The position numbers were made by a program, and so were the translations under genes. From Halichondria panicea (Eukaryota; Porifera; Demospongiae; Suberitida; Halichondriidae): a stretch of DNA of 64,000 nt. The stretch is from positions 5,828,042-5,892,041 of the forward strand of contig NC_087377.1 in NCBI RefSeq assembly GCF_963675165.1, written 5' to 3'. The notes under the pieces are model-generated. The model saw only the letters and a program-made list of their open reading frames with translations. It searched no databases and was not told the DNA's origin. Positions 1 through 64,000 of the stretch are shown one piece after another (the stretch's first letter is position 1; each line of letters begins with the position of its first letter).

Positions 1-850
1 GCCATTTCAATAATGGTAGAGCTATGCCTGCAACAATTGCCTGGGCAATGCAGTGTTTAATTCACTATAAATCTCCCGGGTGGTATTTACCTATAACAAT
101 TGCCTGGGCAATGCAGTTTAATTCAACTAGAGGATTGACTGAGGCATAAATCTGCCACTTAATTGTGGAAATGCCATGTTTATACACCTATAGAGCAACC
201 TTGACAGAGGTATACTGAATACGGTACCAAGACCATAAGTTGGCAAGAATTGCCTAGATAGGAAAATGACAGTGTTCGCAATGGTGGTATCAACCAATCA
301 ACATACAGGCAACCTCACAACGGAGGCATAGCCATTTCAATAATGGTAGAGCTAGGTGGTATTTGCCTGCAACAATTGCCTTAGTGTTTAATTCAGCTAG
401 AGGCTTGACTGAGGCATCAATCATCATAACACTATAAATCTGCCACCTAATTGGGGAAATGTCGTGTTTATACACCTATAGAGCAACCTAGGCGGAGGAT
501 ATTTGCCTGAAACAATTGCCCAGTGCAGCTAGAGGCTTGACTGAGGCATTAATTATAAATATGCCAGGGAATAAATTCCGTGTTTATACACATAATTATA
601 GAGCAAACTTGGCGGAGGCATACTAAATACGGTACCAAGACCGTAAGTTGGCAAAAATTGAAATGACAGTGTTTATAAAGGCACCTTGACGGAGACATCT
701 TACAATAATGGTACCAAGACTGTACTTTATACGCTTGCAAGAATTGCCAGCAATGCAATGTTTATACAGTTTACACTTCTTTGATGGAGGAATCATCGAC
801 TGGAAGACGATACTTACAACATGTGGGCAAAGCAAAAATCATGAAATGGT
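1..850. repeat. Diverged repeated units (satellite-like)
   Basis: Imperfect copies of the same phrases recur: 'gccatttcaataatggtaga' at 1 and about 330, 'caacaattgcc' several times, a 'gtttatacacctatagagca' block near 178, 468 and 572, and 'acggtaccaagaccataagt' near 222, 630 and 700. Spacing is irregular (about 290 and 120 bp), so this is a decayed array or nested copies of one element. No open frame longer than about 70 codons looks coding. Confidence 0.6.
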
Positions 851-869
851 GCTTTAAGTTTCATGACAA

Positions 870-947
870 GCATCTGGTATGCATATGGCCACTAGTCTGT
901 ACCAACTAGCATCTGGTATGCATATGGCCACTAGTCTGTACCAACTA
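870..947. repeat. Perfect 39-bp tandem duplication
   Basis: The 39-bp unit beginning 'gcatctggtatgcatatggc' occurs twice head to tail (870-908 and 909-947) without mismatch, which implies a recent duplication or conversion. Confidence 0.9.
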
Positions 948-1316
948 GCCACGCCTGCAGCTTCTACAGTCCACATTTGAGGCCAGTCCAGTCCCCCGAC
1001 ACCGACACACCAGCACACTCCCCAGCTTCACCTAGCAACCCATGGCAAACGTATGGCAACAATTATAATTAAAAACCTATAATTACGCTATATAGGTATA
1101 TCTTATTATGCTTAGCCTAGGGCTTGTTGGGAAAAAGTTGTTTGGGGGAAAATAATGATAACACTGTTTTGGGTCATTTGTTGGGTCATGGGCAGCTGAG
1201 GTTCCGGGGCTCGGAGTTTAAGCGAGACCAAAGTTTTATCTGCGTTGAGACCACTGTGATTGCATGCAGACATTCATTAATGTATCTACTGAGGGAGAAA
1301 TTGTTATACCGTATAA

Positions 1317-2950
1317 TTATCGGGTAAATTGTTGCATAATTCGCGCCGTGTTGTCTGCGATTTTCATTTGTGGTTCGCTTGTTTGGGTTTGTGTTGAAGA
1401 GTGGACTGGTGTTGAGGCTGGGGGTGGGGGTGTTGACAGCAGATCAGAAATCTCTTTGGGTTTGAGTTTCTTCTGCTTCCCAGCTGCAATAATACCTGTC
1501 CAGTACTTGTCTTCTGGTACTCCCAGTATACCTTTACCCACTGGCCGAGTTTCTTGAGCTGCTGGTTCTATAGATCAACAATTGTGTCCTTTGTCTGTCT
1601 GTCAATTAAATGTGGACCTTCCATTCTTGAGCCAAGTGACCCACACATAGTCTGACTCAGAAGAATTTTCCTCACTGTTTCTCGCTAGGCTACATCTAGT
1701 TCTAGGAGTAGCTCGCTAGTTTGTCCTTTGGTGTTTGAATGTATAATTGGTAAGCTGAGCTTTTCCACATGCCTAGCATCTGTATGACCGAGTCTTGAAT
1801 CCCCTGGGCGGCTGCCGTGGTGGCAGCCCCAATTCGAAAGACCGCGGAGTCTATGCCAAGGTGGGACAAGGAGGATTGGTTAATAAAATAATGACAATAC
1901 AAACAGTTGGTTCAGTCACCGCTGGTGGATAGTTTGGGGGTTCAAGGGTGATTCGTTGACCCCTGAATATGAGTTCAGAGACGACATAATTATATGCCTA
2001 CAGTTGCATTGTAATTCGTATTTGCAGGCATTTCGGTTGAAGTTAATGCATACGGGTATGTTTGTGCCTGTGTCGTTGTTAGGCTGCACATTTTGGGTTA
2101 GTTGGGTAAGGGGCAACTGGCCGTTTTTTGGGTACTTCTGGGGTCTTTGCTTATGTACAATGTGGTTCTAGGTGGTCCACGGAGTGACAGTTGGAACACC
2201 AGCTGTCCTTTTTGAGGGTTTGGTTGTGGAAGGACTTCACGTGCACCCAGTAGTCGATTTTGACCAGTCGGTCGTTGCTGCCTCCAACCTAAAACTGTTG
2301 TCATAGACCACCCAGCTAAGGTATGTAATCGTTTTTCGGTATGGAGGTGGCCCTTTCCGGGTATTTTGAGAGGATGACGGCCGAAAAGCATTGGAGCCAT
2401 GTTGCAAAGTCCGGTATTAGCCGTTTTGTTAGCTGTACTACGTATAGGTTGTGCCCATCCAGGATATTGTTTGCAACCGTAGCACGGCCCTGGGTATTTC
2501 AGTCAAGTCGACAAACTGGTCGGATAGTATCAGTTTGACCAGTGTAGTGCCGGTAAGCCCGGAGCTACCACGATGGTTTTTTGGCTGGCTGCTGGTCCCG
2601 CTGCTAATGGAAGTGACCATGATCGAGACTGCCGAGACGGACAACGCCAATGCTTGAGACGTGGATTAGTGTGCCTGACATGTGTTGGCTTTAGCCGTAG
2701 CCATAGGGGCCCCCGTACTACGTCTTTGCACAGGGCCCGTGCTTTAGAAAGACTGCCCAGTCCCTTCCTAGGATCACCTGCTAGACAGTACCAGAGGACT
2801 GACCAATCCGTGCCCAGGGGTCACCCATCTCTGCCCTAGACCACCTTCCAGTCCATGCCCAAGCTCGTCCGATCTTTACCCGAGGACTGTTTCAGCGGTT
2901 GAGGTCATGCTTTAATAGTATTAGAGAGAGAGAAGTCGATAGAATTGAGA
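1317..2950 (-). mobile_element. Decayed tyrosine-recombinase retroelement fragment
   Basis: Read on the minus strand, 1902-1702 encodes a tyrosine-recombinase C-terminal segment with the 'FRIGAATTAAAQG' and 'SSAYQLYIQTP' signatures typical of DIRS/Ngaro-type YR retrotransposons; the histidine before the catalytic arginine is not preserved (AVFRIG in place of the usual HSFRIG). Immediately upstream on the same strand (2116-1916) is a Cys/His-rich stretch with 'VCINFNRNACKYELQCNCRH'. Frames are broken and reverse transcriptase is missing, so this is a relic. The remaining ORFs up to about 2950 are short and unrecognised. Confidence 0.55.
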
Positions 2951-4240
2951 GTTGGCCACGCTTGAGTTGGGGGATCTCCGGCAGCACCACGATGGTGTTC
3001 GGGGATTTGCTGGGCAACACAACTGACGCCGCCAGCGTGCATGCATGGATCATACACAATATACGTATCTAGCAGTTCTTAATTACAATCTAGTCCCAAG
3101 TAAATTTATATTTCAGTAGTACATGTAGTGTCGCATAATTATGTTTACATTACAATCAATCGCTTGCAATATTTTATTTATCACGAGGCAGAGCTCAGCA
3201 AGGGAGAGACAGTATACGACAGATGTGTCGCTAAGTTCCTTGATGTCCATGACAGAATAAGCAAGGAACTCACCTCGATGTATATGACGAAGCAGTTACA
3301 ACTTAGCAAATGCAAGGACAGAAATAGTGACTAGTAAGAGCAGAGCAACCATATGTAGCATGGAAAATCTCCCCCTTGCTGACATTCTCTTTCGAATTGC
3401 CCTGCTGGTTTATCTCCATAAAAGAACATCGATGTTACGTTACAACAATGTACATCGAGAGGTGTGTATTTGCTAACAATGGTGCAAAGAATGGAGGAAC
3501 TAGTATTACGCACTCCTCATATAATTTACATTTATTTTGTAATTCATATTAGTATAATTATGACAGGTCTGTAAAGCACTATCATTTCAGCCACTGTACT
3601 TTTTATACACTTTCCAGAATGCATGGAAAAATTACATTAACTTTGATGTACCATCTGTAGCTAATGTATTTGCCTCGCTACTGGAAGGACAGTACCTTGT
3701 TAACCCAATAAGGGGATATCCCATGCACCCATACAAGGCCGGTGATTAAAAATACAGAAAGAGGGTGTGTCACTTGATTATTTAATTTCTAAATTCTTTC
3801 TGTGATGTTCACTTGAACATGGAGGGTATGGTGTTTGCTGTGCTGGGAGTCATGGTCCCTTCTCTGTATCAAATTATAATTATTAAGGATATTGGATTAG
3901 GCACTCTTTTAGACGTAATGCTATTTGTCTTTCTACAATAGCCGATAATCTCTTCCGCTGATTTAGAATTCATTTTGCTTATCCATTGCAAGTGTGGAAG
4001 CACTACTGCCATTAGTATGTTTTGTCAAAAGTATTGTGTTGTAATGACTTAATAGTAACGACTTAATTGTTGTAGTGAACACCATCTCTTAATTATTTTG
4101 TATAAACGTTTATTGTATGAAGGTAGCTAAAACTCAATTGATAATCTTCTCAAGAAAATTTTCCGCTACCATCTAAATCAATTTGAGAGGGGTGGACCTT
4201 GAGAAATCGGAGTAACAATTATACTAGGATCTCTCAAGTG
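2951..4240. other. No firm gene; one weak candidate exon
   Basis: The only stretch with some coding character is 3128-3334 (+), a 68-codon frame with a charged, probably helical segment (around [18 protein letters not shown]). I could not join it to any other exon. The rest is AT-rich with no recognisable protein or RNA gene. Confidence 0.3.
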
Positions 4241-4700
4241 GAAGACACATGCACACTAGAATTGATTCCCTTGCAAATATTGAGCATCTTCCTGCCTGTT
4301 ACCGCAACAAAGCTTTTCTTCTCGTTTGTCTGCCCCCACTTGGACTACTGTTTAATGGTGTGACACTCATGCAACTCCTCCACGAGCCAGAAATTACAAA
4401 ACTATGGCATGCATGTAATCCTGGGAAAGCCACCAAGGACTCCCAGCTCCTCCCTGCAACAGCAGCTAAACTGGTCAACCTTCCATCAGAGGAGACACAA
4501 TCTGAAGCAAGCTAGTACACAGGTGTGTTGGCACCACCCTCAAAGTTCACTCGTAACTCAACCACTTATACAACAAGAGGAGCCGTTAATTTCTACATTA
4601 ATAGACCCAATACGAATTACTACAGAACTACGTTTGAATACCAAGGAGCATTTCACTATAATTGTCTTCCTATAGAGATGAGAGTTATAACATGAGCTCC
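4241..4700. other. Two short overlapping plus-strand ORFs, unrecognised
   Basis: Frames at 4249-4515 and 4409-4675 (88 codons each) overlap in different phases. Neither resembles a family I recognise, and no splice-phase-consistent partner exons were found. They may be chance ORFs or an old element. Confidence 0.25.
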
Positions 4701-4959
4701 TTCATGTCGAACTTCTGCTACCATATCAATCCCACGACTTGTGTTCTTGAATTTATGTTTTTACCTGTCATGTTGACTTTTGTTTTGCTTTGTTTTGTTT
4801 TTTTGTCTTATGCTTATAATTATACAGGACCCACATGAAAACCCACATCCATCTAACTTAATTGTTGGGTCACTAATTCAGTCAGAGTAATAATTATAAT
4901 TATTACATACTTCGTCATTATATAATTACCACGGGTGTAGTAGTTGGTTTGTGTGTGAT

Positions 4960-5480
4960 ATGTGAGTCTAAAGTGGCAGCTTTCGATGTTAAAGCTTCGC
5001 TGACTAATAAAAGCGAGCAAAATGTAGCTTGATCAGAACTTGTGAACTTTGCACATCGGTTATTTAGTTACAGCTGAAATGATCCTGTACCAGGAACAAT
5101 GGAACAGGGTCACTAAAGAAGAAAGCTAGAATTATCTAGCGCCTGCTGACTGCGTATTTGCAGCTGAAGTGATCCCGTACCAGGAATATATAGTAGACAG
5201 CTAAAATTGTGACTGGTTGTTCGCTGACTCTGAATCCTATACTCCAGCCTGGCAGGAGCCATACTTCTCTAAGTCTAAGACTCCAGGCTTCTTTGCTGTG
5301 ATCCCAGTCCACAGTGCATGTCTCATGTGACATGTATCACTCAATGTTTCAGCATGCCTCCAGACCAGTCTGGTTTAGTCTTGAGTTGCTGTGCTAGTCA
5401 TACATGCACTGCATTATCACTCTTCTGATTTCTTTATTATCATGTCACCAGCCGAGGGTTTGCACTTTAGTGCTTTAGTT
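4960..5480. repeat. Dispersed repeat family A, copy 1
   Basis: Contains the ordered landmarks of a repeat seen again at about 5500, 35340 and 57715: 'gatgttaaagcttcg', 'agctgaagtgatcc(t/c)gtaccagg', 'gagccatacttctct', 'ctccaggcttctt' and the terminal 'gccgagggtttgcacttta'. Copies are several percent diverged and carry indels. No long ORF is present, so it is a non-autonomous element of unknown class. Confidence 0.6.
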
Positions 5481-5499
5481 TGTCTGTTTGTAATATGTG

Positions 5500-6105
5500 A
5501 ATCTGCTTACCTGGATGCCATAGCACTGCGTTTACAGCATGGATAGCCTTCACACAACAAGTCATTAGTTTTAATAGGCAGAATTTGATGTTAAACCTTG
5601 TTGTCAAATAAAAACAAGCAAGAGCTAAGAAGCTTGTGACTGGGTCTGCTTACCTGGATGCTCTAGCACTGCGTTTACAGCCTCCACACAACAAGTTAGT
5701 ACTTCTAATAGTGGCAGCTTTCGGTGTTAAAGCTTCGTTGTCTAATGAAAACGAGCAAAATGTAGCTTGAACAGCTTCACACGGGTTATTTACAACTGAA
5801 GTGATCTTGTACCAGGAACAATGGAACAGGGTCACTAAAGTAGAAAGCTATAATTATTATAGCTCCTGCTATTGGTAGCTGACTCTGGGATCGCAGGACA
5901 CCTGGGGCCATACTTCTCTGAGACTCCAGGCTTCTTGCTGTGATCCTAATCCACAGTGCATATATATATCAGTCTGGTTTAGTTTTGAGTTTTGAGTTGC
6001 TGTGCTAGACAATTAAGCCATACATGATCACTATATGCACTGCATTATGTCACTCTTTTATAATCATGTCACCAGCTGAGGGTTTGCACTTTAGTGCTCT
6101 AGTTT
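5500..6105. repeat. Dispersed repeat family A, copy 2 (composite)
   Basis: Direct second copy next to copy 1. It starts with the 'tgcttacctggatgccatag' block, which itself appears twice (about 5506 and 5647), then 'cttcgttgtctaatgaaaac', 'gatcttgtaccaggaacaat' and ends in 'gctgagggtttgcacttta' at about 6075-6095. The doubled head suggests nested or tandem insertion. Confidence 0.55.
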
Positions 6106-7368
6106 ACTGTGTGGTCCAGTATGCAGGAAACCAGAGGTGGGAAACTGAAGGAGTGGGAAGTGATTGACGATTGTTGCTGCAGCATCGGCACTTATTGTGA
6201 GCATGCATGTGCAAGTGGTTATAGTGTGTTTGGCATGCGCAAGCGGTAATGTGTTTGAGACTAGCTACAGGTAGTGAAGGATCAATGAAGTGCAAGTGAG
6301 ACTTTCTATAGGCTTTTACTGCGACAGATACTAGTGTCAAGCTGTGGCAAGTTTGACGATGAAAGTGTTGAATGAGAATATCTCTTTGATGGAGGAGGGG
6401 CTGGGGCCTGTGGTATCAGTTCTGGCTTGTTTGTGACTGTTGGAGCCACATCTTGTGTGAAGTTCTTTCTTAGGGAGTCATCCATTACACATGCACTGTG
6501 TCTTGAGTTTTTGCAGAGCTTTTTAGATTGTAAGGTGCTTTATTATATAAGAGTGGGTTAGGGATACCCTTGAATCAAACCTTTGTACATTAATTGTGCA
6601 AGACGCCACATTTTGATTTGCAAAATAATGCAGTTAATAATTATAATAATTATATGCATTGTAAGAGTGCATAGGAAAACTTGTCTATGCATACATGCAT
6701 GCAGCGTTGCTGCTCTGTTTAAAAGTTAGCTCTACTGATGCAGCAGCCATTACTGAAGGATATCAAAGATAGACACATGATGGAAGAACATGCATTACAT
6801 TTCATATATAAATAATAGTTAGATTTGCTGTGATTTTGTTTTCCATTAGTTTCTTTTTGTGGGCTGTTTCAAACCCAATTACAGGAATAACTGTTTGTCC
6901 ATCAGCCAGTTCTCCCTAGACTGTAACAGCAAACAAATTCAGCCCAAGTATGCAAGAGAAGCTGCAATGGTTGCAAATCAAATTGTTTGGAACATCACCC
7001 CATTGATGCACCTATAATGAAAGGAATAAAAGCGGGATGTAAAATAAAACATCATAAAGTTTGGACAGTTTAAAATTAATTTCACCTTCAACAGTTGAAA
7101 TCTTATTTTGGAAACACCGTACAGAATGTACTGAACAATACACAGCATCATGATCACTATAGTACACATCTCGTACTTGAACTACTACATCACCGCTTAT
7201 CTAGTGTATCAACGTCACTGCAGAGTATGATAACATGATTACACATTAATTGACAAATAAATGATTTACTGTAAGAAATACAAGTTTGTGATAAATACAC
7301 GCCTCTTAGTTTTCTTCGGGGCACAGAATCAGGCCGGACCTGCTATTGGATTCCATACTCATTATGGC
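6106..7368. other. Intergenic, nothing recognised
   Basis: AT-rich with short ORFs on both strands (longest 78 codons, 6340-6104 minus). No family similarity, splice-consistent exon set, RNA gene or clear inverted-repeat element was seen. Confidence 0.4.
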
Positions 7369-7700
7369 GGAAAATACGGCACCTTCTCAATATTATGTCT
7401 TCAATGGAAATAGAGCTAGAGCTTTTTACATGGCCTGTCTCCATTTTTGGGGGGCTTAGAACACCACTCGTTGAGAGATCAAACTGCACGAATTAGGCTT
7501 TTGACTGATAGCTGGTGCTGGTGTTTGACCTGGAGGAAAATACGGCACCTTCTCAATATTATGTCTTCAATGGAAATAGAGCTAGAGCTTTTTACATGGC
7601 CTGTCTCCATTTTGGGGGGGCTTAGAACACCACTCGTTGAGAGATCAAACTGTACGAATTAGGCTTTTGACTGATAGCTGGTGCTGGTGTTTGACCTGGA
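7369..7700 (+). repeat. 166-bp tandem duplication
   Basis: Units 7369-7534 and 7535-7700 are nearly identical; they differ mainly at 'catttttgggggg' versus 'cattttggggggg' and at one base of 'ctg(c/t)acgaatt'. The duplication lies 250 bp upstream of the start of the intronless gene at 7951 and so may be part of its 5' region. Each unit contains short ORFs but no recognised domain. Confidence 0.85.
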
Positions 7701-7950
7701 GGTAATAAAGAATGTGGTGCATCAAACACTTCCTGCCCCTGGTGGATGTTGTACTTCCTCTGAATGGCGGTATTATTGTTAGTGTAAAAACAGAGGTTGT
7801 GAGTACAGGAAGTTAAGTGCTCAATAGTCTAAATGTGGGTTTCCTGTCACTGATATCAACTTCCTTAGCCCTAGTACATAAGTTTACATGCAGTGTCGCT
7901 TATAATTTCAGTTGTTGCTATAAGTATACCAATAGAGATACTTAACTATA

Positions 7951-9486
7951 ATGTCTCAAGCTGTTGTAGATGTTCTTGTGAGAGTGAGTCAACTCATAGA
8001 TAATGTTAAAGCACGCAATGCCTTTGTGATAGCACCGGGTGTGAATGGAGTATTCAAGTCAGGGAAAGATCCACTGAACAACAATTCCCCTTTCATTGAA
8101 GAGCCTGAGGCTATCGAGCTGATGAACGAGATAATGTCCGGCATTGAAGTAATCTTGAGTAGAAGAAAATATATATTTGACAAACTTGGTTCAAAGATAG
8201 ATAGTGATGTGGATATAAAACAGTTTGTTACTGGTTATATTAATAATCCAAACGACCAAGCACATCTTAAAAGAATCTTAGTTTCCGAGGAAATTATCTT
8301 TAAACTATCTGCATTTCAACAGTCCAATCGCATGTCTCTTTGCTCTAAATACTGCTTTGAAAACGCTGCCGTAGATGACTTTACGTGGGGGTTTGAAGCC
8401 GCTTGTGAAGTTATATCAGCTCAATTAGCCATGCAGCGGGTGGCCATTGAAGTTTTAAGACGTGCCATGACAAGAGGATGTGTTTATCAGTTAACAGTGG
8501 AGAATTTTGGAATTAAAGGAGAAATGACAATCACAAAAGACTATGATCACAACATAATAGCCGCTGAAGTATCTAAATTTAATGATAGAGTTGATAAGCG
8601 TATTGCAAGTTTTTTCAATGAAGCGAAAGTATTTTGGAACAACCGACATGGTCAGATTCGAAAATTGACAGCAATTAATCTCGGTGATTCACCTCCCACA
8701 GCCGTGTCCCATGATGGAGATCTTTACTGGTTGTCTGCTAAAGGGGAGCTTCAAAAGTTTGTGAATAGCACACATCAAGAAGTTAGCATCAATGTATTGC
8801 ACATGTGTTCACTGGTCTCGCACAAAGGAAAACTTTATAGTGTCAGTAAATTAGGGGGCCTGTACGAATTGGACCTAGACTCGGGTAAGGCTACTTTTGT
8901 TATTGAGCAACTGTTGTTCAAAAATTGTGCATCAATGGTAAGCCTTGGCGATTATATCTACATCACACGAAGCACGTATTTCTATAATTTCTACAAAGTC
9001 GATCCCACAAACAAAATATATCGATGTCTGGGAAATGATTGGAATGGAGCTAGGCTAGCTGTTGACACTAATTTACTTTATGCTCGCTGCAATGGATATG
9101 TCTTTGACAGCATTTACAGTATCCACGACTTGTCAATTGGTATGCCTTCATATCGACTCAAGAGCCACGAATGGAGTATGGCAAGAGTGCCTAACATTGT
9201 CAGCCATGGAGACTTTTTGTACACACAAGGAAGTGACGGAGATTTGTTCTTGGTGGACTATGAGTTTGATACGCTAAACATCACACAAAAACACAAGAGA
9301 CATCCTTCCACACAAGTCACTCCTCTGGCCAGTCACGGCATGAGTCTGGTGTGTCAGCACTTCAATGACTGGAGGTTCCTGCCCCACAAAGAGAGAAGGT
9401 GCTACATGGCAATTGTAAGACCAGCATGGACTCAACATCCCAAGAACTGGTTTGAAAAGTTGTTGAGTGTTACTTCAATACATTAG
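7951..9486 (+). CDS. Intronless protein, helical N-terminus plus six propeller-like repeats
   Basis: A single uninterrupted 511-codon frame, by far the longest ordinary ORF outside the retrotransposon. Residues about 1-245 are charged and probably helical. The C-terminal half shows a periodic motif of the form VSHxGxLYxxxxxGxLxxh beginning near residues 251, 289, 330, 370, 417 and 460, a spacing of 38-47 residues. This is what a six-bladed beta-propeller (kelch, NHL, YWTD or tectonin-like) would give. No signal peptide or membrane segment is evident. The start at 7951 is the first ATG of the frame, in context 'ataATGtct'. I do not recognise the family. Lack of introns among intron-rich neighbours suggests retroposition or a lineage-specific single-exon family. 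Function unknown. Confidence 0.8.
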   Translation: MSQAVVDVLVRVSQLIDNVKARNAFVIAPGVNGVFKSGKDPLNNNSPFIEEPEAIELMNEIMSGIEVILSRRKYIFDKLGSKIDSDVDIKQFVTGYINNPNDQAHLKRILVSEEIIFKLSAFQQSNRMSLCSKYCFENAAVDDFTWGFEAACEVISAQLAMQRVAIEVLRRAMTRGCVYQLTVENFGIKGEMTITKDYDHNIIAAEVSKFNDRVDKRIASFFNEAKVFWNNRHGQIRKLTAINLGDSPPTAVSHDGDLYWLSAKGELQKFVNSTHQEVSINVLHMCSLVSHKGKLYSVSKLGGLYELDLDSGKATFVIEQLLFKNCASMVSLGDYIYITRSTYFYNFYKVDPTNKIYRCLGNDWNGARLAVDTNLLYARCNGYVFDSIYSIHDLSIGMPSYRLKSHEWSMARVPNIVSHGDFLYTQGSDGDLFLVDYEFDTLNITQKHKRHPSTQVTPLASHGMSLVCQHFNDWRFLPHKERRCYMAIVRPAWTQHPKNWFEKLLSVTSIH

Positions 9487-9489
9487 TAT

Positions 9490-9864
9490 TATGTATACGT
9501 ACATGCATGCATGAATATTCAATCTTAAATGCATCATCAAGCATTTATTTTGTGGTCGTACTATTAATTTTTAATGCTAACACTGTTTTAGTGGGCAATT
9601 ACAAAACCTATATTTATTTTTGACCAACAGTGCATGTTGTTACTATAATAACTAGTGTTCAAGCTGGCGCTGTGCTAATGCCTCTCGCCATGTTTTTCGC
9701 TGAAAAGTATTAGAGTAGTTTCTATAATGAATTTTATATTAAAGTTAGCTTATCTATATAAAGTCACTGAGAAGAAAAGACTTATTTACATGCATCTATT
9801 GTTGTATTATGTGGCTTACTAAGACCTCAAGAAAGAAGAAAATTGATTCTTCCAGGATCTGTAG
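9490..9864. other. 3' flank of the 511-codon gene
   Basis: AT-rich sequence with no coding signal. It presumably holds the 3' UTR of the upstream gene. Confidence 0.4.
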
Positions 9865-9924
9865 TTCAGTGTATATAAGAAAAGACCTGTGTATGTACAC
9901 AGGTCTTTTCTTATATACACTGAA
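9865..9924. repeat. Perfect 29-bp palindrome (2-bp loop)
   Basis: The arm starting 'ttcagtgtatataagaaaag' (9865-9893) is followed by two bases and its exact reverse complement (9896-9924). A perfect hairpin of this size stands out from background. It may be a MITE core or a recent palindromic insertion. Confidence 0.85.
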
Positions 9925-10009
9925 TATACGCATATTGTTGTGTGGACAGATGATGCTATGAAAGATTCTGAAGAGACTGCAACAGCCTTCAATGTGAGCC
10001 GAGAAACAA

Positions 10010-10130
10010 GCTTTAGTTTGCAAATCCACGAATCAAAATCCAAGAGAACGTGGCTAGAAGCCAGAAGCCTATAGAAGCTGTTAGCTTTCGTCGCAGAGCA
10101 GTTACAGCTGGAACAGACACACGCACACAC
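10010..10130. repeat. Dispersed repeat family B fragment
   Basis: Shares 'aaaatccaagagaacgt(g)gctagaag', 'cctatagaagctgttagctt' and 'cagacacacgcacaca' with blocks at about 24690-24820 and 25920-26010. It ends at a T-run. Confidence 0.5.
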
Positions 10131-10907
10131 AGTTTTTTTTTTTTTTTTTTTTTTAGGAAAAAGCATGTATACATGTACATAATAATTTATTGGAAATAGT
10201 TACAGTTGAATGTCCGCGTCACGTAGGGGTCGATGAGTTGTTGATCTTGTCCCTCGGATGCACATGATTGATGATCGGACAGCGGCGAATGATAGCTTGC
10301 ATCTTAGCCAGCTGATTACTACTGAGTAGTTTTTTCCTTCTTTCCAGGCGAGCATGTCTGCTAATCTTTTGTAAAAGGTGGTAGCCTCTTGTCCCAGTCC
10401 ACCTGTGGTTGAGAAGACTAGGGGGGCAAAAACTCCTTGCTCAATGTCTCTGATGCGTTGGCCGTAAGCCCGTTTTTTTTCGTCTTCATGTTTCTTGTAG
10501 GCAGCTTTGATGGGTTCTGGAGCTGTTGCTGGGCACATTCGGGTGATGTCCGCAACTAGGGGGGATGACCACAGTATCTGCCACAAAGATATACAAACAG
10601 TAACGACAAACTCATACCTTGCACAAAATGCACGCCCACAAATAAGTCTAACATTTGAATGACGATTACTGAACCCCCTGCGTGGGCGGCTGCAGTGGTG
10701 GCTGCCTCGATACGGAAGTAGTGTTCTGCATATTGTGACAAGTTTATGCCGAGGTGAGACAATTAAAAGCCTCGCGGATCTTGAGGGATCTGCAAACATT
10801 GCCTCGAATGGCCACATATGATGTAGCACCGCTACTGGGCAGGGAGAGAATTGTGAGTACGACCGATCTACGCCCTTTCGGAAGGGGTCCGTTTTGGAGG
10901 CCTGCAA
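10131..10907 (-). mobile_element. 3' end of a LINE-like element with poly-A tail, interrupted by a YR fragment
   Basis: On the minus strand the 235-codon frame 10907-10200 ends with a segment (around 'CYKRL'-like 'TTFYKRLADMLAWKEG', 'LRCKLSFAAVRSSIMCIRG') that I associate with C-termini of invertebrate non-LTR retrotransposon proteins. About 47 bp after its stop lies a run of T on the plus strand (10131-10154), i.e. an A-tail for the minus strand, as expected for a LINE 3' end. In another frame, 10762-10556 (minus) encodes a tyrosine-recombinase-like piece ('FRIEAATTAAA'), so the fragment appears to be a mosaic. Not functional. Confidence 0.5.
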
Positions 10908-11099
10908 AGCTTAACTATCCGAGGTGATGAGATGTCATCCACCGTGACATCGCCAAAGACAAGATGCGAAGAGGGGTCAAATGATTCAGATGGTAACGTC
11001 GTTTCCCCTTAGCGCATGAAGCCGAAAAACATGTATTTACTGCCGCCCATAGGAGCATGAAGGCATCTGCCTCGTGACTTCTAGCTTCAAATCTTCAGA

Positions 11100-12230
11100 T
11101 CGATGTAACAATTACGGTGCCGTTATGGTCAGGCTGTATGCCCAGACCGCCCAGTTTGTGTTTTGTGTTCAAGGTTGCCCGACCGAAGCCCCAGACCACC
11201 GGCTGGTCTGCATTCTGTGCAATATCCCAGACCGCCTTTAAGGTTGCCCAACCAATGTCTCAAAATGCTACCGTACCCCGCTACTTTGGGGAGGGGGGTG
11301 GGTGATTAGCGGGACACCATTGTCCCGCGCTAAGCACGAGAGATCACAGCCACTCCCCGCTACGTGAAGTTTATCAAAGGTGTTACTGACTTGAGGTTGG
11401 TAGGAGCTGGCGGCTCAGACGGACGATATGATGCTGGGAATAACCGTGCTCAGAGCCCTGTTTACCGAGGAGTCAATGATTAGCTGGAGCGTCCTTGCTT
11501 GGTTCGTGAGTTCCCCAATACCAGTGTCGCCCGTGCCAGAGCCAGTGATGGGTACTGTTTGGGTCATGTCCGCTCCGGTGCCAGAGATGGGTAATGAGTC
11601 GGCAATAATTATGATTGCTACTGCATGATTCTTGCAGTTCACATGTAGGCTTTAAACCCTGTCCTTTGGGAATCTAGATCTACACATGCTTCTATCTCCT
11701 TGAAGATCATCCATAATATAGACTTCTGTTTCCACTCTTCTATTCATCGTCAACAATTGCTAATAGTATAACATTAATTTCCCCTTCTAATACTTTTTGG
11801 CGTTGTCATAATTATACTACCCACGATGGCCAGTGGAACCTCTGGCTGAGGTAAGCAATGTTTTATTGGAAGATGAGCCCTCTCCAAGTATTTGGAGATC
11901 AGTTTTGCGGATGGTCGCTAGGGGGCTGACTGTTGTTGTTATTGGGGTTACTCGTAACTCCAGAGAGGCTGCTGATGGAACCACACTCCCGTCGGGAGTA
12001 GCAGAGGCACCTGGTCGTACTTTTAGTGCTTGTTGCCCAACCAATGCCCCGTTCTGTGTTGCCGCCTGACCAATGCCGTTATGGTCAGGCTGTATGCCCA
12101 GACCGCCCGGTTTGTGTTTTGTGTTCAAGGTTGCCCAACCAAAGTTCCCCAATACCAGTGTCGCCCGTGCGAGGGCCAGTGATGGGTACTGTTTGGGTCA
12201 TGTCCGCTCCGGTGCCAGAAATGGGTATGG
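11100..12230 (-). mobile_element. Retroelement debris with an internal repeated block
   Basis: A block beginning 'gccgttatggtcaggctgta' occurs at about 11120-11180 and 12071-12140, and one beginning 'gttccccaataccagtgtcg' (preceded by 'gtga' in the first copy) at about 11510-11590 and 12144-12225. Minus-strand frames (11642-11415; 12152-11817) give low-complexity Gag-like sequence without motifs. Best read as a rearranged retroelement 5' part related to the fragment at 10.2-10.9 kb. Confidence 0.45.
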
Positions 12231-12364
12231 TTATGGTCACATGCGAAACGAGGCGAGAGGCATTAGCACAGTACAGCTTTCATCACTTGTTGTATACATA
12301 ATTTTAAATTATACGCTTTAATTATATATATAGCCATTACTTATTGGTTTTTTCTTATTTGCAG

Positions 12365-13158
12365 TTACTGGTTGCTCTAGGGGAGAAGAAAAAAGCATTT
12401 GAAGTGCTTCAAAACTGCGATGAAAAGTTTCCCAGGAGAATTCCTATTAAAAGGTGATAACTAATTACCTCGCATGATCATTATTAGCACACCTGCCGGG
12501 TTAATTACTCGCCAATATTGTTATGTTTTATGTAGTACGCCTGGGTCACAAATTTGAAATAATTATTGTGAGCATGCAGCTAGGAACTACGCACACTCTG
12601 GCAGGTTGCTCTGCAAGCACTTGCGAGAGATGTCTCCAGCCAAGGTCAGGAGACGAAGGCATTATCTCAAGGCTCTGGTTGAGCTTGATGAGAGTTGTCA
12701 GGAGGTGATCGAGCTGGTTGAAATGTTGCTAGAGAAAGGTATCATCATGTGTAATAAGAGTGTCGGTTTTTATCTCTCTCTCTCTCTCTCTCTCTCATAT
12801 CACAATATTATTGTCCTCAAATGTTACGTAAGTTTTATTATAGCTCCATACTGCACTCGGGTGTGTAAGTTGATCTTTAGCCATGCACATGTACGTGTAG
12901 TATAAAAAATATTTTAGGCATATCCCTATTGATTCATCTCATGTCTGACACTAGCTTTATATTTTCATTCATTTCATGTTTGAAAATAACCCGCTATGGA
13001 GTGTGTCCTTTATGAATCGGTATTGTAATACTTTCTGTGCAGATAGAGTGGACTCTACCCTTTGTCATCACCTTCTCCTGTTCCACTTGGATTACCCTAG
13101 CAACGGCCATCACCCAAAGGCCTGGAAACTTTTGGAGGATGTGCACACTTCTCAGTAG
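12365..13158 (+). CDS. TAF1A-like protein, C-terminal exons (partial)
   Basis: Three exons join in phase: 12365-12453, 12605-12738 and 13043-13158 (stop TAG), each with AG/GT borders. The product resembles the C-terminal helical-repeat part of TAF1A, the TBP-associated subunit of the RNA polymerase I factor SL1/TIF-IB: 'VLQNCDEKFP' matches the family's DEKFP segment, followed by 'YLKALVELDESCQEV' and 'HHPKAWKLLED'. A further possible exon at 14726-14807 ('EAWQSRLQLWREL', then TGA) fits the family's extreme C-terminus but does not join in phase with the third exon. Upstream exons were not found; retroelement debris occupies the region before 12365. Identity is by remembered similarity and uncertain. 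Confidence 0.5.
12773..12798. repeat. (TC)n microsatellite
   Basis: A run of 'tctctctc' just after the donor site of the second TAF1A-like exon. Confidence 0.9.
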
Positions 13159-13257
13159 GTCACTTTCTATAATAGTTATAATTATGAGACTGTAGATCGA
13201 TATACATATTAATCATGAATTGTTACAAGGCTTTGAAGGCAAGTAGTTTTACGTAAT

Positions 13258-13359
13258 GGTTAGATAATGGGCATGAGGTATCTATGTGTTATAGTGTCCC
13301 AAAGCTCCGAGGGATGAGGGACACTATAACCATAGATACTGAATCCACATTATCTAACC
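13258..13359. repeat. Long imperfect hairpin
   Basis: Left arm 'ggttagataatg...tatctatg..ttatagtgtcc' pairs with right arm 'ggacactataaccatagata...cattatctaacc' around a short loop near 13300-13315. MITE-like fold-back of about 100 bp. Confidence 0.75.
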
Positions 13360-13512
13360 CATTTAGATCTCAAAACCTATTGGCTACTAGAAATGCACTA
13401 GCTTAGCAACAGTCAACCTATACAAACAGTCAACCTAGCAACTGCATCATTTCTTTTGAAAATTAATATCTGAAAAGTCGGCATCTCTGTGGCTCTACTA
13501 AATCTGTGTCTC

Positions 13513-14270
13513 TATTCAAGTTAACTCACAGGTTTTTTAAACACCCACAAAACGGAAACGTCCAGCTCCTCCCCGCTTTTGCAGCAAACAAGCCTAGCAT
13601 ACTTTTGGTATGCCATAGACTCGTACTACTCTCGAACAAAGCGAAAGGAAGAAACTCAGGCTATATTCAAGTTAACTCACAGGTTTTTTAAACACCCACA
13701 AAACGGAAACGTCCAGCTCCTCCCCGCTTTTACAGCAAACAAGCCTAGCATACTTTTGGTATGCCATAGACTCGTACTACTCTCGAACAAAGCGAAAGGA
13801 AGAAACTCAGGCTATATTCAAGTTAACTCACAGGTTTTTTAAACACCCACAAAACGGAAACGTCCAGCTCCTCCCCGCTTTTACAGCAAACAAGCCTAGC
13901 ATACTTTTGGTATGCCATAGACTCGTACTACTCTCGAACAAAGCGAAAGGAAGAAACTCAAGCTAGAATTTGAGCAAACAAGCCCAGCAAATGAGCATAT
14001 CCTATACTACTCTCGAACAAAGCGAAAGGAAGTAACCAAAGCTTGAATCCCAGCACTTCCCTACATCCAGCTCCTCCCCCATGCAGCCTTGCAGTAAATA
14101 CACTGCCCAAGAAAGGAGCGTCTCCTACTACTCTCGAACAAAGCAAAAGAAAGGAAGAAGCCAAAGCTACATCCAGCTCCTCCCCCATGCAGCCTTGGAG
14201 TAAACAAGCACAGCACACTGCCCAAGAAACGACATTATTCTCGAACAAAGCCAAAAAAAAAAACTATAGA
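13513..14270 (+). repeat. 151-bp tandem array (three units plus diverged tail)
   Basis: Units start with 'tattcaagttaactcacagg' at 13513, 13664 and 13815, an exact 151-bp period with very few differences. Diverged partial units follow to about 14270, recognisable by 'tactactctcgaacaaagc' and 'ccagctcctccccc'. Because 151 is not a multiple of three the ORFs here are artefacts of the repeat. Confidence 0.9.
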
Positions 14271-15186
14271 GCTTCCCTCTTCCATTCTACAAACTGTATA
14301 ATTATAATTATTGTGCTACTAGACTAAGCATCTAGCTACAGTCATGTTGTTACATGTGCATCTCCTAAAATGTACACTGATATCCTGAAGCATTTAATAG
14401 AGCACGTTGCCAAGTGCTCTATTAGAAATAGAGTACATAGCAACAATAGGCAAAAACACTTAAGTGGGATCTAAGAGTTGTTAGAGTTCAGGACAGAGGT
14501 GGACCATATTGTTTTGCGTAGTTCGATCAAAGAATTGTTGTGTAAGCATTATTTCTTAAACTTCAGATCACATGTTTGAATGTGTATTTGTGTACTGCAT
14601 GAGGTGTATGCATCATAAGTTCGTCATTATTCAGTTATGTCGCTCCATAATTATTAGTATGGTTATAATTATTGGATCTGCCCACACTAGGTGCACTAAA
14701 ACCACGTTTTCTATTTCTCTCTCAGGGCAGAATTGCTACAAAGTGAAGCTTGGCAGTCAAGACTGCAATTATGGAGAGAACTTTATCCAGATAAGATCAA
14801 ACATTGAACCAATCTATCTCGATCCCCACATTCTTTTTATATACGTTAAGATTGTTGCTTACACCCACACGTAGCAAGTGTTCTTGCATGTGTTTATTGT
14901 CGTAATCTCGGATCTTGGATCTCTGTAGCATGAAATCATATAGCAGGCGTAATCTCGGTACAATACAGCACGTAGTGTTATAAAATGACAGTTGTATAAT
15001 AATTATATCACGAGGAACCACGCATGCATGCATAATTCGTTTTTGGTATTTCTCATCAAAAAATGTTATTATTTGCCAAAAATTGCAAGAAAGGTCAAGG
15101 ACTCACAGAGAACAGCATATGTACTAACAATATGATACTATGCACACATAATTATTTCATAAATAGAAAAGAGCTATAGTATAAAA
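14271..15186. other. Intergenic between TAF1A-like and elongase genes
   Basis: Apart from the candidate exon 14726-14807 nothing is recognised. The two genes converge here. Confidence 0.4.
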
Positions 15187-17704
15187 TCAGTTCTTCCTTG
15201 ATCGAAGGTTGTATCTTGTATCAGGCGATAAGTCTTTCCCACTTGCTACAGTTGTCTTGGCATTAGGAATCCCATTAGTCGCACATGTCACATGACCATT
15301 TTGAGTAGTTTTCGAAACACCATTTACTTTGGGAGTGAATTTGTCAGTTGTCTTTTCTTTTTTTGGTTCCCTCTTGTGTATGTATGTCCAATAGAAAAAG
15401 TTTCCAAAAAGAATTGCATAAGAGACGTAGAAGAAGATGGAGATTCCGACCTTGAATAGGGTAATGTTACACTGCCTGTTTTCCATGATAGCTTTAGTGG
15501 CCATGTAGTTAAGGAATATGCCTGCAGACAGTGAAGAGAGTGAGGTAGACTTTAGGCAAATTACAAAGAGTATAAAATTATACTCAACATTTATTGATGA
15601 ATCCACCCACGCTCAAACAGTAAATACAAGGGCCTGGGATCGAGGATAACTCTTGGAACTATAATCTCCAACCATCATTCTGTACTGCAGCAAAAACTTT
15701 TATGACACTTTGTATAATCAAAACACTTGAATCAGGACACACCCAAATAAATTTAATAAAGTGACGTTTTCCGGACATTTACGAGGCAAGTTTTGTTATT
15801 ATTTAATAGCAATCTCTTGAAGAGTTATGATACATCCGTTCTAGATCTAGGCCATAAAAACATGTCCAGTTAGATTGAGGTTCCACTGCAACTGCTATCA
15901 CTCACCCCTCTCTCACCCCCCACTCACCGCCAAACATTTGCGACAGCTGAATGGAAGTGACACACTGTGCTACCCACTTTGGAGGTCGTCTCCCACTGGC
16001 CCTCACAGCGTAGTAGGCGTACATCACCCCGTGCACTGCAAAATTGATAACACCAAACCAGATACCGGAGGAAATGGGGAAAGCATAGCTATACCAGCAG
16101 TAGATGAACACTGCGTGTGTGTGTGAGGGGAGAGGGGGGTTAGTGATTGCATACACCAATACAACAGCTAGTACCGTTACGGCGTATAGGCTCAGATCGG
16201 ACATCTAATTATCCTGGACATAATTATTTTGCGGCAAGTTTTGTTAATTTAATTTAATTTTTTGTTCTAAACTTGAAGAGTATGATACATCCTAGCTAGG
16301 TCATAAAAACATGTCAAGCACCGTAGCTTTATAGCTAGCAAGAGTTCTGTAGTTAGCTATAGCTCAAGGTATTACGTGCAACTGTTCAGTTGCATACTGT
16401 GCTATTAGCTAGCTCGCATCCAGCTGCACAGTAGCAGTGCCAATGGGAATAACAAAAGGTGATTTTCCCATTCTCAGTGTAGCTGTAATCAGGTCGTTAG
16501 AAGGGCATATAATATTCAACATCACTTCACATTTCAACACTTAGGTCTAGTTGACAGTTCGATTCAGTTCAGCATGGCATTCTCAACAGGAAATGGTAAA
16601 ACTATACTTTGCTTCATCATTATAAATTAATTTTAGTGGTTGCTAAGAGTTTGCATACCAAAGTGAAACTGTTCCGTACTAACTGACCCAATGTGGTTGC
16701 TACTGCTACACAATAGTACACAGCAGTGACAGCTAACATCATACGGACAGCTAGCATCATACACATTTTCATATAAAGGGACAGCTCAGCTATAGCTACT
16801 ATAATAATAGTGCAATAATTGAATGCACGCACCAAGTACATGGGGCCAACATAATTGGTTTTTACCTGTGATGTGATGGTACCAATGGAGGAACACCATC
16901 TTTTGTTTCCTGAGTACAATGAAAGCAGTGTCCACTAACTCTAGTAGTTTAGAAAGTGGGAACAAGAAGGCCCATATCCCCCCACCATAGCTGCCAATGT
17001 AAGACCTCGAGTCGCATATACCGTGCATCCAACCTCCAAGGTAGACCATACGATGTGCAATCGGGGTGATCTTGTATATTGCGTAGAAACTGTGTGTGTA
17101 CAGAATATAGACACGATTACATATGAACACACACTTATAAAGTTTACAAAACCTCACATCATCAACACTTATCATTCTATCACACACTGTCCACCCCTTG
17201 CAAAGGCAATAACAATGGACAATTATTTTAAATAATTATGTTTATGCCATAATTTTTTTATCTATAATCAGGAGTGCATGCTATAATGTACAACATCAAT
17301 GTACCTGTGCTTATTGGAATTAATGGAAAAGGTGCTGCATCGAAAGTGCTTAAAAACCAGTTACTACAGTACACGTATCTTATACATGCACATGCATGGT
17401 CGTATACACTACAAAGCTTGAATCGATACAATGAAAAAAGGAAGGCTCACCTAAAAACGCTGAGCCCAGTGCTCCACATACACAGCTCTCGTCGCAAATC
17501 AAATGGCTTTCTGTCTCTCATGAACCGCTGACCTCCAAACACCAGGACGAGATATATTGTACAGAACACAAAGCTCCAAGTCCAGTGAGCATTCATCCAG
17601 GAGATGGCTTGCTTCTCGTCAAATCGTTTCTCAATTCTATCCAGTAGCTCGAGCGGATTCATAAAGTAACTGAATTCCGAATTATTCAGTGTTTGAACCT
17701 CCAT
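15187..17704 (-). CDS. Very-long-chain fatty acid elongase, ELOVL6 type
   Basis: Four exons on the minus strand: 17704-17451, 17089-16866, 16110-15928 and 15521-15187 (stop TAA). All borders are GT/AG and the phases sum to 332 codons. The 331-residue product is an ELO-family 3-keto-acyl-CoA synthase of the ER membrane: several hydrophobic segments, the catalytic HxxHH box (HWYHH, residues 153-157), 'PLSKLLELVDTAFIVLRKQK' just before it, and 'VHGVMYAYYAVRA' after it, all closest to ELOVL3/6. It catalyses the condensing step that elongates C12-C16 saturated acyl-CoA. The C-terminal tail is about 65 residues longer than vertebrate ELOVL6 and is basic and polar. Start chosen at the first ATG after a likely acceptor ('ctactgcag' at 17713-17721), so a 5' UTR intron is probable; 'cagtcaactg|gtaagt' at about 18305 could be its donor. 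Confidence 0.92.
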
Positions 17705-18757
17705 TGCGATTCCTGCAGTAGTGAGCAATTTTTTATAAGCACACTCAGGTTCTTACTAACATCCAAGAGCAGCTATTAAATTATGAGGCTCCACTATAAA
17801 AATGAATGAACAACGAATAACTATCAGTGCAGTTTGAGGCAACATTAATTTGACCACAAGCTTGTAGCATCTTGTACCTTTACAAGCCATTTACAAGCAA
17901 AAACAATGACAGTTGGCACAGCTTCTGCAGGTGTTACATAATTAATTTTATGTTCCTACATTGCTACTATACTAGCAGCAGCTACAAGCTACACCTGATC
18001 CTGAACTACACCTTCAGTCCAGTTTTATTAAAATTACCCAATCTCCTTCTAGTCCTAACTTGCTTGCAAACACACTGTAACTCTTCAAATTGTGACCTCT
18101 TATGAATTTAACTGCCCAAATTAATCATGTGATGGCATGAATAATGGAAGTGCTGGGAACGCTACGAGTGGGGTGACCAAGAGAAGAGTCACCTTTGTAG
18201 AAAGAAGCCAAACTGACCTTTTAGCTTAGCTAGCAGGGCCTGAATCGAAGGCGGCGTAAAGAAGAGAGGTGGGGCTCAATAAATGAAGCAGAAAGGGCCA
18301 CTTACCAGTTGACTGCACACGTGGATGCCAGAGAATCCATGGTATAATTATATATACGTTCTGCACTAGCACTGGATGAAGCAATGAATCATGCTAGAGA
18401 GATCCAAGATTAATAGTCTGGGACAGCAAGTTATATGCTGAAGAAAACGTCACATATTGAAAGGTATGTATTTGTATTTTATAATCATAATTATAATTAT
18501 TGTTATAAAGTGTCAGTAGTGAAGTTATGCATTAGGCCAAGCACCACACTCACTGTAGCTAGTTACATACTATAATCTAAAGCTATTAAACTGATTATCA
18601 TCACATACGACAAACTTGTTTAGGCCTACTGTAGGTGTATGTCTCCGGTCCGTAGCTTGTATTTGTTTACAACGCCATTTTTGACACAATAGCTTGGTTT
18701 CCACCATAAATTATTCAGATTCTGTGGTTGGTTACTTTCTCCATCCAGTGTATATAG
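17705..18757. promoter_or_regulatory. Shared upstream region of divergent elongase and carrier genes
   Basis: 1053 bp between the two start codons. A possible non-coding first exon of the elongase lies near 18305-18345 (minus). No individual control element can be supported. Confidence 0.3.
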
Positions 18758-21700
18758 ATGGAGACTCCCAAGAGGAAGAATAGTTATGTGGCCAAGTACC
18801 TGCTCACCATTACAGCGTCATCCGTGGCTGAAACTGGTCAGGTTTATATTTAATTGATTTAATAATTATGTGTTACACAGTACACAGTTACTAATTACCA
18901 ATGACAAATGCATTAATCGTGGGCATATAATTATGAGGTTTTTGATTACATACTACATGTAGACTCGCAAGCCGTCACTGTTGCAGGCGAACAGTAGACT
19001 GGTAAAACTCAGTGTAGAGACTCATGTATTATTTATAATACATGAGTACATGATACATGACATGATATTTGTGGCAACTCAAGTGGTTAGACCGCATGCG
19101 GTTACCACAAGATCATTAATTGATATAGTGACGTGTCACTAGAAAACTCTACGTATCACATGCCGTATACTGATGTCACGAAAACTCAGCCACTTAGAAT
19201 CTTATCTGATATGCTGACTGCAACACGAGTCTCAACACGGAGTTTGACCAGTCTACAGTTCGCCGGCAACAGTGACGGCTTGCGAGTCTATACTACATGC
19301 TATTTCGAGTAGAACCGGACCAGACCCTATCCGAATACAAGAAATGTCCGGATTAACGGATGTCATTAATTGATTATGAATATCATTAACGAAGACACTT
19401 GTGTACGTGTATTATTATAACACTGTGGCCAAAAGGGAAGCTACTAGCTAGAATAGTATTTTATCTCAACTTTCTCTCCAATACAGCCAGTCTTGTGAGC
19501 TCTCTTTGTTTTCTTTGCAGTGGCCATTGTATTGAGCAATGTATTGAGCAGTTTATTAATAAAATTATTGTTGATTCAGCAGAGCAAGTTTAGAGCGCAT
19601 GCACAGTAGTCTCTTCTACTGACAGCCCCTCCTCTATTTCAGTTTGCCGTTTTGTCCGGATGAGGTTTCGGACTAAAGGGGTCCGGATTAACAGGTTCTA
19701 CTGTATAGGCCAAAACCACGGACTGAAGGACGTAATATAACCAGGATCTCATAAAGGGAATGATTGTGTGTTTATGTACTCCTGCTATAACCCATCGCAG
19801 GAGTACATGCATAAATTCCAACTTTTACAGTAGAACCTCACTAATCTGAATAGAGCCGGCAGACCCCATTCGAATACATGAAATTTCCAGATTAACGGTG
19901 TATGTCATTAATTGATTATGTTAACGAAGACCCTTCAAGTGTCATTTGTGTACATGCATGTATTACTGTGACCAGAAGGATCGAAGCTGCAAGCTAGAAT
20001 AGTCTTTTATCTCAACTTTCTCTCCAATACAGTGAGTCTTGTGAGCTCTTGTTTTCTTTGCAGTGGCCATTGTATTGAGCAGTTTATTAATGCTGATTCA
20101 GCAAAGCAAGTTAAAGTGTGCATGCGCAAGTAGTCTATTCTACTAACAGCCCCTCCTTTTTTTCAGTTTGCTGAGGGGTCCGCATTAGCGAGGTTCTACT
20201 GCACTTCATTTCTGAACCTCAAATAGAGCTAGAGCTATAGCATCATTTGTAATCTCAAACAATCTATAGTACATATCGTTTTATAATGGCTCATAATTCT
20301 TATACTTACATGTATGTGTTTACTTATAATTAATTGTCCTCTATACTGACTGTATAGTGACGTTTCCTATGGACATGATAAAAACTCGGCTACAAATCCA
20401 AGGTCAGGATACTGGTATCCTCAACAAGTCAGTAATCTCCCAGGATACTGTCGCTAAGTCAACAGTGTTAAAAACTGTTGATCAAGGAAAGTACAGAGGA
20501 GTTGTAAGGACTGCTATTGGAATAGGTAAGAATATTAAGTCGCACTTTTTCGATTGGTTAATGTTAATGCATAACTATTATAATATTATTTGTTGATACT
20601 ATAAATTACATGGATATATGAAACGCCTCTATCAAAACGGGATACGACATCATCAAAATAATGAGACAATGAGAAATGAAGGCCTCTCCCTCATTAGAGT
20701 CAAGCTGTAGTATTCTCATCTGAGTTTGCAACTAACAGTGGCCTTGTTGGATCACATGAACGTATCGCAGTAAAAGGTGTTATTCATTATTATTATTCGT
20801 AGACTGTTTGGTGCAGTTAATTACCTGTCCTGCACCTCCACCTATGCCTAAAGAATAATATAGAACTGACCAGACTTTATTTTTAATAATAGTACAGTAC
20901 AAGTCATGACTGAGTTCGGAGTTCATGCATATGTTCTAATAATTGAAATACTAAATGAATTTGTGTCTCTCTCTATACTAAACAGTGAAACCTCTAACAG
21001 ACTCTCTAAGTAGCGAGGTCCTCCCTATAGGGGACAGCATGCCTAAATGTACCACTGTTTTTACTATCTGACTATAATCATGTATTTCTAATTATGCTGT
21101 TTTTCCCAATTCTTGCTCATTGACGAGTGTTTGTCTTCTCTCTTTTGACAGCTTCAGCAAATTCTTCTGCGTTCTTGACATGGTTCACAATCAGACTGTC
21201 AGCACCGTAAAACACTGGGCAATAACACCAGTTTATATACTCTTTTAATTTCTCAGGTCCAACTTTTATTACAAGTGTGTTTTTGGCCCAAGTTCGCACA
21301 TGGATGTCCTGGATGTCTTCAATAGGAATAAACCAGTCGTCAACACAGCAGCCCAAACTACCTGGCCTTATGTGGTAGACACCTCTTTTTGTTAGATATA
21401 GCCGCCATTTTTTCACTGTTGCACAGCAGATAATGATGAACAAAGGGAAGAAAATCACTGAGGCTAGCGCTAAGGCCATTAATCTTACAAATATCAATGT
21501 GATTTGACAGCAAACGTTGTATTTATGGCACTCTGCCTCAAGTATTATCTCCTCCTCGTCTATATTCTCATCAGCGCTCGGTGTGATCCCTGTTTCCACA
21601 GCAGTGAGGCTTGTAACACTCGCTTCTTCAGCCATTTTAAGCCTTTGTTTCCTGTTGATTACTGTTTAAAACAAAAGTAATGTCACTCACTATACATGGT

Positions 21701-24700
21701 AAGCCTTAGCCAAATTTGCCAGCAAAATCTTAAGCAAAGCGACTTAAAAGCAATGAGTAGTAAAATGGGCTGTCAAATTTATATGGATGGACCACTAATT
21801 GCATTCCATTGTGCAGCCACAAGTCCACATGCTTGCACACTATAGCCTCGTCCCCAGGCCGATTTTTCTTGGTCTGGGAACGAGTCGAAGAATTTCACCC
21901 GAGGTCAAGGATGGTTACGTTGCCATAAATTCATTGAGTTCTAACCATTACACGAACAACACCGGCTCTTGGGATAGATTAATTGTATCTGCTATAAGGA
22001 TAGTAAACTGTGTAATAAAACATGCTCTCAAGCTAGATTATAATACTGCAAGGGTAGAGAAATAATTGGAGCCGCCTAGGTCATAACAAAATTTTTGTGC
22101 TATACTTTAAGTTGCTCCAAGGACCCAGAAGAAGAGAGTAGACTCAGCAGTAAAATAGAGCCTACAGTATATCTTGGATCTGTGTGTTGGAGAGCATAAG
22201 AAGTTTATGTTGCTGGAGAAGTTCTATCCTCTTCAACAAAGTGATTTCTACAAATCCAAAAGTATTGTATAGGCTCCCAATTCTTGTGAATTCTGCTAAA
22301 TCCAGTCTCTTCTTCTTTTAGGATCGGTCTCTTTTTTCTAGTCTGTAGCCTCATCTTCTTAGTATCTAGCACTGCGGCTTACTGCACAGCAACTCTTCAT
22401 TTTGCATCAACACGTCGATCAATTTTGCAAAACTTCTTTGCCACTCATGACGGTGGATAACAACGGTTGCTAACATTTTTTTCTTGAAATCACCCCACGT
22501 GCATAACCTCTATAGTTAATTTACTAGCATACTGCATGCTTTCTGTGGTATTGCATTATTATTATTGTGTTCTGCTTAATGTCTATACTTTACTGAAAAT
22601 ACAGCTAGGAAAATGACAATAATAGTATCTATGTCCAGGTAGATCGAGCTAAATGGTTTCCAAGTTCATTGTCTGCATGTATGCAGCACTGATAGCTATC
22701 ACCTAGTAACTTATCTTTCTTTACACAATTTTTATAACACGAAACTATTTTGTGGCTACGGCAGCTTACGGAGAAATATCCATATATACGTTCAGTTTTA
22801 CTGCAGTTGCAGGTCATTGGCCAAAAAAGAGTGATTTCCAACCATGCCCAAATACAATCTTCCTATTTTTCGACCTAGCGCTCCATTAGAGAAAAATCAG
22901 CCTGGTAACGAGGCTATAGCATGCATGCATGAAATTAGTACAGCAATTTCACCTGTCACTAGCCGTTTTGTGTTCACAACACATGCATGCAGATGCAATT
23001 CATAGTATATTCATTGATTGAAGTGGTCTGATTTAGTGGGTTGTCCTCATACACTATATAAATTATGATTATATCTTAGGTTTGAATAAGAAGCATCGCA
23101 TGCATGCACGTACTCACCTATAAGTATATAGCTGTTTTAACTCTAAGTCGTCCAAAGTTGTTTGCAGTCTTATAAATCACGAAGTATAACTACAAGTCTT
23201 ATAGCTCTGGACTTATAACTGATGGCATAGCTATATTTGTACGTACGGTAGCTGTGCTAATGCATGTTGTCACAATTACCATTAATTTTAAGGTACGGAT
23301 CACAGTAACTATTTATGTTTCGATAATAAACATTAGACAGTTTGCATTGATCAAGAACAACATTTATTTTTGCACTTACGAGGTTTATTTGTGAGTAACA
23401 AGATGTTCTTTCAATTGTCACATGCATGGTACGATAATTAATTTTGTATTAGATATTGTTTGTTCATGTATAATGATATAGACAGTCACCGTTCAGCACT
23501 GCGACATAAGATTGTAACAATACCAGGTTGTGTAGTTATAATGGGTTAGTTTTCATAATTATAATGGTATGCGTGCAATAATTTTTATACTACCAGTGTT
23601 TCATCTAGTGGGCAGGGGAACTTTTCCTCCATGCATTAATTTTATGCATCGATCTATACATAGTTTATTCTTTTTGATCCAATAACCGTAATTTTTTCGG
23701 TTGCAAATTTTCGCTATTTGGCTCGAAAGCCCTCGCAGAAATGTTCATGCATGGGTTCTAAACATTCGCATTTCAATGCCAGGAAATCATGCACACCTAC
23801 CAATAGCTCTGCATGTGAAATACTAGTGCATGGGAGCTTATCCCAGTTTTAATTTTTGCCTTACATGTAACTGCTCTGCCCTTGAAAAACACGGAATTTT
23901 TCACCTCCCGAAATTTTCCTGCTATACGGTACATAATTGTATAAGCAATCAATATTCAACGCGATGGAATGTGCTGACATAATTATAATTATAATTATAA
24001 TGATCAATTTTTAGTACTTGATATTCAACCAAACTATAAGACTTGTGCATCAATAAAGCTTAGTGGACCCAATGAACATGCCCTTACGCTACGCAATAAA
24101 AGAAATGTGGTTATGGAAATCAAGAAGAACACCTGAAAACAAGTATTTGGTTACACGAGACAGTCATGCTCCCAGCAAAACTCCGGATACTTTCTGTAAT
24201 GTAGGGACGTTTCATATCCTTTTAGTGTCTTTATGTACTTGTGTTGATGATAATATAAACTCACACTCTGTGTTGGAATGAAAATTAAGGAAAGGCTTCT
24301 AATTATTGTTTCTTTTTTATGTACAGCACGAGAGGAGGGCGTGCTGAAACTGTGGAGGGGACTCCCCCCTGCCGTTTTGAGGCACTGCAGTAAGTAGAGT
24401 GTGTGCAAAATTAATTATGTTAATAAAATAATTATAAAGAATGAAAGAATAATAATTATTATTGTCGATTATGTCACAGCCCCTATCATAAGTTCGAGTT
24501 ACAATCATTTTGGAGGAATAACCAGATTTTTGAGAATAATAATGAATGGCTGCACCAGCAGAGCCTTGCAGCTCTCTTCTCACTCTTGCAGCTACCAATA
24601 GTTAGCGTTCTAGTGCAGCGCTAACTACTAAGTAGAGTAGCAACACTCCATGGATGCAATGGCATTCCAAGTAAGGCTTTACTCGAGAACGAAGCATTAT

Positions 24701-27700
24701 TTTGCAAATGAACGGATTAAAATCCAAGAAAACGTAACTAGAAGCTTATAGAAACTCTTACTTGCACTTCATTGATCCTTGAACAGCTGTAGCAGTCTGC
24801 ACAGACAGATCCACACACACAAACACTACCGTATACCTCGCATGCGCACCGAGGCATAATTATTATGCTCTGCGTATCATACAATACACACACACACACA
24901 CCAGTTTATTCTGGTTGTAGAATGACTTTCTATGAAGTAATTCGTGATCACATTTTTAAAAGAAATAAAGATGGCACCTACCCTCTTTGGTAAGTATAAT
25001 AGAATAATTATTAACATACCCTAAATGACGTATAGGGGTGGATGCAGAAATATAAAATGGCAGGGCTAGCAGCCTGGGGCGTAATTATTTCCATTTTGAG
25101 CTTTAACTCTATACAGTTTTGTGAAATCATAGGCATCAGTGTCATTAAAGTAAATAATACACTCACAAGTATAGTTCATAATTCTATGTTGCTGCATGGT
25201 ATTTGTGCTTTAACTTTTGTTGTTGATTTTGAGTGCATTATAAAAATAATTATACATGCATACATGACTGTATAACTATAATTATGCTCAATTCACCAAC
25301 CCACCTTAGATGCACCCACACAGGCATCATTCTCTCTTGTTCACTAAATCTCCCACACACCCTCACTCCTCACACACTCACACACACTCATAGGAAAGCA
25401 GTACCCTCTGGCATGATAGCCGGTGCTGGTGGTCAGTTCATTGCGAGTCCCACGGATCGAGTTAAGGTTCTCTTACAAATGGAGGGCAGAAGAGTGTTAG
25501 ACGGACACAAACCAAGGTATGGTCAGTGTTGTGTGTGCAGGCACTGTGTCTTAAAGAGACTCTTAGAGAGATAGAGTTGATAGGTTGGAGGTTGTATAAC
25601 ATTATGTACATAGCGTTGTAAGCTTATGCTTTGCTGTCCCTCTAATACATACCAGACCTGTTGTGTTTCTGTGAATTTGTTCATTTCCCTGGCCATTCCT
25701 TTGCATTGCTAATTCTGGTCATTGCACTGTATATTAGCTGAAAACTTCACTACAGCTCTTTCTCACTCTTGCAGCTACCAGTATAGCTAACGTTCTAGTG
25801 CAGAGCTAATTTCTAAGAAGTTATATAATTATATCAACAGAATTTGCTATAATTATACGCAAGAGTCTGCATAAAGTAAGCAACCTAGCCATATAACTCG
25901 AGATCGAAGTATATCCACTGATTTCAATCATGACAGAAGCCTATAGAAGCTAGCTCTTGCTTGCACTTTATTGATCTTTGAGCTGGTGTAGCAGTCTACA
26001 CAGACACAGTATATCCAAATATCTGCCAGTTTCCTTACTGCCTTTACCTTCTACCAAGGACTGTCCCCCAAATTTCTACAAACTGTAACTCATTTGTTAA
26101 TATACAAGTTTGGAGGTTTTGGCTGTAATTAATTATTCACATCTTTTATTTACACACAGATATAGAGGGATGTGGCATGTTTTCACAAGCATTGCTCGCA
26201 CTGGTGGTGTAGCGGCACTATGGAAGGGATGGGTACCCAACTGTACCAGGTCTTCTCTCGTCTGTCTAGGGGGTGAGTGTGTGTATGTTTTAGGGATGGA
26301 GGATGGAGGATGGAGGATGGATAGAGTCGTGTTTGTTGGAGTGTATGCATAAATGGGTGTGTTTACAGGGAATGAGAGTGTGTTCTGTGGAACCTTTTAG
26401 TGAATAGCGCATACACCCACTCCAACACACAATATCTATCATATATTTCCCACCTACTACACTTTTACCATGTAGTCTAGTGGGGTTTAACCGTCATAAA
26501 TTGGCACTTCAGGGCTACAAGGGAAAATATGGCTCATAAATTGGCACCTCAAGCATATGCAGCAAAAATGTTTTCGATGAATGAAGATGAATGCATGCAA
26601 TGTCTTGCATGAGAAACAAAATCAAAATGTAATAAATGAAAACATAGAGACAGAGGGTGTAGTCTGTGGACTAGTTCATCAAAAATTCTGCTGTGTGAGG
26701 AGCTGCTTTAGAGACACTCTGGGAGAGGGCTTGGGCTCAGGCTGAGCTTTTTGCTCACTAGCACTAGTACTGACTGACTGCACGCACTGCTGAAGAGAGC
26801 TGGTCAGCCTGTCTAGAGCTAGCTGTGTTGTTTCTTCTGGCTGGTTGCTGCACAGACGGTAAGTGGAGCCTGAGGGGCTGACTAATTGAACAGAGAGGGG
26901 GAGTGGCTCTGTACCGTTCACTTGGAGGGAGGGGCTGGCTGCTCATATTTTGTCCAGGCTGCGCAAGATTTGAGTGTGGACAGGAGCCCTGGCATGGTGT
27001 GGACGAGCTCTCTTTTCCTAGTTTTCTTCTTGTTTGAATAGTGTTGCTATGTGGTAGTCATGCAAGCTTATATAGGCTGGATGCATAGCAACCAGCCAGC
27101 CAATCAGATGGGACATATATCAATTAATGCACAGTGCCTCAGGGTTTATGACAGTAAACCACACCTCTCACTCGGGCTACGCCCTCGTGGTCAGGAGGTT
27201 TACAGTGATAAACCCCTCTACACTGTACATTAACTAACACGTACATGACTGTTATTACTTCATCTTACAGATTTGACTACTTACGATGCAGTAAAACAGA
27301 GATTACTAAAGAATAAAAATTTTAAAGACACTGCAATCACTCACGCAATGTCAAGGTTTGTTCTCAGCAACATAAGTGTACTGTAAACAGTATAGCGAAG
27401 GTTCAGGGGCATGTCTATACAGCTGTAAATATCTTGCAGAGAGACTAATTCAGCACTTGCTGCATTATGAAAGTAGGAGACAGAATAAACAAGGAAGAAG
27501 TGCACGTATAACAACCCAGTATTCATGGGTCCTCACTCATAGAGACTAGCATAATAATAATTATACAATCATGCAAACTACGCTCATTTTAACACACACC
27601 TGTTCACACAGTATCTGCTCCAGTATAACCTCAGCGTTAATGGGAACACCTGCAGATGTTATAAAGAGTCGCATGATGAACCAGCCGTACAACGAGCAGG

Positions 27701-29514
27701 GTGTGGGACAGTATTACAAGTCCACCATTGACTGTCTACTCACAACTGTAAGTAAAGCACATTCCACCTTTTGTTAAAATCCATGTGGCTATAGAAGCTA
27801 TAGTTGTACTCTTATTCCAACAGTGCACTATTACAGCTGGTAGACAACAAACACATGCATGCATATACCATAATAATATACCGTAGTTAACTGTCGATCC
27901 GCCCATCCCCTACTTTGCCTGAAAGCCCTGTAGACGCCTAATTGCAATCATAGAAATTAAGCGCCCACTATTGCGCATGCGTATAATTAGGTCAAAGGTC
28001 AACATGATATGGAAGATTTTTACTGCATGTGCAGCTATAGCTCATAATGTGCAAAAAAGTACTAGCTATAGACCTACATGTATACAACGTTGTTAGACCT
28101 ATCCTATAGAACAGACATCAAGCGTTCAAGATGAAACTGAACATCAGAACACATGCATGGCCTACTTCCAGCTCAGGCCCCTTTCTCTCTTGTAGCAAAG
28201 TGTATCTGTCACTGTACAGAAAATGGAGCTGTGTCATTTTCCCAGAAAGTACCAGCGTAACTATCTTGGGTGGGCACTTAATTGCACATAATCAAATATC
28301 CGCCCACCCCTTGTTTAGCCTAAATGAAGCTATCAAAATAGGTGAGCGGTTCGACGGTTAACTACGGTACCTCTGCATGGCGGCCACGCCTGTGGTATAA
28401 AGAACATTATTATAGAACATTATTATAGCAGCCTATTATTATACTGCATGAGATTACTGTACACTCGAAAATTTCCCGCTGTGTGCGTGGTTTGTATTTT
28501 GACCATTGTTGTTTGTGTTGTGTGTCTTTAGGTCAAGGGAGAAGGTGTGCTGGCTCTTTACAAAGGTCTCATTCCAATCTGGGCAAGAATGGTACGTTAA
28601 TTTCTAAACTTTGCAATACTGACTTTCCTCCCATGAAAGGCAGCTACTTAATTGCCTCAGTAGTGCGCATCGCATACGGTACCAGAAGCAAACTAATATA
28701 TATCCTCGTGCAGTTGTATGTACTCCCGAAGGCGCAGAACTGCCCTTGGGTACAAATTCAATCAACACCCTAGATATCCGTGGTAAAATTATCACTTACA
28801 CAATGTCATAATTGTGACAGGCTCTGGGAAAACAGACCAATTGGCGCAAGCTATAATTTTTGCGATCTATATACCAGATGATAGAGCAAAGAATTGCCTA
28901 CGCATTGATATGCTTAGTTTGCACATAACTTGTTCCATGCCTGAGTTATGCGCGTTGGAAACTCGAAGTTATAAAACAGCAGTATTGAGAAACGCCCACT
29001 CAAAGATTGCTAAATTGGGAAAAGTAAGGTAATGGTGGCTGCTTAGACAAGCGCTTTGGTGGAACGAGTTGGATTCAGAGCAGCAGATTTTGCAGAGAGG
29101 TAGTAGAAACACTGTAGATAACCATAAGCCAAGAAAAAAATTTATGAGATTATACACTGTAGTCTATAAATCTGGCTATTGCTCAAAACCAATATCTGCT
29201 CCAATTGGTCTGTTTTCCCAGAGCCTGTCACAATTATTTTTGAGCAACAGTTATGGTCACAATCATTGCCCGTTACTATTATTATGCATGTGACTTCAAT
29301 ATGCTATGCAATGCTATAATAATTATAGAGAGTCCATTATAATGGTAGACATAAAAAAGCTTCCACTGAGGGAGGCATCATCACCTCTAGTTGGTGCTTT
29401 ATTAACATTGCTGTTTGTACACACACACGTGCGCACATGCAGGCACCGTGGTCGATGACGTTTTGGTTGGTCTACGAGGAGATCAGAGTATTAGCAGGAG
29501 TTGGGAACTTTTAA
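18758..29514 (+). CDS. UCP4-like mitochondrial carrier (SLC25 family)
   Basis: Ten exons: 18758-18836, 20358-20525, 24327-24389, 24905-24989, 25394-25516, 26160-26272, 27271-27355, 27612-27747, 28532-28591, 29443-29514 (TAA). Phases close exactly to 984 nt, 327 residues. All three SLC25 signatures are present, one per repeat: PMDMIKTR, PTDRVKVL and PADVIKSR. Exon 2 'YRGVVRTA', exon 4 'YSGCRMTFYE' and the ending 'APWSMTFWLVYEEIR' match the UCP4/SLC25A27 branch of inner-membrane uncoupling proteins rather than UCP1-3. Expected role: transport of protons or small anions across the inner mitochondrial membrane. The first donor ('actg|gtcagg') is weak but required by phase. Introns are large (up to 3.8 kb) and filled with repeats and two opposite-strand ORFs. 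Confidence 0.93.
18960..19290. mobile_element. Fold-back element with about 64-bp arms
   Basis: Left arm 18960-19024 (starts 'tagactcgcaagccgtcact') and right arm 19227-19290 are inverted copies at roughly 90% identity. The interior is AT-rich and contains further short palindromes. Sits in intron 1 of the UCP4-like gene. Confidence 0.8.
19308..19703 (+). mobile_element. MITE with pogo/Tigger-like ends, copy 1
   Basis: Ends read 'gagtagaacc...' and '...aggttctactg', resembling the CAGTAGAACCTC termini of pogo/Tigger-type non-autonomous elements. The body is shared with 19828-20201, including 'ctttgcagtggccattgtat'. No transposase ORF. Confidence 0.7.
19828..20201 (+). mobile_element. MITE with pogo/Tigger-like ends, copy 2
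   Basis: Begins 'cagtagaacctcactaatct' and ends 'gcattagcgaggttctactg', a terminal inverted repeat of about 20 bp. Same orientation as copy 1, 125 bp away; the copies differ by indels. Confidence 0.8.
21117..21635 (-). CDS. Intronless membrane protein with bacterial-PH-like (DUF304/bPH2) domain
   Basis: A 172-codon single-exon gene inside intron 2 of the UCP4-like gene, on the opposite strand. Residues 1-35 are acidic; about 48-72 form a long hydrophobic stretch that could be one or two membrane helices (LMALALASVIFFPLFIIICC). The rest ('WRLYLTKRGVYHIRPG...WFIPIEDIQDIHVRTWAKNTLVIKV') has the order seen in bacterial-PH-like membrane domains: short helices, then a beta-rich fold beginning with a 'lt.+gi..r.g' motif and an 'ip..dI..v' strand. 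The ending is charged. Function unknown; such proteins are small membrane-anchored PH-fold proteins. Assignment is from pattern, not search. Confidence 0.75.
   Translation of the reverse strand: MAEEASVTSLTAVETGITPSADENIDEEEIILEAECHKYNVCCQITLIFVRLMALALASVIFFPLFIIICCATVKKWRLYLTKRGVYHIRPGSLGCCVDDWFIPIEDIQDIHVRTWAKNTLVIKVGPEKLKEYINWCYCPVFYGADSLIVNHVKNAEEFAEAVKREKTNTRQ
21840..22919. mobile_element. 1.08-kb terminal-inverted-repeat element
   Basis: Left end 'ctatagcctcgtccccaggc' plus 'cgattttt' matches the inverse of the right end 'gaaaaatcagcctggtaacg' plus 'aggctatag'. No transposase frame inside, so a non-autonomous element. Related 'gcctcg...caggcc' termini recur near 43.1-43.5 and 44.57-44.80 kb. 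Confidence 0.6.
22920..24326. other. Intron sequence without recognisable genes
   Basis: AT-rich remainder of intron 2 of the UCP4-like gene. A MITE end 'cctgctatacggtac' at about 23918-23932 marks a truncated copy of the 'accgtatagc' family. No ORF looks coding. Confidence 0.4.
24560..24830. repeat. Dispersed repeat family B, copy in intron 3
   Basis: 'ctctcttctcactcttgcag', 'gcgttctagtgcagcgctaa' and 'tgcacttcattgatccttga' recur in the same order at 25760-26010, so the same element was inserted twice in neighbouring introns. Confidence 0.6.
25735..26010. repeat. Dispersed repeat family B, copy in intron 5
   Basis: Same ordered blocks as 24560-24830, with insertions between them. Confidence 0.6.
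26679..26921 (-). CDS. Hypothetical 80-codon ORF nested in intron 6 of the UCP4-like gene
   Basis: The frame (start 26921) encodes a hydrophilic peptide ending in a Pro/Lys/Ser-rich tail ('EPKPSPRVSLKQLL'), with no signal peptide or known motif. The frame stays open 5' of this ATG for about nine codons. A TATA-like 'cctatataagc' lies on the same strand near 27068-27079, about 150 bp upstream, and an upstream ATG at 26994 opens a 25-codon frame in another phase. This could be a small nested gene with a 5' UTR, or chance. No homologue recognised. Confidence 0.4.
   Translation of the reverse strand: MNGTEPLPLSVQLVSPSGSTYRLCSNQPEETTQLALDRLTSSLQQCVQSVSTSASEQKAQPEPKPSPRVSLKQLLTQQNF
27137..27222. 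repeat. Small hairpin element
   Basis: 'gggtttatgacagtaaacc' pairs with 'ggtttacagtgataaaccc' around a GC-rich centre ('ctcgggctacgccctcg'). Compact fold-back in intron 6. Confidence 0.65.
27879..28369. mobile_element. MITE with 'taccgtagttaac' ends
   Basis: Starts 'taccgtagttaactgtcgat' and ends with the inverse 'tcgacggttaactacggta'. About 490 bp, inside intron 8 of the UCP4-like gene; internal 'tccgcccacccc' blocks near both ends extend the inverted repeat. Confidence 0.8.
28810..29235. mobile_element. 426-bp element with perfect 35-bp terminal inverted repeats
   Basis: Left 28810-28844 (starts 'aattgtgacaggctctggga') is exactly complementary to right 29201-29235. Flanks are AT-rich; a target duplication cannot be decided. 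The interior has no transposase. Sits in intron 9 of the UCP4-like gene. The perfect arms suggest recent insertion. Confidence 0.85.
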
Positions 29515-29549
29515 TGCAGAGTACAATATATGTGATAGCTGAAAAGAGT

Positions 29550-29747
29550 TACCGTATAGCAGGTAATTTTTGGGGAGGGGGGGGGCAAAACATTCGTGGT
29601 TGAGCAATATTTCGTCACTTTGTATAGTGGTTGCTGCTTGCACTGTAGGCAATGTCGCTTCATTCGTGGATAAAATATTCGTGGTCAGAGCTTCAACCAC
29701 AAAAATCACAAGCATTTTGCCCCACGAAAATTACCAGCTATACGGTA
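29550..29747. mobile_element. 'accgtatagc' family MITE
   Basis: Starts 'taccgtatagcaggtaattt' and ends 'aaaattaccagctatacggta'; inner 'aaaacattcgtggtt' blocks are inverted too. 198 bp, just 3' of the UCP4-like stop codon, so possibly within its 3' UTR. Confidence 0.8.
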
Positions 29748-30055
29748 CATGTATCAGCAAAGTTTATGTGCATACAATTATAATTAGAGCATGCAGCAGC
29801 CGTGTACTATATAGTATGTCCATGCATCGCTGTGTCATCATTGCAACTGCATGAATAATACATGTGAATTGTGCATGTGATCATCACACAACTATAGACA
29901 ATCATGCAGAGCACAATCTTCATTTAACTGATACAGTTGTAACCATAATAATAAACTTATAATAGTTATGCTTATATCTCTATAATTTATACTGTTGTAA
30001 ACTTGTTTTGCTCCTCTCGGTGCATGATTGTATTGGAGCACAAAGTATATTTATA

Positions 30056-30232
30056 TATACTGTATAGCTGGTTATTTTTGAGGTTTTGAGGTTTGACCCA
30101 GAAATACGAAAATTGGGTATTGAAACCTCTGTACTTGTAGGGGTGTGGTCACTTGAACCTCTATCCTTGAAGTGTTTAGTTGAGCAATCTGCAAAAATGT
30201 GGTGCCTCAAATATAACCCGCTATATGGTTAC
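30056..30232. mobile_element. 'accgtatagc' family MITE, 'ggttatttttgagg' subtype
   Basis: 'gtatagctggttatttttga' at the left and 'aaatataacccgctatatgg' at the right; interior 'gacccagaaatacgaaaatt' and 'ggggtgtggtcac' are shared, inverted, with 58992-59167. Confidence 0.7.
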
Positions 30233-30574
30233 ATGTATGATGTTAAACATCATGTTACTATGCATGTCATAAAATCCTAACATTAATTTGACAAATGCAG
30301 CTGACAAAAATAAAACAGCAAAAAGTATGCAAGTTTCACAAAACCACAGTATTGCTGGTATCTGCAATGGACAATAAACATGTATTATAAATTATGTCAC
30401 CTATGGCAATCGAACAACAAACTTTCGTGTCTATATCACGAGTAGTAGAGCTGGTAGAAGGAGAATTGGTGATCTCGGACTTAATTCTGATTACTGATTG
30501 TTTCCTTGATTAATGCCAGTGCACTGCCCATGTACAAATTATATCAGCATTCAGCGGGGTAAACTATTTCTTAC

Positions 30575-32060
30575 TTGTTGAAAAATTTTCGGGTTGGGTG
30601 AAAGATCACAGGGTAAACAGTAACCAGTGTTAGGAACATAGCCACTCGTGCAGCTGTATTGAGATATTGTCCGTGGAGTAGTTTAGCATTACGTTCTCCT
30701 TCAGAGCGTCAAAGAACTGATAAAAAGTAAAGATAGAGAAACACATAATTATGTAATAATGTTAGTAATGTAGCGAGTGTTACCGTTACCAACAAAATTT
30801 ATATATCTATAGATCACGGCTTGGACACCGATAAAAATAATAATGACTGTGGTAGATCTATAAAGTGAAGGTATGTATACACTGAACTTACATCAACTGC
30901 GGTATATAGCTACGAGGATCAGGACATAGCATAGTAGTAGCTTACTCTAAAATATCCAGCAAAGACCACCACATTGTAGAGAAAGTAGGCGACTAACATA
31001 GCAGTGATGATAATTGTATAGCGTCTCAACTTAGTTGCCGGTTTGTTCAACTCTTTTTGGAGTCTCAACACGTTGAAATGGCAAATAAATGAAGAGCTAC
31101 AGTACGTCATAGCAGTAATAGCTCCGACAAAGTCGACAGGAATGAGCTGAATTGTTGAGTTGTGGGTATTGACAATTGGAAATGTATTCCAGTAGATAGC
31201 AGTGTCGATAGTCATATAGCCATTGCAACGAAGGACACACAGATGATACTGTATGCATGTGGGCATAATTATACTAAATTACGTGTAAGTTAGGGCGGAA
31301 TCAGGAACTACTAACTCATCTGTTATTAATTAGCAGACTGATATACACAGTAGTTTTTGTACCTAAGAAACGTAGTAAACTGCTGGTTGGGGTGCATGTA
31401 AGGTTACATAACAAGATGACTGAAAACATGGGTAAGCAGGCTATGCACATGAGCACTCCACAGTTGAGGAGTGGTGAGCATTCAGGGATGTGACCAGTAG
31501 CCAATAGAGCTAGGAAGATGGTGTCTTGCAGCTACATGTAGATAATAACATATTATTATTATTACGTACCATACTACTGGAACGAAATGCAATTATGCAA
31601 TGAATCGACAAGCAACTACATTGGTACTTCATCTGAGGGACTTTTTCTAAAACAGCTGCTCAGGCTTACACTCTCACCTGATCGCGGGCAAAGATCATGA
31701 TATTCCGGTTAGGATCGACCAGCATAAGAACACCAAACATTAGAAGTAGAACAACAATCTGTGGGCACAAGAATCAGCCAGCACTGCTATCGTACAAAAT
31801 TAATAAGCCAGTATATCACCACTCAATAAAAATTAATGTTTATCCATAACTATCATACATTTTACCTTCTATAGGTTTATTAAAGGACTCATAATGCAAT
31901 TTAAAGCTCTATAATTATTATACCGCATGCGCAGTTCTACCTTTCCAGCTGTTCCATATGCCACGTCTGCCAATTCAACGTAATTCCACACTTCTTTGTC
32001 AGGATACATTTCAGCTGCGTATCTCTTAGTGGCGAAAATTATTGTCCCAACATGAATTAG
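30575..32060 (-). pseudogene. SLC38/Aa_trans-like amino-acid transporter, frames broken
   Basis: Minus-strand exons with AG/GT borders encode pieces of an amino-acid/auxin-permease-family transporter: about 32057-31941 ('YPDKEVWNYVELADVAYG'), 31758-31678, 31531-31363 ('CGVLMCIACLPMFSVILL'), 31248-30946 ('YCSSSFICHFNVLRLQKE', the family's cytoplasmic-gate region) and 30716-30575 ('NTAARVAMFLTLVTVYPVI'). The first three join in phase, but the third-to-fourth junction is off by one. In the last exon the family-like sequence changes frame near 30670-30685, so the piece before it ('ENVMLNYSTDN') and the piece after lie in different frames. N-terminal exons were not found. Either a decaying gene or a copy with sequence errors. 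Normal members co-transport neutral amino acids with Na+ or H+. Confidence 0.5.
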
Positions 32061-32113
32061 AGTTTATCTACTATTCTCATAGCATTAGCTTTATATAATT
32101 ATATATACGTATA

Positions 32114-32618
32114 CAGTAGACTCTCGCTATTCCGGCTCTCTGAAGTACGGCCACCTCGATATACTTGGTTGCATTGGCACGGATTGCTAGCTAGATGTTC
32201 ACTGCGACAATACTCGCCCTGAAATGCGGCACTTAACTCGCTATTCCGTATACTGGGTGGCTGCCCCAAACAAGGTTTTCAATTTATACGTTTATCAAGT
32301 TACGGTCGGATATGACGTTTGAGTGTGGTTTCGCAGATTACACAGAGAGCAGAATGATTTATTATCCTTTATTATCCTCTGCACTTGTCTTCGCATTCTT
32401 CAATCCTGTCCCTGTCGTTGCTATCCACTACAAATATGAGTACATCGGCTTTTTGAAAGTAATGTCTCCAAAGAGGAGACAGAACCGCAAATTAGTCATT
32501 AGATTCTATAGGTAAGGTCGTTTTTTAGCGGCGACTATTTTCTGTAATGCGGCCACCTCGCTATTCCGGCCAAGCTGCACTGTCCCAAGGGTGGCCGGAT
32601 TAACGAGAGTCTATACTG
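32114..32618. mobile_element. pogo/Tigger-like MITE
   Basis: Starts 'cagtagactctcgctattcc' and ends 'ggattaacgagagtctatactg', flanked by TA on both sides as in Tc1/mariner-pogo insertions. 505 bp. The internal ORF 32312-32515 shows no transposase motif. Confidence 0.8.
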
Positions 32619-33589
32619 TACAATTATAATTATCACTGTATCTCTTTAACTCTGTCCACAATGGAAGCCTATATACAGACATAGATACTTCGCACATACA
32701 AAAGTGCATGCTTTTGCATTAATTCCTATATATAATTATAGCTAATTATACTAATTGCCTACCTCCTATAAGTCAGATCAACTCATAGATACATGAAAGA
32801 AAGGGATAGGCAATGCTCCACGTGATGCTAGGTAAATGCAGTGTGTGACGTCACACCCTCTGGTTGGAGGCGAGTTGCGCGCAAGAAAGTACACAATGAT
32901 CCCATAGATACTATAAATTGTAATTGTAATTTATAGTATCTATGATGATCCCTATATCTGCTTATTTTTCTCGTAGGGGGCCTAAAAGAGAAATTCAAAG
33001 CAATCATGCAGGCATCATGCACACATACACCCAGCACTACTGATAGCTACAGCTGCTATGTTTAGTGCCGAGCTTTCTTTTATTCAGCTTGATTTGTGTG
33101 AAAAAACACCAATTTGTCAATTGTCAGAGGTAGGTAGGTAATGGAGGACAGTATATAGCTCCTCTGTGAGAAAAGACTCGTACTCTCTCTTTCGATCCAT
33201 GTATAGATACATAATTTAATATAATTACCGTATATCTTAGTAGTCTATAATTTGCATGGTTGTTGGTCAATAGATTTCCTAAGTGTTGCCTCACAAATTA
33301 AACAATGTATAATTTATGTGGATCTAGCTTATAGGCAATTTATATCAATCAACAATTATAAAAAGCAGCCCTGAAGATCATGACATGAAATAATTATAAA
33401 AAAATTATATAAGCTCCATAAAACCAATTAGTTAGTCACCTCATACGAAGGTCAAAAGCAATTGTTAAAATAATGAGTAAAGCGATAGCACAAAATAGTT
33501 TATTGAGGACTACCTAAAAAAGACTTTGTTACAATAATTATAGTGAACGCATGCACATGTATACACATAGTTCAGTTACGAGACATTAC
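32619..33589. other. Intergenic; one palindrome and one weak exon-like segment
   Basis: A 42-bp palindrome (17-bp arms 'catagatactataaatt') lies at 32903-32944. On the minus strand about 33509-33424 reads as a hydrophobic segment ('LFCAIALLIILTIAFDL') between AG and GT. It could be a transporter exon, but I could not attach it to the SLC38-like exons. Confidence 0.35.
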
Positions 33590-36500
33590 TTATATAGGTT
33601 TCCCACTAATAATTCTCAGCAGCCTCAGGCGATGTAGTTTGGATGTTACACCGAGTTCATTCTGAAGAAGGTGTTCATCACACTCGAGCAGTAGTTCTCC
33701 AGTCACCTCCTCTCTTAGGAAAGATGACTCGTACTGTTTGAGCCCGTTAGCTCGGAGAAGCTCCAGAATCTGAACAGTATAGCCAGGATAGGAGACGTTA
33801 GCTTTGTTATGAGCATATTAATGGCATTAATGGTTATGGGCGTAACTACATGTAGCTGTAATGCATTGGTGACGTATATACGAAGGTTAAGCTGTAAATT
33901 TAATAGTAGATATAGCCTTGATGGCCTTGTAAATGTTGATCCCAAAGTTATACCACACCTGCTGGTTGTTCATACTGGCCACATGTTTCTTGTTTTCTTC
34001 TTCAGTGACAGCCATCCCACTATTAAATAGTACATGATCGTTTTGATGAATGAGAATATCAAATACTATATAGCTACATAAAATGTAAATACCGTATAGC
34101 GGGTAATTTTCGGGGGACAAAATATTCGTGGTTAAGCAATATTGAGACATTTCGTGGGTAATATTTTCGTGGTTGGAGCTTGCACTGCAGGTAAAGGTAG
34201 GCAAGGTCGCTTCATTCGTGGGTAAAATATTCATGGTCAGACCTCCAACCACGAAAACCACCAATATTTTGCCCCATGAAAATTACACGCTATACGGTAG
34301 GTCTCAACTATAATTATAGAGATGACTCTATGCCGGATAAGGGAACACTACCAGGTGGCAGGTGACCCGTAACGTTTGCAGCTTATTATGAAGATTACTA
34401 ATTATGTGGTAATTCCTATGTTTATATACACTGTAATTCCTATATTTTTGTCCGTGGTTTAGTTTGTAGTTAACCGTCATTTCCTATACGTACTAGACTG
34501 TTATTGCATGGTTTCTATTTCTTTCTGTAGCAGTCTGTTCTATGCAGTGCTATTGTGTATTCCAGTTGGTATCTCCCTCTATTGAATGCTAAACGTTGGC
34601 TGCCTCGACTGCTCCTAGACTTAACAGACACAAACAACATGCATGACACAAAATCAATAAGTATGGTCAATATAATTATATTATCGATCAACTAAAGATG
34701 ACTATCATATATACTAACAGTGAGCCCCTGCATTCACTTACATATCTCCCTGTGCATCTTCCGGTCTGGGGTCACTGAGTTCAAAGTCCTCATCATCATC
34801 CTCATTTGAACCTGGGTCATCAGTACCGTGCACCTACAAGTGATGGCATCACTGTGTACTTTACATGACAATAACATAGAATTACTACTTTAGGACTATA
34901 TCTTAAAATTATTATTCCCACCATTCTTGTCAGCTCTCTAAGCCGTTTCTTCAGCATTGACATCTGTCTATTGGCTTTCTTTAGCTGCTCCGCTTGTTGA
35001 GTAATCAACTTCTCTTGATTAGCCAGCCTGTTGGTGTGTTGTGTATACGTGATCATGACAGTTACGCAAACGTGAATAATAATAATAATTACTAGTGGCA
35101 AATGCAAGTGAAAATCAAACCTCAAAATGGCTAAATGGATGCATCACCATAGACATGCATTGTGACCACAGTTACACAACAATGGAAGCCTGTCCAGCTA
35201 AAATCAGTAATAATTATGTCCACTAATCATAATTAATTAGCTAGTGCACTGGAATTTGTACAGTGAAGCAGTGCAATTAATTCCGTATCACATCCGGATC
35301 AGTAATTGCAGGTTGTTATTGACGATGTGCAATTATTAACCCGAGGCGCGTGGGCGGCCACGGGTTATAGTAGTCTGTCTGTTTGTTTGTTTGTTTGTTT
35401 GTAACGAGTATATCTACTCACCTGGATGCCATAGCACTGCGTTTGCAGCATAGGTAGTCTTCACACAACAATATCTTGGTTTAAATAGTGGCAGATTTTT
35501 TGATGTTAAAGCTTCTTTGTCAAGTAAAAGCGAGCAAAAGCTAAGAAGCTTAAACTTGCCACGTGGCCTTGAGTCAAGGTACGGGATCACTTCAGCTGAA
35601 AATACGTAGTCAAGGCTTGATTATGTATTTTCAGCTGAAGTGATCCCGTACCAGGAACAATTGTCAAGAAAGTAGAATTGTGACTGGTTGTTGACTGACT
35701 CTGGATCCTATACATACTCCAGCCTGGAAGGAGCCATACTTCTCTTAGTCTAGAAGACTCCAGGCTTCTTTGCTGTGATCCCAGTCCATAGTGCATGTCT
35801 CGTGCATGTACGTTGTTAGTTTAGTTTTATTGCTCTTGAGTTGCTGCGCTGTGCTCTGCTATTCATACATGCTACATGCACTGCATTATCACTCTTCTGG
35901 TTTCTTTATTATCACGTCAACAGCCGAGGGTTTGCACTTTAGTGCTCTAGTTTAATTAGCAAGTAATCGCACGGGGGGGCTTGTTTTCGAATAATAGCCA
36001 CGGTTGAATAACTGCAGAGAACTGCGTTAATAACCAATAGTGTGGCTATACTCGTGCAATAAGCGATTAATACACTCATAACAAGCAATGGCAATTAAGG
36101 TAAATAGCACTGATCGGCTTCTTAACCACTTAACCATGCATACTATAATTATGCCACGGCTACATATACGAGGCTCAATGACAATGCTTTTTCGGCTTGG
36201 GCGAAAAATAAAACCATTTTTCGACTTAGTTGCCATTCTATGGCACCCACCTTGTAGTCACACCCTGCTGAAACTTGTCATTCGCCTCTCTGTCAGCCTT
36301 GATACGAGTTTGGCTTTCTTTGTAGTTGTCAGTGGTTTTTTCAAGCTTATCAATTCTTTGTACTAGCGAGCGACTGCAAAAAACAAAACTTTGGTGTACT
36401 GCATTACATACATGTACATGCAGGTATATCATTAAATTTTTACACGAATGTGTACAGGCAATAATTATAATAAAAACCAAAGGAATAGCAATTAAAAAGT

Positions 36501-39500
36501 TATGTTGACATTTAGAATGGTTCTACGTACAATGTTACAAAACTCACTTAGCTCCACCAGCTGGTCCTCTTCTCAGAGGCGTCTCAGACTTATCACCCCC
36601 AATTCTCACCAGCTCATAGAACTTAGTCTGTACCCGTAACATCTCATCACTCATGTTCTCATACCTGCATTAGGAGAGATGGTCCATATCAATTTACATT
36701 AATGCTTTGGAACAGCCCATATTTCACATGATTATACCTACCCTAATTGTGATACATAATGCAAGCATCAATTAATAAAGAATTGTTAGCACTAACTGGT
36801 AGATTTTCACGGGTAGACTGCTCAGTTTCTCCTTCAATTCCTCTGTTTCTTTCACTAGCTTCTTATACTCATTGTCTGGCAGCTTGACCTGGTGAGATGA
36901 TTGTTTAAGTCAACATTGTATATTCCTTGAAAAATCTGTATACTAGCTGTTATTATTTACACATACACCAAACTTGCTCATCACATTATACACACTCACA
37001 GTATTGCAAGCACTGCAGGGTATTTGATTGCTGTACGTATTTTATTTACCAGTTGAATATCAACGTCGACCGTGATGGGGATCTCAAACGGTTCGAGCTC
37101 CTTCTGTTTTTTTGACCGAGCATTGGTTGCTATGAGAATGACCTCCGTGAACTTTTTGGTCATCAGAAGTGGATACTGATACAAATGGTGTGGGACCCCT
37201 GTTCATGTGAGTGTGTTGTACATGGACAATAATAATTATCTTGCTAACTGGAATTACTACTCTAGTAGTTACTTTTGGGCCGCTAAAATTAATAAGCAAC
37301 ACTAGTACAAAATAATCAACGTACAGCTAGACTTTCTTGTGTATGTATGTGTGTACAGTGTGCGTATATAATTATACTGGGATATAACACATGCTATGGA
37401 AACTTTGAGACTTTGTGGCTTGATGCATGGTCAATTCAGTTGGTGACCTGCTTATGATGAATGTGAGTAACGGAATTTTTCACTTAAGTACAATAATTGT
37501 ATATTTACATTCAGCTGTATGTATAGCTACATGTACTTACCCATCATCTTGGGTACTCGTATGTCCTTAAACATGATCAGGTGTATGGGAAAAGGACTGG
37601 TCACATGCTTCAGTATGTCCTGCATGTAGAGTTTGATATCTGACGGTCGAGTGGAGAAGTCGCCGTATACGGACTCATCCAACACTTTGTCACAGTTATC
37701 AGTGAAGCTGCAAATGATCAAATGGTATTACAAAAAAGGTTATAGGTAGTCTTAACGAAACTTCCCAATTCAAAATTGATGTATTAGCAATAATTTGTGT
37801 GTGTGTGTACTTTCTCATTTGATCATTTCATTGTCTTCTTGTGCTGCTAGGTTGGAGAGCTCTTGCAGTATGGAGCCAATGCTTTCCCACTAGTTTATAA
37901 GAGTCGGAATATGAAACATCCTAGTTCAATTCCTGGCCAGTATTGCTTGATGGTCATTACTCATTGTAAATTGGGATCAACATTCACATTAATATGCAAT
38001 AGGACGTCGATGTTTGTCAATACAAGGAAAGTTCTCACTGAAACAGCAGGCCACAACATAATAATTATACACAGTTATAGTGAAAGTAGTCCAAAGCCAA
38101 ATAAGGTATAAACAATCCAACCACATACTCCAACAATCTATGCATGCATAGTGCCAGTGCGTCTACATTCTCAGGCATTATTGACATAAAATGGGAAAGA
38201 TTGTATACCTAGGAAAGTACCATCAATAACATGTGATTGCATGTACATGTATATAAATACCTGTGAATTTACTTTAAGGTAATATAATGTCGTAAACAAT
38301 CCAAAACAATCCTAAGTGCTCATAATGATTATGCCTATAATGTATAATATAGGTTGGTTTACAATAAATATGACGTACATTGTATGTACATGCATCATAG
38401 GAGTAAAACGAAACGAATTTGTTCATCTGTTAAAATGCACACTGTGTAAACGATTATGATAATATAATTATCATAACTAGTATACAATCCTAGTTCTAAG
38501 TTCTATATTATAGAGAGGGGAAACTACTCGTTAATTAAAATTAATGTATTCAATTCAATAGTAGAGCTTGCACAATAATATACATTACATTACATTATTA
38601 CATACTAAAAGCACACCTGTACACTCTGAGTTTCCTTCTCTGTGCACTGGACTCAGCATATATAATCTCTTTGATGGCGAGTATCTCTTTATACTCAGTG
38701 GGATCAATGTCCGTGTTGAATTCGATAGGTTGACAGGCACAGACAACCTGTGTCAGATCGAGCAAGCGGGGTGAATTCAAAGAAACAGACTTAGGTTAAA
38801 TAACAATGTCAACATTAGACCAACTTAATCACTCACACACATAAACCAATACAAAGATAAATTTTATGAGTGTTTTAGAAAATCACGTAGGAGTGCTTAA
38901 AGAGAGAAAGCGTGCAAGGCGTGCGGCAAAAATTTGACAAAACTCATTAACATACACCGTAATATTTATTGTGGCCACGCCACTAAATTTAGTGCATCGG
39001 CCGCTCATTGAACTACAAAATGTAGGTGCAGTCCTTATAGTCCTTAGTCCTTATAGTATAAATAGAGATCTAGTAGTAGCTTAAAAATTAATGCAAAGTC
39101 TAGCAAGCGTCTGTTCAGTCATAATTATAGTTTATTGCTGCCAGTGAGGCCACGGGGGTGCCTCCCTGCTAGATATGCCACTGATCATCTTCCTATAGAA
39201 CAACCTTCCTATAATCAATAAAGATAATTTCGCTTAATTTTGAGGATTTCACTGCGTGTATTCTTTTGTATTGAGTAACTGAGTCTGAGTCTGGTAAATC
39301 ACCAGCTTGACGTAAAGCTAGTTCATGCAGATTGTAGTGAGACATTCAATGTTTTATTTTATTATACAAGGCTATAATTATACGTACATATATACATGTA
39401 GGCATACCGAAAACAGATGTTTAACATGACATTTATCGACAATTATGACAAACAAATAAGGATGATTTGTATATCTAAAACTACATGAAATTGTGTATAT

Positions 39501-42016
39501 ACTCACTTTAGGCATGATAACGAGATCCAGTATGTTGGCTACATAAGGAAACCTCTCTCCTTTGTTGATCTGCTCCAAACGGTCGTGGTGGTTGAAAACC
39601 GGAGCAAACTGTAAAAAAAAACAGTAAAACTAAATACCAAATTGTTGATGATAAAATTACAGTCATGCAGGTATCACGTACACTTGGCATTAAAAAAAAA
39701 AATGTTCAAAGAAGGAATATTTAGTACATCAAATTGTTGTCTATGAAAGCTCATCAGCCTTTAAAGAGACATTATTGGTGTAGTTTGCTACCTTGATGGA
39801 AGAGTTAAAAGGAATGGAATACGTCTGTTTGGACTTTTTCTCCTCCATTTGTACCAAATCTCGTTTGACAATGCAGTGGATGTTGAGCACATCTGATGTT
39901 GACAGTGTGGAGTCGGTGTCAGTTCCATACACACCTTTCGATACCTCAATCTATTTTAAGGTGAGTAACAATAATTATGCATGAATACACATTGCTACCA
40001 AAGCTACAAAGTAATCATTATTATTTCCATTATTATATCCATTTAACAATAGGCAAACTTACACTTACGCATTATGCATGCACAAATTCAAAGTGTCATG
40101 AGAAACAACAAGATCATGCACAGTTAGAGCATAGGTAGTCGTTTAGAAGGTCGCCTGCCATGCATGGAGTTCTTTTTATAATTATGCCTCTGCCCAACAG
40201 ATTGATCTTTTGACTGATAATGTTGGCACCTACATGTACTTCATTATTATGTATAATTATATATCCATTGAATCACACATTACATAATTATTATTTTTTA
40301 TGAGATTCATATATCCATTGAATCACACATTACATAATTATTATTTTTTATGAGATTCATTAATGTACACACAAAACCAACCTGCTGTGGCAGTGTGTGA
40401 TCGAAGTTTTTCACAAACTCCTCCAGAGTAAGCTCACCAGGCACAACCGTCGGGTCCATTTCCTCGTATATTAAATCATCATCTTGTGTCACCTCAGATG
40501 ACTGAGAGATGCAAATAATTCTAACAATGAAATGCAAGTAAAACGAGGTCCCTTTAAAACTTTAGGACAAAAATATGATTGTGGTAACTTCAATGTTGCT
40601 GCAGAAACCTTAACCCTATATACCATAGTTAAACCTAAAACAACCTGTGCATGGAGCACGTAGCATTGTTTTTATACTGTATAGCTGGAAATTTGGCGAA
40701 TGAAGTGGGTTTTTTTAATTTGGTATCTCAGGGCGTGGCTAATAGTTAGATCGCACTTTCTGCTGATTTGGCTCATTCGGTTTTTCGCCCACAAAATATT
40801 CTATGGTACTACGTACCTCAGTTTTTTTCAGGACAGATGGCAGCTCAGTATTCCGTACGGTTGTTGGCTTAGGTTTTGTCCTGTGTGGAGGTAGTATTCG
40901 AATCAACTGCCTATAATATTTATCATACAGTCATTATAATACAGGGTCAATTGCTTTGTTCTTCGCACCATGCAGTGAATTTACTGTACACACGACACTC
41001 ACTTCAGGAAATAATAATCATACCTTGGAGGAGCTTCAGGAATACTCTTCTTCTTTGTCTTGAATGTTTTGCTTTTCACCTTAACTGGTTGAGTGAGAGA
41101 GTAGTTTCCAGGAGCTTGACCTGCATGCATGAGAATTCTCAATACACAAGGCATTTTATAACTAGTCCAAGCTAGAGCACTGAAGTGCTAAACCCTTGGC
41201 CTTGATTGTGGGGTTGTAGGCAGGCCTACATCTACTCAACTAGACAATTGTTGGAACAACAGTAGTCTGTAGTATGCATGGTGAATTAAGTACGGAAGCC
41301 GCCAGCAACTAGCAAGGCAAAAGGATGCTGAAGGTTCATGTTCGAAGAAGTTTGAGCAATTCGAACCACATCGAACACATGTACTCAAAGCTGTGGTAAG
41401 GCTTCGAGAACGATTTTACTGCAGTGGTAGATGGTGCATTGGGAGCCGGACTATTAGAGTCAGAAGGAAGCCTGGAATCTTCGCGTGGAAACAAATATAG
41501 GGCTCCATGTGGTTGTAGTGTGCATGTGTTAATGATAATGAACTGCCTTGAATTAAAGCCACGTACAGCTATAGCCAACTATGTTCAATGTATTATTCTT
41601 GCTCATGCACTTATATTCGACAACGAAATTTAAATAATCTATTGAGGCTGCAAACTCCCTGCTTTGGCATCCAGATGAGCAGACTCAACACTGACTGACT
41701 ACTATAATAGCCCATGGCCGCCTACATACCTTGGATTACTTCATATCATCATGCATGCACTTACTGTCAGCACCTTTCTGTTTGGAGAGTGGTGGTAAAA
41801 CTGGAACCTGAAATTGGCATAATACAATGAATCACACATCTTATTGATAGCTAGCTAATGAGAACCTACTTTACCAGCTACTCGAGGCGATGTTGGAGAC
41901 TTTGGAGACTTTGTTTTTAGAGAGCCTCCATACAGATTTGCCAATTCTTCGCTTTTCGGAAGGCTGGTACCGATGTTAAACGGCTCATAATCGTCTTCAC
42001 CACTACTATTACTCAT
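33590..42016 (-). CDS. CABIT - coiled coil - SAM protein (GAREM/THEMIS-related)
   Basis: Seventeen minus-strand exons: 42016-41875, 41800-41774, 41120-41024, 40880-40817, 40501-40382, 39950-39792, 39608-39507, 38747-38617, 37707-37541, 37198-37050, 36888-36797, 36664-36548, 36373-36251, 35027-34922, 34833-34742, 34019-33959, 33769-33590 (TAA). Phases close to 643 codons. Residues 1-110 are Ser/Pro/Lys-rich and disordered. About 111-386 resemble a CABIT module ('YSIPFNSSIKF', 'FPYVANILDLVIMPK', 'FSTRPSDIKLYMQDIL'). About 387-532 is charged coiled coil ('LANQEKLITQQAEQLKKA'). 533-563 is acidic, and about 580-638 is a SAM domain ('LLRANGLKQYESSFLREE', 'LGVTSKLHRLRLLR'). CABIT plus C-terminal SAM is the order in GAREM, an adaptor in receptor-tyrosine-kinase/ERK signalling; the long coiled coil between them is not part of vertebrate GAREM. 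Probably a cytoplasmic oligomeric scaffold. Confidence 0.8.
34090..34299. mobile_element. 'accgtatagc' family MITE
   Basis: Starts 'taccgtatagcgggtaattt' and ends 'aaattacacgctatacggta'; 'aaaatattcgtggtt' appears near the left end and inverted near the right. Located in intron 15 of the CABIT-SAM gene. Confidence 0.8.
35340..35955. repeat. Dispersed repeat family A, copy 3 (longest)
   Basis: Begins with the GC-rich 'cgaggcgcgtgggcggccac', a (TGTT)n/(GTTT)n run, 'cacctggatgccatagcact' and 'gatgttaaagcttctttg', and ends 'gccgagggtttgcacttta'. An internal inverted repeat ('acgggatcacttcagctgaa' / 'ttcagctgaagtgatcccgt') lies near 35581-35655. Located in intron 13 of the CABIT-SAM gene. Confidence 0.6.
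41185..41540. repeat. Family A-related fragment, inverted orientation
   Basis: 'agcactgaagtgctaaaccc' is the inverse of the family A terminus; 'gaagcctgga' is the inverse of its 'tccaggcttc' block. Diverged. Lies between exons 2 and 3 of the CABIT-SAM gene. Confidence 0.45.
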
Positions 42017-43124
42017 GGTGTACGTCTATATCTATCCATAAGTGCATGGGGAAAAAATATAATAAATGACTTTGGCTACAATAATAACTGAATGTACACG
42101 TTTATAACACTCCTTTGAATAGTGTGTTATCAGTATTTTAAATTAACCGTAAACCGTCAGCTTGAGGATCTATAGCATACTTAGCATGGAAGCCACCGAC
42201 ACGTAACATGAACGTCACCCAAAGCTGTGGTCAGGCTTTGAGAATGGTATAATAATTATAGGTCATACACTGGACTAGGATCACAATGGACTCAGTAACG
42301 AAGCCTGGAGTACTCAATAGGAAAAACAAACACGGCTATCGTGTTTAGTTAGTAAGTCGTTATGTTGATCGAAGCTATATCCATGCTGTAAACGTAGCAC
42401 TTTGCATTGAACAGACTCAAAATCACAAACATAGACTAATTATTAACAGTGAGCCTCAGCTTAATAGGAACTAAAACAGTTGACTTTTGCACAACTATAC
42501 AATCACTTTGCAAATGAATACCTACACATTCCTACACCCACTCAGTACAGTAATCATTACTGGGGGAGTTTTTGGGAATCAGTTAGATCAGGAGTGCACC
42601 TGGTTAGATCTACAAGATACACAACAACATTATTTTGCTACAGTATATAGCTAGCTACACATACCTTCTCACTTTATATACCGATGTGGAGGTACTGCAG
42701 CTTTTCACACACCTGCATAAAGATAATTATATCAGATTTTCAGTATCATTGAACCAAGAATTGATTCACAATCAGTATAATTCTATGTGACACATTTCTT
42801 GCTGATCTATACAAGGCAGGGTATGCATAAGACTATAAATCGACTGAGTACCTATAGCAAACACATAGATTTACTGAGTTATTACTCTGAAATCAGTTAT
42901 AAAAACTACTGCTAGACTACAGGTTTGATAACAGTATCTAGACTAGAGACTAGTCTTGGTGCTACCTACTTTACCTTGTAGTCACTAGCTATAAGTAGGC
43001 AGTAGTCTAGCTTTTATAAAAAAAAATCTGTCTGTAAACTGCCAGTTTCTGTTCTCAGAAATGCATAATGAATAATGCCATGCGCAAAAAATTTAATGTG
43101 TAAAGTCAGCAACAGACTAGCCTC
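42017..43124. other. Upstream region of the CABIT-SAM gene
   Basis: Contains a diverged inverted family A fragment around 42190-42350 ('gaagcctggagtactc'). No further gene seen. Confidence 0.4.
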
Positions 43125-43560
43125 CTTACCGGCCCACTTCCCTAAGTGAAGTGGGAAGTGGGGCCTGGGATCGAGGCTAAGTCCAGACTAGCCTCGACCC
43201 CATGCCGATCCGTCTCCAATTGAACGCTAGTCGCCTACTTTTCAACTTCGTTCTAAATTGGCCTGGACCGATCGAGGCTAAGTCCAGACTAGCCTCCTTC
43301 ACAAGGCCTCAATAAGGACTTAGCCTAGATCCCGGCTGCTAGAGGAAGAGCAGCATGGGTCGAGGCTAAGTCCAGACAGGAAGGTAAGCCTTAATTTGTG
43401 ACCCTTGACTGCTCATGCCTCGGTGCGCATGCATGCACTGACAGCCAAATTAAGCCATGCATGTGAAGAGAGCCCATGGTAGATTGTAGCCTCGATTCCA
43501 GGCCGCTAATTGTTTAGGCCTTGTGAAGGAGGCTAGGTAGATTGTTGCCCAGTGAGTGGG
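43125..43560. repeat. Cluster of 'gcctcgat/ccaggcc' inverted repeats
   Basis: 'gatcgaggctaagtccagac' appears near 43171 and 43269, with a related 'gtcgaggctaagtccagaca' near 43358; 'tagcctccttcacaaggcct' near 43290 is inverted at about 43521. Several small palindromic elements appear to be nested here. Confidence 0.6.
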
Positions 43561-43587
43561 CAGATCAAAGCAATCCAGTGCTCAGTA

Positions 43588-43821
43588 TACCGCATAGCGC
43601 GAAATTTTCGAGGGGCTTAATTTTCGTGGGTTAGAATCCTACACGAAAATTAAGTCCACAAAAATTGAATTACCTGCTATATAACATAATTATATGCATA
43701 GATTTAAAGGCGTGGCTTCCGGTAAGCAGTACGTCATTCCGCGAACATTATGCAACAAAATAGCTTTTAGAGACCAGATCCACGAAATATAAATGCCTTG
43801 AAAATTTCGCGCTATACGGTA
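43588..43821. mobile_element. 'accgtatagc' family MITE, 'gcgaaattttcg' subtype
   Basis: Starts 'taccgcatagcgcgaaattt' and ends 'aaaatttcgcgctatacggta'. 234 bp with an inner hairpin 'tacacgaaaattaagtccac'. A truncated copy of the same subtype is at 57507. Confidence 0.85.
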
Positions 43822-44422
43822 TAATTATGGCATAATTTATGTTGCATCACTACCATAGCAACCATATATTGCACTGCATTATTAGACTGGCGGCGACAGC
43901 CCCTCGCGTGCGTGGGAAGAAAACTAAAAATGTGCTATGGAATTCAGCAAATACACTAAATTCCTTCAAAACACATGTCTTTTATTACGATTAATTTATA
44001 TGACCAGTCAGACGAGTTTAACGTCATTGGGCAACAAGTTAGTTATTGCAGGCGCCCTAGCTTGTGCAACATGCCATATATTGCACTGGAGCAACATAAT
44101 GCCCGAGGGCCGCAGGCTGGGCAATAACTAATACTTGAACATTTTTTGGTGAGAATTATGCTGGCATAATAATTTTATAGGCATGCACTTATTTTTATAA
44201 CAATATTATTATGAGAATAATAGGCAAGTTTTATAGAAATACAGGTCAGTACGAGTCATATTATGTAGTATAAACATTAATTTGGTCGTTTAGTTTCCCA
44301 TGCACAGCTAGTCTAAAGGGAAGGCGCCTAAAAAGGAGTTATTGGAAATAAATTGACCGAAACGCAGATCGTCAATGCTATTTACGTAGCGTTTCCCGTC
44401 CCTCTCCCTTCTTATATCCATG

Positions 44423-44949
44423 ATTCACCTGAATTACCGGGACACTCTATTCTAAGGGACACTTCGACTTACGTAATTTTTTCATTCTATATTAAGGAAC
44501 AACAAAAAATGTAAATATTTTTAGACGTCCCGATCTAATTAGAATGAAAAAGAGCATGTTAGCTCGATAGTAGCCTAGAGACCAGGCCGATTTAATCGGC
44601 ATGGTCTCGAGGCTAGCTCGATAGAGACTCAAAACTCTTAGAAACTGTCTGGATTCTACTCGATCTCTGGCACCGTAATATATGTCACTGACGGTTGAAG
44701 ACACCTTTGTAGACATGGAACCCGCGTACACAGCTTCTAAACTGCACGAAAGACATTTTAGCTGCAGAGCTAGCCTCGGCCTGGAATCGAGGCCGTGTAC
44801 GTACCTTAAATGGGGAAATATTCGTTCTAATTACTACGGGACACCCTAATACAAGGGACACTTTGACTTTAACGTAATTTTTCTTGCTCTATTCCAAGGG
44901 ACACTGCAAGCCGTAACTATTTTTTTGTGTCCCGGTAATTCGGGTGAAT
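44423..44949. mobile_element. MITE with 'attcacctgaattaccggga' ends
   Basis: Left end 'attcacctgaattaccggga' matches the inverse of the right end 'gtgtcccggtaattcgggtgaat'. Inside, 'aagggacac' blocks repeat and a palindrome 'gaccaggccgatttaatcgg' lies near 44580. The 79-codon minus ORF here (44731-44492) is not supported as a gene. Confidence 0.75.
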
Positions 44950-45204
44950 ACGGTACTATAAATTTACAAAATTCTATATAATTATCTCAGAACCTCCTAC
45001 CAGTAGATTTATTATTTATGGGCGAGCTTGTTGCAGAACAATGTGGACGGCGACTCTTTATTAAGCATGCAGGAATGCAATTAGTGAAATAACTCTGCAT
45101 CATACATGTCTACAACTCTCAAGTAAAACGTCTCCACACGTACTTATAATAAACAGTTAAAGGCTTCAACAAAATAATTTTTTAAAGTTTTGTTTGAAAA
45201 ACAA

Positions 45205-48200
45205 TTATTGACTTTTGAGGACATCGTCAAAAGCCTCCAGGAACATGTTTGCATGCCTTGGCTCAAAGACAAGAGCAGGTCTGAATCTGATGGCCAGTTC
45301 ACCTGAACCTCCCACCTGGAATCCTGTGTGTTTAGGGGGAGGGGGATTAATATAATTAAGTGAAAAAAATAAAGGTGTCTAGAAATTAAATCGGGAAGAG
45401 AGAATTCCAGGACCCTTATGCTTTGTAGCCCACTGAGCTACAAGTACATCAACGTTAAAAGCGTTTAGGCACTTCTCGATCAGTTAAACAGGTCAAGCTG
45501 TACATGGCAGCCTGTACACGAGGCTAGAGGAGTGTTGGTACACTCGAGGTTACGTAATGCACTCGGCTTCCCTGTTATTAGCAGGCGCGTGATCTATATC
45601 CGGACACACAGTCAATTTATCAGTCGGCAGCCTATGTTAATATTATTAATGACCATGTGTGCTTAATCGCGTGCCTGGATTGTCTAGGTGTATACCTATA
45701 GACAATCATCACTGCATGCATATAAAACACTTTTAATTAATGCATGTTCGCTCGAATCAACTGAGCACATAAGCTCACATGATCTATACAATCTCTGCTG
45801 AAGTGTGGATTTAAAGCACAGTCATGTGATCAGTTACTAACAAACCTTTATTCTTGAGCTGTCCTACAAGTTTGTCCCTGGTAGCAGAATCATGACAATC
45901 AATGGCACAAAAGGTACCTGCTCCCCTAGCACTGTGCACCAGCGACGGATGCATACCCTACAATTAGATACGATCGAGAGTACTCTTGACACGATAGACC
46001 ATTATTAAATTGTTGTCTAGGGAAAAATGCATGTGATGAATTGTCATAATTATTACAAAGTGATCATTATTGTAAACTATCGACATACTGAGTACAAAAA
46101 ACACAATTTCGATGTTCATAATCCTATGTAACGATCCTCATTATTCTTGGCTATTCACTTTAATAGGACAAATAAATACAAGTGGCAGTTCTTCAGCACG
46201 ATACTGTACATTGTATTTACGCGGAATCACTTATTGTTCATTGTGGTCGGAGATTAAAGGATTGTATTACTGTTGTAAGTACAGTACATGCCTGCGTGAC
46301 ATCAATATACCTGGATGATATCAGGAGCACATTACAGAAGGAGTGTCTAACTATGCATGGGTTCGGAAATCGCATCTCGTGTGCTTTCGTAAACGCCGCA
46401 TTGCCTTATAAGAGTGTGTGTAAGTACTGTGTACATAAATTATACTTCAGAATGCTCCGTCTCACATATCAATGTGGTATTGGCCTCCAATTCCGCTCAA
46501 TCAGCTTTTTTTGTAGATTACACATTCGTTTAAATAGATATAGTTGCGCTAAATAGAAAGTGCGTCCTGCCCACGTTGTCCACGTGGTACTCATACTATA
46601 AAAGTCGCGCATCCCTCATAATCATCGGCCTTTTTTCAAGCTCGATCAGCTGTTCAAGTTTCAAGTTTCACTCAAAAGTCAATGGATCCTTCAAGTATCC
46701 CAACAAGAGAAGAGGCAGCAGAGCTCCTCCGTTCCGTCGGCATAGACCAGCAACAGATCGACGCCATACTCGATCATCCAATGGAGCAGAGTCCTTGAGA
46801 TGGTGACGGGCCTGAGCCAGAGGCTCACTCGCCTGGATAACACTGGACCCTCTACCGAGGAATCACAGTCTTCTCCACCAGCCCTCCCCATCGTGAGTGG
46901 AACTTCATGGGCAGATCGCCCAAATGATTCATCAGAGATGAATTACCAGGATGAGTCCTACCGTTACAACGGATACTGGGACGAGCCAGAACCACCTGCA
47001 GCTCTAATGGAGGTGTCAGAGAACACTGCTGCACTTCTAAAGACTGCATTTGGAAAAGCAATTTCCAACCAGGAGAGGCAGAGCCTCAGGAAACCCTTCC
47101 CTGCTCCCAGAGTGGACCATACGAAGTGCCCTAAGCTGGACAGAGTCCTGAAGGGAAACATCTCCAAGGAAACTAAGGACAGAGACAATATGCTGGCAAA
47201 GGCACAGACCCTATTCCTCGATGCAGTAGCCCCACTCTCAAACCTCCTCGAGAGCGTTAATACCGGGAATTTGACACCTGAGGTGTCAGCTAATGCTGTG
47301 AAAACAGCTCTCGGGCTGCTAGGAAATGCCTTAGCGAACCTGTCTAAGGAAAGGAGAAAACTGGTAGTGAAAGACCTCAACAAAGATGCCAGCTCTCTGG
47401 CTGAGGACGATGAGATACTTACAGAGGCAGCTCCAATGCTATTTGGAGAAGGGTTTGAGCAGAAGCTCAAGAACCATGTGGAGGCAGTAAGATGCCTCAG
47501 AAAATCCTCCACAAACTCTGGCGGCAGCAGCAGCCAATTTTTTTCGAGGGAGCCGTCCCCACGGGAGCTACCAACGTGGGGGCGGCCAGAACAGAAGGTT
47601 TCAAAGCTCCAGAGGAGGCAGAAGATACCAACCTTACCAGAAGGAGAACCAGTTCCGGAACTCCCAACTCCCAAAGACCCCAACCTAGTCAGAGACTCAG
47701 TAAAGACAATATGTATCAATGCACGTATAAAAAATCAGGTTTTACAAAAGAATTTGTTATCCCAAATGTTGAACATGGGGGTCTCAGACATGGCAATAGA
47801 ACTTGCCGCATGCAAACACCCTCCAGCAGGGAAGCTAAGACATGCCACAAAGAATTGGCGGGCAATTACCCAGGACAGCTGGGTTCTGGGAGCAGTAACG
47901 GGTTTCAAAATCCCCTTCGTGGGACAACCCTATCAAACACAACCCCCGACAACGTCGGCGCAAACCATGGCAGACCAAGCCGTGATGGCTGCAGAGATAC
48001 AGTCAATGATAGAAAAACAGGCAATTCAAACATCAACCCCCAGAGGGGGTTTCATTTCCAGCATGTTCCTGGTCCCCAAAAAAGACGGTGGCCAGAGGCC
48101 AGTAATCAACCTAAAACGTCTAAACGAATTTGTACACACAGAACACTTCAAAATGGAAGGTATTCATGTGGTGAAGGACACAATTTGCAGAGGGGATTGG

Positions 48201-51200
48201 ATGGTAAAAGTCGACCTCAAGGACGCCTATTTTGCAGTCCCGATCCACAAGGATCACAGACAATACCTGAAATTTCAATTTCAGGGGACGACTTATCAAT
48301 TTCAATGCCTCCCCTTTGGTCTGTCCTGTGCTCCTTGGGCATTTACCAAGGTGACAAAACCCTTTGTGGCACTACTGCGCCAATTGGGGGTGAGACTAGT
48401 ATGTTACATAGACGACATCCTGATAATGGCAGAGTCTCCGGAGACAACTCTGGACCAGGGAAGAGCACTGATTTTCCTGTTGGAAAATCTGGGGTTCATA
48501 GTAAGCCACAAAAAGTGTGTCCTAGAACCCACACAGAAGATGGAGTTTCTGGGCTTCATGGTGGACTCAACGGAGCTCCAACTAAGTCTACCCCTAGCGA
48601 AGCTCAAGAAGATCCGATCAGAGGCCAGAGGTCTGTCGAGTCTTCAGCATACTACTGCAAGAAAACTATCTCAGTTCCTAGGGAAACTGACAGCAGCCAC
48701 CAAGGCAATTCCCCTGGCCCAACTATTTTACAGGGGACTCCAAAGAGCCCTCAATGCGAGTCTAGAAGACTCTCACCAGGACTACAATGCCACCCTCACA
48801 ATCTCGGAGGAGATTCAGTTAGAACTGATATGGTGGGAACACCACCTCCAGGAGTGGAATGGCAAGTCAATGATGACCCATTGCCCCTCACTGACCATAG
48901 AGTCAGACGCGTCAAAGAAAGGGTGGGGGGCAGTCTGTTCGGGACAGAGAACGGGGGGGCCATGGTCAAGGAAAGAACAGTCATGGCACATCAACTGCCT
49001 AGAGGCGTGGGCAGTGTTCCTAGCGGTCAAGTCCTTTGCCAGGGACAGGCAGGGAATCACGATCCCACTGAAGATAGACAACATGACATCAGTCGCCTAC
49101 ATCAACAATCTGGGGGGGACAGTGTCCCCCAATATGAACAGGATAGTCAAAGAACTATGGCTGTGGTGTCTCCAGAGGGACATTCACCTCCAAGCGGAGC
49201 ATCTAGCGGGTGTGCTAAACACAATAGCGGACGAGGAATCCAGAGTGATGAAAGACAGGTCCGACTGGATGCTAGACCAGAGAGTCTTCCAAACTATCCA
49301 AGCACAAACGGTCCACTGTCCATCGATCTATTTGCATCGAGACTGACAACACAGTTGCAGAACTTCTTCAGTTGGAAACCGGACCCAGAGGCAATAGCCT
49401 GCGATGCATTTCTTCAGAATTGGAGCACCATTCAGGGCCGCTTATATGCCAACCCTCCATGGCCACTGATAGGGAAGGCACTGAGCAAAGCGATACAAGA
49501 AAATGTGTCGCTGATAATTGTGACCCCTGTCTGGAAAGCACAACCATGGTACCCAGTACTTCTATCCCACCTGATAGACTTCCCATATCTAATCAGTCGG
49601 AGCCAGGACCTAATCCAACCAACATCCCCACAAACGATACCAGAGGTAGAACCTCAACTAGCCGTGTGGTCTATCTCAGGAAACGATTTTCTGACCAACA
49701 AATTTCTAAAGAGGGCACAGAGCTGCTGCTGGCATCTTGGAGACAAAAGTCAGCCAAGTCTTACGACTCACTCTTCAACAAGTGGGTTTGCTGGTGTAAC
49801 CAAAGGTCTACTGATCCCATTTCAGGACCTATAAGCGAAGTGGCAAACTTCCTAGCAGATCTTTTCCAGAAAGGATACGAGTACCGATCCCTCAATGCAT
49901 ATCGCTCGGCAATCTCTTCAGTCCATACAGAAATAGAGGGGTGCAGCGTCGGCCAACACCCTTTGATTAGTCGTATCCTGAAAGGAGCGTTTAACTCACG
50001 TCCCCCAAAACCTCGCTATGAAACCACATGGGATGTAGCCCAGGTGTTGAGATGGATGGAGAATCTGGGTCCCAATGATTCTTTGTCCATAGCGGACCTA
50101 TCTCACAAGCTTACCATGCTACTATGCCTCACTAGACCAATGCTCTCTAGTGACCTGGCGCAACTGGACCTTCGTTTTCGTCGCTATCTCCCAGAGGGAG
50201 TGTGTTTTCAATCAAGTGGCCTTGCGAAGCAAGACAAACCAGGAAAAGTAAGAACAGAGTTCTTCTTCCCTAAATTCGACCAGAAATCCATTGTATGTCC
50301 GGTAACAACCCTTAAAGCATACGAAAAAGCTACAAGTGGGGTCAGGACGTCCGACGGCGAGCAAAAACTCCTTTTAGCCGTAGTAAAACCACATAAGCCG
50401 ATTGCTCCATCTTCAGTCGCTCGATGGCTCAAGATGGCCCTGCAAAAATCAGGGGTGAATATCTCTATATTTAAAGGGCATTCGACAAGAGCAGCATCTG
50501 CCACAGCGGCAGTATCTGCGGGTATCCCTGTAGCAGAGATTCTACAAGCTGCAGACTGGAGCTCAGAGGGTATTTTCCAGAAGTTCTATTACAAACCTTC
50601 CAGAGATGTAAGTTTTGGCACTGCGGTGCTCTCTACAGAATAGGGTATGAGCTACAAAGAACCACATTGATATGTGAGACGGAGCATTCTGAAGTATAAT
50701 TACAGAATGGCTCAGCCCACGAAGTGGGCGCCAGCTATTCTGGATTATATGAGGAATGTGAAGTCGAGCATATCAATCACCCACCCAACGCCACCCTATG
50801 ATTATATAAGCATTAATTGCCGAGGCTTTCAAAAGGCCGATGATTATGAGGGATGCGCGACTTTTATAGTGTGAGTACCACGTGGACAACGTGGGCAGGA
50901 CGCACTTTCTATTTAGCGCAACTATATCTATTTAAACGAATGTGTAATCTACAAAAAAGGCTGATTGAGCGGAATTGGAGGCCAATACCACATAGATATG
51001 CTCGACTTCACATTCCTCATATAATCCAGAATACATGTAGCTGGCGCCCACTTCGTGGGCTGAGCCATTCTGTAATTACAGACCGCGGTCAGCCTGTGAA
51101 TATCATTATAAACGGATTTTGTATGTAGTGCAGCAGCAGGAGAGCTAGGTTGAGCCAGAAAGAGCTAAAATGAATAGCTAGATCTTTGATAAATGTTGGT

Positions 51201-54200
51201 ATACATCATGGAAGAGACTGTCATTGGTGAGGTACAGAAAGTTCTGTAAATAGGAGCATATCCAGTCACTTTGTACAGAGAAAGTTTGCTAGACTTAGAC
51301 TAACACATACTAGGCGTTTTGTTTTTGCAGTAGGGAGTCTTACTGGGGTTCTTAGAAGAGAGAGTTTACTTCCAGGTCTATAGCTAGCTAGCTAGCTAGC
51401 TGTAACTTTTCACTTTTATTGACCTATGCTGGTAAAAGTGCACCGTCAGCTCAATTAGCACTCGCCCGCAGACCCACTTAGTGGTTTTGCATATAAGGTC
51501 ATGCTTTGCAAACTTCCACGAGATGCGATTCCCGAGGTAAGACGCTCCTTCTGTAATGTGCTCCTGATGATATTGATATTACCCAGGATGCAAATTGATT
51601 CAACCTAAAGCACCACCCACCACCCTTTATAAGAAACAGGAGTGCATTGATGAGTGGTAAATCCCAATGCAGTCTGGCAATCTGATTGGTTGGAAAACAC
51701 CAACATTTTTGTAGCACATCATGTGCACCAACTCTTACAATGCTTAGCAAAAGTTTCACTGCTATAATATCTGTATCTGTATGCAAGTACACAATTAAGG
51801 CTAGGCAAGTATGCACACACACACCCAGTGGTGAGTGTGTGTGTGTACGTACATGTATAGTTGCCCAGTGACACGCATGCATACACATACACACTCAGAG
51901 AACTAACCTCTAACTTTTGCAGTCCAGTGAGCAGCACTTCACCAGTTTCCTTGACTTGACCCAGCAATTGTCTCTTGGTCATCTCGTTCACTATAGCACC
52001 CAGTACCACGGTCCTCATGTGGTCACCAACATATGTGTTGAAGATGCGGAAGGCCTTAGTTGGGGATTGAAAAAATGTTACGGCGAATATTAATCGAATT
52101 GAAAAAATGTTACGGCGAATATTAATCTTTCTCATGAGTGCAATCAATATACAGTAGCATTGCGTTATATGCATGAAAACAGCTCATACAATGTAAATAG
52201 TTTTGTGTCTAATTAGCAGTGTAATGTAACTACAATACAGCACTGAACTGCTAAACCCTCGGCTGGCTATTGACATGAATAATATCGCTCTATGGACAAT
52301 TAATGCCTCACAACCAGAGGAGTGTTGCATTAGTACAATGAGCATGGAAGCTGGCTAGCAGCAACTAAAAACTAAACACAGAAATCTTTACTGTCAGGTG
52401 TGAATGCTATGGGGAAGGCTTTGAGAGCGGCATTAGTCCCATAAATACACACATGGGTTTTATATTGTTCATGTAAGCATTACGTGTTTTGATTCAAAGC
52501 CACTTGAAGTTAGCCCTTCAGCCAACGTGCAAGTTACTAGACTATCGATGCTACATGTAATGTGGCATCCATGGTGAGCATGCACACTGTATTCTGGGTG
52601 AGCATGCATGCACACTCAGAATACACAAACGGACGGACAAATCAACAGACTACTCCATGTATAACCGGCGGGCCTACACGCCTCCGGTTAATTATAATCT
52701 ATAGGTCTCATATAAAACACATAATTATAGTGATCTGCCAGGAAGTCACCTCGTTAGTTCTTCGCTCACTGGTGTAGTAGAACCCTCCGATCTGCATTTT
52801 CTTGGCAAAAGTGACGAAGTCAGCAGGCTCTGGCAGATCCCAGGCCTCGTGTGCCCTAGGACAAAAGAACGCAAGGGTTAGCTACATATAATGGTCACAA
52901 TAAATGGCTAGCATAAAAAAGGAAAGCTTTGCGTACATAAAAAATGAGTCTATAGCCTCGCCCCCACACCCACTTCCGCCCCATTATTAAATTTTATCTC
53001 TGACTAAGCTGTACTACAGTAGTATTAGAGCCACTCTACATACCACATGTATCCAGTGCCCCCACAGCCAGTCTGTACCTCATCCACCATGAAACTGGCT
53101 CCGTACTACGTGCGTGCGTGAGAGGAGAAACGAAACAAGAATACGAACTCGTTCAATGCAGAAACTATTCACTCACTTTCTTGCAGATTGTTTGCAGCCC
53201 TTCGAAGAACTCTGGACTTGCATGCTTATCACCTGCATGTGTGTATGTTTGTAAGATCCATCCGGTATAACTACGTGACTTGTACATGTAACATAATTAT
53301 AACGGGACATTTTCGAAGGACACATTTTGCGGATTGCAATAAGCCATAAAATTTTACCTGGAAAATGTGTGTTTAATACAAAAAGGTAGGGCTGCATGCA
53401 CGCTCTCTGTAAATTTCTTTAATGCTTAAAATGAATACTCTTTTATACACACAAAAATTATACAAGTGTGCTTGCAGTTAGTCCCGGCGATTTCTAATGG
53501 TAGCTAGGAGAAACACGTACCGTACATGACTTTGTATAAATGTAGCAACTGATTGAATTGCTAGCAAATATACCGTTATCAGATACGTACCACCTTCAGC
53601 CTGGATGGGCTCGATGATGGCAGTGGCTATTGGAACACCATTCTTCTGGGAAGTCGAGAAATTATCCTCTACCTACAGAAGAAAGCATTGAACTACATGT
53701 ACATACATGTACAGTACATACATAATAATTATATAGAAAACACTTATACTTGTAGTCTTGAAATACAAATGCTACAGTAAGTGATAATAATAATAATTAT
53801 TGCATTGAATGGCCGAATCTTTCAAAGTCTTCAAGATAAATTGGGTCAAAGGAACCTTAATTTTTACTAGTATTGTGAAAACATGCATGTCATGTACAGA
53901 TGTGGTACATACAAAGCTGAAACTCCTACAAATTGCGAGATATGACAATGTTTGTATAGTACCTCTTCCAAGCACTTCTTCTCTTCCTGCTGGTTCTCCC
54001 GCACAAACTGGTCCAAGGGGTACTTGAGTTGGGGGAATGGGGCACAGGGCCAGTCCAGAGCGGGGATGTCCAACTTGTGGATCACCTTGCTATGAGTACA
54101 GGACAGAGTGGCTGATGTGTGTGTGTGGGGGGGGGGGCTATTGACGACATGTTAGCAGTACAGTCAAAAGCAAACAAAGTGCTTTTTGATACCCCAACTT

Positions 54201-57200
54201 GCTTTTACGTTTTAGCCACACTGTGTTATAGTCACCTCCAATTCACATTACACTACATGTATGTGCATTCTTACCCAGCAATCTGCCATGAAAAGCTCCC
54301 TTGAAAGACAGCACACTCAGCTTGGGGCACCCTGGGCCCTACAATTGGGGTGACTGCTAGCTATGATACTCAATGGACTAACAACCAGCTTTTTAACTCC
54401 TACATGTATAGTCATGTAACTTGTGTACAGCCTAGCAGTGCAGAGGATTTTACAAGTAAAATGTCCAACATACATACATGTACAAAATGTATGTACCGTA
54501 TATCTTCTAATTTATCAAACAGCAAAAAACAATTATTTTGGAAATTGTCCAGGTATAATTGGAACAGATTTTTATACAGCATGCGAAGTGTCCAGAATAA
54601 TTAGAACAAGCAAGCAGCTGCATGCGAGCTAGCTAAGTTAGTTAGCTATCTAAAACTAGCTACTCAAAGCTATCTAACTGCAGCACTCTAAGTCTTGTCT
54701 TACTTGCCGTCTACGTCTGTGAATGGTGAATGTAACTCAACTTTTCAAAGTATTGTCGGACAAATGCAATATTAAAGCACTAGAGTGTCCGTTGTATTAG
54801 AACAATGAAAATTTCCGAAAAGAGTGTCTGGGGTAATTAGAAGCGTCCGATAAATTAGAAGATATACGGTATGCATAAACAGTACAGATTCAGAGACAAA
54901 AAGACATTACAAGTAAGTGCTTAAAAACACTGTTGGTACATGTAAGTTTAGCTCTGGACAAGGGTTAACTTCAAGGATTCAAGGGGGCTACACTACTACC
55001 TTTTCCCCCTTTTAAACCCTGAAAGAGTACTGAGGGAGCTTTGAGGGAGACCGTTCGCCGTCAGGAGGATTTTTGCGGGTGAACGGATTTATGAACTTAT
55101 GCAATTTGATCGACCATCACAATACATGTACAAGTATGAGAGGTATGAAGAACCTTATTATAGAGAGCCGAGGCATACTCCTCAGCACTAGGGTTAACAG
55201 GACCACCTCTTTGACGATCCTAAAAGAAAGAAGCGTGAATATTGTTAACACGCACACACCACCTTCCAAGCACACCCACACACAAACATGATTATACTTA
55301 TCTTTATCAACCACTTATCTGTTATTTTGGCCAGCTAATTCCGACCTAACCAATCAGATCAAAGATTGACAAAATTAAAGGAAACAAAGAATGACAAGAA
55401 GCGTAGCGTTCTGTAATACATTTGTAGTAGGACGCATTTATAGCTAGCGTTAGTCAGCCTAACTGTGGCTACTGTTAGCCGGTCAAGGAGCTATAGTAAG
55501 TTGAGTTGACTGCACTAGTGCTGTTGCAACCCTTTTTTTGTTCCTTTAGCAACATTCTTGGAGCAACATAAATAGTTAGAACCAGATCAATTCTGTGTGT
55601 GAGGTTTCCCCGTATTATAGCAGCTAGACCACACATTAATTTTAATAAGCTACTACAGTACATAAAATATTACTAGGTATACGCACACGCATGATTAGCC
55701 TCGCGCAGAGCTGTATTTAAGTACAACTTTAGGAGAAGGAGAGTAGACTTGCTAGAGAGTATGTATAGAGAATGAGATTTGTATGAAATAGCAAATGCAT
55801 ATACATTATTGGTTAGAATCAGTCTCTCAAGAACTCTGCTGTCTCTTTCCAAGAATAGTAGGGTCGTTGTTGGCTTTGTTCATGTGAGACTCTTATATAA
55901 CGCTCTACAGCCTAAGCTAGCTCTTCCAGCTAGTACGTAGCTTTTCTTCTCTGCATAATTATGTCAATAGTACATTAGTTTAGAGGTAATAAAGATTAAC
56001 CGAATGTAGCCACACCCAATTCCCAATTCCGCATTCCTGAAGCGTGACATACATACATAATAATACAAAGGTTTCTGAGATACGATGCAGTATTAGTTGC
56101 CTCGCACCTTACCAACCCAAAGCTTCTGCAATTTATTTGTATTTAAAGTTCTTCAATGCAACAGATGATGCAACAATGCTCTTGGTTGAGTAACACCCGC
56201 TACACTATACTTTTGCATTACGTAATCTCGAGCATTATTGCATCGTCCTCCTGCACACATTAAACCTGGGAGTGTTTGTTTTTGATTAGACGGCACCCTG
56301 TAACTGAAAAGAAAGGCCAACTAAGGCCAGGCACCCAGGTCCCAAATGAACAATTTAATTGTGCACACACAGAACACCTATCCAACGGCCAAAACCATGT
56401 TCACAAAAGAATAAAGCTCACCATGAAACTGATGAATGAAGCTTTAAAAGCATTCTCATTGGCACAGGAGCCACACATCAGAGTCATCACCTCAGACATT
56501 CCTTTGGGAGCAACCTGGCACATTGTATGCATGTGTGTATACACATGGTCGTTGTATGTATAATTTCGCGCTCAAAATTTAGTGAAGCTGTAGGACAGGT
56601 GCAGCCTTCATTGAGATGCACAACAGTTAAAAAGTCTGCAGTGCCGATTGTTTTGTGAGGGTACAATTTCTTTTAGAGATGGCTGAATGTTATAAGCTAC
56701 ATCTACAATGTAACTTGACGAGCAAACTATTAATGTACGGTACTGGTACAGTTAGTGTTCCAGTCAATTGATCAACATTAACAGCAAAAAGCTATAGTAG
56801 CTATAGAGAGAGATCAACCTTACACTTACATTTAGATCAGTAATAATGTTTCGGTATGTATAGGTGCTTTCATTTGCAGTTATGCAGTTTTATCCCGAGT
56901 CGTATTTATTCATTGAGGCGTTCCCTCGGGTACAAACCCAATACACCATAGACATGGAGCAAATATTGCGAATATTACATGTAGCCAAAACGAACATTTG
57001 GAGTTTTATCAAAGGTGGCGGAAAACTCACTGATAGCAGTGCATCCTGCAGTGTCTGCGCATAGTCTGTTGGAGGGAAGCAACCAAGAGCCGGGCGGTTG
57101 ACCAGGGTGTCGATACCTTGAGAGGTGATCCTCTCCTTGATAGCTGGGTGGTTGTAACCTGCATGTATGGGAAGGGGGTTGTCAGTGCATGCATGTGACA

Positions 57201-60200
57201 GATGTAACAGATGTGACAGATAAAATGAATGGAGTACAAGTTATAAACTGAGAAGCGAAATAATATAAAATATTATTAAGGGACAATCGCAATCAGCCCA
57301 AGTACACAGTATGTATTGTATGAGCGTACTGGCAGCGTAGTATTAGTGGTTCGATGGCAAACTTATAATTATTTTGGCCAACCTGAAAATAATGCACTGT
57401 GGTTACACACTAGCTTTGATGTGTGTGGTTTCACCGTGCATATAATTATGCCCCGGTGCGCATGCGGAGGCATACATTAATATGTAACCAACCATGACAG
57501 TGATTACCGTATAGCGCGAAATTTTCGAGGGGAATAATTTTCGCAGATTTCGTGGGTTAGAATTCTACACGAAAATTAAGTCCACGAAAATTGTTCTTTA
57601 ATTAGAATTACCTGCTATCATGCAAGGCGTGGCTTCCAGTAAGCAGTCATTCCGCGAACATTGTGCAACGAAATGGCTTTTAGAGGCCAATCCACAAAAA
57701 TAAATAAAATAAAATTTGGCATATTTTGATGTTAATTAAAGCTTCGTTGTCGAGAAAAAGCTAAAAATCTTGAACTTGCACGTTGGCAGCTAGCTAACTA
57801 CACGTGGCATTTATCCGAGGCACCCTACGTATTTACAGCTGAAGTGATCCCGTACCAGGAAAATGGTCACTACAATGGAAAGCTAGAATTGCTGTCTCTA
57901 TAGCTGACTCTGGGTCCTACTCCAGGAGCCATACTTCTCTGAGACTCCATAATTATATCTATATAATTATATAGACTGCATGCATATATCTATATGTACC
58001 ACTAAAACTCATCATGCCTCCAATATGGTTTAGTTTTATTGCTCCTGAGTTGCTGTACTAGACAGTTCAGTTATTACATCACTCTTGTGGTTTCTTGTTA
58101 CCAACGGAGGGTTTGCACTTTAGTGCTCTAGTTATTCTAGTAACCATGCATACTCACCAAGAGGAATCGATCCAACCTGCCCAAAGAGATCCAGTAAAAC
58201 GTTTCCGTCAGCATCCACCAGATAGTTTCCTTGAGACTTGTTGTAATCCACAAAGTACTGAACACCCCCAGCTTGCTGAAAGAATGAAATCACAACTCAC
58301 TTTCATGTTACAATGAAAGCACCACGGGTGCTGATACCTCGGTGGAGGCGCCAGAGGTTTATGGCAATGAAGCTACAGTACAGTAGCAGACTCATAATAA
58401 TTATCTACTCTTCTTATTGTGTAACCCCACTAACTTTTAGTAGCTGTACTGTAATGGCCAATAATTGTGATCCTCAATATTATGGACCATGTATGTATAT
58501 ATACTCACTTGTATTTTCATCAGATCTCCAAACAGCTCCTGGGAAGTAGTATTAAAACATGAATTAGCGTTCGGATAGTTTTTAAAACTGATCGAGGCCA
58601 AAATTAATTAATGCCACTATAAATAATTATTACATAATTATTATGGATATAAAACGTTGCTAGATTACATAATCTTGAAAAAGGCAATAATCGTTAGGAT
58701 TTTGATGGCAATAAGAATTAATATTGCATTAAAATACTCCATTATCTACTATCTAATGGCTTAACCAGAGCTGTACATATCATATATATAGCGGCAAGGG
58801 CGTATGAAGAGAAGAGGGCATGCAACTACAATCTATCGTACAAATGGGCGGGGGTTTATGTCTATAGTATTGCACGTGCACTTTATACTCTAGAGACTAG
58901 CCTTGTTTTTACTCTATTCCCTAGTGGATAATACGATGCATACACAGTATACATTGTGAGTGGTATGCCCTCTTCTCTTCATACGCCCTTGATAGCGGGT
59001 TATTTTCGAGAAACAAAAAATTTTGAGGATTTTATTTTGAGGATTAAATGACCACATGACCACACCCCTATATTAGTAGAGAGGTTTCAATACCGGATGA
59101 AAGTTAACCAATTTTCATTTTTCTGGGTCAATCCTCGAAAACCTCAAAAATAACCCGCTATACGGTAACTAGTTGTAGATTACGGTTATGCATTGTAGAC
59201 GTGTAGACAGAACGTATAATCAGACAGCTACCAGATGAGAACAGATTTGCGAAACAAGCTGATTTTTCACCAGACAATAGGTCTACCTCCAAAGCCCAAT
59301 TCTAAAATATGCATGATAACAAAATGTGGTTGTCTGATAATGTTAAAAAATTAGACGTAAAACATAACACCAGACATACGAACCTACGAATCATTGAAGA
59401 CCATAAGATTTAAGGTGCTTTTGGTAGCTAGAAGTCTCCCCTAGCGTCAACATAATTATCACAAAACAACAAAGGTACATCTATTTAAACTTCCAAAAAC
59501 ACTGTCTGTATTCTTGCTCTTATAGGATGCTTCTTACCATTCTAGAAGGCGACTCGAAGCGTTTTTCTTTCTTTCCAGACCAAGAAACTCTCACAAAATA
59601 ATAATAATTATGTAGACTAACGTACACCACACAGAATGGTGGTCAGAGCCAAGGAAAACATCCTCTTGTGAGCTTTCAGTACTCCTTTTTTCGAAATATC
59701 TCTTCGAGTCGCCCTGCAATAGTGAAGCTACAGCAAACTGTATCTATTCGAGCCATAAAATGACTACTGCGTTTCAGCTGGATTTCCAGCTCATTCTAGC
59801 TGCTCACTAGATCTAGCTCATGAATAATTAATGAGCAAACAGTTACCGTTCATTATAGGTCATGCTCACAAGAATCTTAAATTTTTTTCGCTAATCTATT
59901 CTAATCTGGTAGCTGTCTGATTATACATTCTGTCTATAAAGAGTGATACTTTACGTCTAGTTAGCTGTTATGAGCCTTCTGTCGATACGAGAGAGAGAGA
60001 GAGTTCGAAGAATCGTGGCTATGTTCGCTGTTAGTCGAGTGTTTTCCACCGAGGAAGCTTTTTGTTGGCCATGAGTTTGGACTTGAATAGAGACTTAACT
60101 ACCGTAAGACCTCGATTTAAAGCGACACTTTTTAATAATTACGAAAGTAGAGGTCACTTCTTTTGGAGGTTGAAAAATTATATTGAAGTTCTGGTGTTGT

Positions 60201-60828
60201 CGCACATCTAATTGGAAGTAACTTTACAGAGAGTCTACTTGCCTCGATTTCAGGCCGCTTAAAAACACTGATTTTCCAGTGAGCTACAATCGAGGCTAGG
60301 GAGTGGCTACATTTACCTCTATTTAGAATGCGACATTAAAAAATAATTGTCAACGCAGCTGTCGCTATTTTTAGAGGTCAAAAAATTGCTGAAGCTCCAA
60401 AGTGTCGCATATTTGGAGGGTCACATTAAATCGAGGTATTACGGTATAGCTTAGATGCTCTGAGCCACTGTCTTTGAGTCTTTGAGAAAAAGCAGCTCAA
60501 AAATAGCATGTGTTCGATAGTCGGTGGTTTATATATCTGAGGCAATCATGTTCCCAGCCCAAATGGCCCATAGGCGCTGCGTTTCATACCCAAGTAATTT
60601 CTAACAGTGTATCACTTCCATGACTTCATTCTGACAGTACTAAGAGGATTAGCACTTCAGTCTAAAAACACTCACCTTTGATTTTGGGCCTGGAACAGTG
60701 GTTTTCATGTCAGGGCCAGTGTAGCTTCCATCCACACTAGCAGCAGCACCACTGTATTGTCTAGTGGTACGCAGCAGAGGCCTGGAGAGTCTAGCGAAGC
60801 GACTCATATTCAACAATCTGACAGCCAT
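45205..60828 (-). CDS. ABAT: 4-aminobutyrate aminotransferase, mitochondrial
   Basis: Fifteen minus-strand exons: 60828-60676, 58538-58509, 58275-58158, 57158-57031, 56514-56422, 55219-55154, 54338-54275, 54111-53963, 53672-53591, 53232-53177, 53105-53044, 52855-52750, 52054-51908, 45957-45846, 45323-45205 (TAA). Phases close to 495 codons; 494 residues against about 500 in mammals. A class-III PLP transaminase: transfers the amino group of GABA to 2-oxoglutarate, giving succinic semialdehyde and glutamate, in the mitochondrial matrix. The Arg/Ser-rich start fits a mitochondrial presequence. Visible landmarks: '[10 protein letters not shown]', '[10 protein letters not shown]', the iron-sulfur Cys pair in CGSC (residues 157, 160), '[11 protein letters not shown]', '[11 protein letters not shown]', 'VDEVQTG', the PLP-lysine region '[12 protein letters not shown]' (352/353) and '[12 protein letters not shown]'. 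Exon 6 has a weak donor (aag|gttctt). Intron 13 (5950 bp) contains the DIRS element. Confidence 0.96.
46438..46635 (+). repeat. DIRS left inverted terminal repeat
   Basis: 46470-46635 is an almost exact inverse of 50831-50999. The outer about 32 bp (46438-46469, starting 'aattatacttcagaatgctc') are unique to this side and recur inverted in the internal complementary region. Probably contains the element's promoter. Confidence 0.9.
46682..46798 (+). CDS. Short ORF ahead of the DIRS Gag frame
   Basis: A 38-codon frame starting [20 protein letters not shown] with stop TGA, two bases before the ATG at 46800. It may be the original Gag N-terminus put out of frame, or an upstream ORF. The character (acidic, helical) fits a Gag start. 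Confidence 0.4.
   Translation: MDPSSIPTREEAAELLRSVGIDQQQIDAILDHPMEQSP
46800..49346 (+). CDS. DIRS Gag-like region + reverse transcriptase + RNase H
   Basis: 848 codons. Residues 1-about 300 are Gag-like, charged and helical ('[19 protein letters not shown]', then '[19 protein letters not shown]', typical of YR-retroelement Gag), without a zinc knuckle. RT occupies about 400-610: '[20 protein letters not shown]', '[12 protein letters not shown]', '[13 protein letters not shown]' and the catalytic YIDD at 536-539. RNase H follows with Asp near 703 ('[10 protein letters not shown]'), 'INCLEAWAV' and Asp 760 ('[13 protein letters not shown]'). The frame stops at 49346, just as the expected downstream methyltransferase-like segment continues one frame back. 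No aspartic protease or integrase, as normal for the group. Confidence 0.9.
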   Translation: MVTGLSQRLTRLDNTGPSTEESQSSPPALPIVSGTSWADRPNDSSEMNYQDESYRYNGYWDEPEPPAALMEVSENTAALLKTAFGKAISNQERQSLRKPFPAPRVDHTKCPKLDRVLKGNISKETKDRDNMLAKAQTLFLDAVAPLSNLLESVNTGNLTPEVSANAVKTALGLLGNALANLSKERRKLVVKDLNKDASSLAEDDEILTEAAPMLFGEGFEQKLKNHVEAVRCLRKSSTNSGGSSSQFFSREPSPRELPTWGRPEQKVSKLQRRQKIPTLPEGEPVPELPTPKDPNLVRDSVKTICINARIKNQVLQKNLLSQMLNMGVSDMAIELAACKHPPAGKLRHATKNWRAITQDSWVLGAVTGFKIPFVGQPYQTQPPTTSAQTMADQAVMAAEIQSMIEKQAIQTSTPRGGFISSMFLVPKKDGGQRPVINLKRLNEFVHTEHFKMEGIHVVKDTICRGDWMVKVDLKDAYFAVPIHKDHRQYLKFQFQGTTYQFQCLPFGLSCAPWAFTKVTKPFVALLRQLGVRLVCYIDDILIMAESPETTLDQGRALIFLLENLGFIVSHKKCVLEPTQKMEFLGFMVDSTELQLSLPLAKLKKIRSEARGLSSLQHTTARKLSQFLGKLTAATKAIPLAQLFYRGLQRALNASLEDSHQDYNATLTISEEIQLELIWWEHHLQEWNGKSMMTHCPSLTIESDASKKGWGAVCSGQRTGGPWSRKEQSWHINCLEAWAVFLAVKSFARDRQGITIPLKIDNMTSVAYINNLGGTVSPNMNRIVKELWLWCLQRDIHLQAEHLAGVLNTIADEESRVMKDRSDWMLDQRVFQTIQAQTVHCPSIYLHRD
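49307..49834 (+). CDS. DIRS methyltransferase-like segment (out of frame)
   Basis: Read in the -1 frame relative to RT/RNase H. It begins '[11 protein letters not shown]', continues '[17 protein letters not shown]' and '[17 protein letters not shown]', and ends near '[11 protein letters not shown]'. The NPPW tetrad matches motif IV of N6-adenine-type methyltransferases, and this domain follows RNase H in DIRS-group elements. The frame is open from 47492, but upstream of about 49290 it is only a shadow of RT. Its C-terminus overlaps the recombinase frame. Either expressed by frameshifting near 49300-49312 or disabled by a small deletion; no canonical slippery heptamer is in register there. Confidence 0.7.
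   Translation, partial: NGPLSIDLFASRLTTQLQNFFSWKPDPEAIACDAFLQNWSTIQGRLYANPPWPLIGKALSKAIQENVSLIIVTPVWKAQPWYPVLLSHLIDFPYLISRSQDLIQPTSPQTIPEVEPQLAVWSISGNDFLTNKFLKRAQSCCWHLGDKSQPSLTTHSSTSGFAGVTKGLLIPFQDL
49372..50643 (+). CDS. DIRS tyrosine recombinase
   Basis: 423 codons as an open frame; the recognisable protein begins near residue 95 and upstream codons overlap the methyltransferase-like segment. The N-terminal SAM-like core-binding part is '[20 protein letters not shown]' to '[14 protein letters not shown]'. The catalytic part shows an Arg after 'MLLCLT', the HxxR box in '[14 protein letters not shown]', then '[20 protein letters not shown]' with the Tyr nucleophile candidates. It would insert the circular cDNA. 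Apparently intact to its stop TAG at 50641. Confidence 0.88.
   Translation: METGPRGNSLRCISSELEHHSGPLICQPSMATDREGTEQSDTRKCVADNCDPCLESTTMVPSTSIPPDRLPISNQSEPGPNPTNIPTNDTRGRTSTSRVVYLRKRFSDQQISKEGTELLLASWRQKSAKSYDSLFNKWVCWCNQRSTDPISGPISEVANFLADLFQKGYEYRSLNAYRSAISSVHTEIEGCSVGQHPLISRILKGAFNSRPPKPRYETTWDVAQVLRWMENLGPNDSLSIADLSHKLTMLLCLTRPMLSSDLAQLDLRFRRYLPEGVCFQSSGLAKQDKPGKVRTEFFFPKFDQKSIVCPVTTLKAYEKATSGVRTSDGEQKLLLAVVKPHKPIAPSSVARWLKMALQKSGVNISIFKGHSTRAASATAAVSAGIPVAEILQAADWSSEGIFQKFYYKPSRDVSFGTAVLSTE
50660..50780 (+). repeat. DIRS internal complementary region
   Basis: 50664-50699 is the inverse of the left outer end (46438-46475). 50698-about 50775 is the inverse of the right outer end (51000-51078), except for six bases ('acatgt', near 51033-51038) present only in the right end. 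Such a region templates completion of the ends during replication. The two halves overlap at 'aatta'. Confidence 0.9.
50831..51078 (+). repeat. DIRS right inverted terminal repeat
   Basis: 50831-50999 mirrors the left repeat; 51000-51078 is the right-specific extension ending '...cattctgtaatta'. The host sequence resumes at 'cagaccgcgg'. Confidence 0.9.
52235..52460. repeat. Family A-related fragment, inverted orientation
   Basis: 'cagcactgaactgctaaacc' plus 'ctcggctgg' is the inverse of the family A terminus, followed by 'gcatggaagctggctagcag' and 'ggaaggctttgagagcg', shared with 41290-41420. In an ABAT intron. Confidence 0.45.
54494..54871. mobile_element. MITE with 'taccgtatatcttctaattt' ends
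   Basis: Right end 'aaattagaagatatacggta' is the exact inverse of the left end. 378 bp in an ABAT intron, with internal 'gtgtccg' repeats. Confidence 0.8.
57507..57710. mobile_element. Truncated 'accgtatagc' MITE
   Basis: Left part 'taccgtatagcgcgaaattt' and the inner hairpin match 43588-43821, but the right end is lost at about 57700, where family A copy 4 begins. Confidence 0.7.
57715..58135. repeat. Dispersed repeat family A, copy 4
   Basis: Contains 'gttaattaaagcttcgttgt', 'cagctgaagtgatcccgtac', 'gagccatacttctctgagac' and the end 'ggagggtttgcactttagtg'. It directly abuts the truncated MITE, suggesting insertion into it. Confidence 0.6.
58788..59167. mobile_element. Nested MITEs: hairpin element inside an 'accgtatagc' element
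   Basis: The inner element 58795-58991 has 27-bp perfect inverted ends starting 'caagggcgtatgaagagaag'. It is flanked on both sides by 'atagcgg' (58788-58794 and 58992-58998), which is the terminal motif of the outer element running to 59167 ('ataacccgctatacggta'). The inner one therefore inserted into the outer one with a 7-bp target duplication. Confidence 0.8.
60100..60446. mobile_element. MITE with 'taccgtaagacctcgattta' ends
   Basis: Left 'taccgtaagacctcgattta' pairs with right 'taaatcgaggtattacggta'. 347 bp, in ABAT intron 1, interrupted near 60240-60300 by a 'gcctcgatttcaggccg' fragment. Confidence 0.8.
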
Positions 60829-60993
60829 CTTTTAATTATTAAACTACCAGCCCCACCCACTTTAGTCTAGAACACTGGGATATTATAGTGCATCTAGCGT
60901 GCACTCGATCTAGCAGAGTGCGAGCTAGACAAGTAGATCTAGATCTCTAACACAAGTACAGTCAATAGTCTAGCTAGAGCTATTTCTGTCATC
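60829..60993. promoter_or_regulatory. Bidirectional promoter region, ABAT / secreted-protein gene
   Basis: Only 165 bp separate the two divergent ATGs, so both core promoters and 5' UTRs must share this stretch. It contains the short palindromes 'tctagatc' and 'gctagac'. No TATA box is convincing for either gene. Confidence 0.6.
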
Positions 60994-63900
60994 ATGATGT
61001 CTAGATCTACATCTTCTGACGCTCTTCTCGTTTCTATAATAATTTTGTGTTGCTTTGGTGCTACCACAGGTCTAGGACTAGATGCAGCAAACTGTTCTCT
61101 TGACTGCCAAGGACTCTTTGTCTGTCAAAGTTACAATTCTACTGTTGAACCACTTTACGATGAACATCCTTGTTCTCTCAACTATTCAATTTCTAGTGGA
61201 GTATTTTCTCTATCTTTCAGGAAAGAACTTTTCGATGTCTCTGAAAGCACTGACTACATGTACACAGTGTACTCGATACAAGAACTACAAGAAACCGCTC
61301 ATCGAAATCTATCTGGCTGCAAACCTTGTGGATCTGCTACTCTCAACTCAACCACCAAGAGAACTAGATCTATCAATATTAATGAGTGTCACTGTGACAC
61401 TCCATCAGCGGAAGGGTTCGGTAGTTTCATTTACTACGACTACGGCTACCATCATATCTCAATTTTTCTCGTTGATCTTCATCACAGAGTCTACAGTAAG
61501 CCCCACTAATACTTATTTCACGATGAAACACTTGTTGAAAGTCCTCTAACCAAGTCATAGTGCACAGTTCTCCTTCACAATCATGCTAGACCACTGTCAG
61601 CTTAATTTACTGCATGATGCCATGTATCTACTACATGGGTAATATATATTAAGCTGTTTTGTAATCACAATTCTTTATACCACAGGATCACTAAGTGACT
61701 ATGCCGCTACGTCTAACTGCACTATAGATCTGTGTGGTTGTGCTTCTGATGAGAACAATTCCTCTACATCAATTTATCCTGAAGTAAGTGGCTATTAGAT
61801 GAATGCAATTATACATTATGCATATAGTGCAGTACCAAGCAGGGTTTCAGGAAAATAAAAGGAGGTTGCAAAGATGAGTAATGTGAAAGTGAAGGGGTGT
61901 GCTGTTATTTTTTCTGGGTTCCTCTTCTCTCACCTACCCTATACCAAAACAGTTATTACTTCCAATTCGAGAGTTGAAGCCATAATTATAATCATTACCC
62001 TGTACAATTTGCGGGGGAGTTTCTGGTATAATTATTTCACATGAGCCTGTCCATTCACCAACTGCATAAACTAGAGTCTATTGTGGAGCAAAAAACTTGT
62101 GTGTGAGTGAACCTGACTATAAAATTATAATACTTATGGGGTTGGGTTACACGTTTGCATGTTAATTTTAAGCCTCCCAAAAGGAAGTTTGAGGGTGCAA
62201 GTGTTATCTCAATGAATACCGATTATGCAGGCTCCCGAACAGAATGAGACCTTTTGTGGAATTGACTGCCGGTAAGATTACAGTTATGTAGGCTTGCTGC
62301 TATAATAATAGGCTTATATACGTGCATGCATAGCTATGCTCTCTTGCATCTTGTGTGGTTAATTAAATTATGAACGCACAGGGCTATTCAAAACAAGGAA
62401 GAAAATTGTTCATCTTTCTACCAAGATGTCTGCAGCGAATGGATGTAAGTTTCAGCGTATAACCTTAATTGCCTTTAATGTAAGTGCACAGTGTATGCAT
62501 GGGGATGCATGGAAATGAATGTCCGCTCATTCATGCATGCACCATTGCCTATAGTCATTATGTACATAATACTCACACCAATGAAACCAGCATAATAATT
62601 ATATGAATATGCATGCATGCTCTCATGCACAGTTTATAGAGCTAATGCTTTATTTTCTATAGAATTCACCCATACATGGATTATAATATTATAAACCACA
62701 TGGAATTCTCAAAATGTTGTTTTGAGAGTATCAACTGCTTGAACGTTTCCTTGTTTGAGACTGATTGTACTACAAATTCATCAGGACGTGATTTTACGTG
62801 CGATAGAATATGCCAACGTGGTGACCTGATTGACTCGTTTTTGGAAGATTGCCCCTTTCAGCGTTTCGACTTCTGTGTAAGTAGCATTGCAGGGATATTA
62901 GGTCTCATACTATAGCTATAGATAATAGTACATAATTTACTATGTAGCTTTATATCAAAACTTAAAACCCCTTTTATTAATTGAATACATGTAGAGAAGA
63001 GAATTAAGGGTTTGGCTGGTGGCATGCAGTAAAACGGGGCTTAATTAACCATGCAGTTACTAGGTTACTGTAGCTACGTATCTGCACCATCACATAAATC
63101 TTCTTGCAGGATCCCTATCTTCAAAATGTGCTAGATATTGACGATGTTATTTCTGAAGACGATTTCGTCTTTTTTATTGAATTCCTCGAAGAATACATTG
63201 AGAGTGTAAATCCAGAGAATATCGTGAACACTCTTGATAATCTGTTCACAAATCTCATGGATTCCAGTGAATACCTTTTGGATAATGACAATAACACTGA
63301 GGTGAGTATGGCCCCATTACACATTTACAGTTTCTCCTCGTAAGTTTGTCTCTCCTCAGAATAAAAAATTAAGTGCGTAGCAATGACGCTAGTGACTCAG
63401 TATAATTATGCATCCTGTACAAAGTAATTATGTAACAAATAAGCAGCGGAACCTCTGAATAACGGACAAATTACTTATATATACATGTACAGCTTATCCT
63501 TGGAATCTTTGAGGAACTTTTTGATGATGCCATCAATCAAAACTGGACTGATCAATTGAATTCTGCAACTGTTACTGTGAGATAAAATCCAAGTGTTAAT
63601 TGTCAGCATGTGTTAAATTTTAGGTCGCAGACAGTAAGGCGCTTTCTCAAGTGGAGTCTCTCGGAGCAGTTCTGGGCAGTAGACTCGCCAATGGAAACAG
63701 GACAAACCCGTTTAGTTTCAGTGGGACAAACATGAGTACGTGTAACAGCCATGCAATAAATTTTGAGTGCATGGCCAACTTCAAGTGGAAATTGATAGTA
63801 TAATTTGGTGCCATGTTGTTCCATTATAATTAAGCTAATTCGACAAGGACTGCATTTATATAATATACTACATACAACTTGATAATACCATTTAATTTAT

Positions 63901-64000
63901 ACACTTTCATACATGCACACAGTGCTCACGATGAACTTTCCGAGTCAAAATAGATCTTTAGATAACCAGCACAGAATCAGTATTCAAGGTTAGTTGTACT
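60994..64000 (+). CDS. Secreted or membrane receptor, possibly adhesion-GPCR-like (5' part, runs off window)
   Basis: Nine exons join in phase: 60994-61495, 61686-61783, 62231-62271, 62382-62444, 62663-62876, 63110-63301, 63493-63576, 63624-63735, 63923-63988, with the last donor at 63989 and the rest beyond the window. About 457 residues are visible. A signal peptide is clear ('LLVSIIILCCFGATTG'). Residues about 30-270 are Cys-rich with many N-glycosylation sequons. About 290-450 is helical then beta-rich ('IVNTLDNLFTNLMDSSEYLL', 'SKALSQVESLGAVLG', 'NPFSFSGTNM'), like subdomain A passing into B of a GAIN domain. That would make it an adhesion GPCR or polycystin-like protein, but no membrane helices are in view. 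The second ATG (60997) is an equal start candidate. Confidence 0.6.

Follow-up and report, generated by a model that had tools for sequence, protein, structure and literature searches.

A full-length DIRS1-like retrotransposon nested in a MITE within an ABAT intron of Halichondria panicea, probably incapable of mobilising itself

How did a retrotransposon that appears complete come to lie within the GABA-breakdown gene ABAT, can it still move, and could it affect the gene around it? These questions are raised by an element in the window, the 64,000-nucleotide stretch of Halichondria panicea DNA analysed here. The original prediction placed the element antisense between two ABAT coding exons. 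This arrangement held, as the element lies on the plus strand and the exons on either side lie on the minus strand and match pig GABA transaminase.

51908 to 52040, minus strand: ABAT exon upstream of the insertion, matching pig GABA transaminase residues 333-386 (5′ border approximate)
45846 to 45957, minus strand: ABAT exon downstream of the insertion, matching residues 388-426
45205 to 45323, minus strand: last ABAT exon, with the stop codon, matching residues 421-459

Weaker Aminotran_3 matches were found further upstream on the strand of these exons. The intron that carries the element (45958-51907) is 5,950 bp long and has GT/AG borders. An exact 30-nt repeat, in two copies with 32-nt spacing, is present at 52066-52127; read along the ABAT strand, it comes just before the exon that adjoins the insertion.

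The segment 46438-51078 is a full-length DIRS1-like retrotransposon of 4,641 bp. All the structural parts expected of a DIRS element were found at the predicted positions: inverted terminal repeats (ITRs), internal complementary regions (ICR), gag-RT-RNase H, the NPPW segment and the recombinase. The non-coding parts are as follows.

46438 to 51078, plus strand: the whole element; its ends could lie anywhere within the AATTA that element and target have in common (46438-46442 / 51074-51078)
46438 to 46634, plus strand: left terminal region, the left ITR with TATAAAA at 46597
50831 to 51078, minus strand: right ITR and right extension, with a minus-strand TATAAAA at 50862-50868
50661 to 50777, plus strand: ICR, left part 50661-50701 and right part 50697-50777, their 5-bp overlap being the complement of AATTA

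Repeat analysis gave ITR arms of 185 nt (46450-46634 and 50831-51015) that are 95% complementary, and pairwise alignment of the ITR core showed 3 mismatches in 170 aligned positions. The left ICR is an exact complement (41/41) of 46438-46478. The right ICR is exactly complementary to 51038-51078 over 50697-50737 and continues to 50777 against 50992-51033; aligned as a whole with the right end (50992-51078), it differs by one 6-nt insert and one mismatch. Chance inverted repeats were considered and rejected.

The sequence on both sides of the element belongs to another transposon, a nesting that had been missed earlier. The host, 609 bp long and with CAGGAGC ends, is a MITE-like transposon present in high copy in the same genome.

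46322 to 46437, plus strand: left part of the host MITE, starting with the terminal inverted repeat CAGGAGC; the 7-bp duplication ATGATAT lies just outside, at 46315-46321
51079 to 51566, plus strand: right part of the host MITE, with the 7-bp duplication ATGATAT at 51567-51573

The left flank, taken from about 46312, had at least 45 matches (the best 40 of 139 candidates were scored). For the right flank at least 58 matches were obtained in all (best 40 of 166 candidates scored), at least 40 of them long including the window and hence at least 39 long matches elsewhere. Ten of these 39 were fetched and compared with the occupied site. Empty sites were found: the two flanks are exactly 5 bp apart in nine of the ten MITE copies, the 5 bp being AATTA in six and AAGTA in three, and at the tenth (L020) the local alignment ended 4 nt short of the junction. 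A probe in which both flanks were joined by one AATTA spanned the junction in all ten copies, end to end in nine; at L027 the alignment begins at probe base 77. The 7-bp MITE duplications, read by eye, are exact in 6/10 copies and one base off in two. L027 could not be judged, and L028, which lies within a tandem array, is without the duplication.

These sites confirm the element ends to within the shared 5 bp. The target AATTA is the same five bases that occur once in the ICR junction (CTGTAATTATACTTCAG, complement strand), and therefore the insertion duplicated nothing and removed nothing. The left ends of the window element and of the separate copies L008, L009, L010 and L017 start ATTATACTTC after differing bases, and at the right end GTAATT is followed by A in L010 and L008 and by C in L017. 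ATT is the core common to the ends of the DIRS copies. Integration without target duplication fits the DIRS model as described in PMC3266345. Because the target itself is a repeat with many unoccupied copies, the no-duplication model could be tested against empty sites here with unusual clarity.

Could the element influence ABAT? Its position antisense in the intron, together with a TATAAAA in each ITR, on opposite strands and directed into the element, would allow the inverted promoters to make antisense or double-stranded RNA; alternatively, splice or poly(A) signals in the element could cut ABAT transcripts. The precedent is Dictyostelium DIRS-1, whose inverted repeats, according to PMC5633606, drive transcription in both directions and yield sense as well as antisense RNA. 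By analogy, antisense transcription from the element into ABAT is possible. Against an effect on the host, the exons on both sides keep their GT/AG borders and reading frame, and the default expectation is therefore that the element is simply removed with the intron. Thus, we consider it unlikely that this copy matters to the host.

The coding parts of the element are as follows.

46800 to 49346, plus strand: gag-RT-RNase H open frame of 848 amino acids, open to 49343, with the RT motif YIDD at 48405-48416
47459 to 49831, plus strand: second open frame without stops (about 16 in shuffles), overlapping RT-RNase H and entering the NPPW segment
49295 to 49834, plus strand: NPPW segment (presumed 'MT' domain, by position and motif), with NPPW at 49451-49462, in a frame different from that of RT-RNase H
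49276 to 50643, plus strand: tyrosine recombinase frame, open over 49276-50640, with HSTR at 50479-50490 and a leucine codon at 50143-50145

In Pfam searches the RT matched RVT_1 (E=8.9e-26). The RNase H match was weak (E=0.053, under the cut-off), and the Phage_integrase match of the recombinase (E=4e-5) was under the curated cut-off; the recombinase also matched Cre chains at E=0.0015. The NPPW segment gave no Pfam match. It sits where the MT domain of pol is expected, but in a frame other than that of RT-RNase H. The names RNase H and MT are used here presumptively, as they rest partly on motifs associated with such elements. Structure prediction of the recombinase gave a mean pLDDT of 37.8, a confidence too low for use.

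Other copies were sought in the same genome, and they exist, as predicted. A recombinase protein search (E<=1e-10) returned the window and one other locus. With RT-RNase H the window was followed by a copy on contig C17 and then by 14 matches at 28-33% identity, and with the NPPW segment by the C17 copy and a short match on C6. When the left end and the body were used as DNA queries, the C17 copy (about 3082505-3094256) was recovered, along with fragments or miniature copies at 16 more places. Within the limited sensitivity of these protein and DNA searches, the C17 copy, which has many indels, is the only other long copy, and a near-identical second copy was not found. In the viral contig collection, no pattern match to RT-RNase H relatives was obtained, and none of eight pattern matches to recombinase relatives was confirmed; in the genome contig collection, neither of two pattern matches to RT-RNase H relatives was confirmed.

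A 6.7-kb stretch carrying a Pao-type peptidase, RT and an integrase zinc domain interrupts the C17 copy. A BEL/Pao retrotransposon was recorded inside that copy at L001:3080-8282 (Peptidase_A17, E=3.9e-49). At four of the 16 places (L007, L008, L010 and L017) both ends are kept and the body is nearly all missing, with differing internal junctions. L007 and L008 are probably one event, because the flanks are common to both. Such miniature derivatives could be deletions between inverted repeats or mobilised short elements. DIRS gag-region fragments at L005, L006 and L011 are less similar (about 62-81% identity) than the ends are and may stem from older related families.

The window and C17 copies differ by 61 substitutions in 3205 sites away from gaps (1.9%), or 73 in 3510 in all. 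From the window to C17, C-to-T changes number 22 and T-to-C changes seven. Of the differences counted in gag, RT-RNase H, the NPPW segment and the recombinase, 16 are synonymous and 34 non-synonymous; the ratio is 1.12 (near 1) for RT-RNase H alone and 0.36 for gag. Dating by synonymous change was dropped, since the differences are too few and the overlapping frames blur their meaning.

Two small changes bear on mobility. The RT-RNase H frame of the window copy hits a stop at 49344, and the overlapping frame continues into the NPPW segment. Near 49.3 kb, where the two long overlapping frames swap partners, the window and C17 copies have a one-base length difference at the frame change. A single one-base length change would explain this exchange of partners by both frames. 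The simplest reading of the alignment is that pol once ran through RT-RNase H-NPPW, that the overlapping frame once ran into the recombinase, and that one length change broke both. In the C17 copy a separate base has been lost 22 nt upstream of this site, and the pol frame is continuous in neither copy; the ancestral continuous state is therefore inferred.

The second change is at codon 50143-50145, which encodes leucine in the window and arginine in the C17 copy. Arginine also occupies the aligned position in 11/11 other recombinases from the same genome. This column rests on a MAFFT alignment with adjacent gaps and on the C17 copy, as the profile match missed the arginine region. We take this residue to be the first catalytic arginine of the tyrosine recombinase. 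The row for Cre R173A in PMC4381057 gives no recombination constant. An assembly error at the frame break or at the leucine codon is something that only reads would exclude.

The alternative that the element is fully functional, the RNase H-NPPW frame change being a programmed frameshift and the leucine being tolerated, draws on the intact YIDD and HSTR motifs, the open frames and the small number of substitutions relative to the single other long copy. Recombinase motifs are also described as varying among DIRS elements (Piednoel et al., PMC3266345). However, a one-base difference from C17 falls exactly at the frame change, C17 carries the arginine, which the other recombinases of this genome share as well, and the searches gave a single long relative and nothing near-identical. 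Full function is thus quite improbable. An autonomous copy would need a continuous pol and a recombinase with a full active site, and here a frame change at about 49.3 kb and leucine in place of arginine were found instead. To judge from these two sites, the element probably cannot move by its own proteins. The earlier description of the element as nearly intact is correct for its anatomy but not for its coding.

The frame overlapping RT-RNase H was compared with shuffles that preserve protein and codon usage. Over 615 pol codons the +2 frame has no stops against a shuffle mean of 16.5, and none of 5000 shuffles reached zero; in a repeat run the mean was 16.3, with 0/2000 at zero. A chance origin of the frame was rejected. 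All control frames stayed within 2 s.d. of their shuffles: the +1 frame (51 stops against 45.0 expected, z 1.9), the gag part (z 0.5 and -1.0), the DIRS recombinase (z 0.7 and -1.9), and an Ngaro-like RT (z 0.1 and -0.4) and recombinase (z -1.3 and -1.0). Tentatively, and with somewhat less than an even chance of being right, the frame, free of stops over the roughly 1.85 kb that it shares with RT-RNase H, may encode a second protein under selection, corresponding to the 5′ part of the recombinase ORF, in which case one lesion would have broken both proteins here. If true, an animal-type genome would here carry a very long stretch that codes for two proteins. Long ORF overlap is recorded in PMC3266345 for half of 28 annotated DIRS1-like elements, and the window element shares this trait.

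Agreement among the inverted ends, the paired ICR, the RT, the recombinase and the empty sites bears out the original assignment as a full-length DIRS element. Another recombinase retrotransposon, of Ngaro or PAT type, is extremely improbable: Ngaro-like elements with about 30% RT identity do occur in this genome, but ITRs with a paired ICR are DIRS1-like, the Ngaro-like locus L029 has its recombinase frame directly after RT without an NPPW segment, and PAT-type split direct repeats are contradicted by inverted terminal repeats and by the lack of matching long direct repeats of the ends. Ngaro identity was rejected on the NPPW segment and the DIRS-type ITR/ICR. L029 and L030-L039 represent several families of Ngaro-like recombinase retrotransposons, in which the RT and recombinase frames are long and open.

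Comparison was made with the DIRS1-like elements as presented by Piednoel et al. 2011 (PMC3266345). The window element falls within their size range (3,974-6,283) and, like them, starts and ends with ATT, has an ICR pair (41 and 81 nt), is ordered RT-RNase H-NPPW-recombinase and lacks a target duplication. Unlike them, this copy has the RNase H/NPPW frame break, leucine at the first arginine and a 6-nt insert in the right extension. By description, NveDIRS6b of Nematostella (Table 3 of that paper) is similar in ICR sizes (40-82) and in the scale of the right extension, but it is 4,142 bp long and is listed there without long ORF overlap. Dictyostelium DIRS-1, as described in PMC5633606, likewise has inverted ends, an ICR and overlapping ORFs; promoter activity is known for DIRS-1 and only inferred for the window element.

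The following course of events is, taken as a whole, very likely. A DIRS1-like element would have been copied through RNA into circular DNA, a form expected from the published DIRS model, with joined ends carrying AATTA. The circle would then have recombined into an AATTA within the MITE already present in the ABAT intron, leaving no target duplication. Function would have been lost after insertion or already in the source copy, through the break of the RNase H-NPPW frame and the loss of the first catalytic arginine. The element is now most likely a non-autonomous passenger, although by analogy its inverted-end promoters could still make RNA on both strands. For ABAT, the element is a candidate for an antisense effect only. 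It represents one more low-copy family of an already known kind. Small changes can disable a copy whose length and open frames suggest that it is intact, and calls of 'intact' therefore need copy comparison.
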